A DNA stretch of 64,000 bases from NCBI RefSeq assembly GCF_004087915.1, contig NZ_CP035108.1, positions 1,240,001 through 1,304,000 on the forward strand, read 5' to 3'. The notes under the pieces were generated by a model. The model was not told where the DNA came from, did no database searches, and worked only from the letters and a program-made list of their open reading frames with translations. Below are positions 1 to 64,000 of this stretch, piece by piece. The DNA comes from Geovibrio thiophilus. GTDB lineage: Bacteria > Chrysiogenota > Deferribacteres > Deferribacterales > Geovibrionaceae. Position 1 is the stretch's first letter, and each line of letters opens with the position of its first letter. A program made the translations under genes and the position numbers.

Positions 1-360
1 AGAGGGCGGCTTACCGAATTTCTCGCTCAGAACCGTATAAAAGTGAAAAAATACAACGTATTTACCGGAAAGAATGTTTTTGAGTCCATTCCGCGTGAGC
101 TTTATCAGGGCTATTTTCATTCTCTGAGGTGCCGCACCCTGCCTGATAAGCTTCTGAAAGTTATCCGGAAATCCGGCGGCGGAGTATGCGTGGCGAAAAA
201 CCTTATCTGTCCCGAACTGGTTTCCTACTGTAATGAAAACGGACTGAGGCTTTGGGTTTATTCCGTTAACGAGATAAACGCCTACAGGCGGTTTGCCTCT
301 ATGGACGGGGTGGATATGATCTTCTCCGACAGGGCGGAAAGCATTTTTAAAGAACTCTGA
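1..360 (+). CDS. C-terminal part of a glycerophosphodiester phosphodiesterase-like protein (cut by window edge)
   Basis: The reading frame is open from base 1, so the gene starts outside the window and only about 119 residues are visible. The GTG at 43 is probably internal. The tail has the pattern of the end of a GDPD TIM barrel: a strand with LRLWVYSVNE followed by GVDMIFSDR, where GDPD enzymes typically read 'W TVN ... GVDGIiTD'. GDPD enzymes hydrolyse glycerophosphodiesters to glycerol-3-phosphate and an alcohol. The catalytic N-terminal half is not visible, so the assignment rests on the C-terminal signature. A strong hairpin terminator follows the stop codon directly. Confidence 0.6.
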   Translation, partial: RGRLTEFLAQNRIKVKKYNVFTGKNVFESIPRELYQGYFHSLRCRTLPDKLLKVIRKSGGGVCVAKNLICPELVSYCNENGLRLWVYSVNEINAYRRFASMDGVDMIFSDRAESIFKEL

Positions 361-367
361 ACATAAA

Positions 368-398
368 AAGAGGAGCCCGAAGGCTCCTCTTTCTGTTT
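368..398 (+). terminator. Rho-independent terminator after the GDPD-like gene
   Basis: A perfect 10-bp stem AAGAGGAGCC / GGCTCCTCTT with a CGAA tetraloop is followed by a T-rich run. It lies 8 bases after the stop codon. It may also serve the convergent symporter gene, since the stem is symmetrical with A residues on the other side. Confidence 0.85.
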
Positions 399-428
399 TG
401 TTATTTAAGGAGATAAAAAGGTGTTGTG

Positions 429-1997
429 TTATTCCGCACCCACTCCGAGGTATGTTCTTATTTTTTCCTGCTCGAATTTTTCCTGCGATTCAGGCTCGGG
501 CGCAGTCACTGAGCCAATGAAAGCCGCAATGAAAGCCACTGTCATGGAGACAATCGCGGGGTTTTTCAGCGGGAATACAGCCTGCTCAAAGCCGAGCAGA
601 CCTACCCATATAACAGGGCTGAGAATTATGCAGACGGACGCTGAAACAGCGCCGGCTATGATTGACCATACAGCGCCCCTTGTGCTGAACTTTTTCCACG
701 TGATGGAAAGAAGCAGAGCGGGGAAGTTCGCGCTTGCGGCGATGGCAAATGCCAGACCAACAAGGAAGGCAACGTTCTGGTTTTTGAAAAGAATGCCCAG
801 CGCAACTGCCGCCACGCCGAAGATTACCGTTGCTATTCTTGCCACCTTAACCTGCTCAGCCTCTGTCGCCTGACCTTTCTTAAACACGCTTACGTAGATG
901 TCGTGGCTCATCGCGGATGATGCCGCGAGGGTAAGACCCGCAACAACCGCGAGGATCGTGGCGAAAGCAACCGCGGCTATGAAGCCGAGGAAGGGTTTAC
1001 CGCCGAGAGCCGCGGCGAGGATGGGAGCAGCCATGTTGCCGCCCTTGTCTATTCCGGTAATGAAATCCTGTCCGACAAGCACAGCCGCACCGAAGCCAAC
1101 TATGGGAATTACGAGGTAGAAGTAGCCGATGAAGCTTGTCGCGTATGCAACGGATTTTCTCGCTTCTTTAGCGTCAGGCACCGTGAAGAACCTCATAAGG
1201 ATGTGAGGCAGACCGAGAAGACCGAACATAAGCGCCAGACCGAGTGAAAGAGCCTCTATGGGGCTTGTTACGAATCCGCCGGGTTTAAACATTGTTTCAA
1301 ACCCGTACATGTCGCCCACTGCGCCGAAGAGATTTCCGGGGTTGAAGCCGAACTTGAAGAGAACAAGCCCCGCAAGAACAGTAACACCGAAAAGAAGAAG
1401 AACCGCTTTGATTATCTGCACCCATGTGGTAGCGAGCATTCCGCCGAAAAGAACGTACAGAAGCATAACTGTTCCCACGAGGATTTCAGCCAGCTCGTAA
1501 GGCATGCCGAACATGAGCTGTATAAGCTTGCCGGCACCCACCATCTGCGCGATTGTGTAGCAGAGAACCACGAGGATTCCGCCCACAGCGGAGGCGATGC
1601 GTATCGGACGGTTTTTAAGTCTAGAGGAAACAACATCCGCGAAGGTGAATTTACCGAGGTTTCTGAGAGGTTCCGCTATGAGGAACATAAGAGCAGGCCA
1701 GCCCACAAGCCAGCCGACAGCGTATATTGCGCCGTCGTAACCCCGCAGGGCAACCATTCCTGAAATACCGAGGAAAGACGCTGCGGACATATAATCGCCC
1801 GCGAGAGCAAGACCGTTCTGAAAACCTGTAACACTGCGCCCCGCGGCGTAAAATTCACTTGTGGTCTTAGTTTTTCTTGCCGCCCAGTATGTGATCATAA
1901 GGGTTCCGGCAACTATGATGGCAAAGAAAAGGAGCGATATGGGATCTGCCTTGCCCGCCTGAAAATTTGCAAGTCTCTGAGCAATAACTTCATTCAT
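429..1997 (-). CDS. actP: Cation/acetate symporter (sodium:solute symporter family)
   Basis: This 522-aa polytopic membrane protein has about 13 hydrophobic segments and the N-terminal signature of ActP-type SSS transporters ([16 protein letters not shown], then [14 protein letters not shown]). Family members import acetate and other short monocarboxylates with a cation. The ATG at 1997 has an AGGAGA ribosome site seven bases upstream. The DUF485 gene ends 12 bases upstream on the same strand, the usual yjcH-actP arrangement, so the two are almost certainly co-transcribed. The hydrophilic tail ([13 protein letters not shown]) is cytosolic. Acetate is the likely substrate, but propionate or pyruvate cannot be excluded from sequence. 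Confidence 0.9.
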
Positions 1998-2009
1998 GTG
2001 TGGTATCTC

Positions 2010-2303
2010 CTATTTCAGCATCTTTTTGAGTTCTTCGACTTCTTTGTCGTACGAGTTGTTTGCCCAGAGAACATAAGTAATTGTGAGTACCCATGCGATA
2101 ACTATCACTGCGACGAACAGTGCTATTCCAAGAGTAATATTCGGTGTAACCATTTTGATCATCAGTTCCTTATCCAGCGAAATAAGAAACAGATACCCGA
2201 AATACACTACAAAGAGGATCGCCAGCATAATATAGCTGAAAGTCCACCTCTTTCTGACTAGGTTTTTGAACCTGTCAGAGTTCACGATTTCGCGAGCGTT
2301 CAT
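2010..2303 (-). CDS. yjcH: DUF485 small membrane protein (YjcH-like), partner of the acetate symporter
   Basis: This 97-aa protein has two membrane segments (about residues 28-48 and 60-82) and a charged C-terminal tail (EVEELKKMLK). Size, topology and position directly before actP match the DUF485/YjcH family, which is nearly always encoded with SSS-type acetate permeases. Its biochemical role is unsettled; it is thought to be a small accessory subunit. A strong ribosome site (TAGGAGG) precedes the ATG at 2303. It is the first gene of the operon, so the promoter must lie in the AT-rich region above 2304, where a TATACT-like -10 (2330-2335, minus strand) is the best candidate. Confidence 0.8.
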   Translation of the reverse strand: MNAREIVNSDRFKNLVRKRWTFSYIMLAILFVVYFGYLFLISLDKELMIKMVTPNITLGIALFVAVIVIAWVLTITYVLWANNSYDKEVEELKKMLK

Positions 2304-2928
2304 AAAGACCTCCTACCTGTTTTGAGAAAAGTATAAAACTATAAGCAGTTTCAGTTATGCGGTTTAATTCCTGTTTAAATCCGCATGCGCCTTAAAGTAA
2401 AACTACTTTATATAATGTATGTATTATTAAATTATATAGACACTATTTGTCAAGAAGATTTTATAAACCCTGATACAATAAAATGTTATAAGTATGTTGA
2501 TATGGAGTATAAAAAATTAATAAATCAGTATGTTTATTTAAAGTTATTTGATTAATTATTAATGAGACATCGGTATATAATTAATGATAAATAAATATGT
2601 TTATAAATAATTCGTTTAATAAAGAAGTTTATTTTTGGTTCAAAAAGGGTTCTGTAGGTGAAAAATGCAATACATAAATAGTTTATCTTGATATTGCGAA
2701 CGAGTGAAGGCTTTTTCAAACATAAATGAGATTTGTTCCGGCGAATGCAATTAATAGTGTATTAATTTCTGATGGGTTTAAAATTAGTCTGTTAAAAAAA
2801 GACTGATATGTATATAATCAAAAGGAAAAGCCTGCCAGCAGCTGTTTCAGCAGCTGTAGAATGGCGGTTGATTATGCCGTATGCTTGCTTTGCTCCCGCA
2901 TCTGAGCGAAAAAATTTTCGGAGGCTTT
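2304..2928. other. AT-rich intergenic region between divergent acetate-symporter and DUF294-regulator genes
   Basis: These 625 bases contain no plausible gene. Roughly 2400-2650 is very AT-rich. Three items stand out. There is an imperfect inverted repeat with arms ATGCGG (2357-2362) and CCGCAT (2381-2386) just upstream of the likely yjcH promoter, a possible operator. A fragment of the dispersed ATTGCGAAC...GTGAAG repeat lies at 2692-2710. A small hairpin AGTC/GACT with an A-rich loop lies near 2787-2803. I see no clear sigma-54 or FNR-type site and no DnaA-box cluster. Confidence 0.6.
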
Positions 2929-4818
2929 ATGGAAATCAGTTCCATGAACGGAATAACCGACATTCTGGACAGACTCACAAGATTTTATGTTTTCAAGGGT
3001 ATAGAATATTCCCGTCTGAGGCTTCTTCTGGAAAAGAGCGAGTTTGTTTCGGTGGAGCAGGGCGAGGCGCTTTTCAAAAAGGGCGAATCCTACCACAAAG
3101 GCGTATATCTTGTTTATTCGGGCGAGGTTGAGCTTTACAGCGATTCAGGGCTGAAGGCTGTTGCCGACGCTGGTGATTTCGCAGGTCTTTCCAACTTTGT
3201 GGGTAAGTCCGTTTACCACGTCAGCGCCACGGCGTCCCTGAACTCCGACCTTATTTTTATACCTGAGCTGAGTATCTATAAGCTGATGGAAGTTTCCGAA
3301 GAGTTCAGGGAACGCTTCTACGGGCTGGTTACGAGACGTATGAACGCCATCACCGGAAAAGATACGGGCAACATAGAATCCAGCACCCACAGACCTGTCG
3401 GAAGCTATATGACCAGTCCTGTGATAACAGCTCAAACCACGGATACGGTCATGGAGGCGGGCAAGGTAATGTCTGAGCACAATATAGGCGCTCTCGCTGT
3501 TCTTGACGATAAGGGGGCGCTTGCGGGTCTCATTACCAGTAAACATATGGTTCACAGGTTCCTCTCAAATATAGAGAGCAGCCTTCAGGCCCCGTATGTC
3601 AAAAACTTTATGGAAAAGGAACCTCTTGTGCTGCCTGCGGAATTTCCCCTTGCGGAAGCTCTGGGAGAGATGCAGATGAAGGCACAGGAATACGCGCTCA
3701 TATCCATGAAGAACAAGCCGGTGGGAATCATTTCCAACAATGATATAATGCGCACCCTTTTCAGGAACACATCTATTCACAACACATACATTGAAGGCGT
3801 TTCGGGAATTGATGAGCTGCGTGCCTCCTATGCGGGGCTTTATAAAATAGCCGAGGGTCTGGTGGGAAGCTCAAGGCTCACCTATGACGTTCTGCCTGTT
3901 CTTTCCGCCGTCCACCTTAACATACAGAAAAAGGTCTATCGGCTCACAGCGGAAAAATTCGCCGCGGAAACAGGGTTCGACATAACAAAGGTGAAGCACT
4001 CGCTGATCATAATGGGCAGCGGCGGACGAAAGGAGATGATGCTGGATCCCGATCAGGACAACGGCTTCATCTTTGCGGACGATGTTTCGGATGAGGACAT
4101 AGCGATGTTCCTCAAATTCGGAGCATTGTTTACTGATAATCTTGAGTTTGTGGGCTACAAAAAATGTCCGGGCAACGTTATGGTTACCAACCCGGAGATG
4201 TCCATGAGGCTTTCCGAATGGAAAAACAAGGTGCGTGACTGGGTGGACGGTTCTGCGGGGAAAAGCATTCTCTGGAGCAACATTGTTTTCGATTACGATG
4301 GTCTTGCGGGGGATGAAAAGCTTGTGTGGGAGCTCAGGGAATACATCAACATGAAAATATCCCAGAAACCGATATTTCTCATATTTATGCTGGAAAACGA
4401 CTCCAACCAGCGCAGACCTATCAACCTTTTCGGCAAGTTTATAACCGAAAAGGACGGCGAGCATGCCGGTAAGATGAATATGAAGATCGCCGCTCTGGCT
4501 TTTATAGTGGATGTTACTCGTGCCTTTACTCTCAAATACGGACTGAATGACCTTAATACGATCGAGAGGCTGAAGCATCTGCGCCGCAAGAAGATTCTGT
4601 CGGATGAACTTGTTTCTCAGACTCAGGATGCCTATGAGATTCTGGTGGATATAACTTTGAATGAGCAGATACGTCAGGCGCATTCCGGTGAGAAAATAAA
4701 CAAGTTTGTCAGCCCCGAGAGCCTGTCAATGTATAATCAGGAGAAACTCCGGAAGGCGCTTAACCATATGTCGAAGTATCTGTCGGTGGGGCTTAAGTAT
4801 TTCAAGGGACATCCTTAA
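2929..4818 (+). CDS. Cyclic-nucleotide-binding/CBS/DUF294 nucleotidyltransferase-type regulator
   Basis: This is a 629-aa cytosolic protein. In order it has a cNMP-binding-like beta barrel (about residues 10-120), two CBS domains (about 150-265; 'YMTSPVITAQTTDTVMEAG' and 'FMEKEPLVLPAEFPLAEAL'), and a DUF294 nucleotidyltransferase domain with GSGGRKEMMLDPDQDNG near residue 365. That motif matches the GS...D.D catalytic pattern of GlnD-type transferases. A helical DUF294 C-terminal domain follows. An upstream ATG at 2881 is in frame, but the ATG at 2929 has a CGGAGG site five bases before it and is preferred. Such proteins are often encoded beside ActP and a DnaQ-like exonuclease and are thought to regulate acetate or central metabolism. 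Target and ligand are unknown. Confidence 0.85.
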   Translation: MEISSMNGITDILDRLTRFYVFKGIEYSRLRLLLEKSEFVSVEQGEALFKKGESYHKGVYLVYSGEVELYSDSGLKAVADAGDFAGLSNFVGKSVYHVSATASLNSDLIFIPELSIYKLMEVSEEFRERFYGLVTRRMNAITGKDTGNIESSTHRPVGSYMTSPVITAQTTDTVMEAGKVMSEHNIGALAVLDDKGALAGLITSKHMVHRFLSNIESSLQAPYVKNFMEKEPLVLPAEFPLAEALGEMQMKAQEYALISMKNKPVGIISNNDIMRTLFRNTSIHNTYIEGVSGIDELRASYAGLYKIAEGLVGSSRLTYDVLPVLSAVHLNIQKKVYRLTAEKFAAETGFDITKVKHSLIIMGSGGRKEMMLDPDQDNGFIFADDVSDEDIAMFLKFGALFTDNLEFVGYKKCPGNVMVTNPEMSMRLSEWKNKVRDWVDGSAGKSILWSNIVFDYDGLAGDEKLVWELREYINMKISQKPIFLIFMLENDSNQRRPINLFGKFITEKDGEHAGKMNMKIAALAFIVDVTRAFTLKYGLNDLNTIERLKHLRRKKILSDELVSQTQDAYEILVDITLNEQIRQAHSGEKINKFVSPESLSMYNQEKLRKALNHMSKYLSVGLKYFKGHP

Positions 4819-4852
4819 CTGAATTTATGAAATGAAGCATGGTTTTGTTCCA

Positions 4853-4909
4853 GTCATTCTGAACGCAATGAAGAATCTTTTTTTGGGTATTTTGATTACT
4901 CAGAGTGAC
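4853..4909. repeat. Dispersed palindromic repeat (GTCATTCTGA type)
   Basis: This is an imperfect inverted repeat starting GTCATTCTGAACGCAATGAA and ending CTCAGAGTGAC. It belongs to the widespread class of short intergenic palindromes beginning GTCATTCTGA or GTCATTGCGA. A related partial copy starts near 56225. It sits in the gap before stem-loop array A and is not coding. Confidence 0.6.
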
Positions 4910-4935
4910 CTGTGACTGGTAAAAATGACTCTGAC

Positions 4936-5214
4936 AACTCCATGGATGGAGTTGCGCCGTGCGTAGCGAAGACGAACGAAGTTCGGCGCGAGCGTGTACC
5001 CAAAATTTCCAAGGATGGCAAATTTTGGATTATAAAGACCAGATGTTGCGCCGTGCGTAGCGAAGACGAACGAAGTTCGGCGCGAGCGTGTATCCAAAAT
5101 TTCCAAGGATGGCAAATTTTGGATTATAAAGACCAGATGTTGCGCCGTGCGTAGCGAAGACGAACGAAGTTCGGCGCGAGCGTGTACAGTAGTCCGGCAG
5201 GATGCACGGATTAC
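4936..5214 (+). repeat. Stem-loop array A: three scaffold copies with alternating hairpins (94-bp unit)
   Basis: The scaffold TGCGCCGTGCGTAGCGAAG ... GCGAGCGTGTA occurs at 4953, 5047 and 5141 with an exact 94-bp period. Each encloses a hairpin CGAAC-GAA-GTTCG. Between scaffolds lie longer hairpins with arms CCAAAATTT/AAATTTTGG, CC/GG closing pairs and hexaloop AAGGAT (5011-5016 and 5105-5110). The array opens with AACTCC-ATGGAT-GGAGTT (4936-4953) and closes with an 8-bp hairpin GTAGTCCG/CGGATTAC enclosing CAGGAT (5189-5214). The 94-bp period is not a multiple of three, so it is not a coding repeat. The same scaffold occurs in arrays B and C. Confidence 0.85.
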
Positions 5215-5269
5215 AGTTATTAAGTAAGACGGATTGACTGGCATAAGTTTCTGATATAATCTCAACTCT

Positions 5270-6535
5270 ATGAAATCGGACGCCAAGCGGATATTTTCCA
5301 ACGCATCATCTCTGTTCATCCTTCAGCTTATAACATATGCCATATCCTTAGCTGCCGTTCCTTATCTTGTCCGTGTTCTGGGACCTTCCAAGTACGGACT
5401 TGTGATATTCGCCCAGTCGGTTATAACCTATTTTATCTTCCTTGTTGACTACGGCTTTGACATGTGGGGAACAATGCGCATAGCCGAAAATCAGCATGAC
5501 AAAAAGCGTCTTTCCGAAATATTTCACAACGTAATGACCGCCAAACTTATGCTGGGCGGTGCGGGTTTTCTGATTATCCTTATTTTCATTGCCTCCGTGG
5601 GCAAATTCCGTGAGGAGTGGCGCCTTATTCTGCTCTCCTTCGGCATGATAGGCGGGCAGATACTTATCCCCTCATGGTTTTACAGGGGTATGGAACGGAT
5701 GAAGTTCATAGCTGTCTGCCTTGTGGCGGTGAAAACGGGGTATCTTATTCTTGTTCTCCTCACCGTGAAGACCGAGGCGGATTATGTTCTCGTGCCGCTG
5801 GCTAATTTCATAGCTTATTCTCTTGCCGGTCTGTACGGCATATGGACTGTATACGCCAAATTCGGATTAGGCTTTTCCCTTCCTGTTTTCAGCGAGGTTA
5901 TAAAGGGAATAAGGGAAGGCTTTATCTACTTCGCGAAAGCGATTACAGATAACTTTGCCAAGATTACCAATACAGTGCTTCTCGGTTTCATCGCCGGAGA
6001 TGCGGCGGTGGGCTTCTACGGCTCCGCTGAAAAACTCATGGATGCAGTGCGGGCGATGCTTTCCCCTGTGTTTCAGGCTATCTTTCCGCACTCCCGCAGG
6101 ACGGCAGCCAGATCAAAGCATGAATGGTTTATTTTCATAAAAAAAGCAGGTACAGCGATGGCTGCTTTTGCCGCTGTTCTTTCCGCTTCCATATTCCTGC
6201 TTTCCGATTTCGGGGTAAGGCTTGTTCTGGGAGAGGAGTTCATGGCGAGCGTGCCTGTTCTGAGGATGCTTGCCGTTTATCTTTTCTTTTTCTCGATTAA
6301 CAATATAATGGGTGTTCAGACTCTGGTATGCTTTGACAGGGGGAAGGCGTTTCTCAGCCTCACGCTAGCGGCGAAGCTTCTGGGACTTGCGCTCTCTTTC
6401 CTTCTGATTCCGGCATTTTTTGAAAAAGGCGCAGCGTTTGCACTTGTTTCGGCTGAGGCGGCTTACAGCCTTTTTCTTTTCATATATATAATTAAAAGCG
6501 GACTCCTGAGCGATGTCCGCAGGAGCGGTAAATGA
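5270..6535 (+). CDS. Polysaccharide flippase (Wzx/MOP superfamily)
   Basis: This 421-aa integral membrane protein has about 12-14 predicted membrane segments. The N-terminus (NASSLFILQLITYAISLAAV, then PYLVRVLGPSKYGLV) is characteristic of Wzx/RfbX oligosaccharide flippases, which move lipid-linked glycan units across the inner membrane. The next gene overlaps by four bases (ATGA at 6532-6535), which implies coupled translation and a shared role in surface polysaccharide export. No other cluster genes such as a Wzy polymerase or a large glycosyltransferase set are nearby, so this is a two-gene fragment of a pathway. No clear Shine-Dalgarno precedes the ATG at 5270, and array A ends only about 55 bases upstream. 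Confidence 0.85.
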   Translation: MKSDAKRIFSNASSLFILQLITYAISLAAVPYLVRVLGPSKYGLVIFAQSVITYFIFLVDYGFDMWGTMRIAENQHDKKRLSEIFHNVMTAKLMLGGAGFLIILIFIASVGKFREEWRLILLSFGMIGGQILIPSWFYRGMERMKFIAVCLVAVKTGYLILVLLTVKTEADYVLVPLANFIAYSLAGLYGIWTVYAKFGLGFSLPVFSEVIKGIREGFIYFAKAITDNFAKITNTVLLGFIAGDAAVGFYGSAEKLMDAVRAMLSPVFQAIFPHSRRTAARSKHEWFIFIKKAGTAMAAFAAVLSASIFLLSDFGVRLVLGEEFMASVPVLRMLAVYLFFFSINNIMGVQTLVCFDRGKAFLSLTLAAKLLGLALSFLLIPAFFEKGAAFALVSAEAAYSLFLFIYIIKSGLLSDVRRSGK

Positions 6536-7935
6536 AAGCGGCTTTTGTGGTGAGCCACCTCAGAACGGAGACCTTTTACGGAATATCAAAGCATATTGAT
6601 GCCGAAATCTATTGGATCTCAACCGGAGATCCCTATTGGATCAGCTTTCTTAAGGCAAACGGAGTTGAGGAAGACCGTATTCTTGATCTTTCGCCCGCCT
6701 CATTCAATAATGATGCGGATATTTCCGAAGTCCTTGAGATGGAGGAGCATTCATCCTACAGGGCTTCCGCTGTCATCATGTCCGACCGCCTCCTCAGCCG
6801 CAAGCCCAGAGAAGTCAGCTATTCATACATCGCCGCTGTGTACTCCATGATTAAAAAATTCATAGCAGACAATAAAATAGATGTTATCTTCGGGGAGTCC
6901 ACATGGACTGCGGAACTTACCGCCGCCGCCGCTGCCGAAAAATGCGGAATACCATACCTTACTCCCGCAACAACAAGGATTCCCAACGGCAGGTTCACTT
7001 TCTTCAAAGGCTTTTTTCAGGATAAGCTGTTTCTGGATAAGCCTGTTTTTGATTCCGATCTGGAAGCTGCCGAAGAATTTTACGACAGATTCGTGAACCA
7101 TCGTCCTGTGCCGGACTACGCTCATATCAAGAGGGATTTTTCTTTGTTCAGTGCGGAGAACTTCCGCAAGATTAAGAAACATCTGGCATATATGATGTTT
7201 CATAAAGATAAGGATATGACCCGTCCGGATCTGGATTACCTTTTCGATCAGCGAATATTCCGCCGCAACAACTCCAAAAGACTGAAAAGACTCAGGCTTT
7301 CCAAAGATATATCTTTTCTGACAGGGCAGAAATACTGCGTTTACAACCTCCATATGCAGCCGGAGGCGAGTATCGATGTTCTCGGTGCTTACAACTCGGA
7401 TCAGTTTCATATAATACAGAATATTGCCCGCTCTCTTCCGGCGGACGCTGTCGTCATAGTGAAGGAGCATCCTCAGGCCGTGGGTGACAGAGTGCGGGAG
7501 TTTTACAACGCAGTGAACGATTTGCCCAACGCCGTGCTTGTTCATCCCGAGTCCGACAACTGGGAACTGACGGCAGGGGCTTTTGCCGTGATTACGGTTT
7601 CCGGCACTGCGGCTTATCAGGCAGCGCTTCTGGGTACCCCCTCAGTTATTTTTGCCGATGTTTTCTTTTCAGAGCTGCCTCTTGTGCACAGATGCCGCAG
7701 TCAGGAGGATCTGCCGGAAATTCTGAAAAAGTGCATGGAATCGGACAGAAACCCTGACAGAGACGCATGCACAGCTTTTTTGGCTAAGCTCATCAAAAAC
7801 TCTTTCGAGGGCTCTGTTTACGGCAGGGAAGTCAGTGATGCTAATGTTCAGGACGCCAACTTCAAAACTGCGGCGAAAGGCTTCAACACAGTTCTGCACC
7901 AAGTAAAAGCGGAGAAGCCTAAGATAGTCCGTTAA
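6532..7935 (+). CDS. Capsule/surface polysaccharide biosynthesis-type protein
   Basis: This 467-aa soluble protein overlaps the flippase gene by four bases. The C-terminal half carries the pattern of capsule-synthesis (KpsC/KpsS-type) and related GT-B transferases: VYNLHMQPEAS, VIVKEHPQA, and later the TVSGTAAYQAALLGTPSVIF nucleotide-sugar binding loop. It probably adds or processes sugars on a surface glycan that the adjacent flippase exports. The N-terminal domain (about residues 1-200) has a Rossmann-like start (KAAFVVSHLRTETFYG). The exact sugar and acceptor cannot be read from the sequence. The stop codon overlaps the stop of the convergent gene below. Confidence 0.7.
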   Translation: MKAAFVVSHLRTETFYGISKHIDAEIYWISTGDPYWISFLKANGVEEDRILDLSPASFNNDADISEVLEMEEHSSYRASAVIMSDRLLSRKPREVSYSYIAAVYSMIKKFIADNKIDVIFGESTWTAELTAAAAAEKCGIPYLTPATTRIPNGRFTFFKGFFQDKLFLDKPVFDSDLEAAEEFYDRFVNHRPVPDYAHIKRDFSLFSAENFRKIKKHLAYMMFHKDKDMTRPDLDYLFDQRIFRRNNSKRLKRLRLSKDISFLTGQKYCVYNLHMQPEASIDVLGAYNSDQFHIIQNIARSLPADAVVIVKEHPQAVGDRVREFYNAVNDLPNAVLVHPESDNWELTAGAFAVITVSGTAAYQAALLGTPSVIFADVFFSELPLVHRCRSQEDLPEILKKCMESDRNPDRDACTAFLAKLIKNSFEGSVYGREVSDANVQDANFKTAAKGFNTVLHQVKAEKPKIVR

Positions 7936-8795
7936 TCCTTAACCAGATACTGCTGATTGTTGTAGTAGCCTTCCAGAAACGCAGTGCGGGCTTCATCGGG
8001 GCTGAGGTATGTCTTGCTCACTGCCACATCCGCCGAGTATTTCAGCTTGGCACTCATTACGTCTATGCTTTCGCTGGCCTCATCCTCAAAGCCTTTTCCG
8101 GTTATTGTGAGTTTTCTGGCGTAGTTGTCGGAGATTATGCCGCCGAGGAGCGCCTTAAGCTGAGGTGCGGACATGCTCCCTTTGGTGTTGCCCATGCTCA
8201 CGGTTATATCCATCTTAAGTCCCTCCAGTGTGCCCATTATGGAACCGAGCTCACGTCCTGACTCACTGGTGAGCACAGTGTCCACAAAATCCGCCGTGGG
8301 GGCTTCCACGCTGATCTCAAATTTTCTGAAGACTTCCCAGTTCTGGATTTTGTTATACGCATCGCTTATGAAAACAGGATCAAGAACAATGGTATTTTCA
8401 TCAGCAAGCCAGCGCAGAAACTCCGTGAAGGCTCCCTTGCCCGCTGTGCCGGATGCGGTGAGAAGAAGCCTGTCCTGCGGAAGGGCGAGACCGTAGGTTA
8501 TATCGCCAAGAGTGCCTGAATTGAGAGGGACTTCGCTGAGTTCGCCGTTTCTGTCATACCATACCGGCCAGCTTGACTTCTCCTTGATAAGCCCGAAGAG
8601 ATAGGCGGGGAAGCCGTTGACCTCAAAGGATTCAAACAGCTTAAACATTATCTCTCTGCTTTTTGTCTCGAAAAAGCCGTAGTCCATGCCGCTGTCGAAC
8701 AGGGTGGAGAGCTTTTCGGAGAGTGTCATGAAAACTCCGTCCTCCTGAGATTCTATATTAAAGAAGTTTACGTTGATCCGCTTTTTTTCAGTCAT
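7932..8795 (-). CDS. Hypothetical protein, 287 aa, unrecognised family
   Basis: I do not recognise this protein. It is soluble, with no signal peptide or membrane segment. It begins KKRINVNFFNIESQEDGVF and has a C-terminal section rich in beta pattern and charge (KLTITGKGFEDEASESIDVM, then LKYSADVAVSKTYLSPDEAR). An ATG exists at 8807, but the ATG at 8795 is preceded by GAGGAAAG and is the better start. It is convergent with the polysaccharide gene, the two stops overlapping, and divergent from the thiamine-binding-type gene across a short promoter region. Nothing in its context gives a function. Confidence 0.6.
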   Translation of the reverse strand: MTEKKRINVNFFNIESQEDGVFMTLSEKLSTLFDSGMDYGFFETKSREIMFKLFESFEVNGFPAYLFGLIKEKSSWPVWYDRNGELSEVPLNSGTLGDITYGLALPQDRLLLTASGTAGKGAFTEFLRWLADENTIVLDPVFISDAYNKIQNWEVFRKFEISVEAPTADFVDTVLTSESGRELGSIMGTLEGLKMDITVSMGNTKGSMSAPQLKALLGGIISDNYARKLTITGKGFEDEASESIDVMSAKLKYSADVAVSKTYLSPDEARTAFLEGYYNNQQYLVKD

Positions 8796-8863
8796 TTCTT
8801 TCCTCATTGCATTAGATTATGTTTATACTATCAGCAAAACTGTGAAAAATAAAGGAGGCGTGT

Positions 8864-9163
8864 ATGAGCGCTATGGCATTTGTATCCATAACACCTCTCG
8901 GCGAGGGTGAGAGTGTTTCGGAATATGTGGCGAGGGCGGTCAGGGTCATCAAAAACAGCGGGCTTGAGTGGCGCCTTACACCCATGGGGACTATTATTGA
9001 GGGGGAAAATACTGCGGCTGTTCTCGGAGTTGTCAATTCCGCCGTGGAGGAACTCGGCGACTGCAACCGCATCTCTGTTTCCATAAAGATCGATTATCGC
9101 AGGGGCAGAGAAGCGGGCATGAGCCGCAAGGTGGAAAGCGTGATGGAAAAAATAGACCTGTAG
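8864..9163 (+). CDS. MTH1187/YqgV-family thiamine-binding-type protein
   Basis: This 99-aa cytosolic protein has a ferredoxin-like fold pattern. The start AMAFVSITPLGEGESVSEYV and the central EWRLTPMGTIIEG are the hallmark of the DUF77/MTH1187 family (YqgV, YkoF-related). Characterised members bind thiamine or a similar pyrimidine ligand at the subunit interface of a tetramer. A strong AAAGGAGG ribosome site lies before the ATG. It has its own transcript as far as can be seen. No thiamine synthesis or transport gene, nor a TPP riboswitch, is nearby, so the ligand in this organism is uncertain. Confidence 0.85.
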   Translation: MSAMAFVSITPLGEGESVSEYVARAVRVIKNSGLEWRLTPMGTIIEGENTAAVLGVVNSAVEELGDCNRISVSIKIDYRRGREAGMSRKVESVMEKIDL

Positions 9164-9223
9164 GAAAAATTGTTCATTTTTGTTTTGAGTGAATGATCTT
9201 TACCCGCGCTTTACCCTAAGCGT

Positions 9224-9300
9224 GCTAATAACCGAACACCTGTTCGGAATGCCGCCTTAAGTTATGCGGCTGAAAGCCGATTGGGAAGGCATCGGAGATG
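9224..9300 (+). other. Hairpin-rich leader before the small gene at 9305
   Basis: Four successive short hairpins can be drawn: CCGAAC-ACCT-GTTCGG, GCCGC...GCGGC, CGGCT-GAA-AGCCG and CCGAT...ATCGG, the last ending next to the CGGAG ribosome site. This suggests a structured 5' leader for the 61-aa protein. I compared it by eye with common riboswitch consensus sequences (TPP, SAM, cobalamin, c-di-GMP-I) and found no match. Confidence 0.35.
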
Positions 9301-9304
9301 TGTC

Positions 9305-9490
9305 ATGCACCAGTCTGAAAATGACTTACTTAATGATGAACCCCAAAACCCGGCAGCCATAGACAGGCTTGAGAGAGTCCTTGAAAAATGCAGAGAGCTT
9401 GCCTCTCAGGAACCGAACGGCTGCGCCGTTGTCAACCGGCTGGCAGAGGATTTGGAAATAGTTTTGAGCAAAGCGAAAAGATTGGTTTGA
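9305..9490 (+). CDS. Small hypothetical protein, 61 aa
   Basis: The protein is mostly helical and acidic, with a heptad-like pattern (RLERVLEKCRELASQ, then VVNRLAEDLEIVLSKAKRL). It could be a small coiled-coil or helical-hairpin regulator. An in-frame TTG at 9281 exists, but the ATG at 9305 has a CGGAG site about seven bases before it. The upstream hairpins (9224-9300) may control translation. I do not recognise a family, and whether it is real rests on the good start site and helix pattern. Confidence 0.45.
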   Translation: MHQSENDLLNDEPQNPAAIDRLERVLEKCRELASQEPNGCAVVNRLAEDLEIVLSKAKRLV

Positions 9491-9521
9491 AAGTATTTTT
9501 CATCTGAACTGCTTTGTGTGG

Positions 9522-9600
9522 TATAATATATTATGACGGCTTTGTGAGAAAGCCGCTGGATTGAGGGCTCCTACGGATTAATCCGCAGGAGCCTTCTGCG
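9522..9600 (+). ncRNA. Putative small RNA: -10 box followed by two stable hairpins
   Basis: TATAAT at 9522-9527 would start a transcript near 9534. The transcript would contain hairpin CGGCTTT-GTGAG-AAAGCCG, then GGCTCCTaCGGATT/AATCCGcAGGAGCC (one A/C mismatch) and a T-rich stretch (TTCTGCGTTATT). That layout fits a 60-70 nt RNA ending at an intrinsic terminator. No good -35 is visible. The second palindrome could equally be the terminator of the upstream 61-aa gene, or of array B read on the other strand. Confidence 0.3.
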
Positions 9601-9617
9601 TTATTGTCGGATTTTGC

Positions 9618-9866
9618 CACACGCTCGCGGCAGGGTAAACTTTCCTTCGCTTCGCACGGCGCATGTCTTGTCTTAATAATCCCCAATTTTCCATCCATGG
9701 AAATTCGGGATACACGCTCGCGGCAGGATAAACCTGCCTTCGCTTCGCACGGCGCATATCTTGTCTTAATAATCCCCAATTTTCCATCCATGGAAATTCG
9801 GGATACACGCTCGCGGCAGGATAAACCTGCCTTCGCTTCGCACGGCGCAGTTCCATCCATGGAACT
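9618..9866 (-). repeat. Stem-loop array B: three scaffold copies with alternating hairpins (93-bp unit)
   Basis: Read on the minus strand, this is the same scaffold as arrays A and C: TGCGCCGTGCGAAGCGAAG ... GCGAGCGTGT, three copies with a 93-bp period. The enclosed hairpin is GGCAGG-TTTAT-CCTGCC. In the last (9618-side) copy the left arm has decayed. Between scaffolds are hairpins with an 11-pair stem (one A/A mismatch, one G/T) and hexaloop ATGGAT (9693-9698 and 9786-9791). The array opens with AGTTCC-ATGGAT-GGAACT (9849-9866). The arms differ in sequence from array A, but pairing and loops are kept. Confidence 0.85.
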
Positions 9867-9929
9867 GTTTATGCTCCGATTCTTAGGATGATCATAATGA
9901 TATTTTCGCCCGTGCCTAAGCTCAAAATA

Positions 9930-9958
9930 TCATTGCGAACTTTAGTGAAGCAATATCT
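9930..9958. repeat. Dispersed palindromic repeat (CATTGCGAAC...GTGAAGCAAT type), partial copy
   Basis: ATTGCGAACTTTAGTGAAGCAAT is flanked by C and ATCT. Related copies or fragments are at 2692-2710, 40279-40302 and 56134-56214. The pattern is that of a short palindromic intergenic repeat found in many bacterial genomes. It is non-coding. Confidence 0.55.
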
Positions 9959-10051
9959 CATTCATGTAAGTACGGCAATTTTTTCCCGGTTTTTTTTGGC
10001 ATGTTTCCTGCTTAAATAGTCACAGAGATTGAAAAAGGGCAGGATAAGAAG

Positions 10052-10465
10052 ATGCAGACCGCCGAACAGGTTAAAACAACACTTTTTACTGAGAGGCGTA
10101 AAGCAAGACTTATTCCATTGTCGGAGATAAGGTTCTGCGACAGGGTATACAGATACCCGGAAGACTTTCCCGCAGAAGTGATAACCACGCTCATTGAGCT
10201 TGTGGCTCATGATGAAATAAGCATGAAAGAGCTTAATTATCTCCACCTTGTGCTGATAGAGCTGCCGAAAACTGCGGCTGAACAGCGAAAAACAGCATAC
10301 CCTTTTTCAGATATGCAGGAAGACAATTTTGCGGAAGGCGGTCTTAGTTTTGCGGAATATGTGGATTACCAGATAGAACGCATGAAAAGGCTTGCTGAAA
10401 ACGGAATCGGCGAGGAGTACTCCAAGCGGATTCGTGAACTCCTCCTGCGTTTCAGGAACCTTTAA
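10052..10465 (+). CDS. Hypothetical protein, 137 aa
   Basis: This is a soluble, charged and mostly helical protein. It has a short start (MQTAEQVKTTLFTERRKARL) and a C-terminal helix dense in Arg, Glu and Leu (YSKRIRELLLRFRNL). An AGGATAAGAAG ribosome site precedes the ATG at 10052. I recognise no domain. It stands alone between array B and a terminator shared with the convergent addA gene. Confidence 0.55.
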   Translation: MQTAEQVKTTLFTERRKARLIPLSEIRFCDRVYRYPEDFPAEVITTLIELVAHDEISMKELNYLHLVLIELPKTAAEQRKTAYPFSDMQEDNFAEGGLSFAEYVDYQIERMKRLAENGIGEEYSKRIRELLLRFRNL

Positions 10466-10586
10466 GACGGTTCCGCCCGCTCCGCCTCTCAATACATATG
10501 AGGGCGCAAATATAAAATTGCGGCAGCGGGGAAGCATTAACTACGGCGTCGAAAGCGTGATTGCAAAATCACGTAAATACTGTCCT

Positions 10587-10612
10587 GGGGGTGCAGCGAT
10601 GCGCCCCCTTCC
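10587..10612. terminator. Terminator hairpin between convergent genes
   Basis: GGGGGTGCA-GCGA-TGCGCCCCC forms a GC-rich stem with one mismatch, placed just beyond the addA stop codon. The following CCTTCCTAATTT is only modestly T-rich, so the terminator is less certain on the plus strand. A smaller hairpin GTGATT-GCAA-AATCAC lies just upstream. Confidence 0.55.
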
Positions 10613-13569
10613 TAATTTATCTCTATCCACTCCAATCTGCCGGAAACGAAGTTAACCAGATACTTTTTCACTGGTTTTCTGTAAAGCCTTGAGAGAATAT
10701 CCGCATAGCCGTTTATTTGCTCAGTGTATTCCGCAGTCATCTTCGCGGTTATGCTTCCGGTTTTGAAATCCAGACAGTAGACCGCCTGATCCTTCACCGA
10801 GTAAAAGTCCACGGTTTTTATCCCCGATTCGTCAGAGAAGCTTCTCTCACGAAAGATTTCGGCGTTTTCGGTTATTTCTTTGAAGAACGGTTCCGAATAC
10901 AGCATGAGCAGTGAGTATTTTATTCTTTTCTCATCCTCATCAGTGAGATAAGGAGCATGCTTAATCACGGTGAAGCGGGCTGTTTCCTCTGCCTCCTGCT
11001 CATCAAACCGCACACAGAGAAAAATCGCTTCGTGCAGCGCTGTTCCGAATATTTCCCCCTGAAAGTCCGTGCTTTCCTCCGTGATGGGGTATTCCGGTAC
11101 GGGGCGTGGCACGAATTTCTCCGTTTTACGTTTTTTCTCCTCCGGCTGCTGTGCGAAGGACTTTTTATATTTTTCTCCAAGTACACAGGGGATTTCGATG
11201 CTGTTAGCCAGAAGCTGCTCCAATGAATTTGCCGTGGGCTCTTCCTTGACAGGGATGTAAAGCTCCCGTTTTGCTCTTGTCACAGCCACATAAAGAAGGT
11301 TCAGCCTGTCGTGGTATGCGGCTTTTTCCTCAGCCCTGTATGCCTCAGTGAAGCCGCCGCTGACGAAGGAGTTCAGCTTTTCGCCGTGGTTGAATATTAT
11401 GCTGTCGGCGAGCATTGAACCGTCTTCGGAGTAGAAGATCATCCTTGAATTGTTGGCGTTCGGTTTCACGCTTATTTCAAGATCGGAGATGATGACGGCT
11501 TCAAACTCAAGCCCTTTTGATTTGTGGATCGTCATGACCGTTACAGCGTCGGATTTTCCGGCTGAAAGGGCGTTTTCGGATTCCGCCCTGCGTCTGAATT
11601 CCTCAAAAAAAGCGGGGAGATTCGCTGTTACGGGAACATTTGCCGATATATCGCACAGCTTTTTGAAGTTGGGGTCGCCCTCAAATCTTTCGGCAAGGAA
11701 AAACTCATTAACCGCCATGGCAAAAGCCGCCCGCCCGTTCATGCCGTTTGTTTTTTCAGCAAACTCCTTAAGCTCCTCCTGAATTTTTTCGCAGAAGCCC
11801 TCTTTTGCCGCCTCTTCCTCTGAGTTCACCGCCGGACCCGTCATTCGGAAGGCGAATGCGTTCAGGCTGTCGCCGTAGAATATATGATTGAAGACATTCA
11901 TAATTATCTTAAACGGCGCACTGTCCGTGAGTTTCTGCCTTGTTTCGCTCCGTGCGGGTATCCCGTTTTCGTTCAGGTATTCGGTGCAGGTGTCCGCCTT
12001 GCTGTTTGTTTCGGTAAGCACGGCTATGTCAGCTGCTCGGAAGCCGCGTTCCAGCAGGTCTTTGACACGCCCGAGGATGTATTCTTCGTTGCTGTCCTTT
12101 TCGATAAACTCAACGGAAACATGTCCTTTTTCATCGCTGTTACCCTTTTGCTCAGTGTAGCGGAAGGTTTCATCGTGAAGTTTTCCGAAGAGAAGGTTGG
12201 CAAAATCCATGACCGCTTTTGCGCTTCTGTAGTTTGTGTCCAGCTTGTGCTCGGTTATGAAGTCGCTGTAACTTTCTGTTACGGTGTCAAAAAGCCTGCT
12301 CTCGCCGCCTCTGAACCTGTAGAGTGTCTGCTTCGGGTCGCCCACGTAAAAGAACGATTTCACCGCGTCCTGCTGTCCGACACCTGCAAGCGCCTGCTGA
12401 ACAAGCGGTTCGAGTATTTTCCACTGGGCAAGGCTCGTGTCCTGAAATTCGTCTATGAGGATGTGGAGTATGCGCCCGTCCAAACGGAAATAGAGATATT
12501 CAGTGTCCTCGGCTATGCTGTTTTCCACAAGCATGCGGTATGCTTTCATGGTGATGTCGGCGAAGGTGAGAACATTCCGGTTTTTTTTCAGGCGTTCAAC
12601 CTCAGCGAAAAACAGTGTGTAAAACCGGACAGAGAGGCGGATCATCAGATCTCCTTTGGTTTCCAGATATTTACCCATGTTTTCAATGACTTGATAATAG
12701 GCTTTGCGCTGTTTGTCATCATAGTCGAAGGTTTTGAAGTTACCGTTTACCGGGTCGCACGCGGCGTAAAGAGCTGTGTCTGTAATTTTTTTCAGATTTG
12801 CGGTTGCCGCCAGACCTTCAGCCTGAGTCTTCTGTTTTCCGTTGAGTTTTGAGGCAAGCAGCTCCGCACCGAAGGTGCGGGAAGCGTCAATTGACTGCTG
12901 TTTATAGAAATTAAGGCTGTTAATGAGAGCCGTGAAGCTTTCGGAATCTGTTTTGTATTTCTCTGCCAGAACAGGCAGACCGATAAGCTGATTCTCAAAA
13001 TTTGACTGCTGTTTACGGATTTCATCAATCATCGCCTTGGGGGTCTGCTCCAGTGCGCGGGCGGCGTTTTTCAGCGTGTCTCCGGTTTCTGCCGCAAAAA
13101 TCTGATATGTTCTGAAAAATGCTTCCGCTTCAAGCTCTTCCTTCTCTTTATCCTGAATAATCGAAAACCCCGGGCGCACATTCGCCTCAAAAGGAAACTG
13201 GGAGATTATGCGGTTGATGAATGAGTCTATGGTGCGTATGCGCATCTGGGAGAAGTTTTTCAGCACATAGTCTCGCACGGGTCTGGCTTTTTTTTCAAGC
13301 TCTTCATCGGTAAGATTATTATGCTCTCTCAGTATCTCCCTTTCCCCTTTGAAGTCCGCGCGGCTGCCGTCCGCAAGGGCATTGAGCACCTGAATGATCC
13401 TCTCCTGCATTTCTGCTGTGGCTTTCACTGTGAAGGTGAGGCAGAGAATCTGCTCCATCTGCGCGCCGTTAAGGAGAAGGTTGATATACCGGAGGGAGAG
13501 ATTGAAGGTTTTTCCAGTTCCAGCGGATGCGACGAGGGCTATATTTCTTCTGTTATCAAGGTTCTGCAT
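10612..13569 (-). CDS. addA: UvrD-type helicase/nuclease, AddA-like subunit
   Basis: This 985-aa protein carries the superfamily I helicase motifs in order: Walker A ASAGTGKTF (residues about 13-21), LIDEFQDTS (motif II, near 380), VGDPKQTLYRFRGGE (motif III), TIHKSKGLEF (motif V) and YVAVTRAKREL (motif VI). The C-terminal domain has the LDFKTG nuclease motif of RecB/AddA PD-(D/E)XK enzymes near residue 950. It would unwind and resect double-strand breaks together with the AddB-like protein encoded immediately upstream. The start codon overlaps the addB stop (TGATG at 13571-13567). At 985 aa it is shorter than Bacillus AddA (about 1230 aa). Confidence 0.85.
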   Translation of the reverse strand: MQNLDNRRNIALVASAGTGKTFNLSLRYINLLLNGAQMEQILCLTFTVKATAEMQERIIQVLNALADGSRADFKGEREILREHNNLTDEELEKKARPVRDYVLKNFSQMRIRTIDSFINRIISQFPFEANVRPGFSIIQDKEKEELEAEAFFRTYQIFAAETGDTLKNAARALEQTPKAMIDEIRKQQSNFENQLIGLPVLAEKYKTDSESFTALINSLNFYKQQSIDASRTFGAELLASKLNGKQKTQAEGLAATANLKKITDTALYAACDPVNGNFKTFDYDDKQRKAYYQVIENMGKYLETKGDLMIRLSVRFYTLFFAEVERLKKNRNVLTFADITMKAYRMLVENSIAEDTEYLYFRLDGRILHILIDEFQDTSLAQWKILEPLVQQALAGVGQQDAVKSFFYVGDPKQTLYRFRGGESRLFDTVTESYSDFITEHKLDTNYRSAKAVMDFANLLFGKLHDETFRYTEQKGNSDEKGHVSVEFIEKDSNEEYILGRVKDLLERGFRAADIAVLTETNSKADTCTEYLNENGIPARSETRQKLTDSAPFKIIMNVFNHIFYGDSLNAFAFRMTGPAVNSEEEAAKEGFCEKIQEELKEFAEKTNGMNGRAAFAMAVNEFFLAERFEGDPNFKKLCDISANVPVTANLPAFFEEFRRRAESENALSAGKSDAVTVMTIHKSKGLEFEAVIISDLEISVKPNANNSRMIFYSEDGSMLADSIIFNHGEKLNSFVSGGFTEAYRAEEKAAYHDRLNLLYVAVTRAKRELYIPVKEEPTANSLEQLLANSIEIPCVLGEKYKKSFAQQPEEKKRKTEKFVPRPVPEYPITEESTDFQGEIFGTALHEAIFLCVRFDEQEAEETARFTVIKHAPYLTDEDEKRIKYSLLMLYSEPFFKEITENAEIFRERSFSDESGIKTVDFYSVKDQAVYCLDFKTGSITAKMTAEYTEQINGYADILSRLYRKPVKKYLVNFVSGRLEWIEIN

Positions 13570-16178
13570 CAGCTCCTCCCGCAGAGATCCGCATAGTCGC
13601 AGTAGCGACAGTCGGACTGCCTGTCGGTTCTCGGGTATGCCTGTTCGGGGTCAGCGAGGCGTTTCAGCATCTCCTCCAGAAACTCCCTGAACTCATCCAT
13701 GCGGCTTACGTCAAACGCTTTCACGGTTCTGAACTCTTTTTTCAAGTCATACCAGAGGATTTCGTCAGGCATATGCCCGTGTTTGTGCATAAAAAGCAGA
13801 GCGTAAAGCGGCATCTGCACGTCTTTTATCTTTTCCGGCTTAAAATCCCTGAAATCTTTGACAGTTTTCAGTTTGTAATCGATTATGGCTGTTTTGCCGC
13901 CGTTTTCGTCCGTTCTGTCCAGCCTGCCTTTCAGACGCATTCCGTTTATCTTCGCTTCCAGTTCGTCCTCTTCTGTTTTCGGTCGCCATCCTTCGCTGAA
14001 CCTGTTTATTTCATTGACTGCGAATAAGTAAAGACGTTCCGCCAAATCCTCTGCCTGTTCCTTTTCCAGCGGGTTGACTCTGTATGCGTCAAATTTGCCT
14101 ATGGCTTCCAGAAAGCCGCTGTAAATCCGCCCATGGAGCTCTTCCGCAGTTTCAGGAAGACCTGCGGAGTATATGTTTTCCAGAACGCTGTGGATTGCCT
14201 TGCCGTATTCGTAAGGGGGAATGGAGTCCTCCGGTCTTTCGGCAGGCTTCAAGCCTATGATGTATTTAGCGTAAAACCTGTAAGGGCAGGCAATATAGTC
14301 GTTGAGCATTGTAGCTGAAATTCCGCGTTTTTTGAGCTTGCCCGCTATACCTGCATCAGGCTTGAAGGAGGTTTGCTCATACAGTCTCAGTCCGTTTTCC
14401 GTTGTGCTGAATATGCGGAATCCGGAGGATGAGTAGGGGCGCACTCGGAGCCTTCGTTTTATTATAATCTCTTCCAGAAACGGGCTGCGGTATGATGAGC
14501 CTTTATCACGTGAAATACATGATATGTATGCGAATTTACTTTTAGCTATTATCTGGCTCATATAGTTTTTGATCAGGTGCTCCCTGTCCAGAAATGTGGG
14601 CAGACGGAGGCTGCACCGGATTTCCGTGTTGAGGAACAGATCTTTATCACTGGAAGGCGGAAAAACATCCGCATTCATATTGGGGATAAAAACCGCGTCA
14701 AACTGCATGTTTCTGGTTTCCAGAAGCCCCATGACAGTCACCTCGCCTCCGGGGCGGTGAAAGCCGAGACGCGCGAGCGCTCCCATCAGCTGGGTGAGGG
14801 CGGTATGCAGCGGAAAAATATCCATAACCGGAGCATAGACGGTTATCAGTCTTTTGAGCTCCTTTATCACAAGTGTTCCGTGCTGTTTCTCACGCTGATC
14901 CTCAGCGTTTTCGTTAAATATTTCCGCAAGGTTTATCAGCTTTTTAGCCGCATCAGTGAGTGTTGTGTGAGTCTCTTTGAAGAAAGGGGTGAGGACCTTT
15001 CGCACGGAAGGGAATCCCGCCGTTTCATCAAAGGTCACGGCAAGACGCTTCATGCCTATCAGATCCTTGATGCGTTCTGCCAATGAACCGAATCCTGTAA
15101 TTTTTTTCAGGAATGGCTGGGCAGTCAGCTTCTCCATTGTCTCAATGCCTATTAAGCCTCCGGAAAGGAGATTCTCTTCCGCCGCCTTCCTGATTATGTC
15201 CGCAGTCTGGTATATTTCAGAGTATGTTCCGTCAGTGCCTGCCGTAATATTGAAAAGGTTGTAAATATCGTTTTCTATGAAGTAGGCTTTCATTTTTTCA
15301 TCAGGCAGAATCACCGCCATGCGGTTGAAGTCTACCCCTTTTGCCGCTGTCTCGTATATTTTTTCCGTGATGAACTCATACTCTTCCATGCGGGAACCTG
15401 TTTCTATGACCTCAATGCTGCCTGTGGGGGCAGCGGGTTCATCGTCCGGCACGGCTGTGCCTAAAGTTTCCTCAATCTCTTTGTGGTTAATGGTCTTATC
15501 TCCGATAAAGTGAAAGAAAAGGTGTACGGAGCCTTTTTCGGAGAGTGTTTTCAGCGTCCTCATCTCGTGCCTTGTAAGGAAGCCGGTTATCAGAAACACA
15601 TAATCGGTGAACCTGTCTGTAAAGAATTGATTAAACTGAGGATTATCGAACATCTCGGAGGAGTCGCACAGTCCGTTAGCTCCCAGAATCCCTGTGTATG
15701 CCTCCCAGAGCGCATGGAGAATGCGGGTCTGTCTTTCGTAATCAGTATAGAGGGCATGTTTGGCAAGCTCTTCCGCTGTTATCAGTTCACCCTTTATCTC
15801 CCTGAAAAAGCGGAAAAAGGCGCTGCCTGTCTCCGCGAATGTTATAAAGTTTTCCATGAAGTCCGGGTCGGTTCGTTTAAAGAGGGCAAGTTTTTCGTCT
15901 CTGCTGAGCCGATCTGCCGCCTGTCTCATGAAAAAATGCCTGAGTTCGGGCGGCACAACAGGTTTTTCCGTGCGGAAAAGGAAGCTGTTGAACTCCGGTA
16001 TGCTGAGTATTACGGGGGATTTTTCAGACGTATTAAATCTGAGCGCCAGAGAGCGTTTGTTTCTGCCGGTGGGCAGTACGCAGCAGACATTCCCCGAGAG
16101 AAGTCCGGAGCTTTTAAGATATTCCGATATAACGGGAATAACAGGTTTTGCCGCAGGGGTTCTGTATATATGAATCAT
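13569..16178 (-). CDS. addB: AddB-like PD-(D/E)XK nuclease with Cys cluster
   Basis: This 869-aa protein has an N-terminal half that looks like an inactive helicase fold; a degenerate P-loop region (VCCVLPTGRNKRSLALRF) lacks a normal Walker A. The C-terminal third is a RecB-family nuclease, with SATMLNDYIACPYRFYAKYI, YEYGKAIHSVLENI and the catalytic IIDYKLKT. The Cys of CPYRF and the closing CRYCDYADLC (Cys 857, 860 and 866) fit the four-Cys iron-sulfur staple of AddB nucleases. It is translationally coupled to addA. Together they would form the break-processing complex that feeds RecA and recognises a Chi-type octamer. Confidence 0.85.
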   Translation of the reverse strand: MIHIYRTPAAKPVIPVISEYLKSSGLLSGNVCCVLPTGRNKRSLALRFNTSEKSPVILSIPEFNSFLFRTEKPVVPPELRHFFMRQAADRLSRDEKLALFKRTDPDFMENFITFAETGSAFFRFFREIKGELITAEELAKHALYTDYERQTRILHALWEAYTGILGANGLCDSSEMFDNPQFNQFFTDRFTDYVFLITGFLTRHEMRTLKTLSEKGSVHLFFHFIGDKTINHKEIEETLGTAVPDDEPAAPTGSIEVIETGSRMEEYEFITEKIYETAAKGVDFNRMAVILPDEKMKAYFIENDIYNLFNITAGTDGTYSEIYQTADIIRKAAEENLLSGGLIGIETMEKLTAQPFLKKITGFGSLAERIKDLIGMKRLAVTFDETAGFPSVRKVLTPFFKETHTTLTDAAKKLINLAEIFNENAEDQREKQHGTLVIKELKRLITVYAPVMDIFPLHTALTQLMGALARLGFHRPGGEVTVMGLLETRNMQFDAVFIPNMNADVFPPSSDKDLFLNTEIRCSLRLPTFLDREHLIKNYMSQIIAKSKFAYISCISRDKGSSYRSPFLEEIIIKRRLRVRPYSSSGFRIFSTTENGLRLYEQTSFKPDAGIAGKLKKRGISATMLNDYIACPYRFYAKYIIGLKPAERPEDSIPPYEYGKAIHSVLENIYSAGLPETAEELHGRIYSGFLEAIGKFDAYRVNPLEKEQAEDLAERLYLFAVNEINRFSEGWRPKTEEDELEAKINGMRLKGRLDRTDENGGKTAIIDYKLKTVKDFRDFKPEKIKDVQMPLYALLFMHKHGHMPDEILWYDLKKEFRTVKAFDVSRMDEFREFLEEMLKRLADPEQAYPRTDRQSDCRYCDYADLCGRS

Positions 16179-16219
16179 AGTGGAATTTTAGCATCTGAGG
16201 GGCAGGTTGTTCAATCTTA

Positions 16220-17275
16220 TTATTTCTGTCCGATACGGCTGAGAACATCTTTGATTTCGGCAAATACCATATCCGGCGTTATGTCACCCATGCAGGAATG
16301 GTTTGTCCTTCTCGGGAAACTGCCGTTCTTTATGCAGGGGGAGCACTTCTTCTCAAGCCAGATGTATCTGCTGAGGTGGTTGGTTATGGGGTATCTGTTA
16401 AGCGGGCTGGTGGGACCGAATATGGAAACAACGGGTATACCCGCGGCAGCGCCGAGTATCATCGCTCCGCCGTCATTAGCGACAAGGACAGTGCAGCGTT
16501 TCAGAGCGGCGTATGAGCCTGCGACAGGGATTTTCCCGCAGAGGTTTTTCACCCTTGCCTCATCGAATCCGCCTGTATCAAGGAGATCCTTATCACTTTT
16601 TGAGCCTATCACAAGAACATTGCAGTCACTTTCCGCCACAATTTTTCTGATCAGCTCAAGATACCCCCGCCAGCGTCTGAGGTCATCCTCTGCTTTCATG
16701 CCTGAGCGCCCGCCCGGGGCAACGGCTATGACTCTTTTCTCAAAGAGTCTTCCCGTGAGGCTTGCGACCCTTTCCGGTTCCGATTCGCTGTGATAGACAT
16801 TCATCACATGCCCGTCCGGTTTGAAGCCTTCAGCAAGCTTGCAGAGCTCAATATACGCGTCAACCTCGTGAAACTCGTCCCAGTTTGTGAGAGCGCGGGT
16901 GAGGTATTTGCTTTTGCCGTCGCTGAAGCCGAAGCGCTCGGTAATTCCGGCATTTTTGGCGGCATGATCCCAAGCTCCGTCACGCTGCATAATGAATATT
17001 TTCTCTGCCCTGCATGACTTTATCAGGTTTGTGACCTTGAACATGGTTCTCATGCGGGTTACAACCCCGCCTGTGTAAAAGGCATCGTCATCAAAGGTTA
17101 TAAGTCTGTCAATATTGGGATTTCCGAGAAGAGCCGCTTCGCATGTTTTACCGATTATGTAGATGATTTCTTCATGGGGAAAGGATTTGCGGTATGCTCT
17201 CAGAGCGGGGGTGGTCATTATGGTGTCCCCAAGCGCTCCGAGTTTGAAAAAAACAGTAACCGGTCTTCTGTTCAA
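16220..17275 (-). CDS. Glycosyltransferase family 9 (heptosyltransferase-type)
   Basis: This is a 351-aa soluble GT-B enzyme. The N-terminus (FFKLGALGDTIMTTPALRA) is the GT9 signature for ADP-heptose:LPS transferases, and the C-terminal domain has VANDGGAMILGAAAGIPVVS and IFGPTSPLNRYP, the donor-binding loops. It probably transfers heptose or a similar sugar to lipid A core on the cytosolic membrane face. The start codon is TTG at 17275 with a GGAG site six bases before it. It lies upstream of addB on the same strand with a 41-base gap, so it may share a transcript, though its function is unrelated. A terminator separates it from the lipoprotein gene upstream. Confidence 0.85.
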   Translation of the reverse strand: MNRRPVTVFFKLGALGDTIMTTPALRAYRKSFPHEEIIYIIGKTCEAALLGNPNIDRLITFDDDAFYTGGVVTRMRTMFKVTNLIKSCRAEKIFIMQRDGAWDHAAKNAGITERFGFSDGKSKYLTRALTNWDEFHEVDAYIELCKLAEGFKPDGHVMNVYHSESEPERVASLTGRLFEKRVIAVAPGGRSGMKAEDDLRRWRGYLELIRKIVAESDCNVLVIGSKSDKDLLDTGGFDEARVKNLCGKIPVAGSYAALKRCTVLVANDGGAMILGAAAGIPVVSIFGPTSPLNRYPITNHLSRYIWLEKKCSPCIKNGSFPRRTNHSCMGDITPDMVFAEIKDVLSRIGQK

Positions 17276-17357
17276 GGTGCGCTCCGATATGTTAGTGAAG
17301 ATAAAAGAATTTTATACTCAACTTAAAAAATTTGGAAGAGTTATTGAAAGGAGATAA

Positions 17358-17385
17358 CAAAAAAGGCGGGAGCTGAACCCCCGCC
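17358..17385 (-). terminator. Rho-independent terminator of the 489-aa lipoprotein gene
   Basis: Read on the minus strand, GGCGGG-GGTTCAGCT-CCCGCC is followed at once by TTTTTTG. It lies 10 bases after the stop codon of the gene at 17396-18865 and isolates it from the heptosyltransferase-type gene. Confidence 0.9.
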
Positions 17386-17395
17386 CGGTTTGGTG

Positions 17396-18865
17396 TCAGT
17401 GGGTCATGCTTCTGACGTACAGGGTTTCCCTGCCGTTTTCAAAGACAGCCTTTGCCGTAAAGCTTCCCGAGAACGGGGTGAAGCTCACGGAAGACGTGCT
17501 GAAAGTCAGGCTGTGCAGCGATGTGTTCACAGGCAGGGCTTTCTCAAAGAAATTGTGCATGGCGTAATTGTCACCTGCCTCAAATGTTGCCCGCATAAAA
17601 ACGGGATGCTCAGCGGCAGGCTTGCTCAAGGTAGCTGTAAAATCCGTTGTTTTGTAATCTGTTACAATGCCGCTGATCGCTGTTATCGGTTTGAGGAAGT
17701 GCCCTTCGGTAACTTCTGTTGAAGTAAAAGGGCGCACCGGAAGATTCAATGTGCGTGTTTCAAGGAGTGTGCCGTTTGAGTCGTAAGCCTTGAAAGTATA
17801 CGCTGCGTTGTCTGCTATACCTGTGATGTTGTCATCGTCAATGGGATATACGGCTTTATCAAACAGGCGCATTCCGCTTCCGGCAGTTCCGTTGTCCGCT
17901 GCCTGAAAGATAAAGTTGTCTCCGCCGTAAGTGCTGCGTATCATTTTTGTTCCGGCGGCTGGGAGTTTCGGACCTGTCACCGTTATGTAGCTGATATTTC
18001 CGGTCATGTCATATACATCGGCGTAAATTCCGGAGTATGTTTCCGTATGGTTGTCGGGGTAATATGCCGTGAGGGTTCGGGGGGCTATGTCGAGCTCGTA
18101 GAGGAAGCCGTTTCCGGCATATTTCCAGACCCCGTTCTGCTTCACAACACGCAGTGTGTGAAACTCATAGCTGCCGTCCTCATATTTGATTTTTATTTTC
18201 AGTATCTTTCCGTATGCCGCAGGCTGAATGTCCGCTATCTCCACATCCTCAAGGGGTGCGGGAATGAATTCACCGTCATCATCTAAGGCGTCCTGAATGA
18301 AGGCAGCTCTGTCAAGCCCGTTTTCAATACCGAATGTCGCGTTATCCGCGATGAAAGCTTCAATCTTCTCCGGTGTTCTGTCATTATCGTTTATGAAAAA
18401 ATCAGCGATTTCATATAATGACGCGCGCAGTGTGGTTTCGTTGTCGAATTTACAGGTGAGGTTTATTTCTGTATCCTGATTTGCTGTGATTGTCGCCGTG
18501 TCTGATCCGCTGCACAGCATGAGGTCTCTCACGCCGTAGGCGGAAACCGAGAAAACGTATTCCCTGCCTGCCTCAAGCCCGTCAATGATAACTTCACTGT
18601 CGCCGTTTTTTATCCGGTTCAGAATATTGATACGCACATTCGGGTTGTGGTCTCCCTGAGCGTAAACATCCAGAAAGATCCTGCTGATTTTGTATCCTAA
18701 ACCGATTTCCCCGGTCTCATCTGTAAGCGGGGCTGATATTCCCCTTAGTGATACGCTGACGTCCGTATTACCGTTTCCCGCTGTTCCGTCTGCGCCGCCG
18801 CAGGCTGAAACAGTGAGTGATGCCAGCAGAACTGCCGCCAGTGAAAGAAGTTTTCTGAATTTCAT
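17396..18865 (-). CDS. Outer-envelope lipoprotein, 489 aa, unknown function
   Basis: The N-terminus has a signal peptide with a lipobox (KLLSLAAVLLASLTVSAC), so the mature protein is lipid-anchored at about Cys22. Residues about 35-145 (VSVSLRG to INLTCKF) form a beta-rich domain resembling the start of the 1251-aa lipoprotein at 33340. Both have a 'FLDV or YLDV' strand, an AGREYVFSVSAY-like or AGKIYTFAVSAY strand and an LCSGS turn. The rest (about 150-489) is beta-rich with no motif I recognise. It has its own terminator and appears monocistronic. It may be a surface or periplasmic binding or adhesion protein, but nothing proves that. Confidence 0.65.
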   Translation of the reverse strand: MKFRKLLSLAAVLLASLTVSACGGADGTAGNGNTDVSVSLRGISAPLTDETGEIGLGYKISRIFLDVYAQGDHNPNVRINILNRIKNGDSEVIIDGLEAGREYVFSVSAYGVRDLMLCSGSDTATITANQDTEINLTCKFDNETTLRASLYEIADFFINDNDRTPEKIEAFIADNATFGIENGLDRAAFIQDALDDDGEFIPAPLEDVEIADIQPAAYGKILKIKIKYEDGSYEFHTLRVVKQNGVWKYAGNGFLYELDIAPRTLTAYYPDNHTETYSGIYADVYDMTGNISYITVTGPKLPAAGTKMIRSTYGGDNFIFQAADNGTAGSGMRLFDKAVYPIDDDNITGIADNAAYTFKAYDSNGTLLETRTLNLPVRPFTSTEVTEGHFLKPITAISGIVTDYKTTDFTATLSKPAAEHPVFMRATFEAGDNYAMHNFFEKALPVNTSLHSLTFSTSSVSFTPFSGSFTAKAVFENGRETLYVRSMTH

Positions 18866-19080
18866 TGCTCACTTCCGTTTGTGTAATTAAGTATATTCGG
18901 TTTTATTTTAGCAGAGAAACTGATTATTTTAAACGGCTTTCAGCATCGGCACTCCAGTGAAATCCTCCTGCCTTGCTAGGAAATACCTGCTCACATGTGT
19001 GCAGAAACTGCACAGATGAGGACGGTTATTGTCAGGATATATATGTTAATTATAAATAACTTATTTCTCAGAACTCCTTA

Positions 19081-19096
19081 TGGCACGGTTTGAGCT
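19081..19096 (+). promoter_or_regulatory. Candidate sigma-54 (-24/-12) promoter
   Basis: TGGCACG-GTTT-GAGCT: the -24 element is a full match to TGGCACG, and the -12 GC falls at the exact spacing (12 bases between GG and GC). The TT of the -12 TTGC is replaced by GA. The predicted start near 19107 leaves a short leader before the AGGAGG site of the gene at 19133. Confidence 0.45.
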
Positions 19097-19132
19097 ATCA
19101 GGGTATGACTTTTAACGCTTAGGAGGATAAGA

Positions 19133-19507
19133 ATGAAAAAAGCGGCATTATTAACACTTGCGGTGGTTCTCGCGGCGGGAATGGCGTTCGCCTATGGTCC
19201 CGGCGCAAAAGGCGGCAGAGGCGGTTTCGGCGGATGCGGCGGAGCTGGGTATAACACGCCCTGCGGCGGAGGTCCCTGCGGAGCGCCTGTTGCTGATTAT
19301 CAGCCAGTGACAGAGGACGCAGCCAAGGCGTCTGTTGAAAAATACGTGGCTGAAAATTTCAAAGGCTTCAAAATTGAGAAGTTCGACAAATTTGTCATGC
19401 CCAGAGGCGAGTCGTATCAGGCAACTGTTAAGGACGCAAACGGCAATACTTTTTACTTCCATGTCAGGAGAGACGGTTCCGTCTTCGGTCCTATAACCGC
19501 AAACTGA
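19133..19507 (+). CDS. Small secreted Gly/Cys-rich protein
   Basis: This 124-aa protein has a clear signal peptide (AALLTLAVVLAAGMAFA, cleavage near residue 20). A glycine-rich stretch with four Cys follows (about residues 21-52, GGFGGCGGAGYNTPCGGGPC), then a compact domain of about 65 residues (EDAAKASVEKYVAENFKGF, then EKFDKFVMPRGESYQATVKD) that recalls PepSY-like folds. Similar short exported proteins with a Gly-rich linker occur in Deltaproteobacteria. It has a strong ribosome site and its own terminator. The Cys residues could bind metal or form disulfides. Function unknown. Confidence 0.7.
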   Translation: MKKAALLTLAVVLAAGMAFAYGPGAKGGRGGFGGCGGAGYNTPCGGGPCGAPVADYQPVTEDAAKASVEKYVAENFKGFKIEKFDKFVMPRGESYQATVKDANGNTFYFHVRRDGSVFGPITAN

Positions 19508-19529
19508 ATATAAACCTTCTTAAAGATTG

Positions 19530-19561
19530 ACGGGGAGTCCGTAAGGCTCCCCGTTTTTTTT
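19530..19561 (+). terminator. Rho-independent terminator
   Basis: ACGGGGAG ... CTCCCCGT, with further pairing inside (CC-GTAA-GG), is followed by a run of eight T. It lies 23 bases after the stop of the Gly/Cys-rich secreted protein gene. Confidence 0.9.
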
Positions 19562-19696
19562 GCCCGTCTTAAATATCTATTAATTATATAGATATTATGT
19601 AATTTCTGCTCACCGCTGTGCGGATATTGCACTCCTGTTTTGGGTTCATATTTATTTTATTCTTTTATGACAAATATTTAACCTTTTTGTATATTC

Positions 19697-19712
19697 AGGC
19701 ACGCTTCCCGCT
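19697..19712 (+). promoter_or_regulatory. Weak candidate sigma-54 promoter
   Basis: AGGCACG-CTTC-CCGCT keeps the GG and GC dinucleotides at the required 12-base spacing and the CACG of the -24 box, but differs at the first base and at TT of the -12 box. It sits 35 bases before the start of the repeat-containing secreted protein. I mention it because the neighbouring secreted gene has a better match. Confidence 0.25.
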
Positions 19713-19746
19713 TTTAAGTCTGTACGAAAAACATCAGGAGGATGAA

Positions 19747-20145
19747 ATGAAAAAAACAGTATTCCCTGCAATAGCAGTATTTCTCGCGGCAGGTGCCGCT
19801 TCAGCCATGGACGGCATGGAAATGGAGAAGCGGATTCACGCTTATGTTGCCTCTCCCGCAGAGATGACAGACGCGGCAGAAAGCTACAACGTGGAGCTCG
19901 AACTTCAGCGTTTCACAGGCAGGATTGAAAAAGGAGAGGTGATAAACGCATATGTGGCGCTGCCTGAGGAAATGGTTGATTCTTCCGGCAGTTATAACGT
20001 TGAGAACGATCTTAAGCGTTTTCTTGATAAAAGCTCGGAAAAAGGAGAAAGAATAAATGTTTATATTGCTTCTCCCGAGGAAATGGTTGATGCCGCAGGC
20101 TCTTACAGCCTTGAGAACGATTTGAAGCGGTTCGGTATCGAATAA
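19747..20145 (+). CDS. Secreted protein built of three ~37-residue repeats
   Basis: The ATG at 19747 follows an AGGAGG site and opens a signal peptide (KKTVFPAIAVFLAAGAASA); an in-frame upstream start at 19618 is rejected. The mature part (about 110 residues) is almost wholly three tandem repeats with consensus INAYVASPEEMVDAAGSYNV followed by ENDLKRF and a charged linker ending EKGE. The repeats start near residues 30, 66 and 103, the last being truncated at its end. The regular alternation of hydrophobic and acidic residues suggests alpha/beta units of a repeat scaffold. I do not recognise the family. Confidence 0.7.
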   Translation: MKKTVFPAIAVFLAAGAASAMDGMEMEKRIHAYVASPAEMTDAAESYNVELELQRFTGRIEKGEVINAYVALPEEMVDSSGSYNVENDLKRFLDKSSEKGERINVYIASPEEMVDAAGSYSLENDLKRFGIE

Positions 20146-20163
20146 AGGTTTGCCGGAACAGGG

Positions 20164-20193
20164 AAGGAGTCCATGAAGAGGGCTCCTTTTTTA
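20164..20193 (+). terminator. Rho-independent terminator
   Basis: AAGGAGtCC ... GGgCTCCTT is followed by a run of T residues. It lies 18 bases after the stop of the three-repeat secreted protein gene. Confidence 0.8.
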
Positions 20194-20222
20194 GTTACTT
20201 GATCAAAAACGGGAATTTATCC

Positions 20223-20249
20223 TAAAGAAATATGATCTCCTGCCGATAA
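20223..20249 (+). promoter_or_regulatory. Sigma-28 (FliA) flagellar-class promoter
   Basis: TAAAGAAA, an 11-base spacer, then GCCGATAA: the -10 is a full match to the FliA consensus and the -35 matches TAAAG. It stands 22 bases before the start codon of the YjfB-like gene, with the AAGGAG site in between. This is direct evidence that the downstream gene belongs to the late flagellar/chemotaxis regulon. Confidence 0.85.
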
Positions 20250-20270
20250 ATAAAGAATAAGGAGAAAATT

Positions 20271-20471
20271 ATGGATCTCACTTCACTTGCTTCCAGTTTT
20301 TCACAGATGAAACAATCCGAATATGCCATGCAGGCTTCCGTTACGGTTGCCAAAAAAGCTCTGGATGTTCAGGAAAGTCAGGGTGCCGCAGCTCTTAAGC
20401 TTATTCAGTCTGCGGAACTGCCTAAAAACTCCGGCGGGGAAAAAGGCAACTTTTTTGACGTTATCGCCTGA
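20271..20471 (+). CDS. YjfB-like putative motility protein, 66 aa
   Basis: This short helical protein has the pattern of the YjfB family (DLTSLASSFSQMKQSEYAMQ, then ASVTVAKKALDVQESQGAA), which was named for a putative motility role. Here a sigma-28 promoter (20223-20249) independently links it to flagellar gene control. An AAGGAGAAAATT ribosome site precedes the ATG. The stop codon abuts the stop of the convergent lipoprotein gene with no space for a terminator. Its molecular function is unknown. Confidence 0.8.
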   Translation: MDLTSLASSFSQMKQSEYAMQASVTVAKKALDVQESQGAAALKLIQSAELPKNSGGEKGNFFDVIA

Positions 20472-20933
20472 TTACTTTTTCAGCTTGTGCGTGTGGGAGT
20501 AGTTAAAGCTGAAATTTCCCATGTCTGAAGTTGCGTATACTTTTCCGTATATCTTCATTTCCGCGTCTTCCGCAAGGTAAGCCTTTATAAATTCCTGTCC
20601 GGCGCGTCTCGGGTAAATGGTCATGCTGAATGACAAATTGCCCGTATTTTTCTCTTTTATCATGAAGCTTTCATTATCAGGATTTTTGCCCGACGCTATG
20701 ATAGCTTTTCCCATAAGCACATTGTACGTGAAGCCGGTAATATACACGGGAAACAGGTTATCGTTTTTAATTGAAAGGTCAATGTTCAGATCGACCTTAT
20801 CGAAGCTTGCTTTGTTTTTTATGTCTACGCTGTCAATTCTTATGCTCACGTTGGAGGCGTAGTAGTTCACCATTTGGGCACAGGCAGCAGCAAACAGGGC
20901 AGCAAGGAGTACGGGCAGCAGTTTTCTAATCAT
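20472..20933 (-). CDS. LEA14/WHy-type lipoprotein
   Basis: This 153-aa protein has a lipoprotein signal (PVLLAALFAAAC, lipid Cys about residue 18). The mature domain has the immunoglobulin-like beta pattern of the LEA type 2/WHy family: VSIRIDSVDIKNKASFDKVD, then LSIKNDNLFPVYITGFTYNV and the NLSFSMTIYP strand. Such domains are thought to stabilise proteins or membranes under stress. It is convergent with, and directly abuts, the motility-protein gene. No clear promoter motif could be picked out. Confidence 0.75.
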   Translation of the reverse strand: MIRKLLPVLLAALFAAACAQMVNYYASNVSIRIDSVDIKNKASFDKVDLNIDLSIKNDNLFPVYITGFTYNVLMGKAIIASGKNPDNESFMIKEKNTGNLSFSMTIYPRRAGQEFIKAYLAEDAEMKIYGKVYATSDMGNFSFNYSHTHKLKK

Positions 20934-21030
20934 GTCTCACCTTTTACGATGAGAGTATAATATTATTTAAAACACGAAGAGGAAAGGGGAAAATGCCGCT
21001 TTTCTATCAGAGCGGCACCGGATGTGAATG

Positions 21031-21537
21031 TCAGATCTTCCCGCCTGTTTTGTCGGAAATCTTCTGCCACTCTATGTTCAGAAGCGCCTGAAAGTCAGAC
21101 ATTTCGGCAAGATACTGTGTGTCTATGAAGTATGATTTTTCTGAGGAGGAGTTTTCTGATTCGTATTTCTCTTTGACGCCGGAGGTCATGGCAAAGGATG
21201 ATTTTCCGAATTCAATCGGGTATTCCCTCTCTATTTTATAACTGTCCAGAAGAGTGTCTATCTCAAGCTCTATTCTTACAGTGTTTTTAACTGAATCCAC
21301 ATACTGAACACCTTCCGCCCTGACAATGCTGAGATCACCGGAGTATATGCCCGAAAGCCTGTATGTTCCGTGAAAGCTGTCCGAAACGCTTGCCGAAACA
21401 GGTGTTGTTCCCGCTTCGGTGGAGTGAAGGGCGGAGACGTTGTTTCCGCTTCCGCATGATACTGTTAATAAAATAAGAAAAAACACTGACGTTAAATGGG
21501 AAGAAACTCTCAGCACCTGACCTTCACCTGTGCGCAT
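21031..21537 (-). CDS. Hypothetical lipoprotein, 168 aa
   Basis: The N-terminus carries a hydrophobic signal segment ending in a lipobox (SVFFLILLTVSC, lipid Cys about residue 28), preceded by an unusually long positively charged n-region; a start a few codons downstream is possible. The mature part alternates Ser-rich stretches with beta strands (YRLSGIYSGDLSIVRAEGV, then TVRIELEIDTLLDSYKIERE). I do not recognise a family. It follows the chemoreceptor terminator on the same strand and so is probably transcribed on its own. Confidence 0.55.
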   Translation of the reverse strand: MRTGEGQVLRVSSHLTSVFFLILLTVSCGSGNNVSALHSTEAGTTPVSASVSDSFHGTYRLSGIYSGDLSIVRAEGVQYVDSVKNTVRIELEIDTLLDSYKIEREYPIEFGKSSFAMTSGVKEKYESENSSSEKSYFIDTQYLAEMSDFQALLNIEWQKISDKTGGKI

Positions 21538-21569
21538 AGTATATTGTATGTATCCGTTTAAATTTCGAC

Positions 21570-21597
21570 AGAAAAAGTGAAAACTTCACTTTTTTCT
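21570..21597 (-). terminator. Terminator of the chemoreceptor gene
   Basis: An AT-rich but long stem (AGAAAAAGTGAA/TTCACTTTTTTCT, loop AAC) lies 20 bases past the chemoreceptor stop codon. Its 3' side on the minus strand ends in TTTTTCT, so it fits an intrinsic terminator. Confidence 0.65.
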
Positions 21598-21616
21598 GCA
21601 AAGCGCGGATAAATAC

Positions 21617-23248
21617 TTACACTACTTTGAAGCGATTTACAACTCTGTATTGATCTTCGGACTGCCTTTGAAGATCGCTTACCGTGTGGGAGATCTCCGA
21701 AAGAGCTATGCTGCTCTGCTCCAAACCGGATGAAATCATCTGAACATTGTCATTAACTGAATTTACCGCATCGCTTTCTTCATTCACTGCGCTGCTGATG
21801 GCGCTGTTGTTCAGAGATATATCCTTCACAGAAATCATAATCTGTTCAAATATTTCGCCTGTTTCCGAAATTGCCGTGACGCCCTTGCTTACTGCGCCGA
21901 CCGCTTTGTTCATGTTCGTCGACGCGTTTTCCGTTTCTTTTCTGAGGGTGGAGATTATGCCTCCGACTTCGCCTGTGGCATTCTGTGTGCGTTCTGCGAG
22001 CTTGCGCACCTCATCCGCGACAACAGCGAATCCTCTGCCCGCTTCACCTGCCCTTGCCGCTTCAATTGCGGCGTTGAGCGCAAGGAGGTTGGTCTGATCG
22101 GCTATATCATTAATAACGTCGAGTATGGCGCCGATTCTTTCGGATGAATCGGTGAGCTCTTTTATGGTTTTTGCCATATCCTCCACACTGCTTTTAATGT
22201 CGGCTATGTCTTTCACTGCGGAGTCAAGTTTCTTTTTACCGTCGTCTGTGAGATGGTTAGCTTCCTGAGATCTCTGAAGAACCTCACCGACATTGACGGC
22301 TATTTCTTTCGAGGTTGCTGCCATCTCCTCCACTGACGCGGCTATGCTGGAGATCTGGGATGTCTGCTGGCTCATGGTGTTTGAAAGCTCCTCTGTAGAG
22401 GCGGCAAGCTCGCTGGAGCCGGCGGATACGGATTCCGAAGACTGCTGTATGCTGTGAACCGTTTCACGTACTTTTGCTATAAACGTGTTTATGTAGTCCG
22501 CCAGAATCTTTGTTTCGTCATAGGCGTCCACTCGGATCTCTTTTGTGAGGTCGCCTTCTCCCTCCGCAAGATCTTTGGCGGTAAATGTTATAGTTTTGAC
22601 AGACTTGATTATGGAGGTTGAGACGAGAAGGGTAATAATTGTGTTAATTGTTATTATGAAAAGCATTATGAATAAGCTGCTGATTACGGATGCCTTGCTG
22701 ATTGACGCTGCGGAAGCGGATGTTTTATCAACATCAGCGTTTATTCCGCTGAGTATCTCATTAATCTGATCGTCAATGGCGGAGCTGGTGTCGTCAATTA
22801 TGTTGTCGAATGCTCCGAAAACAGAGCTGTCAGCCCTGTCCTCCACCGCCGTGATCAGATCGGTGCTCACCAGCGCATAAAGCTTGTCAAACTGCTTGTA
22901 TATCTCCTCAAATTTTGCCAGAACGGTTTCATCGGTTATCATCTCTTTGATTGCTTTTTTACCGGTCTGATAATCGTTAAGGATGTCTGCCAGCTCCTGC
23001 TTTCTTTCTTCGTCCACGAAGCCGTCTATCCTGTCGACTATCATGTCCATTGCGACCAGATTCAGCTTAAGGTTTGCCATTTCCAGATTTCTGACTGCAG
23101 TTGATTTATCAAATGAGATACCCTGCTCCGAAGCAAGACCGTTGAGTTTTCTTATGGTAAGATTATTATAAAAACCGAGTACTAAAAAAAGAACGCTGCC
23201 GACAATGAGTATTGCCATTATTTTTTTTCTGATGGTAAGGTTTCTCAT
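21617..23248 (-). CDS. Methyl-accepting chemotaxis protein
   Basis: This 543-aa membrane receptor has TM1 at about residues 10-30 and a periplasmic four-helix-bundle-type domain to about 185. TM2 is at about 190-212, followed by HAMP ([20 protein letters not shown]). The cytoplasmic hairpin has the conserved tip [20 protein letters not shown] and [19 protein letters not shown]. It would sense a periplasmic ligand and control CheA activity. No CheB/CheR-tethering pentapeptide is visible at the C-terminus (RFKVV). No sigma-28 promoter could be found upstream. Ligand unknown. Confidence 0.95.
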
Positions 23249-23409
23249 TTTTTCACCGTTTTTTTTAATTTAATATTTGGTTAATTTCTTTAAACCTCAT
23301 TTTATTCGATTAATGATACTTAAAAACGTTGATAAATGAAACATAATTATTTTATTGTACTGAAAAAGAGGAAAACTTTTTTGAGAAATACACTTCAGGG
23401 TGCAGGACA

Positions 23410-23616
23410 GTGGCGAAAAACTTATTGAAAATACTGGGTTTTATTTTTGTTAACACGTTCCTTTTCCGATGGTTTTTTGAAAGCCTAGGCGGTTGGCTCT
23501 ACGAGAGTATAGCCAATAGAAATATATTGCGTATCATAGCCTTTTCATTCGCTGCCGCAGTTGTTATTGTGCTTGTAATCAAGTTCGGTTTTACAGCGGA
23601 AAAAAGCGGGTGGTAA
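23410..23616 (+). CDS. Small hypothetical membrane protein, 68 aa
   Basis: It starts at a GTG with a weak ribosome site (GCAGGACA). It has one or two hydrophobic segments (GFIFVNTFLFRWFFESLGGW and IIAFSFAAAVVIVLVIKFGF) and a short charged end. It lies 61 bases before a thioredoxin-like gene on the same strand and may be co-transcribed with it. I do not recognise a family. Confidence 0.4.
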   Translation: MAKNLLKILGFIFVNTFLFRWFFESLGGWLYESIANRNILRIIAFSFAAAVVIVLVIKFGFTAEKSGW

Positions 23617-23677
23617 TGCTTGCTTTTTTCTGAATGATGTATAATATATTCAAAAAAATATATATTAAGGAGGCGGA

Positions 23678-24076
23678 ATGAAGAAGATAATTGTTCCCAT
23701 TGCTGTTCTGACTGCGGTTGCTGTTATAATGGTTCTTTCGCTTAAAACCGGAAAAGACGGCGGGCTTACCCTTGCCATGCTTCAGGCGGAGGCAGCGGAA
23801 AACGGCAGAGCGCTCGTGGTGCAGTTCAGTTCCGACGGCTGTATAACATGCAGGAAAATGAAGCCGGCTCTTGAGAAAATCGAAGCGGAAGGCGGCGAGA
23901 GATACTATGTCAAGGTGATTGACGTGGATGTCAATTCCGGCATAGCCATTGAGCTGGGCATAACCGCCGTTCCGGTGCAGCTTTTCATCTCCGATAACGG
24001 CGAAATTATGGAAAGACACCTCGGCTATCTTTCCTACAAGGATTTTACCGATATTTTCGCGGAGCACTCCATATAA
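23678..24076 (+). CDS. Membrane-anchored thioredoxin-like protein
   Basis: This 132-aa protein has an N-terminal membrane anchor or uncleaved signal (about residues 4-22) and a thioredoxin fold with the redox motif CITC (FSSDGCITCRKMKPALEKI) and a cis-Pro site in ITAVPVQLFI. That places a dithiol oxidoreductase in the periplasm. It may reduce or oxidise periplasmic proteins or cytochromes. A strong AAGGAGG site precedes the ATG at 23678, and a terminator follows the stop. The two-component pair with a CxxCH sensor is next, but there is no direct link. Confidence 0.85.
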   Translation: MKKIIVPIAVLTAVAVIMVLSLKTGKDGGLTLAMLQAEAAENGRALVVQFSSDGCITCRKMKPALEKIEAEGGERYYVKVIDVDVNSGIAIELGITAVPVQLFISDNGEIMERHLGYLSYKDFTDIFAEHSI

Positions 24077-24089
24077 TAAAACACCTGAG

Positions 24090-24112
24090 CCGCCTTTCGG
24101 GGCGGTTTTTTC
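24090..24112 (+). terminator. Rho-independent terminator
   Basis: CCGCC-TTTCGG-GGCGG is followed by TTTTTT, 13 bases after the thioredoxin-like stop codon. Confidence 0.85.
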
Positions 24113-24298
24113 CTTATGTAAAATTTGTAATTAAGATTCCATTTAATTCCGAAAAAGTTTAGTATATTAAAAAATAAAGCGGTTTTAGCTGCCGTGCTCT
24201 TTTTGACTGCGCCTGAGCCGCTCAAAAGCATTTACAAAATTTGTTTTCATTAATATCTTTATAACGATATTGCAAATAAAAGCTGAAGGTTTATTTCA

Positions 24299-24988
24299 AT
24301 GGAAAAAGTAATACTTGTCGTTGACGATGACCCTGAAATACTGGAAATAATCAGGCTTCTGCTTTCCCTTGAAAAATATACAGTACTGACAGCCTCCACG
24401 GGGATGGAAGGTATAGCGAAGGCAAGGGGAAACAACATTGACCTCATTGTTCTTGATCTGAATCTGCCGGATGTGGACGGTCAGCAGATATGCAGACTGG
24501 TCAGAAAGGAGAAAGATGTTCCGATCCTTATTCTCTCCGCCAGAGATAATGTTTCCGACAAGGTTATCTGTCTTGAATACGGCGCGGACGACTACCTGAC
24601 CAAGCCTTTTGAAAATATCGAACTTACAGCAAGAATCAAGGCAATTCTCCGCAGAACAGAACCCTCCGCCGAAGCATGTCAGGAAGGAGTCATTCAGTTT
24701 TTTCATATCTCAATAGATCAATGTGACCGCACAGTGCACATCGGCGGGGAAAAAATCAACATAACTCCCAAGGAGTTTGAGCTTCTTATGTACTTTTATG
24801 ATAAGAGAGGGCAGGTGCTCTCCAGAGACGAGATAGTTAAGGACATATGGGGGAAAAACACAGTGTACTCATGGTCACGAAGCCTTGATGTGCATGTAAA
24901 AAACCTCCGCCAGAAGATAGAGACGAACCCGAAAAATCCGGACATTATTAAAACCGTTTCAGGTGTGGGCTATAAAGTGAAAAAATGA
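24299..24988 (+). CDS. OmpR/PhoB-family response regulator
   Basis: This 229-aa protein has a receiver domain at residues about 4-116 (VDDDPEILEI acidic pocket, IDLIVLDLNLPDVDG with the phospho-Asp, and the TKP Lys loop) and a winged-helix DNA-binding domain from about 130 (KEFELLMYF, SRSLDVHVKNLRQKIE). It would bind DNA on phosphorylation by the adjacent kinase, whose ATG overlaps its stop by four bases. No target genes can be named, though the haem-type motif of the kinase suggests a redox or respiratory regulon. Confidence 0.95.
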   Translation: MEKVILVVDDDPEILEIIRLLLSLEKYTVLTASTGMEGIAKARGNNIDLIVLDLNLPDVDGQQICRLVRKEKDVPILILSARDNVSDKVICLEYGADDYLTKPFENIELTARIKAILRRTEPSAEACQEGVIQFFHISIDQCDRTVHIGGEKINITPKEFELLMYFYDKRGQVLSRDEIVKDIWGKNTVYSWSRSLDVHVKNLRQKIETNPKNPDIIKTVSGVGYKVKK

Positions 24989-26529
24989 GACTTACTCTCA
25001 AGCTGATTACCAATATTGTGATTGTAACAGTAATATTTGTGGTGCTTTCCACAATGTTCCTCTGGCAGCGTCAGAAGGAGCTTATAATCGAACAGGCGCA
25101 TATTCAGGCAAAAACTCTGTTCGAGATGATAATCATCACCCGTCAGTGGGTGGCGGAGAACAGGAACGATGTGCGCCCCGTGCCTGCCGTTGTGACCAAA
25201 GAGCTTTCCAAATACGCGGGTGTTATGTCCCGTTTCAGGTTTCATATAACCAGCACAAGCCTTATCAACCCGGAGAATGCTCCGGATGAGTTTGAAAAAC
25301 GTGCCCTCACTGCTTTAAGCTCAGGGCAGAAGGAATATGATGAAACCATTGAAGAGGGTAAATCGAAAATATACAGATACATGGCTCCGCTTTACATCAA
25401 CGAAGCATGTCTTGAGTGCCACATCTATCAAGGCTACACCGTGGGCGATCTGCGCGGCGGCATATCCATTGCCGTTCCTCTGGATGAGATAGAAGCCTCC
25501 ATAGACCGCAACAACCGTTTTTTTTACATGGCAGGCATAGTGACATTTCTAGGGATAGTTATCACCATAAGTATTCTTGTCCGCAAGCTTGTGCTTAAGA
25601 AGCTGGATATACTTGCGGACGCCGCCTCTGCTTTCAAATCCGGCGATTATACAAAAAGCGTTGATATTGACACGGATGACGAAATAGAAGAACTCGCCGA
25701 AACCTTCAACCATATGCGGGAAAGCATTCTTCAGAACGAAGACAACCTCAAGCGCAGGCTTAAGGATGTGACGGGCAAGTACGTTATGCTTGTGAACGAG
25801 CTTGAGCATAAAAACGAGGAGCTTCGCTCCGTCAACTCTTTCAAAACAGAGATTCTGGATTCCATTTCACACGAGATCAGGACACCTCTCACAAAAATCC
25901 TTGCCTATAGCGAGCTTTTGCAGAAGCCTGAGCTTGAGAACGATCCGGAGCTCAGATATAAATCTGCGGAAACCATCAAGAAAAGCTCAAAGGCTCTCAA
26001 CAGGCTTTTTAACGAGATAATAACCCTCAGCAGGCTTGAGCATAAACAGCATGACTACCATTTTGCTCCGGTGAGGATAGCGTCCATGTTTGAGGAAACG
26101 CTTGCCTTCTTTGAGCAGGATATAAAGGAGAAAAAGCTTAAACTCAGTGCGGATATTCAGGAAGACCTTGTGGTGTGTGTGGATGCGGATGTGTTTAAGT
26201 ATCTGATAGATAACCTTCTCTCAAACGCAATCAAGTTCAACAGACAGGAAGGGGAGCTCAGTGTAAGGGCTTTCAGAAGGGATGAGGCGACATATTTCAC
26301 TGTGAGAGACACAGGCTGCGGAATTCCTGTTCATGAGATGGAGAATGTGAAAAAACGCTTCTACAGAGCCAGCAACGTCAAAAAGGATTACCCCGGAACA
26401 GGGCTGGGGCTTTCAATAGTTAACAGGGTGGTGCATGCCCACAAAGGCAGCATTGAGATCGAATCGGAGCTTGGAGTGTATACCGAGTTCAGGGTGATTC
26501 TGCCTGATTCCGCCTCACTCTGTGTGTGA
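24985..26529 (+). CDS. Sensor histidine kinase with a periplasmic CxxCH haem-type domain
   Basis: This is a 514-aa membrane kinase. TM1 is at about residues 7-26, and a periplasmic region to about 180 has the DUF3365/Tll0287-like pattern (YRYMAPLYINEACLECH). Cys142, Cys145 and His146 form a c-type haem-binding CxxCH motif. TM2 is at about 180-203, then HAMP, a coiled segment, HisKA with phospho-His (SISHEIRTPLTKILAYSELL), and HATPase_c with DNLLSNAIKFN and GTGLGLSIVNRVV. A covalently bound haem would let it read redox state, NO or O2 outside the membrane. It is translationally coupled to the response regulator. Confidence 0.9.
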   Translation: MRLTLKLITNIVIVTVIFVVLSTMFLWQRQKELIIEQAHIQAKTLFEMIIITRQWVAENRNDVRPVPAVVTKELSKYAGVMSRFRFHITSTSLINPENAPDEFEKRALTALSSGQKEYDETIEEGKSKIYRYMAPLYINEACLECHIYQGYTVGDLRGGISIAVPLDEIEASIDRNNRFFYMAGIVTFLGIVITISILVRKLVLKKLDILADAASAFKSGDYTKSVDIDTDDEIEELAETFNHMRESILQNEDNLKRRLKDVTGKYVMLVNELEHKNEELRSVNSFKTEILDSISHEIRTPLTKILAYSELLQKPELENDPELRYKSAETIKKSSKALNRLFNEIITLSRLEHKQHDYHFAPVRIASMFEETLAFFEQDIKEKKLKLSADIQEDLVVCVDADVFKYLIDNLLSNAIKFNRQEGELSVRAFRRDEATYFTVRDTGCGIPVHEMENVKKRFYRASNVKKDYPGTGLGLSIVNRVVHAHKGSIEIESELGVYTEFRVILPDSASLCV

Positions 26530-26599
26530 CACGGGACAATTTTGTGTTTTTTTGCATGGAATTTGAGAGCCTTCGCCCTTCTGTGAATCTCTTAAATGT

Positions 26600-27043
26600 T
26601 TATATATTTTTTGCTGAGTGTCCGTAGGGTGAGCTTTCGGTGTCCAGCATCATGTTCTCAAGCTCATACTTGGTCATCCAGCCGTTGTCAATATAGCTGG
26701 AGGCTGTTTGTGTAATATCGTACAGATATTCCATATAGTGCTCGCTTTCCTGAATCCTGTGACGCTCCACGATAAAAAAAGCATTTCCGCTTAAGGTTTG
26801 CGCTTCCCGCACAAAGCTTGCCTTTCCGTTCAGGCAGGCTGCTTCACGTCCGCATACGCAGTTCATGTAGTTTTTGCATTCGGTCTCAAATCCTCTGAAA
26901 ATGAAGTGGCATTTATGTTTCCCGCAGGAGAATTCGCCGAAAATCCGGTGGGCGGATTCGTTCATGTAGATAAGTGTTCCGTCAGCGTCAAATATTATAA
27001 CGGGGTAGGTGTGCCTGTTATACGAGCTGTAATCGACTTTCAT
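26600..27043 (-). CDS. Cys-rich single PAS-domain protein
   Basis: The 147-aa protein begins like a PAS domain (YPVIIFDADGTLIYMNESAH then RIFGE). In the middle it has six Cys in 31 residues (Cys40, 45, 56, 62, 64 and 70, with CGKHKCHF and CVCGREAAC), a possible metal or iron-sulfur site in the PAS core. There is no output domain, so it would act as a sensor module partnering another protein. A second short PAS protein with a Cys/His cluster lies at 44276. It stands alone, convergent with the upstream kinase gene. Confidence 0.65.
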   Translation of the reverse strand: MKVDYSSYNRHTYPVIIFDADGTLIYMNESAHRIFGEFSCGKHKCHFIFRGFETECKNYMNCVCGREAACLNGKASFVREAQTLSGNAFFIVERHRIQESEHYMEYLYDITQTASSYIDNGWMTKYELENMMLDTESSPYGHSAKNI

Positions 27044-27309
27044 ATCCGCCTCAATACTGTACTTAGTTGAAAATATATCACCATGAAATGAAAAAATCGT
27101 GAAAAGAATTGCGGTAATTGACAGACAAGTAATAGATGAATCTAATAATGCTTCATAAGCCTTTGGTAGTGAACTTTAACTACGAATGGTAAAAATATCG
27201 GAAATAATCATTTTTATGTTACAGGAAATATGGATATTTGAGAAGAAAGGTGAAAACGGAGTGCTGCGCAGGTTAAACTTATGCTTTAGAGCTAAAGAGT
27301 TATACAAAA

Positions 27310-27380
27310 AGGCGACGCCCGGAATCGAACCGGGGTGCAAGGCTTTGCAGGCCTCTGCCTAACCACTCGGCCACGTCGCC
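27310..27380 (-). tRNA. tRNA-Cys (GCA)
   Basis: Read on the minus strand the cloverleaf is complete: acceptor GGCGACG/CGTCGCC, D arm, anticodon loop CTGCAAA with anticodon GCA, and T arm GGTTCGATTCC. The discriminator base is U, as in most tRNA-Cys. CCA is not encoded. It is followed by a T-rich stretch. It lies 17 bases after tRNA-Gly on the same strand. Confidence 0.95.
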
Positions 27381-27397
27381 ATTTAGATAAAAAAAAG

Positions 27398-27470
27398 AGC
27401 GGGTGACCGGGCTCGAACCGGCGACCTCAACCTTGGCAAGGTTGCGCTCTACCAACTGAGCTACACCCGC
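27398..27470 (-). tRNA. tRNA-Gly (GCC)
   Basis: On the minus strand: acceptor GCGGGTG/CACCCGC, D arm AGCTCAGTTGGTAGAGC, anticodon stem AACCT/AGGTT around TGCCA with anticodon GCC, and T arm GGTTCGAGCC. CCA is not encoded. A textbook promoter lies immediately upstream, so tRNA-Gly and tRNA-Cys form one transcript. Confidence 0.95.
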
Positions 27471-27482
27471 AACGGGAAGATA

Positions 27483-27511
27483 TATATACCTTTGTGAGTT
27501 TGGTTTGTCAA
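27483..27511 (-). promoter_or_regulatory. Sigma-70 promoter of the tRNA-Gly/tRNA-Cys operon
   Basis: On the minus strand, TTGACA (27506-27511) and TATATA (27483-27488) are separated by exactly 17 bases. The predicted start is near 27476, six bases before the mature 5' end of tRNA-Gly. Confidence 0.9.
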
Positions 27512-27548
27512 TAAGTAGTTTTCATTTTTTTTTAAATTTTTTTGTAAG

Positions 27549-30131
27549 TTATATCAGGATCTTCCTGACTTTTGCAGTGTAGTCTTCAAGGCGGCTTATA
27601 TTGCGCATCACAGAGTTTTTATCCCCCAGTTTCGCACTCTCTTCTATGGCTCTGCCCAGCTCGGTGATGATCTCGAAGCCGTAGCTTGCCCCTGTGCCCT
27701 TGATGCTGTGGGCTATGAAGCCTGCTTTCTCGAAATCGTCTCTTTCCGCTGCTTTGCGCATTTCCGCCACTTCCTCAGCCTTACGGCTTATGTAGGCGGG
27801 CACAAGGTCAGCAAGATCCGGGTCTATGCTTATCCTGAGATCCTCTTCATCAGCGCTTTTGATAATATCAGGGAAAACGGAGTTAAAGAAGTCCTCCAAA
27901 TCCTTTTTCTTGAAAGGCTTGCTGAAATGACCGTCATAAAGCCCCTGCGGGAAGCCTGTCTCCCCGGGCAGGTTTGCTGAAAAGCTGAATAACGGTGTCT
28001 GCTCTCCGCGTTTTCTTTGGATTCGTCTTATTGCCTCCGCAGACTCGTCTCCGCTCATAACTGGCATGCGTCTGTCCATAAGAACCAGATGGAAACTGCC
28101 GTTTTTATATTTATCCAGCGCATCCTGCCCATCCTCGGCAAAGGTGATTTTGACGGGGATATTTTTGGTGTACATTTTTATGAGGTTTTTATTATCTTCC
28201 GAATCTTCGGCTATGAGAACCGACGGATTGGCAGTGCGTATTGAGAACTGCTTCTGCTCTGCCGTTTTTTCCTCATCCGCTGCTGCGAATATTACTGAAA
28301 AATAGAAGGAGCTGCCCTTGCCCGGTGTGCTGACGGCGTATATTTCTCCTCCCATCATTTTTACCAGCTTTCTGCATATGGCAAGTCCCAGACCGGAGCC
28401 GCCGTATTTTCTGGACATGGATTGATCCGCCTGAGTGAATTCATCGAATATTTTTTCAATATTCTCTTTGCTTATACCCATTCCGGTGTCTGTAACCTCG
28501 ACATTCAGAATCAGGCTGCCGTTTTCTTTCCGTGCGTCCGCCTTTATTGTTATGCTGCCCGTATGAGTGAATTTTATGGCGTTTCCTATGAGATTTGAGA
28601 GAATCTGCCGGAGCCTGTGGCGGTCGCCCTTCACGTGCTCCGGTACGCTTTCATCCAGAAACATGTACAGGTTCAGACCCTTTTCCGATGCGGCATATGA
28701 GAAAAAATCAGTTGTTACGCCAAACACTTCCCGCAGGCTGAAGTTTTCGCTTTCCAGTTCCATTTTTCCCGTATCAAGCTTGGAGAGATCCAGAAGATCA
28801 TTCAGTATCCCCATAAGGTTTTCCGCGGCTCCGGCTATGCTTTGCAGCTTGCTCAGCCTTCCTTTGTCCGTTTCATCGGTTTTGAGTATGTCGACCATGC
28901 CGATTACAACATTCATCGGCGTGCGTATTTCATGGCTCATCACCGCCATGAAAGCTGTTTTTGCCTTGCTTGCCTCTTCCGCTGCCTGTTTTGCGCTTAT
29001 GAGCTCAAGCTCGTCCTTCTTTCTCTCGCTTATGTCCCTGATTACTCCGGTGAAGAATACTTCACCGTCTATCATGGAAGCGCTTACCGCCATCTCAATT
29101 GGGAAGAGAGTACCGTCGGCGTGCACACCCTCTATGTCTCTTATTATGCCTATGACCGATGACCGTTTGTCGAAATCAAAGGAATCAAGCTTTTGCTGGT
29201 GTCCCAGCGCCGCCTGATGAGGCATGAGAATATTGATGCTTTTGCCCAGAAGCTCTTCTTCCGTGTATCCGAACATTTTTTCTGCGGCAGGGTTAAATAC
29301 GGTAATACTTCCGTCCTGTTTGATAATAACTATCGCATCAACAACGGTTTCCAGAATTCCCCTAATCTTGGCGCTCTCTTCCTCAGCCAGTTTTTTGGCT
29401 TTTTCCAGATCATCCAGAAGAACTGTCAGCTCTGTGTGGCTGCTCTGCACCGAGAGCGACATGGCGTTGAATGTTTCGGAAACGGCGGCGAGTTCGTCAC
29501 TGCCGTCTGCGGTTACGGTGACCCCAAGCTCTCCGGCGGTTATGCGGGCGGATGCTTCGGCTATTCGGTATATCTGTCTGGTGAGGATGTGAGCGAGAAT
29601 ATATGAAAAAATCAGCGTGGTGAAGACCTGTATGGCGGCGAGGATAAACATTTCTTTCAGCGTTTCGGATATGAAGCTGGTGTATGTTCCGGTGGCGATG
29701 CCGATTTCAACTCTGCCTATGTAGTATTCTCCGCTGTAGAGATCGGCCGATTTGTCGAAAGAGCCGTCATCAGCGCCGCCGACTTTTGTATCGTCCGTAA
29801 AAGGTGCGGAGATGAACTCCTCTTTTCCGTTCTGCGCTATGGTGGAGCCGATTTCATTCTTCACACGGGCGTAAGCTATCTCTTCATGGCTTGAGAGGCT
29901 TTTGGTGAGGCTGTCCAGCAGGGCGTAATCATTAACGAGTATAGCCTCCTGTGCTGAGGCGCCCAGAAGGTTTACAGCCGTTTCCGCCCGCAGAAGAATT
30001 TCCCTCTCTCCGTAGGCTTTAAGAAACCCGATGCTGACAGAAAGAGCCGCAGCGGTGGTAAGAAGCTGGATAAGGACGGCTCCGAGAGCTATTTTCAGTT
30101 TGAAGGACATGTTCAGTCTGCCGAAAATCAT
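27549..30131 (-). CDS. Hybrid sensor histidine kinase (PAS, receiver, HPt)
   Basis: This 860-aa membrane kinase has TM1 (about 12-34), a periplasmic sensor region, TM2 (about 160-182) and HAMP. A PAS domain (SITVFNPAAEKMFGYTEEEL) is followed by HisKA (AVMSHEIRTPMNVVIGMVDI), HATPase_c (LSNLIGNAIKFT, GGSGLGLAICRKLV), a receiver with AEDSEDN and LVLMDRRMPVMSG, and a C-terminal HPt with FIAHSIKGTGAS. Phosphate can thus pass His-Asp-His within one chain and on to an unknown regulator. Its start overlaps the stop of the binding-protein gene by four bases. Confidence 0.95.
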   Translation of the reverse strand: MIFGRLNMSFKLKIALGAVLIQLLTTAAALSVSIGFLKAYGEREILLRAETAVNLLGASAQEAILVNDYALLDSLTKSLSSHEEIAYARVKNEIGSTIAQNGKEEFISAPFTDDTKVGGADDGSFDKSADLYSGEYYIGRVEIGIATGTYTSFISETLKEMFILAAIQVFTTLIFSYILAHILTRQIYRIAEASARITAGELGVTVTADGSDELAAVSETFNAMSLSVQSSHTELTVLLDDLEKAKKLAEEESAKIRGILETVVDAIVIIKQDGSITVFNPAAEKMFGYTEEELLGKSINILMPHQAALGHQQKLDSFDFDKRSSVIGIIRDIEGVHADGTLFPIEMAVSASMIDGEVFFTGVIRDISERKKDELELISAKQAAEEASKAKTAFMAVMSHEIRTPMNVVIGMVDILKTDETDKGRLSKLQSIAGAAENLMGILNDLLDLSKLDTGKMELESENFSLREVFGVTTDFFSYAASEKGLNLYMFLDESVPEHVKGDRHRLRQILSNLIGNAIKFTHTGSITIKADARKENGSLILNVEVTDTGMGISKENIEKIFDEFTQADQSMSRKYGGSGLGLAICRKLVKMMGGEIYAVSTPGKGSSFYFSVIFAAADEEKTAEQKQFSIRTANPSVLIAEDSEDNKNLIKMYTKNIPVKITFAEDGQDALDKYKNGSFHLVLMDRRMPVMSGDESAEAIRRIQRKRGEQTPLFSFSANLPGETGFPQGLYDGHFSKPFKKKDLEDFFNSVFPDIIKSADEEDLRISIDPDLADLVPAYISRKAEEVAEMRKAAERDDFEKAGFIAHSIKGTGASYGFEIITELGRAIEESAKLGDKNSVMRNISRLEDYTAKVRKILI

Positions 30132-30865
30132 TTATCCTCCGGAATTATAAATAACGAGATGCCTAGTTTTTTCATTGCTGCCTTAGTTTCGGAGTGCCTG
30201 TGCATATCCGTGAATATTTTTCTGAGATATTCCGCAGTCTCCTCCCCTATGCGTTCGGATACCCCTATTACATAGGATTCGTATTCATCAGTTACGAAAA
30301 CAGTCTTCAGACTTTCGTCATTCTCGTAAAATCCGCCGAGTACCGAACCCGCCGGATAGAGCTGTTTTTTTGTGCCTATCACCACAGAGGTTACAGAGTT
30401 GAGATAAACCGGTTTAAAGCTGATGCCGTGGTCTGAAAGGATTTTCTGCATAACCACTGAGGAAGCGTGCTCGTCCGGCGAGGCGAAGGCTATATGCTTG
30501 TTATCTAAGTCTTTCAGCGAATTGATGCCGCTGTTAACGTGTGTTATCACTGCTCCGGACAGGTTTTTTTCAAAAGGAACGGCAATTGCCCTGTAGCGTT
30601 TCCTGACTTTTTCATACTGACTGGCTGTCATGAAGGCTATATCGTATTTAGCTGAAAACAGACCGGACTCAAAATCCTGCGTTGAGCGTTCGGTTCTGAT
30701 AATGATTCCCGTATCGGCATTTTCAGCATAAACGGCGAACGAACCCCATATTTCAAGGGTTTCCGATGCGGAGTAGAGCGGAACTATACCGAAAACAATA
30801 CTTGTTTTATCGGCAAAGGCTGTGCTACAAATAAAAAGCGAAAGCATAATTATTAAATATTTCAT
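30128..30865 (-). CDS. PhnD/SsuA-type periplasmic binding protein
   Basis: This 245-aa protein has a cleavable signal peptide (KYLIIMLSLFICSTAFA). It has the type 2 periplasmic-binding pattern of PhnD-like proteins: SIVFGIVPLYSASETLEIWG, a YDIAFMTASQYEKV binding loop, and NSLKDLDNKHIAFASPDEHA. No ABC permease or ATPase is adjacent. Instead the gene is translationally coupled to the hybrid kinase, so it most likely delivers a ligand signal to the kinase's periplasmic domain. The ligand may be a phosphorus oxyanion or another small anion. Confidence 0.85.
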   Translation of the reverse strand: MKYLIIMLSLFICSTAFADKTSIVFGIVPLYSASETLEIWGSFAVYAENADTGIIIRTERSTQDFESGLFSAKYDIAFMTASQYEKVRKRYRAIAVPFEKNLSGAVITHVNSGINSLKDLDNKHIAFASPDEHASSVVMQKILSDHGISFKPVYLNSVTSVVIGTKKQLYPAGSVLGGFYENDESLKTVFVTDEYESYVIGVSERIGEETAEYLRKIFTDMHRHSETKAAMKKLGISLFIIPEDK

Positions 30866-30969
30866 AGACTGCCTGAAAATATATTTTCTGCCGTATTATA
30901 CATTGTGTAATGATTTATTGTAAACGCGGCACTCAGTTTTTTATCCGCAGGCAATAAAGGAGCTGCTCA

Positions 30970-32937
30970 GTGGGAATACCGTTACTGTCTGATATTACAA
31001 TTATATTTCTTTTTGCTGCACTTGCGCTTTTTATTGCCGGAAAGCTGAAAATACCCGAAATTATGGGCTACCTGATTACCGGCGTTCTCGTGGGACCCAA
31101 CGGCTTTAAGCTTATCCACGGAGTGGAGCAGGTGGATATGATGGCGCAGATAGGCGTTGTTCTCCTTCTGTTTACTATAGGCATAGAATTTTCCCTTGCC
31201 ACGCTTATCTCTCTGAAGCGTCCTGCCATTTTCGGCGGCGGGCTTCAGGTCACAGGTACAATCATTGTTTTTGCGGTAATAGCCTATCTAGGCGGATACA
31301 GCATGAACAGCGCGGTTTTCGTAGGCATGATGGCGGCTGTATCGGGTACTGCTATCATGCTTAAGGTATTTGCCGCAAGGGGTGAGGTGGACTCTCTCTA
31401 CGGAAGGATAGCCCTTGCCGTCTCAATATTTCAGGACATTGCTGTAATCCCCATGATGTTTATGGTTCCCGTGCTTGCGGGGCAGGGCGGCGGAATCGGA
31501 GAAGTTGGGCTTCTGCTCGGCAAGGCTGTTCTTATAGTCGTCTTTGTATTCTTCGGCGCCAGAACAATCGTGCCTAAAATTCTCTACCATGTGGCATCCA
31601 CCAGAAACAGGGAACTTTTCATGATCACCATAGTTCTCCTCTGCCTCGGTGTTGCGTGGTTCACGTCCATGGCCGGTCTGTCGCTGGCTCTGGGAGCCTT
31701 CCTTGCGGGTATAGTGGTCAGCGAATCGGGTTACGGTCAGCAGGCGCTCGGTGATGTTGTTCCGTTTAAGGATGTCTTCACCGGATTTTTCTTTGTTTCC
31801 ATAGGCATGCTCCTTAACCCCGCCGTTGTTATGGCAAATCCCGTTGCGATAATCGTCAGTCTCCTGCTTCTGGTGCTGTTTAAGTTTGCGGTAACCGGAT
31901 TCGTGGTTAATATACTTGGCTATCCCATGAGGGTGGCTGTTCTTTCCGGTCTTTCCCTAGCTCAGGTAAGCGAGTTTTCGTTTATCCTAGGTGCTGCGGG
32001 TGCTGCTGCGGGGCTTATTGACGCCGACACATACTCGTTTCTCATAGCTGTAACTGTTATATCCATGGCGACCACGCCCTTTCTTATAGTTGCCGCTCCG
32101 AAGCTTGCGGACATTCTTTCTGTTCTGCCTCTGCCGACTAAGCTGAGGTTCGGTTATCTCCATGAGAAGAAGGAGGATGACAGCAAAGAGCTTATTGACC
32201 ACATAATAATAGCGGGGTTCGGTCTCAACGGCAGAAATACAGCAAGAGCCGCCAAGGAGACAGGGATCGATTTTGTAGTTATCGAGATGAATCCTGAAAC
32301 TGTCAAAAAGGAGAGGGAACTGGGAACGCCGATATTTTACGGTGACGCTTCCCAGTCTGCGGTTCTGGAGCACGGAAGCCTCCGCAGCGCGAGGATAGTT
32401 GTTGTCACGCTGCCTGATCCGGTGGCGGTGCGTAAGGTGGTGGAAACCGCCAGACGGGAGAACCCCACGGTTTATATACTCGCCAGAACAAGATACATAA
32501 CCGAGATAAAGCCGCTGAAGGATCTCGGCGCGGATGAGATTATTGTCGAGGAATATGAAACAGCGATAGAAACCTTTTCCCGTGTGCTGAGAAAGTACCA
32601 GATTCCGGCAGAGGAGATAGAGAGAATCGCGTCAAGCATACGCTTTGAGGTTCACGGCGGCTCAAACGGCTCTGAATCCAGAGTGGCTTATAATGAGGGC
32701 GTCTGCCTCACCGGAATGAACATTAAGAATGTCACCGTTCCTGTGGGTTCGCCCGTTTCGGGGAAAACTCTCCGTGAGCTTGATCTCAGGTTCCGCTACA
32801 ATGTCTCCCTCCTTGCGGTGAGAAGAGGGCAGCAGGTAATGGCTAACCCGGGCAGCGGATTTCTTCTGGATGAGAGGGATGAGCTTGTTCTCATGGGGGA
32901 CGATGACGCTGTGCAGAATTTTATGAAGAGCCTATGA
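30970..32937 (+). CDS. CPA2-family cation:proton antiporter with RCK (TrkA-N/TrkA-C) domains
   Basis: This 655-aa protein starts at GTG after an AAAGGAG site. The first ~385 residues form 12-13 membrane helices of the Kef/NapA type (GYLITGVLVGPNGFKLI, ASVAGTAIM-like SGTAIMLKVFA). A Rossmann RCK domain follows (IIAGFGLNGRNTARAAKETG, YGDASQSAVLEHG), and then a TrkA-C domain. It would exchange K+ or Na+ for H+ under control of a nucleotide bound by RCK. It resembles KefB/YbaL-type proteins, but regulation by glutathione cannot be assumed. The next gene overlaps its stop. Confidence 0.9.
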   Translation: MGIPLLSDITIIFLFAALALFIAGKLKIPEIMGYLITGVLVGPNGFKLIHGVEQVDMMAQIGVVLLLFTIGIEFSLATLISLKRPAIFGGGLQVTGTIIVFAVIAYLGGYSMNSAVFVGMMAAVSGTAIMLKVFAARGEVDSLYGRIALAVSIFQDIAVIPMMFMVPVLAGQGGGIGEVGLLLGKAVLIVVFVFFGARTIVPKILYHVASTRNRELFMITIVLLCLGVAWFTSMAGLSLALGAFLAGIVVSESGYGQQALGDVVPFKDVFTGFFFVSIGMLLNPAVVMANPVAIIVSLLLLVLFKFAVTGFVVNILGYPMRVAVLSGLSLAQVSEFSFILGAAGAAAGLIDADTYSFLIAVTVISMATTPFLIVAAPKLADILSVLPLPTKLRFGYLHEKKEDDSKELIDHIIIAGFGLNGRNTARAAKETGIDFVVIEMNPETVKKERELGTPIFYGDASQSAVLEHGSLRSARIVVVTLPDPVAVRKVVETARRENPTVYILARTRYITEIKPLKDLGADEIIVEEYETAIETFSRVLRKYQIPAEEIERIASSIRFEVHGGSNGSESRVAYNEGVCLTGMNIKNVTVPVGSPVSGKTLRELDLRFRYNVSLLAVRRGQQVMANPGSGFLLDERDELVLMGDDDAVQNFMKSL

Positions 32938-33203
32938 TGAATGTTGATAACATACTTATATTTCTCAGCGGATTCATGATAGGCGGTTTTATATGCACCC
33001 GTGCGGAGGCGTTTTTGATCGAAAGGCGCTTCCCCGGAGAACGGGAGGCGGAGGATGTTGCTCCGTATATGAAAAGACTCAGCTTCGGCGGAGTGTTCTT
33101 CTCCGTTCTGCTGGGTGTTGTGGCGTATAATCTGTTTCCTCATGTTTTCATCTACGGACTTTGCGGAGGGTATGCCCTGTTTGCCGCTAAAATCGGAATG
33201 TAG
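32934..33203 (+). CDS. Small membrane protein coupled to the antiporter, 89 aa
   Basis: The ATG at 32934 overlaps the antiporter stop by four bases. The protein has two or three hydrophobic segments (ILIFLSGFMIGGFICT, GVFFSVLLGVVAYNLFPH, and the tail GLCGGYALFAAKIGM) separated by a charged loop (ERRFPGEREAEDV). I do not recognise a family. Coupled translation suggests an accessory role to the antiporter. Confidence 0.55.
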   Translation: MMNVDNILIFLSGFMIGGFICTRAEAFLIERRFPGEREAEDVAPYMKRLSFGGVFFSVLLGVVAYNLFPHVFIYGLCGGYALFAAKIGM

Positions 33204-33339
33204 CCCTTTTTATCAAGTTTTCTTATATTTTTATCATGCTATCGGTTTTTAATCTCGGACGATGGTTTTATCTGGTAATATAAATTACGGGTTCAGCCCT
33301 TTTCTTTTTCAGCTTTCAGAACAAATTCGGGAGAAAACC

Positions 33340-36300
33340 ATGAAAGGTGTGTTCAGGTTATGTTTCAACATTATTTTTCTGTCCGCGTTTCTTATATTTT
33401 CTGCGGTTTCCTGCGGAGACAATGTCTCTGACAGTGAGACAGATAAGGTCAGCGTCCGTCTTAAAATGGACGGACTCTTTGAGGATGCCGGAAGAAGTAA
33501 GAGAACCTCTGTCGGCGGGCATACGGTAAGCAGTCTGTATCTTGATGTTTCTGCCTCGGGGTGGTCAGGGCTGAGGCTTAACCTCACTGATATGCTTAAC
33601 AGAAACGAAAACGAAGTTGATGTGGAGATCACAGCCGGAAAGATATACACCTTTGCGGTGAGCGCATATACTTCCGGCAATGTTCTTCTTTGCAGCGGTT
33701 CAGAAAGCGCAATGATCCGCGCTAATTCAGAAGTTAATATCAATCTGGTCTGCGCTCTTCAGATTAGTGTGGATCTTTCATCCGCCAAGGTCGAAGGCGT
33801 TATGAACTTCCTTGACTACCAAAGCCTTCCGTCAGTGCAGACTGTTATGCAGAATCTCACGGACGCGATAGATGACGGCGTGAACCTCAGTGAGGTTCAG
33901 GATGCAGTGGAGGAAGCGGAGCTTGCGGCGGGAAGTTCTGTCAGAAGTAAAAACTCCCAGAGCTACCGAAATCTGGTTGCAGGTCTCAAGGCGCTTAAAC
34001 AGAGCTCCGCTGCCGCTTTTAACGCATTTAAAAGCATGGTGAACGCTCTTGACAACACGGCGGAACTTAAGGAAGCCGCATCTATTCTTGAAAGTGTTCT
34101 GGAAGAAGGGCTTAAGCCTGAAATATCCGTAAGCCCCCCCTCAGTGAGCTTCGGTGATGTCGCCGTGAACACCTTTTCTCCTGAGGAAACTGTACTGATA
34201 ACAAACTCCGGCAATTACAGGCTTAATATAAGCAGTGTAATGTCTTCAAATAATTACAGCTTCATGGCTGATATGTCCGGAGGCTCCTCACCCTGCGGCA
34301 GTACGCCTTTTACACTTGTTCCGCAGGCAAGCTGCACAGTTACTGTGAAGGCTCACCCCGTGACAGCGGGGATCTTAAACGGCACGCTGAGTATAATCTC
34401 ATCGGACGCATCGGTTGACTCTGCTTCTGCGGCTCTCACCGTGAACGGAACGGTAACGGCAGCTCCCGTCATTACTGCGGATACCTCAAAGCTCGACTTC
34501 GGCGCGGTTGCAACGGGGCACTTCCTCACAAAAAACGTTACACTCACTAACGGCGGTACGACACCTGCCACGGGCATAACGGCATCCTTCACAGGCGGGA
34601 ACGGCTACACAGAAACAACCGGCTGCACCAGCCTTTCGGCAGGGCAGAGCTGTACCATTACTGTGAGATTTGAGCCCGCTTCCCCCGCCGGATTAAGAGA
34701 TTCCGTGATGACAATAAGCTCTAACGCCGCGGATGTTTCGGTTGAGCTGAGAGGTTATGCCGTGGTTGACGGCACTATGGCGTCGGAAGTGCTGTTTGAA
34801 GACACAGGATTTAACTCCATTACCGAAAAAAGCATAGCAGTATGCGGGGGAGGCAAGGCGCATGCGGTATTTTCCTCCAACGGCAAACTCACTTACGGCT
34901 TTTATGACGGTTCTGCGTGGATGTTAAGCAATATGGGAGCCGAACCGGACGAATGGGACAAAGCTGTGATCACAGCGGATTCGGACTGCATGCCGCATGT
35001 CGCTTATACAAAGGATCAGACTCTTCATTACGCCCAGAGCAGAACATCCGGCTTCTGGCAGCATTATGAAGTTGATCCTTCCATGACACTGAGAATGGAC
35101 GGCGCGTTATCCATAGCCGCGGACGGAACGGATATTTATATATCAAGCATAGCTGAAGGCACAGACTCTGTAGTTGTTGATAAAACAGCCGACTTCGGGG
35201 CGACCTTCACCAGAAGAACCGTTGAGAGCGGGCTGGCAGGACCTGAAAGCACAATGCTCAAAATAGATTCCGCAGGCGTAATACACATTGTCTATAAAGA
35301 CAGCGACGGCATTCACTATGCCGACAGCACATCGGATCCGTGGGCGGTGGATGAGGAAATAGCCGACGGCTACAACCCCTCAATCGCTTTTTCCGGCTCG
35401 GAGGTTCATGTTATTTATCACAACGGCGGTCTTTACGAGGTTGTCAAAAGCGATATTGCCGGATGGACTTCGGTACCGATTGAAATAGACAACACGCCAA
35501 TGAACGGCTTAGCAGCTCTCTCCATTCCGGGCGGAATTGAGGTTTATTATAAATATACCGATACTCACAAAATTATGAAAAGCACATACGACGGCACATG
35601 GTCGGCTCCTGCCGAATTATATGACAACGTCATACCGTTTTTTACAGGAAGCGCCATGATAGCCGCTTCAGCCGCATCAAACGGCGACAGGATCGTCGTT
35701 TATGACGAAAAAGCAGTCCTCTCCTCCAAAAGCTGTACAGGCGGAACTTGGGGCAATTCGGTACCAGTCCAGATGCTGCTGGGCATAAATTCAGCCCTGT
35801 CGTTTGATGTGGAGTTTGTTCCGGAAGGAGCAGATTTCTCAGGTGTTCTCGGAGATTTTCTCTACGACACAAGCGGCGGACTATACATATTCCGAATGGA
35901 AAGCGGGGGTGTTTCGGCTGAGGTTCTTGATACTCCGGAAAAGTACATTGTTAAGGGTGTGGATTTTCTGAATACCGGCTCCGGCGAATCCGTGTGCTAT
36001 GTTTATGAAACAGGGGTATCCCGCAAGCTCGGTTATTTTGACGGAGATACATATGCCTCACATGCGGCAATGGATGACTCTACCTCAAAAACATGCGCTC
36101 TGGAGAAAGATGATACAGGCGGCATATACATAGCCTACGGCGACAGCGCTTCAAAACCTGCACTCCGCAAAATCGGAACAGGAGTTTCCGGCGGGCTTAA
36201 CGCAGACGTCAGTGAAACAGGGATGAGCATGAGGTTTCTTCCGTCCGAAAACAAGCTTTATTTCGTTTACTATGATGTTTCAAACGATTACTATGGTTTT

Positions 36301-37095
36301 AACTATTTCAGCAACACCAACGGCTTGACAGTTGAGAGCGTGTCACATGAAAGTGCTTATGCGGATCTCGCCGTGTCGTCGTCCGGTTCACTTGTTTACC
36401 TCTTCGGGGGTTCTGATGCAGCCGGCAATTCAACGGTTATGCTCGCCGAGTGCGAAGCGGATCTTTCTTCCTGCGATACGGAGGAGATTTACTCTCCGGC
36501 GGCAGGAAACTACGTGGACGGTGTATCGCTTGCTGTGGACAGTTCGGATCATATTTACGCAGGTATAATTGAGAGCGGAGAAAAGGTTGTTCTGGTTGAA
36601 GGTGTGCTGGGTGATACCTACACAGTGCATACTCTCGAAAGCTCCGATAATGTGAGTTCAGGCTCGTATGACGGCATAAAAGTTCTCACAGATCCGGTTA
36701 CAGGACTTGTATCTGTATTTTATCGCAGCGGCAGCAAGCTTCTGCATGAAACAGAAAGTCTTATACCTGTCCTGAGTCTTTCCCATGTTTATAAAAACTT
36801 CGGCAGGATCACAATGGGGACAAATTCGGCGGAGCTTGCGATAACTCTTGCCAACAGCGGCACACAGATGATGAGCGTGGAAGATATAAGCCTAGAACAC
36901 GGAGACAGCTTTATTCTGGAAACAGAATACGGAGCAGGTTCCTGCCCGCAGGATCAGTTCTCGCTTTATCCGGGTGAATCATGCTCCGTGAAGGTTAAAT
37001 TCCGCCCGCTCGCGTCAGGCGCTTTTGGCGACAGGCTGGTTGTGGAAACTGACAGAAGCACGGAAATGACGAGCCTGTTCGGGGTGGGGCAGTAG
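33340..37095 (+). CDS. Large lipoprotein with choice-of-anchor D (ASPM/HYDIN-like) domains
   Basis: The ATG at 33340 (with CGGGAG before it) opens a lipoprotein signal (NIIFLSAFLIFSAVSC); an in-frame upstream start at 33262 is rejected. The 1251-aa protein has four parts. An N-terminal domain is shared with the 489-aa lipoprotein (about residues 30-145). Two ASPM/HYDIN-like beta domains follow at about 265-500 (FGDVAVNTFSPEETVLITNS, then FGAVATGHFLTKNVTLTNGG). A long middle region has repeats of an HVAYTKDQTLHYA type that look like propeller blades. A third anchor-type domain closes the protein (KNFGRITMGTNSAELAITLA). It may be a surface-exposed scaffold. Function unknown. Confidence 0.75.
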   Translation: MKGVFRLCFNIIFLSAFLIFSAVSCGDNVSDSETDKVSVRLKMDGLFEDAGRSKRTSVGGHTVSSLYLDVSASGWSGLRLNLTDMLNRNENEVDVEITAGKIYTFAVSAYTSGNVLLCSGSESAMIRANSEVNINLVCALQISVDLSSAKVEGVMNFLDYQSLPSVQTVMQNLTDAIDDGVNLSEVQDAVEEAELAAGSSVRSKNSQSYRNLVAGLKALKQSSAAAFNAFKSMVNALDNTAELKEAASILESVLEEGLKPEISVSPPSVSFGDVAVNTFSPEETVLITNSGNYRLNISSVMSSNNYSFMADMSGGSSPCGSTPFTLVPQASCTVTVKAHPVTAGILNGTLSIISSDASVDSASAALTVNGTVTAAPVITADTSKLDFGAVATGHFLTKNVTLTNGGTTPATGITASFTGGNGYTETTGCTSLSAGQSCTITVRFEPASPAGLRDSVMTISSNAADVSVELRGYAVVDGTMASEVLFEDTGFNSITEKSIAVCGGGKAHAVFSSNGKLTYGFYDGSAWMLSNMGAEPDEWDKAVITADSDCMPHVAYTKDQTLHYAQSRTSGFWQHYEVDPSMTLRMDGALSIAADGTDIYISSIAEGTDSVVVDKTADFGATFTRRTVESGLAGPESTMLKIDSAGVIHIVYKDSDGIHYADSTSDPWAVDEEIADGYNPSIAFSGSEVHVIYHNGGLYEVVKSDIAGWTSVPIEIDNTPMNGLAALSIPGGIEVYYKYTDTHKIMKSTYDGTWSAPAELYDNVIPFFTGSAMIAASAASNGDRIVVYDEKAVLSSKSCTGGTWGNSVPVQMLLGINSALSFDVEFVPEGADFSGVLGDFLYDTSGGLYIFRMESGGVSAEVLDTPEKYIVKGVDFLNTGSGESVCYVYETGVSRKLGYFDGDTYASHAAMDDSTSKTCALEKDDTGGIYIAYGDSASKPALRKIGTGVSGGLNADVSETGMSMRFLPSENKLYFVYYDVSNDYYGFNYFSNTNGLTVESVSHESAYADLAVSSSGSLVYLFGGSDAAGNSTVMLAECEADLSSCDTEEIYSPAAGNYVDGVSLAVDSSDHIYAGIIESGEKVVLVEGVLGDTYTVHTLESSDNVSSGSYDGIKVLTDPVTGLVSVFYRSGSKLLHETESLIPVLSLSHVYKNFGRITMGTNSAELAITLANSGTQMMSVEDISLEHGDSFILETEYGAGSCPQDQFSLYPGESCSVKVKFRPLASGAFGDRLVVETDRSTEMTSLFGVGQ

Positions 37096-37107
37096 ATTGA
37101 AATGAGA

Positions 37108-37137
37108 GGCTTCCCGTTGTTAGGGAAGCCGTTTCTG
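37108..37137. terminator. Terminator between the large lipoprotein gene and nifV
   Basis: GGCTTCCC-GTTGTTA-GGGAAGCC is a perfect 8-bp stem followed on the plus strand by GTTTCTGT. It is placed between two convergent genes (stops at 37095 and 37140) and could act in both directions. Confidence 0.75.
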
Positions 37138-37139
37138 TA

Positions 37140-38258
37140 TTATATGGCGATGCTTTTATAAAGCTCTATAACTTCGCTGTTGTTCAGGCAGCGTTTCTTT
37201 CTGCCGCTGATATTTTTGGCGGCTTCAAGGAGCGCCTTCACTGTTTCGGAAGTGTATTCCAGCCCGTGAGACTTAAGAATGTATTCCAGTATTCCTCTGC
37301 CCGAGTGCTTGCCCACTACAAGCCTTCTCTCCATCCCCAGTTCCGCCGGATCAAAGGCTTCGTAGTTGTTGGGATTTTTCAGTATTCCGTCTGTGTGTAT
37401 GCCGGACTCATGGGTAAACATCAGCTCGCCGATCACCGGTCTGTAAGGCTCAATTGCCCTGCCGGAAGCCTTTGATACATATTCACTGAGGCTTTTTATA
37501 CACGAGTGATCAAATCCGTCCTCAATACCGTAAACATGGCGGGATGCCATGACTATCTCTTCCAGAGGGGCGTTGCCCGCTCTCTCCCCGAGACCTATGA
37601 CTGTTGTGTTGACGTGTGTGGCGCCCGCTCTGATTGCAGCCAGCGAGTTTGCCGTAGCCAGCCCGAAATCGTTGTGAGCGTGGATCTCAACATCTATCTG
37701 AGCTTCCTCTATAATGCGTTTAACCGTCTCATAGGTCGAAAAAGGATCGAGTATCCCGACTGTGTCGCAGTAGCGGAAGCGTGCCCCGCCGTGCTCCTTT
37801 ACCAGCTTCGCGTATTCTGTCACAAAATCAATGTCCGCTCTTGAGGCATCTTCGCCGCCGACGGACACATAAAGATTTTTCGATACGCAGAAGTCTATGA
37901 CACGCCTTATCTGATTCTTGATCCATTCACGATCCTTGTTCAGCTTGGTTTTTATCTGTATGTCCGACAGGGGGAGGGAGATTTCCACCGAATCGGCTCC
38001 TGCGTTGATTGATGCCTGAACATCGCTTATGAGCGCCCTGTTCCATGCGATTATGCGGGCGTTTAAGCCGAGATCCACTATGCGTGAGAAGACTCTGCTC
38101 TCCTCTTCGCCCATTACGGGGATTCCCGCCTCAATCTCCTGAACGCCTATTTTATCAAGTCCTTTGACTATCTCCAGTTTTTCAGGGAGGGTGAAGCTGA
38201 CCCCGGGGGTCTGCTCTCCGTCACGGAGGGTTGTGTCGTCTATCACAAAGCTTTTCAT
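37140..38258 (-). CDS. nifV: Homocitrate synthase
   Basis: This 372-aa TIM-barrel enzyme has the HMGL-like signatures [16 protein letters not shown] near the N-terminus and [17 protein letters not shown] with [20 protein letters not shown] in the centre. NifV condenses acetyl-CoA and 2-oxoglutarate to homocitrate, the organic ligand of FeMo-cofactor. The NifV call over LeuA or another homolog comes from length, sequence pattern and the sigma-54/NifA-type promoter shared with nifB. It is divergent from nifB and ends next to a terminator. Structural nif genes are not in the window. Confidence 0.85.
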
Positions 38259-38298
38259 ATATGCCTCCTTACAACGGGCGTCCTTTGTTTATTACACC

Positions 38299-38314
38299 TG
38301 CAAAACCCGTGCCA
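38299..38314 (-). promoter_or_regulatory. Sigma-54 promoter of nifV
   Basis: On the minus strand TGGCACG-GGTT-TTGCA is a perfect -24/-12 match. The predicted start is near 38287, leaving about 28 bases of leader with an AAGGAGG site before the nifV ATG at 38258. Confidence 0.9.
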
Positions 38315-38371
38315 TAGGTGTTTTCTTGTACGAATTGATATTTATCAGATATTTAGAGAGTTGCGGCACAT

Positions 38372-38387
38372 TGTCGCAACAATGACA
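38372..38387. promoter_or_regulatory. NifA-type upstream activator site 1 (TGT-N10-ACA)
   Basis: TGT-CGCAACAATG-ACA fits the NifA enhancer consensus exactly. It lies about 90 bases upstream of the nifB sigma-54 promoter and about 60 upstream of the nifV one, so it can serve both directions. Confidence 0.75.
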
Positions 38388-38400
38388 AAGTTACAAACAT

Positions 38401-38416
38401 TGTAAGGTTTCGGACA
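38401..38416. promoter_or_regulatory. NifA-type upstream activator site 2 (TGT-N10-ACA)
   Basis: TGT-AAGGTTTCGG-ACA is a second exact match 29 bases from site 1, close to three helical turns, so two NifA dimers could sit on nearly the same face of the DNA. Confidence 0.75.
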
Positions 38417-38460
38417 AAGTGACAATTTTATAAGTTATTGATAGTTAATGAAGTGATGTT

Positions 38461-38476
38461 TGGCAGGCTTTTTGCA
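38461..38476 (+). promoter_or_regulatory. Sigma-54 promoter of nifB
   Basis: TGGCAGG-CTTT-TTGCA has the GG and GC at correct spacing and matches the consensus at all key bases except position 6 (G for C). The predicted start near 38487 leaves a short leader with an AAGGAGA site before the ATG at 38504. Confidence 0.85.
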
Positions 38477-38503
38477 TAGAGTCTGGCATAAGGAGAGTGC
38501 GTT

Positions 38504-39844
38504 ATGGACAGAGAAACAATCAAACAAAAGGTAGAGAAACACCCCTGTTACTGTGCCGGTGCGCACATGAAATATTCACGCATACATCTCCCCGTTGCTC
38601 CCGCATGCAACATACAGTGCAACTACTGCAACCGCAAGTTTGATTGCAGCAACGAGTCTCGCCCGGGTGTGACAAGCGATATTCTCACTCCCGAGCAGGC
38701 GCTTGAGAAAACAATCTCCGCTTATCACGCAGTTGAGAACCTCAGCGTGGCTGGCATAGCGGGTCCCGGTGACGCGCTTGCGAACCCTGAGGAAACCTTC
38801 GGCACATTCAGGCTGATAAAGGAGTTCAACCCCGAAATCAAGCTCTGTCTCAGCACAAACGGTCTTGCTCTTCCCAAATATATTGATCAGATAGTGGAAC
38901 TGGGCATAGAGCATGTAACGGTCACAATGAACGCCGTTGACCCTGAAATCGCTGTTAAGATATATGACAACGTAGGCGGAGAAAAGGGTATCGAAGCCGT
39001 CAAAAAGCTTATCGGCAACCAGATCTTGGGTATACGCATGCTTGTGGCTGAGAATGTTATAGTTAAAATAAATTCGGTACTCATTCCCGGAGTAAATGAC
39101 GAACACATAGCCGAAGTGGCTAAAACCATAAAGGAGCTGGGCGCTTACATCCATAATGTAATACCCCTGATGTCAAAAAAGGAATACGGAACTAAGTTTG
39201 CAGAAATGGAGGTTCCCGAACCCGACTGCGCTATGCTTGCCAAGGTCAGAAACGACTGTGAGGATGCCATGGGCAGCTCAGAGAACATCATGAGCCACTG
39301 CCGCCAGTGCAGGGCGGACGCGGTGGGCAAGCTGGGGAGCGTATCCAAAATAGGCGACCTCTCTCTTGATGAGCATTCCAGAACACACAGTGACGCCGTT
39401 TTCGGCAAGCTGAACGAACTCGCCAAGGCGGATGTCAGCGTCGGTGTGGCGGAGCTTAAGGATTTCCTCGCAGACCGCACAGTAAGAATCGCCGTTGCTT
39501 CCTCAAACGGACGCTATCTTGATTCCAATTTCGGAAAAGCGGGAAGATTTGAAATATACGCTTTCACAGAGAGCGGTTACGCACATGAAAAAACATTCGA
39601 TCTCGCCGCGGAGATAGCCGGCTCCCCCGAAAACAGACTGGATGCCAGAACATCGGCTATAATATCCGGTCTTGGTATCTGCAACGCCGTTGTCTTCCGT
39701 AAAATAGGCAACAGCGCAGCAGAAGAGATGAAAAACTTAGGCATAGCCCCCGTGGTGGGAACGGCTTATAACGTGTGCCTGAAAGAGGCATGGAAAGCGG
39801 CTGAAAAAATCATAGCTCCTGAAAAGGCGGAGGTGAAAAAATGA
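38504..39844 (+). CDS. nifB: FeMo-cofactor biosynthesis protein NifB (radical SAM plus NifX-like domain)
   Basis: This is a 446-aa enzyme. The radical SAM domain (residues about 30-270) has the CNIQCNYC cluster motif (C-x3-C-x2-C), and the preceding HPCYCAGAHMKYSRIHLP is typical of NifB. It turns two Fe4S4 units and a SAM-derived carbon into NifB-co, the precursor of FeMo-cofactor. A C-terminal NifX/NafY-like cofactor-binding domain (about 320-435; VRIAVASSNGRYLDSNFGKA, then FEIYAF) is fused, as in many NifB proteins. It is expressed from a sigma-54 promoter with two NifA sites. Its stop overlaps the start of the TOBE gene. Confidence 0.95.
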   Translation: MDRETIKQKVEKHPCYCAGAHMKYSRIHLPVAPACNIQCNYCNRKFDCSNESRPGVTSDILTPEQALEKTISAYHAVENLSVAGIAGPGDALANPEETFGTFRLIKEFNPEIKLCLSTNGLALPKYIDQIVELGIEHVTVTMNAVDPEIAVKIYDNVGGEKGIEAVKKLIGNQILGIRMLVAENVIVKINSVLIPGVNDEHIAEVAKTIKELGAYIHNVIPLMSKKEYGTKFAEMEVPEPDCAMLAKVRNDCEDAMGSSENIMSHCRQCRADAVGKLGSVSKIGDLSLDEHSRTHSDAVFGKLNELAKADVSVGVAELKDFLADRTVRIAVASSNGRYLDSNFGKAGRFEIYAFTESGYAHEKTFDLAAEIAGSPENRLDARTSAIISGLGICNAVVFRKIGNSAAEEMKNLGIAPVVGTAYNVCLKEAWKAAEKIIAPEKAEVKK

Positions 39845-40134
39845 TAACAGCACCGGGACTTTCATCCAGAGACTTTAACGGACAGCTTATTAAGGGCACT
39901 GTTATAGAGGTGGATTCGGGACTTATAAACGCTTCCGTCCTGATTCAGTCCGGCAAGCGCACCATAAGCATTATGATGTCCGCGGCAGAACTTGTAAAAG
40001 CCGGAATCACAGTAAACAGCACGGTTTTCTGTCTGATGAGCGGAAAGGACATAACAATAATAACGGATATAAAGGAATATATGACCAAGCTTCAGAAGAA
40101 GAATCCTAATCTGGAGACTTATCTTGTAAAATAA
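39841..40134 (+). CDS. Molbindin/TOBE-type small protein encoded with nifB
   Basis: This 97-aa protein overlaps nifB by four bases. Its first two thirds look like a Mop/TOBE OB-fold domain that binds oxyanions such as molybdate (FNGQLIKGTVIEVDSGLINA, then SVLIQSGKRTISIMMSAAEL). The C-terminal KLQKKNPNLETYLVK is a helix. Coupled expression with NifB suggests a role in molybdenum storage or supply for FeMo-cofactor. Molybdate binding is inferred, not shown, because key residues vary in this family. Confidence 0.7.
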   Translation: MITAPGLSSRDFNGQLIKGTVIEVDSGLINASVLIQSGKRTISIMMSAAELVKAGITVNSTVFCLMSGKDITIITDIKEYMTKLQKKNPNLETYLVK

Positions 40135-40207
40135 ATCTGAGATTTCCTGACGGTATGCTCGGCACACTGTCAGGATTAGAAAGCTAACACCTTTCGACCC
40201 TCCTTAT

Positions 40208-40240
40208 GAAAGACCGGAGTTCGCCGCTCCGGTCTTTCCA
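40208..40240 (+). terminator. Terminator of the nifB-TOBE operon
   Basis: GAAAGACCGGAG ... CTCCGGTCTTTC is a perfect 12-bp stem with loop TTCGCCG, about 75 bases past the stop, followed by CATTTAT. An inner hairpin CCTGAC...GTCAGG (40146-40174) lies between. On the minus strand A-rich sequence follows, so it may also act there. Confidence 0.8.
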
Positions 40241-40278
40241 TTTATCGCCGCCTGCCGTGCCGTCCGTGGGAAAGTTTT

Positions 40279-40302
40279 GCTTCACTGCGAACGAAGTGAA
40301 GC
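40279..40302. repeat. Dispersed palindromic repeat fragment (GCTTCACT/AGTGAAGC)
   Basis: GCTTCACT-GCGAACGA-AGTGAAGC is a perfect 8-bp hairpin. It contains the GCGAAC...GTGAAGC element seen at 2692, 9931 and 56138, so it belongs to the same dispersed family. It sits between the nifB terminator and the convergent metallo-hydrolase gene. Confidence 0.5.
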
Positions 40303-40335
40303 CGTCTCACATTCGAGGGGACGGGTGGATTTTCA

Positions 40336-41352
40336 TCACCGCACAACATAGGTTGCCCCGAACTCCGGCACAATAAACTCACTCTCCGCAAGCCCTGCCG
40401 CCTCACGTGCTTTTACAAGGTCTGCGGCGGGTTCGTCTATTCCTTCATCGGTAAGCTGGACTGTGCCGAAGTGACCGCCTATGCTGAATTTAGAATTAAT
40501 CTCCTGATGTATCTGCACGGATTCCTCCGGATTGACGTGGGAATACTTCATGAACCATCTTGGCTCATACGCCCCTATGGGAATAAGCGCCAGCTCAAAA
40601 CTGCCGAATTTGTCCGCTATCATTTTATCATGGCTGCCCTTTGCCGTATCACCGGCAAAGTATATGTTGCCTGAACTCCCGGTGAGCACAAAGCCACCCC
40701 ACAGAGTCATATTTCTGTCCCACAGTGTGCGGGCGGAAAAATGCCTTGCCGGAACAAACGTGATTTTCAGCCCCTTGAACTCAGTCTCTTCCCACCAGTC
40801 CATCTCCGTAACGTTTTTGAACCCTGTTTCCCGTATGTCCGGCACATTGCCCAGTCCGGTATATACGGCGGCATCGGGGAACAATCCGTGCAGCTTTTCA
40901 AGAGCGGGTTTGTCCATATGCTCATAGTGGTTATGGCTGATGAGGATTACATCCACAGGCGGCAGATCCTCCATCCTCACACCGGCATCCCTGACACGTT
41001 TCGGTCCTGCCCATGTGAAAGGGCTTGCTCTGTATGAGAAAAAAGGGTCGGTTAGTATGTTGAGCCCGTCAGTCTGTATAAGGAATGTGCTGTGATTTAT
41101 GAAGGTCACCGAGAGCCCGTCCACTCTCCCGTTCGGGATTTTCTGCGGTGTGCTGTCCACCCACTCCGGCCATTCTGCTTTATTTGAACTGAAACGCCAT
41201 TTCCAGACATCCCACCTTGAGCGTTCCGGACGGGGATCATAATTATAGAATCTTTCGCCGTCAAAAGGCGCGTTTACTTGTGCTCTCTCAACTTTTGCCG
41301 ATGCCGAGCAGCCCGCCATAAACAAGGCGAGAAGAATAATTCTCAAATCCAT
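40336..41352 (-). CDS. Lipid-anchored metallo-beta-lactamase-fold hydrolase (NAPE-PLD/UlaG-like)
   Basis: This 338-aa protein has a short lipoprotein signal (RIILLALFMAGC, lipid Cys15). The MBL fold begins near residue 80, with DGLSVTFINHSTFLIQTDG and the metal motif SHNHYEHMD (His140, His142, Glu144, His145, Asp147), and later YFAGDTAKGSHDKMI. The layout is like the NAPE-PLD/UlaG branch, which hydrolyses phosphodiesters or lactones. Unusually, the motif reads HxHxEH, with Glu where Asp is the common metal ligand. It probably acts on lipid-type substrates in the periplasm, which is an inference from anchor and family only. Confidence 0.8.
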   Translation of the reverse strand: MDLRIILLALFMAGCSASAKVERAQVNAPFDGERFYNYDPRPERSRWDVWKWRFSSNKAEWPEWVDSTPQKIPNGRVDGLSVTFINHSTFLIQTDGLNILTDPFFSYRASPFTWAGPKRVRDAGVRMEDLPPVDVILISHNHYEHMDKPALEKLHGLFPDAAVYTGLGNVPDIRETGFKNVTEMDWWEETEFKGLKITFVPARHFSARTLWDRNMTLWGGFVLTGSSGNIYFAGDTAKGSHDKMIADKFGSFELALIPIGAYEPRWFMKYSHVNPEESVQIHQEINSKFSIGGHFGTVQLTDEGIDEPAADLVKAREAAGLAESEFIVPEFGATYVVR

Positions 41353-41536
41353 TAAATCCCCCTGAACCGGATTAATAATATATTAAACCTGACTATTTCC
41401 GGCATAAAAAGTTTGCTCATTATGCAGATTTCATTTAATAAAAATACTGGACAATAGCCTGTATTAGTTGCTATTGTTGCTTTTGTTCTGGTAATACCTC
41501 TTTCCCATATACAATAGTTCTACTGGGGGTTGAACT

Positions 41537-43249
41537 GTGTTTTATGATGTTTACAAATGGCTTGAACGTTCTTTTTTTAATTCTCTCTCAAAAAAGATAG
41601 CGGGTAACCTTATCTTTTTAACAGGCGTTTCTTTTGCGGCGCTGATTTATCTTCTTTCCGAAACGGAAAATGACGGTTTTGTTTATTTCGTTCTCTGTCT
41701 TCTGCTTTTTTCTTCTGTTTTTACATTCTTTTTTCTGAGGAGCCTGATTGTGCGTCCGATCAGTGATGTTATTCAGACTCTTGAGGAAATGAATACAGGC
41801 TCAAAGGATCTCTCAAGACAGATTAAGTGCGGCTCCATAGACGAAATAGCTGATATGGTCGACAAATTTAACCTGTATCAGAGGAACATAGCCTCAACTG
41901 TGGATGATATACGCCGTCTGGGACTCAAAATTGCCGAGGAAACTGCCAAAACAACTAAGAATATCAATGATTCCGCTGATGATGCCCAAAATCAGGGCGA
42001 GCTGGCGGGCATAATATTCAACGCAAGCAGCGAGGCGACATCCGCCCTCACAGATATTTCCGTAAGCACCTCCGAAATAACCAGTTCCACCTCTGAGAAT
42101 CTGGAATCCGTCCGCAGGAGCTATTCAGACATGGTGGGCATTACAGAGGGGATCAACATCATCAAATCAGAGATAGACTCATTTCAGCGCACAGTATCTG
42201 ATTTGAGCAAAAATTCAGAGAATATCAGGCAGATAGTCTCGCTCATCAGTGATATATCAGACCAAACAAATCTTCTGGCGCTCAACGCCGCAATTGAAGC
42301 CGCCAGAGCCGGCGAGGCGGGCAGAGGTTTTGCCGTTGTCGCAGACGAAGTCCGCAAGCTTGCCGAACGGACTCAGAGCGCCACAAACGACATCGGCAGC
42401 AACATCAGCGGCATGACGGGACTTGTGAAAAGCACGGACAGCGGAGCTAAGCAGATAGAATCCTACGCCGCTGACATTCAGAATGTGGTCACAGGGGCTA
42501 CGGCGCAGTTCCAGACTATGATGGACGACCTTGAGAAAAATAACTCAAATCTTCTCCGAATCGCCTCCGCAATTGAAGAACTCTCCGTCACCAACAGCCA
42601 GATACACGAAAACGTTGACTCAATAAACACTCTCAGTGTGAATGTTGCCGGGCATATGAAGCTTTCGGAAGAGGCGTCACACAATCTCGGCGGATTTACC
42701 GAGGAACTTCTGGATAACGTCGCCTCATTTAAAACGGGCAGCTCGGCAATTGAAAAGCTCATCCGCAGGGCAGGGGAGATGCGGGATATGTTCCAGAAGG
42801 AGCTTGAGGCTCTTTCCGCTAAATGCGATGTTTTTGACCGTAACTACAAGCCTGTGAAAAACACAGATCCGCAGAAGTACGAAAACTCCTATAACAAGCA
42901 GTTTGAAGCTGCCATGCAGAAAATGTTCGATAAATTCCGCGAGGAACTGGGCTCGATCTACACTCTCGGTGTTGATGCTGGCGGGTATCTGCCCACACAC
43001 CACAGCCAGTTTTCCCGCCCCATGACGGGCAACGCTCAGGAAGACCTTGTGAACAGCCGCCACATGAGGATATACAACGCCAATCAGGTTGAGAAGAGAA
43101 GGGCTAAGAACACCAAGCCTTTCCTCCTGCAAACCTACGCCCGTGACACAGGGGAGCTGCTGAACGATCTCTCCCTGCCGGTATATGTTAAGGGCAAGCA
43201 TTGGGGCGGTCTTATTATTGGTCTGAAACCGGAGAAAGTGCAGGGCTGA
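41537..43249 (+). CDS. Methyl-accepting chemotaxis protein with a C-terminal sensory domain
   Basis: This 570-aa receptor starts at GTG (41537). Two close membrane helices (about 20-70) leave almost no periplasmic domain; then come HAMP and the signalling hairpin ([20 protein letters not shown], then [20 protein letters not shown]). After the hairpin it has an extra domain of about 140 residues ([72 protein letters not shown]). Such C-terminal domains are a known MCP variant with a cytosolic Cache- or PAS-like fold. The receptor therefore most likely senses an internal signal such as redox or metabolic state. Confidence 0.9.
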
Positions 43250-43329
43250 AATATTATTTCCTCCACTGCCGCTTGATTTGCGCAGGTTAGCGGTATACAA
43301 TTCGTCATAGGTGTTATTGCGAGGCGTAT

Positions 43330-44145
43330 ATGGTTGAAATGTTTAAGGAACTCAGTCCGGTTTATCAGGCGCTTCTGGCGACTCTGTTCACATGGGGGAT
43401 GACTGCTCTCGGCGGTTCTCTTGTATTCTTTTTTGTAAAAATCAACCGCAAGCTTATGGATGGCATGCTCGGCTTCGCAGCCGGAGTAATGATCGCCGCC
43501 AGCTACTGGTCTCTCCTTGCCCCTGCAATCGAAATGGCTGAAAACAACGGCGACACACCCGCATGGATACCCGCTGTCGTGGGGTTTCTGGCGGGCGGCG
43601 TTTTCCTTTGGGGTATTGACAAGGTCTTGCCTCACCTGCACCTCGGTTTTCCCAAATCCGAAGCAGAAGGCATTAAAACAAGCTGGCAGAGGAGTATTCT
43701 TCTGGTGCTTGCGATAACTCTTCACAATATCCCCGAGGGGCTGGCAGTGGGCGTTGCTTTCGGCGCTGTGGCATATGGTCTGCCTTCGGCTGATCTGGCG
43801 GGAGCAGTCGCTCTCGCCATAGGTATAGGCATACAGAACTTTCCCGAGGGTACAGCGGTTTCAGTTCCCCTGCGCAGAGAGGGCTTAAGCAAGTTCAAAT
43901 GCTTCTGGTACGGGCAGCTTTCCGGAATAGTCGAGCCTATCGCAGCCATAATTGGCGTTCTTGCTGTTCTCGCCATGCGTCCGCTGCTGCCGTATGCCCT
44001 TGCTTTTGCCGCCGGCGCTATGATTTATGTCGTGGTGGAGGAGCTGATTCCGGAGTCTCAGCTTGAGAAAAACACAGATATAGCCACAATCGGGACCATG
44101 CTCGGCTTTGCCGTGATGATGGCACTTGATGTGGCATTGGGATAA
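43330..44145 (+). CDS. ZIP-family metal transporter (ZupT-like)
   Basis: This 271-aa protein has eight membrane segments. TM4 and TM5 carry the ZIP metal-binding signatures [19 protein letters not shown] and [18 protein letters not shown], with the His/Asn/Pro/Glu pattern. [20 protein letters not shown], near the N-terminus, is also typical of this branch. It should import or export divalent metals such as zinc or iron. No metal-regulator site was seen, and the gene appears to be monocistronic. Confidence 0.9.
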
Positions 44146-44275
44146 AGGAGAAATTTTAATCTAAGTTTATTTATTAACTGAATGTCACTTTTTGTCTTGC
44201 AAAAAAGCGTATGTGTAATATTTTGTGACAATATATACAAGAGCAAAACAAAATATATACAAACAGGTGACTTTA

Positions 44276-44638
44276 ATGATTGGAATCGGGTTCGACAAGC
44301 TTGACGAACTTACTGATGGTGTATTCTACGTGGACAACAAGCGACGCATCCTCTTCTGGAACAGGGGCGCAGAGGAGATCACTGGCTATCTCAAATCCGA
44401 ATGTGTGGGGAAAATGTGCTTCGATGATCTTCTGCGCCACGCAGACCATTGCGGGAAGGAGCTTTGCAGGACGGACTGCCCTATGCAGAAAACCCTTAAG
44501 GACGGCAAACCAAGAGAGCTTGATGCTTTTCTTCTGAATAAAAGAGGTGAAAGACTTCCCTGCACTGTGAGCATTAAGCCTCTTTATGATTCAACAGGCG
44601 CCATAAGAGGAGCCACGGAAAACTTCAGCCTCAGATAA
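44276..44638 (+). CDS. Single PAS-domain protein with a Cys/His cluster, 120 aa
   Basis: An ATG at 44276 follows an AGGTGA site; an in-frame GTG further up at 44225 is less likely. The PAS fold starts DGVFYVDNKRRILFWNRGAE and ends with a core strand near RGATENFSLR. Between these lie Cys43, Cys48, His55, His58, Cys59, Cys64 and Cys68 (HADHCGKELCRTDCPM). This pattern is seen in many redox or metal-associated PAS domains. No output domain is present. It resembles, but is not a duplicate of, the Cys-rich PAS protein at 26600. Confidence 0.7.
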   Translation: MIGIGFDKLDELTDGVFYVDNKRRILFWNRGAEEITGYLKSECVGKMCFDDLLRHADHCGKELCRTDCPMQKTLKDGKPRELDAFLLNKRGERLPCTVSIKPLYDSTGAIRGATENFSLR

Positions 44639-44702
44639 CATACAGAGACATTTCCTGTCTGCCAAGCAGTTATAATCCTCCGAAACTTGCGGAGGATTGA
44701 CT

Positions 44703-44954
44703 ATGCTTGAAACAGTTGCTGTGATTCTGGGGATAGTTCATACAATTACTATGCTTATTTTTGTTCCGGTCTGGAACGTTCTCTCTAAACTCAACAGGAG
44801 CATAGGCGGGGTTAAGGACGCTTTGCAGGATCTTAAGCTTCATATATCCGAGAAGTATTCGACCAAGGATGATTTTTACCGTCTGGAACGTCAGTGCGAG
44901 GAGGCTGTTCAGCGCGTCCATGAGCGTATAGACGCGCTTACCGACAAACGCTGA
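44703..44954 (+). CDS. Small membrane-anchored helical protein, 83 aa
   Basis: The ATG at 44703 has a GGAGGAT site; an in-frame TTG at 44697 is less likely. The N-terminus is a membrane helix (ETVAVILGIVHTITMLIFVP) and the rest is charged helix with coiled-coil periodicity (LSKLNRSIGGVKDALQDLKL, then YRLERQCEEAVQRVHERIDA). I do not recognise a family. Its stop lies one base before the convergent NDH-2 stop. Confidence 0.5.
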   Translation: MLETVAVILGIVHTITMLIFVPVWNVLSKLNRSIGGVKDALQDLKLHISEKYSTKDDFYRLERQCEEAVQRVHERIDALTDKR

Positions 44955-44955
44955 T

Positions 44956-46218
44956 TTAGCTGTCGCCGTTGTAGAATCTCCACTTTTTCTCCAGAATAAG
45001 CCTTGAGCCCCTGCGGAATGTGAGGTATGACCATGCCCACTGAGCGACGACAAGGAAGCGGTTCTTGAATCCCGCCAGATAGTAGATGTGAACCAGAAGC
45101 CACGCCACCCATGCGGTGAATCCGGTAAGGCGCATTATACCGAACTCGGTTATGGCTTTGCTGCGCCCTATAGTTGCCATCTGACCTTTGTCTTTGTATT
45201 TGAAGGGTTTTCTGGGCTTGCCTCTCAGCTCCGCGGATATGAGATCCGCAAGGTAATTCCCCTGCTGCATAGCCACAGGAGCTATACCGGGGAGCGGCTT
45301 GCCTTCATCGTCCGGAAAGCAGGCGCAGTCTCCCGCCGCAAATATATCCGGATGACCGATAAGACTCAGATCGCTTGTAACCGCTATGCGGTTCATTCTG
45401 TCCTTTTCTATTGTGAAGTCGGCGTCGATGGAGTTTGCCTTCACTCCGGCAGCCCAGAGGACTGCTGTGGTCTCGATCCTTTCATTTCCCACATTCAGTC
45501 CGTTTTCGTCTATATTCGTGACAATACTGTTTGTCCATACCTGAACACCGAGCTGCTCTAATGATCTGGTTGCCCATGCGGAGAGCTTTTTGCTGAATGA
45601 CGGGAGTATGCGGCTTCCGCCTTCGATGAGTATTACTCTGGTGAGCTTGGCATCTATGTTTTTGAAGTCCTTGGCGAGTGTATATCTGCTCATTTCTCCG
45701 ATCGCTCCTGCCAGTTCAACCCCTGTGGGACCGCCGCCAACAACGGCGAAGGTGAGGAATTTTTTCTGAAGGCTGCGGTCTGATGTTTTTTCGGCGTTTT
45801 CAAAGGCGGAGAGAACCCTTCTCCGTATTTCCGTTGCCTGCTCCAGAGTTTTCAGCCCGGGAGCGTGCTGCTCCCACTGCTCATTGCCGAAATATGTATG
45901 CTTCGCCCCGCATGCTATTATCAGGTAATCGTAGGAGAGCTCACCGAAGTCGGTGACAACTTTTTTATCATCTGAGTTTATGGAGAGCACATTCCCCAGA
46001 ACAACCTTGATATTGTCATGTTTGGCGAGAAGGCTGCGCACCGGGACGGCTATATCCGCAGGGTTCAGCCCTGCCATAGCCACCTGATAAAGAAGAGGCT
46101 GGAAAAGATGATGGTTTGTCTTATCTATCAGAATCACTTCTGCGTCTTTATTTCCGCCGAGCCCCTTGGCTGTGTTTAATCCGGCGAACCCGCCGCCGAT
46201 AATAATGATTTTTTTCAT
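44956..46218 (-). CDS. ndh: Type II NADH:quinone oxidoreductase
   Basis: This 420-aa flavoprotein has an N-terminal FAD site (IIIIGGGFAGLNTAKGLGG), an NADH site (FAVVGGGPTGVELAGAIGEM) and a second FAD-contact motif (PDIFAAGDCACFPDDEGKPL), followed by an amphipathic C-terminal anchor (about 360-410). NDH-2 oxidises NADH and reduces quinone without pumping protons. The in-frame ATG at 46245 is rejected: the ATG at 46218 has a GGAGGATGG site and the usual MKKIIIIGGG start. Single-gene transcript, no partner genes. Confidence 0.85.
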   Translation of the reverse strand: MKKIIIIGGGFAGLNTAKGLGGNKDAEVILIDKTNHHLFQPLLYQVAMAGLNPADIAVPVRSLLAKHDNIKVVLGNVLSINSDDKKVVTDFGELSYDYLIIACGAKHTYFGNEQWEQHAPGLKTLEQATEIRRRVLSAFENAEKTSDRSLQKKFLTFAVVGGGPTGVELAGAIGEMSRYTLAKDFKNIDAKLTRVILIEGGSRILPSFSKKLSAWATRSLEQLGVQVWTNSIVTNIDENGLNVGNERIETTAVLWAAGVKANSIDADFTIEKDRMNRIAVTSDLSLIGHPDIFAAGDCACFPDDEGKPLPGIAPVAMQQGNYLADLISAELRGKPRKPFKYKDKGQMATIGRSKAITEFGIMRLTGFTAWVAWLLVHIYYLAGFKNRFLVVAQWAWSYLTFRRGSRLILEKKWRFYNGDS

Positions 46219-46368
46219 GCCATCCTCCGGATGCAAAAGGGACAATGCCTGTGTATGCCGCTGATAATTGGTTATTTATTTATGCAGGTCAAGCATTTAT
46301 TTTGGTTTTTTTTAATCGCTTTATCTTGATATAATATCACAGTGTTATACACATTATGAGGGGTTTTA

Positions 46369-47025
46369 ATGTTGATTTATGAACAAATACTGAAAAGAGT
46401 GACGGACAAGCTGAGTAAGGCAAGAACAGACGCCTGTCTCGGAAAGGCTGCCGAACAGGCGGCTGAGGCTGCTGATATGCTCATCGGCAGGGAGAGGGAT
46501 AAGACTTCGTTTGAATTTATCGCATGCAGGGTCGGGTGCGCACATTGCTGCGTGGTTTATATTACGGTGCTTCTGCCCGAGGCGGTGAATATCGCCCGCT
46601 ATCTCAGGGAGCAGGGGGAAGCCGAAAGGCTTATTCCGCTTCTTGTGGAACGGGTGCGGGAGACCATGTGGACGGAGGAGCAGGACTGGAGCCTTCTCGG
46701 GAAAAAGTGTATTTTTCTCGACAAAAGCGGGGGATGCTCTGTTTATCCGGTGCGTCCTCTGCTTTGCAGGGCGGTAACCTCCGTTTCCGCGGAGGATTGT
46801 CATGAAGCTCTGACGGCTAGGATAATGGGGGAGGAAAAGCCGATCCTGATGAATCTTGCGGTGAAAAAAAACTATGAGCAGGCTTTCAGGGCAATGGCGG
46901 GTGCCATGGAAAAATGCGGTATGGACAGCGCCGGACTTGAGCTGACACGGGCGGTGCTGTGCGCTCTCAGGCATGACGACATAGCGGAAAGGCTCGGAAA
47001 AGGGGAGAAGATACGCCCCTGTTAG
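46369..47025 (+). CDS. YkgJ-family Cys-cluster protein
   Basis: This 218-aa protein has the YkgJ/CxxxCxxCC pattern: CRVGCAHCCVVYITVLLPEA near residue 48, then KCIFLDKSGGCSVYPVRPLLCR near 110. The conserved cysteines are thought to bind zinc or an iron-sulfur cluster; no function is established for the family. A TATAAT-type -10 lies at 46330-46335 about 34 bases before the ATG. The gene overlaps the convergent MgtC-type gene by four bases at 47022-47025. Confidence 0.85.
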   Translation: MLIYEQILKRVTDKLSKARTDACLGKAAEQAAEAADMLIGRERDKTSFEFIACRVGCAHCCVVYITVLLPEAVNIARYLREQGEAERLIPLLVERVRETMWTEEQDWSLLGKKCIFLDKSGGCSVYPVRPLLCRAVTSVSAEDCHEALTARIMGEEKPILMNLAVKKNYEQAFRAMAGAMEKCGMDSAGLELTRAVLCALRHDDIAERLGKGEKIRPC

Positions 47026-48275
47026 GCGGCTATGTACAGGGCAACACCGCCCGCGGCGAGTGCCGCCGCAAACACCGTCATAACCCTGATGCCCACCTGC
47101 CTGTTTGATATGAAAAGCACAAGCAGACCCTTGAGCAGGGTGTTTGTCGCCGCCGCCGTCATTATCGCCGTGGCTGCGGTGGTGTGGCTGAGCTCGCCGT
47201 GCGCCAGTCTCGCCATTGAGATGGTTATGGCGTCCACATCTGTTAAGCCTGAGAAGAAAGCCAGTACTATAATTCCCGCATCGCCGAAGGATTCCTTGAT
47301 AAACTGCGAGATTAACAGAATGAGCGAAATAAGCGCCGCAAACTTCAATGCAGGCTTTATCTGAAACGGGTTGCTGAGAGGCGGGACATCCGCTTTCACC
47401 TCTTTGTCCTTCGCGCGGGTGAACCAGAAAAAAGCCATGCCCAGATAAACTGCGATGCCGCTGACTAAGAGCGGAGCGGCAACCAGCCTCAGAAGCTCTT
47501 TGTTAACAACGGAAACCTCAATGAGCATTCGGGGGAACATCGTTCCGCAGGCGATGAGTATTCCGGCGGAGAAGACTCTTTTAAGCTGTGAATGCTTGCC
47601 CAGTCGTGAAAATGAGAGGGTGAGCGCTGTGGAGGACACCAGACCGCCGAGTATGCCCGTTATCATTATGCCTTTGCCCGCACCGGCTATTCGTATGGCG
47701 AAATATCCCGCGAACGACATTCCTGTTATAAGCACCACAAACCACCATACTTCATAGGGATTCAGTGCTGCATAAGGACCGTATCCCTGATCGGGAAGCA
47801 CAGGGAGCAGAACGACAGATATGAGCAGAAGCTTCAGCGTGGCGTGTATCTCCTTTGCTTCAAGCTTTTTTACCCATTGATAAACAACGGGCTTCATGCT
47901 GAGTATCACCGCTGTTACAACCGCTATGGAGGATGCTATTGTCATAAAGCCGAGTGATGAGAGCAGCCCGAGGCAGAAGGTAATGTCTGCTGCGATGACT
48001 GTTGTTATTCCCACTCCGTGCGGGCGTCCGCAGTCGCTCACATGAACGGCGGTGAGAAGAACAGTGACAGCGGCAAATGCAATGCCTGCTATGAAAAGAT
48101 TATTGTAAGTGCTGCTGAGAAAACCGATTATTCCGCCGAGAAGACCTATGAGCCCGAAGGTGCGGAGACCGAAAAAAGGTGAGGACTCACCGTCTATAAC
48201 TTCACGCCAGCCTCTTTCAAGCCCGATGAGAAGCCCCAGCGCAAGGGACAGAAACAAAGGAATAAACTCGTTCAT
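47022..48275 (-). CDS. MgtC/SapB-DUF4010 family membrane protein
   Basis: This 417-aa protein has about 12 membrane segments. The N-terminal part (LFLSLALGLLIGLERGWREV, then FFGLRTFGLIGLLGGIIGF) is the MgtC/SapB domain, and the C-terminal half (GILGGLVSSTALTLSFSR, later FSGLTDVDAITISMARLAHG) is DUF4010. MgtC proteins are linked to survival in low magnesium and to membrane potential, but their transport role is debated. The two-domain form is common in environmental bacteria. No partners are adjacent. Confidence 0.85.
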   Translation of the reverse strand: MNEFIPLFLSLALGLLIGLERGWREVIDGESSPFFGLRTFGLIGLLGGIIGFLSSTYNNLFIAGIAFAAVTVLLTAVHVSDCGRPHGVGITTVIAADITFCLGLLSSLGFMTIASSIAVVTAVILSMKPVVYQWVKKLEAKEIHATLKLLLISVVLLPVLPDQGYGPYAALNPYEVWWFVVLITGMSFAGYFAIRIAGAGKGIMITGILGGLVSSTALTLSFSRLGKHSQLKRVFSAGILIACGTMFPRMLIEVSVVNKELLRLVAAPLLVSGIAVYLGMAFFWFTRAKDKEVKADVPPLSNPFQIKPALKFAALISLILLISQFIKESFGDAGIIVLAFFSGLTDVDAITISMARLAHGELSHTTAATAIMTAAATNTLLKGLLVLFISNRQVGIRVMTVFAAALAAGGVALYIAA

Positions 48276-48363
48276 CAGACACCTTCATTAATATAGCCGA
48301 TAATAGTTTAGCCTATTTCGGGCAGGATAACAAACCAAGAAATTTTAAGGCGTAAGCCGGCGC

Positions 48364-51330
48364 TCAGCCCATTGTTCTCAGGCTGATACGGTTTCTGCCG
48401 GCGTCTTTTGACTTGTAAAGTTCTTCGTCTGCCGCTTTGTACAGTGAATCCATATCAATTTTTGGATATTTTGCCAGATTAACGCATATCCCGCCGAAGG
48501 ACGAGGTCACGAATTTGGAGGCGGGGTTGCCTGTGTGCTCTATCATAAGATTTTCAAGCGCGCCGCGGATTTTTTCAAGAAACTCAGCGCTCTTTTCTTC
48601 GTCCAGACCGCTGAACAGGAGACCGAACTCTTCGCCGCCCAGACGGAAACTGTAGTCCGAGCTCCTCAGCATGAAGCCTTTCAGGCAGTGGGCAACGCTT
48701 TTAAGCACCATGTCACCCTGAGTGTGTCCGTAGGTATCGTTGTATTCCTTGAATTTATCTACATCCAGCAGGACAAAGGTGAGGAATTTGCTGTCCCGTC
48801 TCACTCTTTTCAGCTCGGCACTGAGAACGGAGTTGAAGAAGCGCCGGTTGTGCAGTCCGGTGAGCTCATCAGTGAGAGAAAGCTCCTCAACTTTTTTTCT
48901 GTCGGTTATATCCTGCCTGACAGAGAGCATGCCAATCACTGTGCCGTCAGGGTTGAATTTAGGCGAAACGGTAGCCTTCACCCAATAAAGTTCTCCGTTT
49001 TTGCGCCTGTTTCTCACCTCTCCCGTCCATTTTTCTCCGGAGAGTACCATAAAGCGTATGTCGTCCGCCGTGGGCGGGTCGTTTCTGTCATACTTGAAGT
49101 CGTTATGCTTCTTGCCTATCAGCTCTTCCCTGCTGAATCCGGAGACAAGGCAGAAGGCTTTGCTGACTGAGGTTATTAACCCTTTTTTGTCAGTTTCGGA
49201 GACGATCACGTTTTCATCTATTATTTCCACGTATTCGTTGAGCTTGAAGTAAGCGTTTTTGAGCTCATGCTGAGCCTTGCGCATTGCGGTAATATCCTGC
49301 ACAGTCCCTGTTATCACCTTTTCCCCGTTTTTCAGAACGGATGTGACGGCTTTGGCGTGCACCCACTTATCCTGACCGCTCTGGTCGCTTACTTTGTATT
49401 CGGTTTCAAATGGAATATTTTTTCTTGCCAGATCCTGAAGGTGCTTTTTCAGCCTGTTGCGGTCATGCTCATGAACTTTCTCCAGAAAGCTTTCCAGTAC
49501 CACTTCCTGTCCTTCCCTGATCCCGTGGATGGTGTAAAACATTCTGGAAAGCCACAGTCTGCCGCTGCGCAGGTTCCATTCCCAATTGCCTATGTTGGAT
49601 ATGGTCTGGGCGTTTTCAAGACTTGCTCTGGTTTTTTCCAGTTCGTCATGAAGTTCTTTTCTGGTGCTGATGTCGCTGAAGGTGGCCGCTGTTTTGTCTA
49701 CCCTGTCGGCGTTGCTTGTGAACAGAGGCATGACGTTTACTATAAACCAGCTTGTGTTTCCGTCAGGCTTTTTCAGCCCGATTATGCTGTCCACAGACGG
49801 CTTGCCGTTAGTTCTGCATGCTGCTATGGGCGGGCAGAAGCTTCCGGTTACATTATCGGTTTCATCGGTGAATTTGAGCCCGACTGATTCAAGGGTTCTC
49901 CCTATTATGCCTGTGTCGCCTATGCCGAACATTTCCCGCAGGCTGGCGTTGATGCTGATTATCCGCCCCTGTCCGTCCTGAATAAGCACTCCTTCGCGCA
50001 TCACGGCAATTACAGTCTTGAAGCGCTTCTCGGTTTCCTGCTTCTCTTCCGTTTCTTTCAGCAGAGCGAGATGTTTTTCTTCCAAGCGGTTCTCAAACCC
50101 GATCCTTTCATCAATCATCCTGTTGGCGTATTCCGCAAGGATTCTGAATTCCGTGAAAAACAGCTCGTCGGGAGCTATTCTCGCATTTTCATCCCTTCCT
50201 CTTTCAAAGAAGAGCATGAATGAGCCGAAGCTTCTCTTTATACGCTCTGATATTCTGCGGGCAATAAGTGAAATAACTATGAGAGTTACGAGCAGCACAG
50301 CGACTGTCTGTATTATGCTTTTTTTTGTCCTTGCCGCCATGACGGTCTTTTCCGCTTCGTATTCCGCTTCTATATCATCGATGTACAGTCCTGTTCCGTA
50401 AATTGCGTTCAGTTCCCTGTCTGCGGCGAAGTATGATATTTTGTTGAGGGGCTTGCCGCCTTTGCGTCGTGGATAGAGATAAGAGTAGAATGTACCGTCC
50501 TCTTTTTCCAAAAACTCTTTTATTTCGAGATAAGGGTACTTGCCTGTAGAATCCTGAAACTTTTCAAAGTAGAGGGGAGGGTCGTAGAAACTTCCGAAGT
50601 TTGCGTGGAGATAGCCGTCAAAGTCTGCGACGATGAAATATCCGTCCTGCCCGAGGGACATATGAGCAAGAGACCTGAATATCTTCTCTCTCATTCTGCC
50701 GAGAAAAAGCTCTCTGTTTATCTGAACGCCTATTATGAGCCCGGATCTTTTTTCCAGAGCGGCGGACGCGCTGATGTCTAAAGGACTTCTCTCTTCCTTC
50801 GGAGCGCTTCTGAAGCGTGTATTTGCCTTAAAGCCTGTGAGTGCGTTTTTGAAGAGAGTTTCGTAAGGGCTTAATTCATCAGCGTCTTTGTATGTGAATA
50901 CATGGCTGCCTATAAGCTCGGGCATGGAGGAATGAGCGAGGAACATGCCTTCCTTATCCAGAATGAAAATATCTGTCTGGAGATTCAGCGCAAGAGATAT
51001 TAGTGAGCTTAAAAGCTCGTTATGTTTTTCGTATTTCGCTATTTGTCCGGCTGAGGCAAGAATATTTTCCAGACCGGCGGAGATGAATCTGCCTATCTCA
51101 TCTTCTGTCCGCCCCTTTTCAAAGTCTATGAAAGCCTTTACCTCATCCACCTGAGTGCGGATAAGCTCTTTTCTGCTGTTAATCTGAGCGGTTTTCAGGG
51201 TCGCCGCTTCTTCATCGAAGCGTGTGTTGATCTCCTTTACCCACAAAAAACCCACCGTAACGACGGTAACTACCGCCGCAGTGAACGCTGACAAAAAAAT
51301 CTGTTCCGATAGGTTTTTGAATTTAAGCAT
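48364..51330 (-). CDS. Membrane-bound diguanylate cyclase with Cache and PAS domains
   Basis: This 988-aa protein has TM1 (about 10-30) and a large periplasmic Cache-type domain (about 40-330) with LALNLQTDIFILDKEGMFLA, SLGQDGYFIVADFDGYLHAN and FYSYLYPRRKGGKPLN. TM2 (about 338-358) is followed by three PAS domains (about 430-820) and a C-terminal GGDEF domain with active site RLGGEEFGLLF. An inhibitory I-site RSSD stands five residues before GGEEF, so c-di-GMP feedback is expected. It makes c-di-GMP in response to a periplasmic ligand and internal signals. It lies 23 bases below the STAS gene on the same strand. Confidence 0.95.
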   Translation of the reverse strand: MLKFKNLSEQIFLSAFTAAVVTVVTVGFLWVKEINTRFDEEAATLKTAQINSRKELIRTQVDEVKAFIDFEKGRTEDEIGRFISAGLENILASAGQIAKYEKHNELLSSLISLALNLQTDIFILDKEGMFLAHSSMPELIGSHVFTYKDADELSPYETLFKNALTGFKANTRFRSAPKEERSPLDISASAALEKRSGLIIGVQINRELFLGRMREKIFRSLAHMSLGQDGYFIVADFDGYLHANFGSFYDPPLYFEKFQDSTGKYPYLEIKEFLEKEDGTFYSYLYPRRKGGKPLNKISYFAADRELNAIYGTGLYIDDIEAEYEAEKTVMAARTKKSIIQTVAVLLVTLIVISLIARRISERIKRSFGSFMLFFERGRDENARIAPDELFFTEFRILAEYANRMIDERIGFENRLEEKHLALLKETEEKQETEKRFKTVIAVMREGVLIQDGQGRIISINASLREMFGIGDTGIIGRTLESVGLKFTDETDNVTGSFCPPIAACRTNGKPSVDSIIGLKKPDGNTSWFIVNVMPLFTSNADRVDKTAATFSDISTRKELHDELEKTRASLENAQTISNIGNWEWNLRSGRLWLSRMFYTIHGIREGQEVVLESFLEKVHEHDRNRLKKHLQDLARKNIPFETEYKVSDQSGQDKWVHAKAVTSVLKNGEKVITGTVQDITAMRKAQHELKNAYFKLNEYVEIIDENVIVSETDKKGLITSVSKAFCLVSGFSREELIGKKHNDFKYDRNDPPTADDIRFMVLSGEKWTGEVRNRRKNGELYWVKATVSPKFNPDGTVIGMLSVRQDITDRKKVEELSLTDELTGLHNRRFFNSVLSAELKRVRRDSKFLTFVLLDVDKFKEYNDTYGHTQGDMVLKSVAHCLKGFMLRSSDYSFRLGGEEFGLLFSGLDEEKSAEFLEKIRGALENLMIEHTGNPASKFVTSSFGGICVNLAKYPKIDMDSLYKAADEELYKSKDAGRNRISLRTMG

Positions 51331-51353
51331 CAGCCTGCCTTACTATTCCGGCT

Positions 51354-51689
51354 TCACCCGTAGCTTTTAAGTGCAGACTCAGTATCTTTATATACTTTAA
51401 GCACTTTGTGCAGACTGGTGATCCTGAGTATATCCGTAATTCCCGGGCTTACCGCAGCCAGCCTGAGATCTCCGCCTGAGTGTCTCAAATCCGCGGCGGC
51501 TTTAACAAGCGTGCCCAAGCCGCTGGAATCAATGTAAATGGTTCTGTTCATGTTTATGACCGCTTTGACGCATCCTGATTCGGCAAGCTCTCTGACAAGC
51601 TTTCTGAAATCTTCAAGGGTGTCGTAGTTGATCGATTTCGGCGGCGTTATAACAGTCGTGATTCCGCCCTCATTTTTATATTCCCACAT
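51354..51689 (-). CDS. STAS-domain protein (anti-sigma-factor-antagonist type)
   Basis: This 111-aa single-domain protein has the SpoIIAA-like pattern TIYIDSSGLGTLVKAAADLR, in which the first Ser of DSSG is the usual phosphorylation site, then DLRLAAVSPGITDILRITSL. It would bind an anti-sigma or Ser/Thr kinase partner; none is nearby. It is the first gene of a likely operon with the diguanylate cyclase, so it may pass a partner-switching signal into c-di-GMP control. Confidence 0.85.
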   Translation of the reverse strand: MWEYKNEGGITTVITPPKSINYDTLEDFRKLVRELAESGCVKAVINMNRTIYIDSSGLGTLVKAAADLRHSGGDLRLAAVSPGITDILRITSLHKVLKVYKDTESALKSYG

Positions 51690-51757
51690 AAGCTACCGTT
51701 TTATTATGAATTATATGTTCCCGCACTGCTTTTGTAAACTCAATGTCGGGCTCCATT

Positions 51758-52735
51758 TTAAGACGCAAAGTACACATACGCCATATAGATCACATAAAGT
51801 GCGGCTATAGCCCATGATACAAGTGATATACGCCTGTGCTTTTTTGCTGTTTTATCAAGCTCTATTCCCAGAAGCACAAGAGCGACAACAATTGAGGTGA
51901 GCAGCACCGCCAATGTGTTAACCCTGCTCACTGTGGAATATACGTCACCCTTGAGGTAAAACAGGTCACAGAGCCCGACTATCGTTATATTGAATATGTT
52001 GGAGCCGATGAGGTTGCCCACAGCCATATTCACCGAGCCCAGCTTAACAGCGGCTATGCAGACTGCAAGCTCCGGCAGGGACGTCACGAACGCCAGAAGA
52101 AAGTTGCCCACGAACGAGCCCCCCAGTCCTGTATCAGTGGCTATGAAATCCGCTGACTTGCTGAGCGCAAGCCCCGCCGCCACTATGATTGCCGCTGAAA
52201 CGGCGAATGATATGAAGGCGGATGAAAGCGTTGTTCCGTTTACGTCAGTCTCCTCCAGCTCTGCTTCAAGCTCGTCTTTGTGGATGAACGCTGTGTACAT
52301 GGAGATAAAATAAACGGCGAATATGGCTATGCTTGTAACATTCAGCCAGCCTATGGAGGGCATAGGCGCTAAAAGTCCCACACCGCTTATCATCGTGAGG
52401 ATGATAACGTAGAGTCCGGTTGTCACGTTGGACTTGCTGGCGTGTGCCAGTATGCTCCCCTTGCGGTACATGGCGTCCATTATGAAGATTACCAGCATGT
52501 TGAACATGTTTGAGCCGTAAACATTACCGAAGGCGAGATCAGGGTTGTCGACGATCGTTACTGCGCCTATGGAGGAAATTACCTCCGGAAGACTGGTGGA
52601 GGCGGCAATGAGCGTAAGCCCTATGAAGCTGTGCCCGAGTCCGGTTTTTTCGGCTATGACATCGCCGCTGACGGACATTTTTTTACCGGCGAAGATTACC
52701 GCCGCAGCGGACGCAAGGAAAAGAAGATAATACAT
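51758..52735 (-). CDS. Calcium/sodium antiporter (CaCA family, YrbG-like)
   Basis: This 325-aa protein has about ten membrane helices in two inverted halves. Each half carries a family signature: TLIAASTSLPEVISSIGAVT with GNVYGSNMFNMLVIF, and LAFVTSLPELAVCIAAVKLG with GNLIGSNIFNITIVG. These form the ion-binding sites of Na+/Ca2+ exchangers. It would export calcium using a sodium or proton gradient. Monocistronic as far as can be seen. Confidence 0.9.
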   Translation of the reverse strand: MYYLLFLASAAAVIFAGKKMSVSGDVIAEKTGLGHSFIGLTLIAASTSLPEVISSIGAVTIVDNPDLAFGNVYGSNMFNMLVIFIMDAMYRKGSILAHASKSNVTTGLYVIILTMISGVGLLAPMPSIGWLNVTSIAIFAVYFISMYTAFIHKDELEAELEETDVNGTTLSSAFISFAVSAAIIVAAGLALSKSADFIATDTGLGGSFVGNFLLAFVTSLPELAVCIAAVKLGSVNMAVGNLIGSNIFNITIVGLCDLFYLKGDVYSTVSRVNTLAVLLTSIVVALVLLGIELDKTAKKHRRISLVSWAIAALYVIYMAYVYFAS

Positions 52736-52779
52736 TTTAAATACACCCTGAATTTCAGATTATTTTTGAGGCACGCAAG

Positions 52780-53427
52780 CTATCCGTCAAGCTCTTTGAG
52801 AAAAGTTATTTTTCTGCCTTCATAGGCTATAACTTCCTCTTCCGCAAGCTTTTTCAGAAGCCTTGAAAAGGTTTCCGGAGTTGTCCCCAGCAAAAGAGCC
52901 AGCTCCCCCTTCGGAACCGGCAGTGTGACTGTGTTTTTACCCTTGTGCTGCAAGGTTTCCAGATAATGCAGGAATCTTCCCCGCACATCCTTAAGGGTGA
53001 GGTTTTCGATCATGTTGACGAAATATTTTATCCGTCTGGCGAGCAGACCTATTATCGCCATTGCAACCTTCGGAGTTTTTTCTATCTGCCTGAAAAGCTC
53101 CGCGGCGTCCATCTCAAGGAGGACGCAGTTTTCCATTGCTTCTGATGTGACAGGATAGCAGCACTCAAGCTGAAGAATGATTTCAGCGAACATTTCATTC
53201 TGCGCAACGAAGTGAACTATGGCTTCCTTGCCTTCGTTATTCGTTTTGTAGAGCTTGATCTTCCCTTCCAGCAGAAAATAGATGTATCTGCCCGTCTGCC
53301 CCTCCATGAAGAGTATGCCCCCTTTGTCGAGGGTTTTTACTCTGGAGATCCTGTCAATGACGTCATGCACGCTGTCATCGCCGAAAAATGCCGTTAAAAA
53401 TTTCTTTACTGCGTTTTTTTTATCCAT
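52780..53427 (-). CDS. Crp/Fnr-family regulator (probable HcpR/DNR-type)
   Basis: The 215-aa protein has a cNMP-type sensor barrel (about 20-130) and a C-terminal winged helix. The recognition helix is [20 protein letters not shown], with the ETFSR pattern of FNR/DNR-like proteins that read TTGAT half-sites. There is no N-terminal Cys cluster as in FNR, so it may sense NO through haem like DNR or HcpR. An exact TTGAT-N4-ATCAA box ends only three bases before its own ATG and forms the divergent hcp promoter, which points to activation of hcp and self-repression. Confidence 0.85.
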
Positions 53428-53429
53428 TC

Positions 53430-53443
53430 TTGATCCATATCAA
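53430..53443. promoter_or_regulatory. FNR/DNR-type box TTGAT-CCAT-ATCAA
   Basis: A perfect palindromic match with N4. For hcp its centre (53436.5) is at about -41.5 relative to a -10 element TATCAT at 53465-53470, the class II activator position. For the regulator gene it covers bases -3 to -16 before the ATG, overlapping the ribosome site, so binding should block its translation or transcription. Confidence 0.9.
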
Positions 53444-53507
53444 ATCATTTACTTGTTATTCTTATATCATAACTCCATCAGAAAAAAAAAGACAGGAGGA
53501 CAAATTA

Positions 53508-55130
53508 ATGGGAATGTTTTGTATGCAGTGTCAGGAAACGGCAAAAAACACCGGCTGCACGGTAAAGGGTGTTTGCGGCAAACAGGCGGATACCGCACAG
53601 CTTCAGGATCTTCTTCTTTTCACCCTCAAGGGCATAGCTTTTGCGGGCGAACACGCTCCCGCCGGAGTTTATGAGAAAGAGGCAGGTTTCTTCACAATCA
53701 AGGCGCTTTTCGCCACAATCACCAACGCTAACTTTGACAATGTTAAGCTGACATCTCTTGTGAAAGAGGCTTTGAATATAAGGGAATCCGTTAAGGCTAA
53801 AGCGGCTCTGCCTGCGCAGACCCCGGACTGTGTTACGTGGACGCCCGCAAGTGACGCTGAACTTGATGCGAAAGCGGCTTCAGTGGGCATTCTGCTTGAA
53901 ACAAACGAAGACCTCCGCTCTCTGAAAGAGCTGATCACCTATGGTCTTAAGGGAATAGCAGCCTATGCTGAGCATGCGGCGGTTCTCGGTTATGAGGATG
54001 ACGCCATCTACTCCTTCGCTAAGGAAGCTCTCGCTGCCACAGTTAAGGATCTCGGCATGGAGCAGCTTATAGCGCTTGTTATGAAAACAGGCGAAATCGC
54101 TGTAACAACTATGGCACTGCTTGATAAGGCTAACACCACATCCTACGGCAGCCCTGAACCCACTGAGGTTAACATCGGCGTGCGTAAAAACCCCGGGATA
54201 CTTATCTCCGGTCACGACCTGAAAGACCTTCAGGAGCTCCTTGAGCAGACGGAAGGAACAGGTGTTGACGTTTACACCCACAGTGAAATGCTTCCCGGTC
54301 ACTACTATCCGGCATTTAAAAAGTACAGCCAGTTTGCAGGAAACTACGGCGGCTCATGGTGGCATCAGGATAAGGAGTTTGAAACATTCAACGGACCTAT
54401 CCTTATGACTACAAACTGCATCGTGCCCGTTAAGGATTCTTACAAAGAAAGAATCTTCACAACAGGCATGGCGGGCTATCCGGGCGTTAAACACATCGCC
54501 GACAGAGCAAAAGGCGGCAAAAAGGATTTCTCCGAAATTATCGCCCTCGCTAAAAAATGTGCGGCTCCCGTTGAGCTTGAAACAGGCAAAATCATCGGCG
54601 GTTTCGCTCACGGAACGGTTCTTTCCATAGCTGATAAGGTCATAGAAGCTGTTAAATCCGGCGCTGTGAAGGGCTTTATCGTTATGGCAGGCTGCGACGG
54701 CAGACACAAAACCCGCTCACACTACACGGAAGTTGCGGAAAAACTGCCCGAAGGATACATCATCCTCACAGCCGGCTGCGCGAAATACCGCTATAACAAG
54801 CTGAATCTCGGTACAATCGGCGGAATCCCCAGAGTGCTTGACGCCGGTCAGTGCAACGATTCATACTCCCTTGCCGTTATAGCGCTCAAACTGAAAGAGG
54901 CTTTCGGTCTGGATGATGTGAACAAGCTCCCCATCTACTATGATGTGGCATGGTATGAGCAGAAAGCGGTTACCGTTCTTCTCGCACTTCTTTACCTCGG
55001 CGTGAAAAACATCCACCTCGGACCCACGCTGCCCGCGTTTCTTTCTCCGGCAGTGGCAAACTTCATAGTCGAGCAGTTCAAGCTCAGCCCTGTTAAAGAG
55101 GCGGATGAGTTTGTAGGAATGCTTGCTTAA
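53508..55130 (+). CDS. hcp: Hybrid cluster protein (hydroxylamine/NO reductase)
   Basis: This 540-aa enzyme begins [20 protein letters not shown] with Cys5, Cys8, Cys17 and Cys23 (C-x2-C-x8-C-x5-C), the class I form in anaerobes that ligates a cubane cluster. The hybrid cluster ligands come from the C-terminal half ([49 protein letters not shown]). Hcp reduces NO to N2O and hydroxylamine to ammonia in vitro. An in-frame ORF extends upstream to 53388, but the ATG at 53508 has a GACAGGAGGAC site. It lies behind an FNR/DNR box, and no hcr reductase gene is adjacent. Confidence 0.95.
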
Positions 55131-55147
55131 CTGAAAAAAATTAACGT

Positions 55148-55180
55148 ACCGGAAGGGTGCAGACCCTTCCGGTTTTTTTA
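55148..55180 (+). terminator. Rho-independent terminator of hcp
   Basis: ACCGGAAGGGT-GCAG-ACCCTTCCGGT is a perfect 11-bp stem, followed by TTTTTT. It is 17 bases past the stop codon. Confidence 0.95.
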
Positions 55181-55184
55181 TCTC

Positions 55185-55213
55185 TTGACTATAAGTCTCT
55201 CAGGCAATATCCT
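55185..55213 (+). promoter_or_regulatory. Sigma-70 promoter of the lone receiver gene
   Basis: TTGACT (55185-55190) and TATCCT (55208-55213) are separated by exactly 17 bases. The predicted start near 55220 leaves about 40 bases of leader before the GTG at 55259. Confidence 0.65.
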
Positions 55214-55258
55214 CTAGAAAACACTACATTATTGATAGTAATTTTCATGGGGTGAGGC

Positions 55259-55648
55259 GTGTCTTCATTGGATTTAAGCAAGCTCAGGGTACTTTGCGTT
55301 GAGGATGACGAAATAGCCAGACTCTCCATCGTGAATATCATCCGCAGAAGGGCGGCTGAGGTTTACATGGCTTCCAACGGTCAGGAAGGACTGGATGTCT
55401 TTATTGAAAAACGTCCCGATCTCGTGGTGGCAGATCTCGCAATGCCCGTTATGGACGGCGCTGAGATGATAGCCTCCATCAGAGAGCATGATAAGCATGT
55501 ACCCATCGTAATCGTAACCGCTTTTCCCGATCAGGGAAAAAATCTCGACGGCGCTGACTATATAATGGTCAAGCCCGTTCATAAGGATCTTCTTCTGGAA
55601 CTTCTCCATGCCTGTGTGAGAAAAATAAACGAAAAAGGGAAAGCCTGA
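55259..55648 (+). CDS. Stand-alone response-regulator receiver
   Basis: This 129-aa protein starts at GTG after a GGGGTGAGGC site. It is one receiver domain: CVEDDEIARLSI acidic pocket, PDLVVADLAMPVMDGAEM with the phospho-Asp, IVTAF switch Thr, and MVKPV Lys loop. No output domain, so it should act by protein contact in a phosphorelay or in chemotaxis. Possible partners in the window are the hybrid kinase with HPt at 27549, but there is no direct link. Confidence 0.9.
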   Translation: MSSLDLSKLRVLCVEDDEIARLSIVNIIRRRAAEVYMASNGQEGLDVFIEKRPDLVVADLAMPVMDGAEMIASIREHDKHVPIVIVTAFPDQGKNLDGADYIMVKPVHKDLLLELLHACVRKINEKGKA

Positions 55649-55872
55649 ACCCGCCGATCATTAAAATCTTTGTTACTTTCGTTCGTCAGTTAAAAAAATC
55701 CATACCTTGTTTTTTGAATTTCAAGTGAACAATCGCTAAGATTTATTCTTAAAAATGTCAGAAAAGTCATAGTTTTGTATTGTTGTTCCGTGGTAAATTT
55801 GATATTCTTGGAAATGTAGGGGTATATCTGCACGCTGTTAAATTCTTCAAATAAAGACCATGGAGCAGGATT

Positions 55873-56094
55873 ATGAGCTTCGGAAGTACTGTATATCGTT
55901 ATGGGCTTTATATTACTTGGGGCGTTGTGTTCATTATGGCTTATATCTACTGTGTCAAAACCTACGGCTTTGCCCTCGGCGGCGGCGTGGGCTGGCTGCC
56001 TTCCGCCATTGCCGCTTACGTGGCAGGGCTTGTGTGGCCTGCGGTGGTTCCTCTTCTTGCGTTTATGCTTCTCAGCGGCAGGTTCGTGGTTTGA
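55873..56094 (+). CDS. Small membrane protein, 73 aa
   Basis: The protein has two membrane helices (GLYITWGVVFIMAYIYCVKT and AAYVAGLVWPAVVPLLAFML) joined by a Gly-rich turn (GFALGGGVGWLPS). A GCAGGA site precedes the ATG. I do not recognise a family. The unusual Gly-rich turn and strongly hydrophobic helices suggest a real small protein. It is followed by a dispersed palindrome. Confidence 0.45.
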   Translation: MSFGSTVYRYGLYITWGVVFIMAYIYCVKTYGFALGGGVGWLPSAIAAYVAGLVWPAVVPLLAFMLLSGRFVV

Positions 56095-56133
56095 CTTTAT
56101 GATGAAAAATTTTCTATTCATGGGAAGGTTTGA

Positions 56134-56214
56134 GTCATTGCGAACTCCGCAGGAGTGAAGCAATCTCTCTGTATACTCAGAGACTGCTTCGTCGCTTCGA
56201 CTCCTCGCAGTGAC
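56134..56214. repeat. Dispersed palindromic repeat (GTCATTGCGA...TCGCAGTGAC), 81 bp
   Basis: The element begins GTCATTGCGAACTCC and ends with GGAGT-like CTCCTCGCAGTGAC, with GTGAAGCAATCTCT and AGAGACTGCTTCG in the middle, so it folds as a long imperfect hairpin. It is the fullest copy of the family in this window. A GTCATTCTGA start follows at 56225. It lies between two convergent genes. Confidence 0.65.
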
Positions 56215-56258
56215 ATAGTAATGCGTCATTCTGAACCTTGTAATGGCAAAGCAGCTGT

Positions 56259-56663
56259 TTACTTCTTCTTTCCGAAGTCGTGTCTTATTATTTTGCCTTC
56301 CTGATGAGTGTTGTTTTCCTCTTTGGGCTGTTCGGTTTTTTTCTCGGGAACGCGGAAATTTACGATGAACTCAGGAGAGACAGGGTCGTTGAATACTGCC
56401 GCTACGGCTTCGTACGGGATGAAAACCTCCTCCCATCTGCCGGAGAATTTCATTGTGACGGATATGAAGCTGTCCTCCATTCTGAAATCACGGTATGACT
56501 GCGGACCGAAAACAAGAACAATACCTCTTGTTTTTTCCTCATCCACCAGACCGCGCCTGCCTATAACCACGCCCGGATGCGGCGATATGTGCATGAAGAA
56601 CTTGAGATAGTTCGCCGTAACGCTTCCGATAAGCTCTTTTTTGAAGGGTATAATTGAATCCAT
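56259..56663 (-). CDS. SspB-like ClpXP adaptor
   Basis: This 134-aa protein has the compact beta-rich SspB fold pattern (ANYLKFFMHISPHPGVVIGR, then VTMKFSGRWEEVFIPYEAVA, AVFNDPVS). A flexible acidic and Gln/Glu-rich linker (about 105-122) and a short basic tail GKIIRHDFGKKK correspond to the ClpX-docking XB motif of SspB. It would tether ssrA-tagged or other substrates to ClpXP. Sequence similarity to E. coli SspB is only moderate by eye, so I do not give a symbol. Confidence 0.65.
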   Translation of the reverse strand: MDSIIPFKKELIGSVTANYLKFFMHISPHPGVVIGRRGLVDEEKTRGIVLVFGPQSYRDFRMEDSFISVTMKFSGRWEEVFIPYEAVAAVFNDPVSPEFIVNFRVPEKKTEQPKEENNTHQEGKIIRHDFGKKK

Positions 56664-56711
56664 ACTGATTTTATAGCAGGAAAATGAGTTTTTACAAACC
56701 GGATTTTCTGC

Positions 56712-57398
56712 TTATGTCAGCAGGCTTTTCTGACAGTCCACAAGCTCGCGGATTGTGTTGTAGTGTTCGTTTGCCTGAAAGATCATCTTAGTGAAAACTT
56801 CCGCAGTGGCAAGAGCGTCCCCGAGGGCGGTGTGTCTTCCGTTACACTTGACATTGTACACGTCAAAAAGGTGATCCAGCGTGAGATGATCCTCCTTCTT
56901 GATGATAGCACGGGAGTAGATAAGCATTGTATCCAGCCACTGGTTGTGAAGCTGGCAGCCGAAGCAGCTGTTAAGTTCTTTGTTGATCATCTTTATGTCA
57001 AAGTTGATGTGGTGACCTACAATTACCGATGAGCCGACAAACTTCATGAAATCAGGCAGAATCTCCTCCACCTTCGGCTTGTCCCGCACCATTTCATCGG
57101 TGATGTTGTGCCATTTCACTGATTCCGGCGGTATGACCATTTCAGGGTTGATAAACGTGTTGTAAAAGTCGATTATTTTAAAGTTCTGCACCTTAACGGC
57201 GGCTATATTGATCACCCTTGCCTTGGTGAGGTCAAGACCTGTGGTTTCCGTATCGACCACAGAGAAAACGGCTTCCTCTATCTTTTCGCCCATAACGGAA
57301 TGATTCTTTGCCGCTTCACACATTTTATTAACATAAATAGCAATGGGGTCTTTCGGTTTATTTTCAACGTTCTTCCTGCCGAACAGCTTAGTTATCAT
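56712..57398 (-). CDS. DnaQ-like 3'-5' exonuclease
   Basis: This 228-aa protein has the DEDDh exonuclease motifs: FSVVDTETTGLDLTKARVIN (Exo I), VGHHINFDIKMINKELNSCF (Exo II) and HTALGDALATAEVFTKMIF (Exo III with the catalytic His). It is a PolC/epsilon-type proofreading-like nuclease, possibly for repair or RNA ends. In some genomes a similar exonuclease is encoded beside the DUF294 regulator and ActP; here it is 52 kb away. Confidence 0.85.
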   Translation of the reverse strand: MITKLFGRKNVENKPKDPIAIYVNKMCEAAKNHSVMGEKIEEAVFSVVDTETTGLDLTKARVINIAAVKVQNFKIIDFYNTFINPEMVIPPESVKWHNITDEMVRDKPKVEEILPDFMKFVGSSVIVGHHINFDIKMINKELNSCFGCQLHNQWLDTMLIYSRAIIKKEDHLTLDHLFDVYNVKCNGRHTALGDALATAEVFTKMIFQANEHYNTIRELVDCQKSLLT

Positions 57399-57553
57399 TT
57401 TTCACCGGAGGCGTTTTTCTGGTTTATGAACATTTGTAATTTATAACACAATTTCATTTCGATGTTATTCTAAATATATTTTTTCCCTTTTTCAAGCTTC
57501 TGTTTTTGGTTTATACTGTTTTTTACAATTGTTTACAGAAAAAAAGGTGCTTT

Positions 57554-58879
57554 TTGTCGGATTCTTCTTTCAGTAAAAGGATATGGACGGTTCTTAAAAT
57601 ATCCTTTCCTGCCGCTATGTATAATCTTCTCGGTATGGTTCAGTCCCTTGTGGATATGCTTTTCGTGGGGCGTATTTCGTCCCTGAGCGTTGCCGCTGTC
57701 GGTGTGAGCATGCAGTACGTGGGCATGCTGTACGCTTTTATGTCGCTCTTTTATGTGGGTACGAATGCCCTTGTCTCCCGTTTTTTCGGTGCGAAGGAGC
57801 CGGAGAAGGCAGGGCTTGTCAGTTATAACATGTTTGTGCTGGCGCTCGGTTTTTCCGTGCCGCTGTTTATTATGGGCTATTTCAAATCCCATGTATTGTT
57901 TCATATTCTCGGTATGAGCGCTGAGATAGAGGCTATAGGTTCGGTTTATATGAAAATATACTCCTTCTCTATCCCTATTCTGTTTGCCCAAGGGGTGCTC
58001 TACAGCAGCCTGAACGCATACGGTAAAACAAAAATACCTTTTTATATAGGTATTTTCGGCAATATAGTCAATTTTCTGCTGGACTATGCCCTTATCTTCG
58101 GCGCATGGGGTTTTCCTGCTCTCGGTGTGGCGGGCGTTGCCTATGCCACTGTAATCGCAAGGATTCTGGAATTTTTTATCTACGCTTATCTGTGCTTCAT
58201 CAGAAAGGAGATCGATTTCGTAATGCGTTTTTCCGGCGATCTGCTCCGCAGGGCGCTCAAAGTGGGCTTTCCCACTTGGATGGAGAGGATGATGACCTTT
58301 CCTACATATATCGTGCTCTCCGCTCTGGTGGCGAGATACGGAACAGAGGCACTCGCCGGTTATCAGATTGGTCTGCGGATAGAGGGCATTGCCTTTATGC
58401 CCGGTGTCGGCTTCATAGTGGCTACAATGGCGCTCACCGGCAGGCATCTTGGGGCAGGTGAACCGGAAGAGGCTGAGAAGGATGCCATGGCTGCGACAGT
58501 TGCCGCCTGTGCGTTTATGGGCGCTGTGGGGCTTATGATGTTCCTGTTCCCTGTACCCTTGGCACGGATGTTTACCACGGACGCGCCCACTGTGGAATCC
58601 GCGGCGGAATACCTGCGGATAATGGGCTTAAGCCAGATTCCGCTGGGAATCTTTTTCGTGATGAGCGGCGCGCTGAGAGGGGCGGGAGACACAAGAACGA
58701 CATTCATTGTGAACACCGCCTGCATATGGCTTCTGCGTGTTCTGCCCGCAGCCGTGATGGTGTGGATGGGCATTGCGCTTTTCTGGGTTTATCTGGTCGC
58801 TGCGCTGGAAAGCGCTGTGAGAGCCGGGCTATTGGTCAGGGTCTTCCTGCGGGGCAAGTGGAAAAGCATTGCGGTTTAG
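57554..58879 (+). CDS. MATE-family efflux transporter
   Basis: The protein (441 aa from the likely TTG start at 57554, which has an AAAGGTG site; a TTG at 57506 is also in frame) has 12 membrane segments in two halves. The N-terminal ISFPAAMYNLLGMVQSLVDM and FVGRISSLSVAAVGVSMQYV and the mid-protein GFPTWMERMMTFPTYIVLSA are MATE signatures. Such pumps export cationic drugs or metabolites using Na+ or H+. Its stop overlaps the convergent OppD-type gene by four bases. Confidence 0.9.
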   Translation: MSDSSFSKRIWTVLKISFPAAMYNLLGMVQSLVDMLFVGRISSLSVAAVGVSMQYVGMLYAFMSLFYVGTNALVSRFFGAKEPEKAGLVSYNMFVLALGFSVPLFIMGYFKSHVLFHILGMSAEIEAIGSVYMKIYSFSIPILFAQGVLYSSLNAYGKTKIPFYIGIFGNIVNFLLDYALIFGAWGFPALGVAGVAYATVIARILEFFIYAYLCFIRKEIDFVMRFSGDLLRRALKVGFPTWMERMMTFPTYIVLSALVARYGTEALAGYQIGLRIEGIAFMPGVGFIVATMALTGRHLGAGEPEEAEKDAMAATVAACAFMGAVGLMMFLFPVPLARMFTTDAPTVESAAEYLRIMGLSQIPLGIFFVMSGALRGAGDTRTTFIVNTACIWLLRVLPAAVMVWMGIALFWVYLVAALESAVRAGLLVRVFLRGKWKSIAV

Positions 58880-59823
58880 AGCGGGTTATGGCAGGCGAAG
58901 GGGCGGTTTTCCGTCAGCTTTGGCTTTTCAGTGAGGCATTTATCAATCCTGTTGAAACAGCGTTTATGAAAAACGCATGAGTTGTCATACTCTTCCGTGT
59001 TTTTATCAATCACGCCCGGAATGGAGTAGAGCTGTTCATTCTTCTCCTCCAGAGTGGGCAGGCATTTTTTCAGGCTGAAGGTGTACGGATGGCGGATTCT
59101 GTTTTCTCTCAGGTTTTCCGAGTCTGTTTTTTCCATTATTTCGCCTGCGTAAAGGATTACGCATCTGTGAGAGATTGCCTGCATCAGCGAGAGATCGTGA
59201 GTTATGAATATGATGGACAGGTGCTTCTCTTTGTTGAGCTTGAGGAGAAGATCTATAATCTGCTTCTGTATGGTGACATCAAGCGCTGTTGTGGGCTCGT
59301 CGGCAATTAGCAGCTCGGGGTTGCTGGCAAGGGCGATGGCTATCATCGCTCTCTGGTTCATCCCGCCGGAAAGCTGGTGCGGATAACTTTCAAGCCTTTC
59401 CGAGGGATAATCTATCTCAACCTCTCTGAGAAGCTGTTCGGCTTTTCTGCGTGCTTCCGCCTTGCCGATGCTTTTGTCCGCAGCACGGATCGCCTCTGTT
59501 ATCTGTGTGCCGATCTTCATGACGGGGTTGAGGGAGGCGGTGGGGTTCTGGAAAATCATTGAGACATTTTTGCCCCGCACTGAGCGGAAGTCTTTCTCGG
59601 TTTCGAGAGGCTTTCCCTCAAAAATGATTTCGCCGGAAAGCTTCCGTACCGGACGGCTGAGAAGCCCCAGAACAGTTTTGGCGAGAATCGTTTTGCCGGA
59701 GCCTGATTCGCCGCCGATTCCGAGGATTTCTCCTTTCTGAACACTGAGGGAAACATCACGCAAAATATGTATGGTTTTTCCGGAATTTTTTATTCCGATA
59801 TTGAGACCGTTTATAAAAAGCAT
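58876..59823 (-). CDS. OppD/DppD-type ABC transporter ATP-binding protein (orphan)
   Basis: This 315-aa ATPase has Walker A GESGSGKT, signature [16 protein letters not shown], Walker [15 protein letters not shown] and an H-loop ([15 protein letters not shown]). The C-terminal oligopeptide/dipeptide extension has Cys-rich [14 protein letters not shown] and a final Cys, a likely iron-sulfur or zinc site. It would energise peptide or nickel import. No permease, partner ATPase or binding protein is present: the flanks are a MATE gene and array C. It is therefore an orphan subunit or a transporter split across the genome. A TATAAT on the minus strand near 59860 may be its promoter. Confidence 0.85.
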
Positions 59824-60333
59824 GTTAAAATATATTTGAAATAGGATCCTTTGTCTATATTATATAAAGTATGAAGATATTCATTCATCTGCCGATAATT
59901 ACTTCTTCCTGCTTTCCCAGATTCGTTTGAGATGATAAAGGTTCATGTTCATGTCGTATTTGTTCGGCATCGGCAGTATCCGACAGGATGTGCGGATTTA
60001 AGTTATTAACATTCCCAAGGACGGGAATGCGCCGTGCGAAGCGAAGCCGAACTTGTTTCGGCGCGAGCGTGTACTTAAATCCGACAGGATGTGCGGATTT
60101 AAGTTATTAACATTCCCAAGGACGGGAATGCGCCGTGCGAAGCGAAGCCGAACTTGTTTCGGCGCGAGCGTGTACTTAAATCCGACAGGATGTGCGGATT
60201 TAAGTTATTAACATTCCCAAGGACGGGAATGCGCCGTGCGAAGCGAAGCCGAACTTGTTTCGGCGCGAGCGTGTACTTAAATCCGACAGGATGTGCGGAT
60301 TTAAGTTATTAAATTAAGAGGTATATTCTATAT
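59824..60333. other. Intergenic region between the OppD-type gene and dnaG: stem-loop array C
   Basis: This 510-base gap holds a likely minus-strand promoter near 59860, about 100 bases of ordinary sequence, and array C (59978-60305). Only 28 bases separate the last hairpin from the dnaG ATG, and the best ribosome site there (AAGAGG, near 60314) is farther from the ATG than usual. Confidence 0.7.
59978..60305 (+). repeat. Stem-loop array C: three scaffold copies with alternating hairpins (101-bp unit), directly upstream of dnaG
   Basis: The scaffold TGCGCCGTGCGAAGCGAAG ... GCGAGCGTGTA occurs at 60028, 60129 and 60230 with an exact 101-bp period, enclosing the hairpin CCGAA-CTTGT-TTCGG. Each scaffold is preceded by CATTCCC-AAGGAC-GGGAATG (loops at 60017, 60118 and 60219). 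Each is followed by a 10-bp perfect stem CTTAAATCCG/CGGATTTAAG enclosing ACAGGATGTG (60074, 60175 and 60276); a shorter copy of this hairpin opens the array at 59978. Seven hairpins thus expose GGA. The copies are identical. Confidence 0.9.
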
Positions 60334-62037
60334 ATGAAAATTCCCGATACGGTTGTCGAAGAGGTTCTGAGTTCAGCGGACATTGTCGACATTGTCGGAG
60401 AGGCTGTTCAGCTTAAAAAAACCGGAAACAGCTATAAAGGTCTCTGCCCGTTCCACGGGGAGAAGACTCCGTCGTTCAACGTTAATCCGGAGAAAAACCT
60501 GTTTTACTGCTTCGGCTGCGGGGCAGGGGGGAACGCCATAACATTTGTTTCCCGTTTTCATAACCTGAGCTTCACGGATGCGGTTATGTTCCTTGCAGAG
60601 CGCTATGGTATAAGTGTGGCTACAGGCAAAGACGATTCCAAGCGCAGCGGCATAATCGGTCTGCATGAGGATATTCTGCTGGAAACAAAGCGCAGGCTGC
60701 TCTCCGCCGAAGGAAAAGAGGCGAGGGAATACATCACCTCCCGCAAATTTCCCGATGCAATAGTGGAGGAGTTCGGTCTGGGCTACTTTCCGCTCCGTCT
60801 GGACACTGAACCTTACCTCAAGAGGTACGGCAAGGATGTTCTCTTGGCGTCGGGTCTTTTTGTTGAGGGGCAGTACGGCGTGCGGATGCGTTTTTTCAAC
60901 AGATTATCCTTCCCTATAAGGAGTATAACAGGAAAGGTCGTGGGCTTCTCCGGGCGTTCCATGGACGGCTCCATGCCGAAATATATGAACTCTCCTGAGA
61001 CTGAGGCGTTCAGAAAGAGAGAAATTCTCTACAACTTTGACAAGGCGAAGGACAAGATAAAAAAAACCGAAACCTGCATAATCACAGAAGGCTACTTTGA
61101 TGTGATGCGAATGGTGGAAAAGGGCTACGGAAACTCAGTGGCGACTATGGGAACTGCGCTCACCAAGGAGCATGTGGATCAGCTTAAACGCTATGCTCAG
61201 GAGATTGTGCTCCTGTTTGACGGTGATGAGGCAGGCTTCAAGGCGGCTCTTAAAACGCTGGACATTTTTCTTGAGTCCAATTTTTTCCCCTACGCCGTCT
61301 TTCTCCCCAAGGGGGAAGACCCCGACACGTTTCTTTTGCAGAAGGGCGCGAAGGAATTTGAAAAGCTTCTGGACGCAAAGAAGGATCTGTTTTTGTACAC
61401 CGTGGATCTGCTTAGAGCGAAGTCCAGCGACTTTAACAGAAAGCTCATACATTTAGGCAGAATTAAAGAGAAACTGATGCGGATAAAGGATCCGTACCGG
61501 AAATCACATTACCTTGAAGCTGTCGCGAAGCGCTTTGAAGTTGACCCTGACATTATGAAAAAAGATGTTGATCTTTCTCTTGCCAAAACTAACTTAAAGA
61601 AGACCAATTCAGCAGGACTGAATTATATATGCGAGAGGCATTACCTCTCAAGCCTGTTCCAGCTTCCCGAAGACTTGGGGCAGAGACTTGCCGAAGGTGT
61701 CGCCGAGTCCTATTTTCACGATCCGGTGGCGCGAAAAATTTTTAAGAAACTAGTTGAAGTTTTTAATGAAGGTGGTAGTATCGAGATTCTTGTCAATGAT
61801 CCCGAAGTGGGTGAGGATATTGCTGAAATGCGTATCCAGCAAGAGTCTCAGGAAGATTATTACCGTTCCGCAATGGAAAACAGGGGTAAGATCATCAGCA
61901 ACGCAATGCCTGCTTTCAAAAAAAACATGACTAAAAAAATATCCGAAGCGACCTCGTTTGAAGAGAAGATGGAACTGCTCCGTCTTCAGAACAGTGTCGT
62001 TCGGAACGAAGTTATTGATAAGAAATCGGAGGTTTAG
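60334..62037 (+). CDS. dnaG: DNA primase
   Basis: This 567-aa enzyme has a CHC2 zinc finger near the N-terminus (CPFHGEKTPSFNV, then LFYCFGCGAGGN), an N-terminal catalytic subdomain (YFPLRLDTEPYLKRYGKDVL), and a TOPRIM domain with ITEGYFDVMRMVEKGY and LLFDGDEAGFKAALK. A C-terminal helicase-binding region follows (about 430-567). It makes RNA primers for replication. rpoD follows after five bases, the macromolecular-synthesis arrangement, but rpsU is absent upstream. The AAGAGG ribosome site is poorly placed, so the start codon is slightly uncertain. Array C lies directly upstream. Confidence 0.95.
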   Translation: MKIPDTVVEEVLSSADIVDIVGEAVQLKKTGNSYKGLCPFHGEKTPSFNVNPEKNLFYCFGCGAGGNAITFVSRFHNLSFTDAVMFLAERYGISVATGKDDSKRSGIIGLHEDILLETKRRLLSAEGKEAREYITSRKFPDAIVEEFGLGYFPLRLDTEPYLKRYGKDVLLASGLFVEGQYGVRMRFFNRLSFPIRSITGKVVGFSGRSMDGSMPKYMNSPETEAFRKREILYNFDKAKDKIKKTETCIITEGYFDVMRMVEKGYGNSVATMGTALTKEHVDQLKRYAQEIVLLFDGDEAGFKAALKTLDIFLESNFFPYAVFLPKGEDPDTFLLQKGAKEFEKLLDAKKDLFLYTVDLLRAKSSDFNRKLIHLGRIKEKLMRIKDPYRKSHYLEAVAKRFEVDPDIMKKDVDLSLAKTNLKKTNSAGLNYICERHYLSSLFQLPEDLGQRLAEGVAESYFHDPVARKIFKKLVEVFNEGGSIEILVNDPEVGEDIAEMRIQQESQEDYYRSAMENRGKIISNAMPAFKKNMTKKISEATSFEEKMELLRLQNSVVRNEVIDKKSEV

Positions 62038-62042
62038 GGTAG

Positions 62043-63983
62043 ATGTCGAAAAAGATTAAGACCCCGGAAGTTAAACAGATTATCGCACTGGGGAAAGAGA
62101 AGGGATTTCTCACTTTTGACGAGATAAACGACATCCTTCCGGAAGAGATGAGTTCGGCAGAGTTCATTGACGAAATACTCATGCTTCTGGCTCAGCTTAA
62201 GATCGATGTTATAGATTCCAAATCCAAGAACAGCAGCCTTCTTTCCGCAGATGATGAAGATGATGAAGCCGATGAGGATGATGAGGTTCTGTCTGCGCTG
62301 AAATCCGGCGTTGAGGACACTATGAGCACGGATGATCCCGTGCGCCTTTACCTTAAGGAGATGGGCAACATTCCGCTTCTTAACAGGGAAGAGGAGATTC
62401 AGGTCGCAAGGGAAATAGAAGACGGACAAAGCAAGGTAATCAGAAGCGTTCTGCTTTTCCCCACCACCGCCAAGAAGATCATGGAGATAGCCGAGGCGAT
62501 AAATGACGGCTCCATGAGGCTGAAAGACATAGTGGATGTGGACGACGAACTTGACTTTGAATCCGGTGAAATAGACTTTGATGATGCCGAGCACGAAGCT
62601 GAAGCAGAGCACGAAGAGGCTGAGGAAGACAGCTTCAGTGACGCTGAAGAGGGCGCCGAGGAAAAAACCGAGGAAGCCGCCCCCCAGAAGACTGTTGCCG
62701 AAGCCGTTGAAGAGATAGAGAGAGCCAAAAGCGCGGCAGCGGAAGCTGCCGAAGACAGGGAAGCGCAGATGCGCGCTCAGTTTGTCTGCATTTTTGAGGA
62801 TATAACCCAGAAGCTCAAAGAGAACATTGACCTTGCCGCCAGAATCAAGGACGGTTCGATCAATGTGGAAGACATGATCGATGTCAACAGACACAGGCAG
62901 TCTACCGTGGATGAAATCACGGAAAAGCTCCTTGAGATCAAGGTCAACTACTCCAAAATATGCCAGATTGCAAACGATATAAGAGAGATGTACTCCAGAG
63001 TCATCGACTCTCAGAGCGATATACGCAAGCTGCTCAAGCTTATGAAGATCACCGCCTCCAAGGACCCTCTTGAGATTACCGATGAGGAGATCACAAAAGC
63101 ATGTGAGGAAACCGGCAAATCCGCCGGAGAGAAAGAGCTTGTCGTCAAAAAATTCTCCAAGGCGCGTGACACTCTTCTTAAGGAATACAAGAAACTCGGC
63201 TGCGACAAACAGGAGCTTGAACTCATATACGAAGGGCTTCTTCTCGGCGAGAGAGAGACAGAGAACGCGAAAAGCAAGCTTATAGAGGCTAACCTGCGTC
63301 TTGTTGTTTCTATCGCCAAAAAATACACAAACAGAGGCTTGCAGTTCCTTGACCTTATTCAGGAAGGGAACATAGGGCTTATGAAGGCTGTTGAGAAGTT
63401 CGAGTATAAACGAGGCTACAAGTTCTCCACATACGCCACGTGGTGGATTCGTCAGGCTATCACAAGGGCAATAGCGGATCAGGCGCGCACCATCCGTATC
63501 CCCGTGCATATGATAGAGACCATAAACAAGATGATGAAGATCACCCGCCAGCTCCAGCAGGATTACGGCAGGGAGCCCACCCCCGAGGAAATATCCAAGA
63601 AGATGGATATACCCGTGGAAAAGATCAAAAAGGTTATGAAGATAGCCAAGGAACCCGTCTCTCTGGAAACGCCCATAGGCGAGGATGAGGACAGCAGCCT
63701 TGGTGACTTTATCGAAGACAAGAGCGCCACAAACCCCGCAGACGAGGTCATGTACCTGAAGCTGCGTGAACATACCAAGCAGATACTCAATACACTGTCA
63801 CAGCGCGAGGCAAACGTTCTCAAGCTGCGTTTCGGCATCGACTGCGAGTCCGACCACACCCTTGAGGAAGTGGGCAAGCAGTTCAGTGTAACCCGTGAGC
63901 GTATCAGGCAGATTGAGGCTAAAGCTTTAAGAAAACTGCGTCATCCTACCAGAAGCAGAATTCTTAAAACTTTTGTAGAATAG
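62043..63983 (+). CDS. rpoD: RNA polymerase primary sigma factor
   Basis: This 646-aa sigma-70 has region 1.1 (residues about 1-70), then an acidic insertion (about 70-210, rich in Asp and Glu, with [13 protein letters not shown] and [12 protein letters not shown]). Region 1.2/2 starts [20 protein letters not shown]. Region 2.3-2.4 reads [20 protein letters not shown], region 3 [20 protein letters not shown], and region 4.2 [17 protein letters not shown] with tail SRILKTFVE. It is the housekeeping factor. It is co-transcribed with dnaG. The coding sequence ends inside the window. Confidence 0.97.
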
Positions 63984-63986
63984 CTC

Positions 63987-63992
63987 TTGACA
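63987..63992 (+). promoter_or_regulatory. Possible -35 element (TTGACA) at the window end
   Basis: A consensus TTGACA hexamer starts four bases after the rpoD stop. The -10 would fall outside the window. It suggests that a new transcript, perhaps a tRNA or the next gene, starts just beyond. Confidence 0.3.
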
Positions 63993-64000
63993 AAGCTTTA

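Follow-up and report, generated by a model that had tools for sequence, protein, structure and literature searches.

Tandem repeat arrays in the window

The window, i.e., the whole 64,000-nucleotide stretch analyzed, contained three tandem arrays (A, B, and C) with repeat units of 94, 93, and 101 nt, respectively. Together, the three arrays held 9 of about 310 genome copies of one element. In a full unit of this element, left and right hairpins flanked a conserved core that included a middle hairpin. Folding of each array was better than that of dinucleotide shuffles (z -4.8 for A, -3.5 for B, and -7.4 for C). A coding reading of arrays A and B was rejected because the open reading frames across them had negative coding scores, i.e., scored as non-coding.

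Array A was located on the + strand downstream of a same-strand gene (2881–4818) encoding a cNMP-binding/CBS/DUF294 nucleotidyltransferase protein. Unit 1 (4935–5030) scored 87.0 bits against R1, a covariance model of the units, and contained a left hairpin at 4935–4954 with the loop ATGGAT (closing pair 4941/4948), a core at 4955–4971 followed by the middle hairpin, and a right hairpin with the loop AAGGAT (closing pair 5010/5017). Unit 2 (5040–5124; R1 62.0 bits) had a linker in place of the left hairpin, a core at 5049–5065, and a right loop AAGGAT (5104/5111). Unit 3 (5134–5217; R1 68.6 bits) had a core at 5143–5159 and a right pentaloop AGGAT (5198/5204; CAGGATG). Altogether, array A contained four GGA loops: ATGGAT once, AAGGAT twice, and CAGGATG once. 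The range 5000–5122, given for the loops in a preliminary description of the sequence, takes in only part of this array.

Array B was located on the - strand. Unit 1 (9772–9867; R1 95.9 bits) contained a left ATGGAT loop (9854/9861), a core at 9831–9847, and a right ATGGAT loop (9785/9792), while unit 2 (9679–9763; R1 66.9 bits) contained a core at 9738–9754 and a right ATGGAT loop (9692/9699). Unit 3 (9575–9670; R1 40.6 bits) was decayed, with a core at 9645–9661 and a right end that lacked the GGA hairpin. The three ATGGAT loops reported previously for array B were thus present, but its third unit had a right hairpin without GGA.

Array C was located on the + strand between a - strand gene and dnaG (primase; 60334–62037, +), which was followed by a sigma-70 gene (62043–63983). 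At its 5′ end was an incomplete right hairpin (59977–59998) with the loop AGGAT (59984/59990). Three complete units followed, each scoring 109.6 bits against R1: unit 1 (60010–60104; left AAGGAC 60016/60023, core 60030–60046, right AGGAT 60085/60091), unit 2 (60111–60205; left AAGGAC 60117/60124, core 60131–60147, right AGGAT 60186/60192), and unit 3 (60212–60306; left AAGGAC 60218/60225, core 60232–60248, right AGGAT 60287/60293). The dnaG start codon was 27 nt past the end of unit 3. Array C therefore displayed AAGGAC three times and ACAGGATGT four times. The counts of 4, 3, and 7 GGA loops originally given for arrays A, B, and C were all recovered, each loop in its place.

A promoter-like TTGAAA-N16-TATTAT was found 5′ of array C (59836–59863, +) by a pattern scan expecting 1.2 chance sites per region. 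Two sister species shared the sequence around it, and two other genera shared part of it (L407–L410). This site is probably the dnaG-rpoD promoter and, given the site and the conserved sequence 5′ of dnaG, array C probably lies within the dnaG-rpoD 5′ leader. Pattern scans found no promoter-like site at array A, and neither array A nor array C gave terminator-like sites or T tracts. One intrinsic terminator (9584–9600, + strand) was located beside array B and not inside it. As none was found at arrays A and C and this single one was outside array B, an intrinsic-terminator reading of the repeats was rejected.

Anatomy of the repeat unit

In total, 202 cores were extracted from 81 regions of the genome. 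The left hairpin was directly 5′ of the core and had 7 bp in a fixed register and an ANGGAN hexaloop. Three species yielded 101 unique left hairpins, collected without any filter on loop sequence, in which the loop columns were A (97), N, G (96), G (96), A (99), and N. The second and last bases of the loop were free, and stem positions 3–7 included every kind of Watson-Crick pair. Shine-Dalgarno mimicry was rejected because base N varied and a G after GGA was rare (column 6 was G in 5/101).

The right hairpin had an AGGAN or ANGGAN loop, a 2-bp apical helix, a 1-nt 3′ bulge, and an outer helix of at least 8 bp. CA(N)GGANG was found in 184/210 right hairpins, and 139/210 had exactly the design of 2 bp plus 3′ bulge. 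RNAfold placed GGA within a loop in 133 of 157 unique right-hairpin segments. As a control, 73 unique hairpins with 7 bp and a hexaloop were taken from outside the elements; none had an A.GGA loop, compared with 40 near cores.

Covariation was counted on a set of 30 gap-free pentaloop units because MAFFT placed the right hairpins with pentaloops one column out of register with those that had hexaloops. The covariation score was 0.750, compared with 0.193 (sd 0.015) for shuffled data, while slid partners gave no more than 0.136. Both sides had changed in 24 of the 26 pairs of this set, although such counts are not of independent events, because duplication, and probably gene conversion, links the units within one genome. 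The middle helix, which was not used in selecting units, paired in 98.9% of cells. Thus, the stems covaried massively while the outer GGA loops stayed fixed.

Some element loops had lost GGA. At one locus (L102; 249400–252700 of the genome) three right hairpins had ACACGACGTT or ACACGACATT where GGA normally stands, and in a relative from another genome (G006, L211) the loop was ACGAC. A small CGA-loop subgroup may exist.

The core, CGCCGTGCGnAGCGAAG...CGCGAGCGTG (e.g., window positions 4955–4971 and 4988–4997), was more conserved than any other part of the element. Its outer arms had little pairing and no covariation. Binding of CsrA to the loops would leave this conservation unexplained, which suggests that the core has a reader of its own or a structural or fixed tertiary role.

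Copy number, placement, and relatives

The core motif CGCCGTGCGnAGCGAAG had 314 copies in the Deferribacterales genome (2,997,552 bases), compared with two for a reversed-pattern control. The sampled part of the genome reached near 1.37 Mb on the + strand and near 2.47 Mb on the - strand and contained 91 arrays, 35 of which were single units. Genes were called by our own hexamer model, so that single gene contexts can be wrong; across three species, none of 136 sampled arrays was inside a gene. In tandem gaps 72 of 90 arrays were sense with the genes (p 8e-9) and about 20% were antisense to both neighbors. Convergent gaps held 35 arrays and divergent gaps eight, whereas among gaps of at least 60 nt in the window five were convergent and 11 divergent. 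Many left hairpins started 0–11 nt past a stop codon. In other cases the right hairpin stopped just 5′ of the next Shine-Dalgarno sequence. Several arrays in short gaps between co-oriented genes had less than 30 nt on their upstream side. Because arrays follow stop codons and are sense to the upstream gene, most elements are probably parts of mRNA 3′ ends and intercistronic gaps and not CsrB-like small RNAs (sRNAs).

Covarying palindromes alone cannot tell RNA from DNA. On the GGA-showing strand, G-U pairs outnumbered A-C pairs in the stems (42 vs. 19, p 0.004); part of the 42 is biased, as the right hairpins had first passed a pairing filter in which G-U counted as pairing, and in the left and middle helices only the numbers were 21 and 9. 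This excess, the absence of arrays from genes, the sense orientation of 72 of 90 arrays, and the preference for convergent over divergent gaps favor an element that acts as RNA on the GGA-showing strand rather than as DNA.

Two side observations were made on array composition. At one locus (L123; 1140440, - strand, and 1140539, + strand) two units were head to head on opposite strands within 100 nt, an exception to the same-strand arrangement. A second interspersed repeat, GAGATTGCTTCACCCTTTCAGGGTTCGCAATGACG, was often found inside the amplified unit of GGA arrays (L147, L154, L155, L156) and looks like an independent REP-like family.

Two genomes of the same genus contained about 112 and 141 core copies. 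Three copies were found in one other genus of the family, and nearly all other genomes had zero. The core was also scanned for, as an exact pattern, across 84,980 species; among the matches listed, more than one copy was found only in the MAG Deferribacterales bacterium Deferri_01, the others being single chance matches. Turnover was evident at single loci. At dnaG, the unit was lost in one sister species (G001), while another genome (G002) had one unit with the same right hairpin, different left and middle stems, and a GGA loop. At other orthologous gaps the element was kept with changed copy number, exchanged stems, and GGA loops. Given the loss at dnaG and these shifts in copy number, no single copy looks essential, and yet the copies kept their GGA loops despite turnover.

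R1 detected weaker relatives in three further genomes (G003, G007, and G016) and in a genus of another family (g13). These relatives had different stems and a diverged core, again with left and right GGA hairpins, and a Shine-Dalgarno sequence and start codon were usually just 3′ of them. A second model, R2, built from the diverged relatives, found from 10 to at least 70 copies per g13 genome. Both models include the GGA loops, so that these searches favor GGA matches; stems and core differed nonetheless. In a genome of the second family (G023) the loop types were swapped, with AGGAN on the left in 35 and ANGGAN on the right in 38 of 41 unique units, the latter with all four bases at N. The sense bias in tandem gaps was absent from this genome (6 vs. 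5). R1 and R2 searches gave no matches in genomes outside the order, and in families f2, f4, and f7, where csrA was present, they detected no elements.

Probable CsrA binding and alternative readings

The preliminary description proposed that the GGA loops are CsrA/RsmA sites on decoy RNAs, and named the presence of csrA in the genome as a check. One csrA gene was found (G000:C1:452962–453120, E 5e-25), adjoined by fliW and by a gene with a flagellin C-terminal domain. The encoded CsrA aligned full length with the RsmE of RNA complex 2jpp, and the HR(K/E)EI region was kept. R2 matches occurred in 22 genomes of the order, each of which had csrA, and in none of the nine genomes lacking csrA; the hypergeometric probability of this co-occurrence (0.001) overstates the evidence, because csrA and the elements are both clustered on the tree.

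In published structures, a high-affinity CsrA/RsmE site is a stem-borne ANGGAX hexaloop whose variable N and X bases are looped out; AGGAX pentaloops are weaker sites, and both loop types have been solved in RsmZ-RsmE complexes (PMC4005645). The elements place GGA in just such stem-closed ANGGAX or AGGAX loops, in a genome that has csrA. Because the conserved and the free loop bases match the published RsmE/CsrA rule, the dispersed intergenic family is probably one of mRNA-borne CsrA-binding RNA elements. The CsrA-site part of the original proposal thus gained strong support from the sequence, the loop rule being kept across hundreds of copies with changed stems. Its other part, a decoy RNA of the RsmY/CsrB type, did not stand as formulated, as the genome holds about 310 dispersed copies and not a few dedicated sRNA genes. 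These copies occur mostly after stop codons, between operon genes, or, for array C, probably in the dnaG leader, and would therefore be carried by mRNAs. Titration of CsrA would still be possible as a collective effect of the copies.

CsrA decoy RNAs are known mainly as a few sRNAs of Gammaproteobacteria. CsrB/CsrC and RsmX/RsmY/RsmZ likewise contain repeated hairpins with ANGGAX and AGGAX loops. They are encoded by one to three dedicated sRNA genes, however, and lack the conserved core, the middle hairpin, and the bulged right hairpin; the present elements occur in another phylum with a FliW-type Csr system. At gathering scores no Rfam family matched in the window, and at E<=5 the eight array loci searched gave only chance-level matches; CsrB, CsrC, RsmY, PrrB-RsmZ, and TwoAYGGAY were matched in neither search. 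Gardner and Eldai (2014) noted that no CsrA decoy RNAs had been identified outside Gammaproteobacteria (PMC4333381). The nearest predicted CsrA-binding RNAs outside that class are TwoAYGGAY (RF01731) and Bacillaceae-1 (RF01690), uncharacterized RNAs that likewise have two GGA loops (PMC4333381) but differ in architecture and are not described as high-copy repeats. Also known are mRNA-borne sites that titrate CsrA, as proposed here: the flaA leader of Campylobacter jejuni, a sponge acting beside FliW (PMC4894983), and the fimAICDHF leader of Salmonella. Those are single, highly expressed leaders, whereas the present sites belong to a repeat family and would be distributed over many mRNAs, chiefly at the 3′ end. 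Searches of the open-access literature found no earlier description of dispersed repeats that carry CsrA sites.

The best surviving alternative, though an unlikely one, is a selfish DNA repeat of the REP/BIME or MITE kind, whose mobilizing enzyme would read hairpin DNA or single-stranded DNA with the GGA loop as its signal, insertion after stop codons being harmless. Hundreds of extragenic copies, mostly downstream of genes, tandem amplification with array-specific units, and copy-number change and loss at orthologous loci would all suit such a repeat. GTAG and CGTC REPs are likewise dispersed palindromes, often 3′ of coding regions, that form hairpin arrays and have alternative complementary stems (PMC3733652). 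Unlike these, the present copies have neither GTAG nor CGTC as a common tag (A, T, G, and C all preceded AG in the core), and they combine two distinct hairpins of fixed orientation with fixed single-stranded GGA loops. No Y1 transposase (PF01797; RAYT/IS200) was found in the complete genome, while the control search matched in 5 of 14 genomes. RAYT/IS200 mobility was rejected on this ground; the whole REP class is not excluded by it, because CGTC REPs likewise have no dedicated transposase (PMC3733652). The loops are free at N and X and fixed at A, G, G, and A, as in the CsrA rule. The designs of the left and right hairpins differ, loop types swap between families while GGA stays, and G-U exceeds A-C on the sense strand, all of which speak against a DNA signal. 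To our knowledge, an A-N-G-G-A-X loop pattern is not a rule of RAYTs.

Less probable again is a structural element of mRNA 3′ ends or intercistronic gaps, acting in stabilization, processing, or termination and read by an ANGGA-loop protein other than CsrA. Its stable covarying stems, its position right past stop codons or before the next Shine-Dalgarno sequence, and the need for a separate reader of the conserved core are compatible with such a role, but csrA co-occurs with the elements, arrays A and C lack terminator-like T tracts, and we know of no other protein specific for ANGGA hexaloops or AGGA pentaloops. Discrete sRNAs of the CsrB/RsmY type, one per array and each with its own promoter, would account for several GGA loops per array and the same loop rule, but are very improbable given about 310 cores, 35 single units among 91 sampled arrays, short gaps between co-oriented genes with less than 30 nt upstream in several cases, and the lack of a promoter-like site at array A and of terminator-like sites at A or C, so that no dedicated gene with its own promoter and terminator was recognized.

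Under the CsrA-binding reading, the elements would be transcribed within mRNAs, at 3′ ends, in intercistronic gaps, and in some 5′ leaders. Each GGA loop would dock one face of a CsrA dimer, so that a unit or array could hold one or more dimers. Together, the roughly 310 cores would form a distributed mRNA-borne reservoir and, alongside the protein antagonist FliW, buffer the free CsrA. A bound CsrA could have local effects as well, either at the 3′ end of the mRNA or, where an element abuts the Shine-Dalgarno sequence of the following gene, at that gene's start site. We infer that the element acts as a distributed sponge, in local mRNA control, or in both. A collective effect on free CsrA is favored by the copy number, the spread over transcripts, and the turnover at single loci; the placement past stop codons and before start sites is compatible with local control of mRNA decay or of translation. 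The assignment as CsrA sites is much firmer than the choice between these two.

More tentatively, with somewhat less than even confidence, the elements may be an order-wide repeat, amplified in this genus, that puts high-affinity CsrA hairpins into hundreds of mRNAs. It would thereby form a sponge without an sRNA gene, in which global transcription sets the level of free CsrA and rapid changes in copy number tune the system. An unrelated phylum with a CsrA-FliW system has hundreds of hairpins that follow the CsrA rule and have persisted in two families despite wholesale changes in their stems. Should binding by CsrA be confirmed, this global regulator would have docking sites built into each of hundreds of mRNAs and a transcriptome-wide reservoir, and REP-type repeats would acquire a clear RNA-level function. 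The csrA regulons of these bacteria, which include gut species, could then not be understood without the elements.

One further observation concerns genus g13. Elements of several of its species preceded the Shine-Dalgarno sequences of apparently the same two genes (L202, L203, L207, L209, L210, L220), whose proteins start with MLNVGLIGLGK and MSKEILINSGIR. This arrangement could represent conserved local control.
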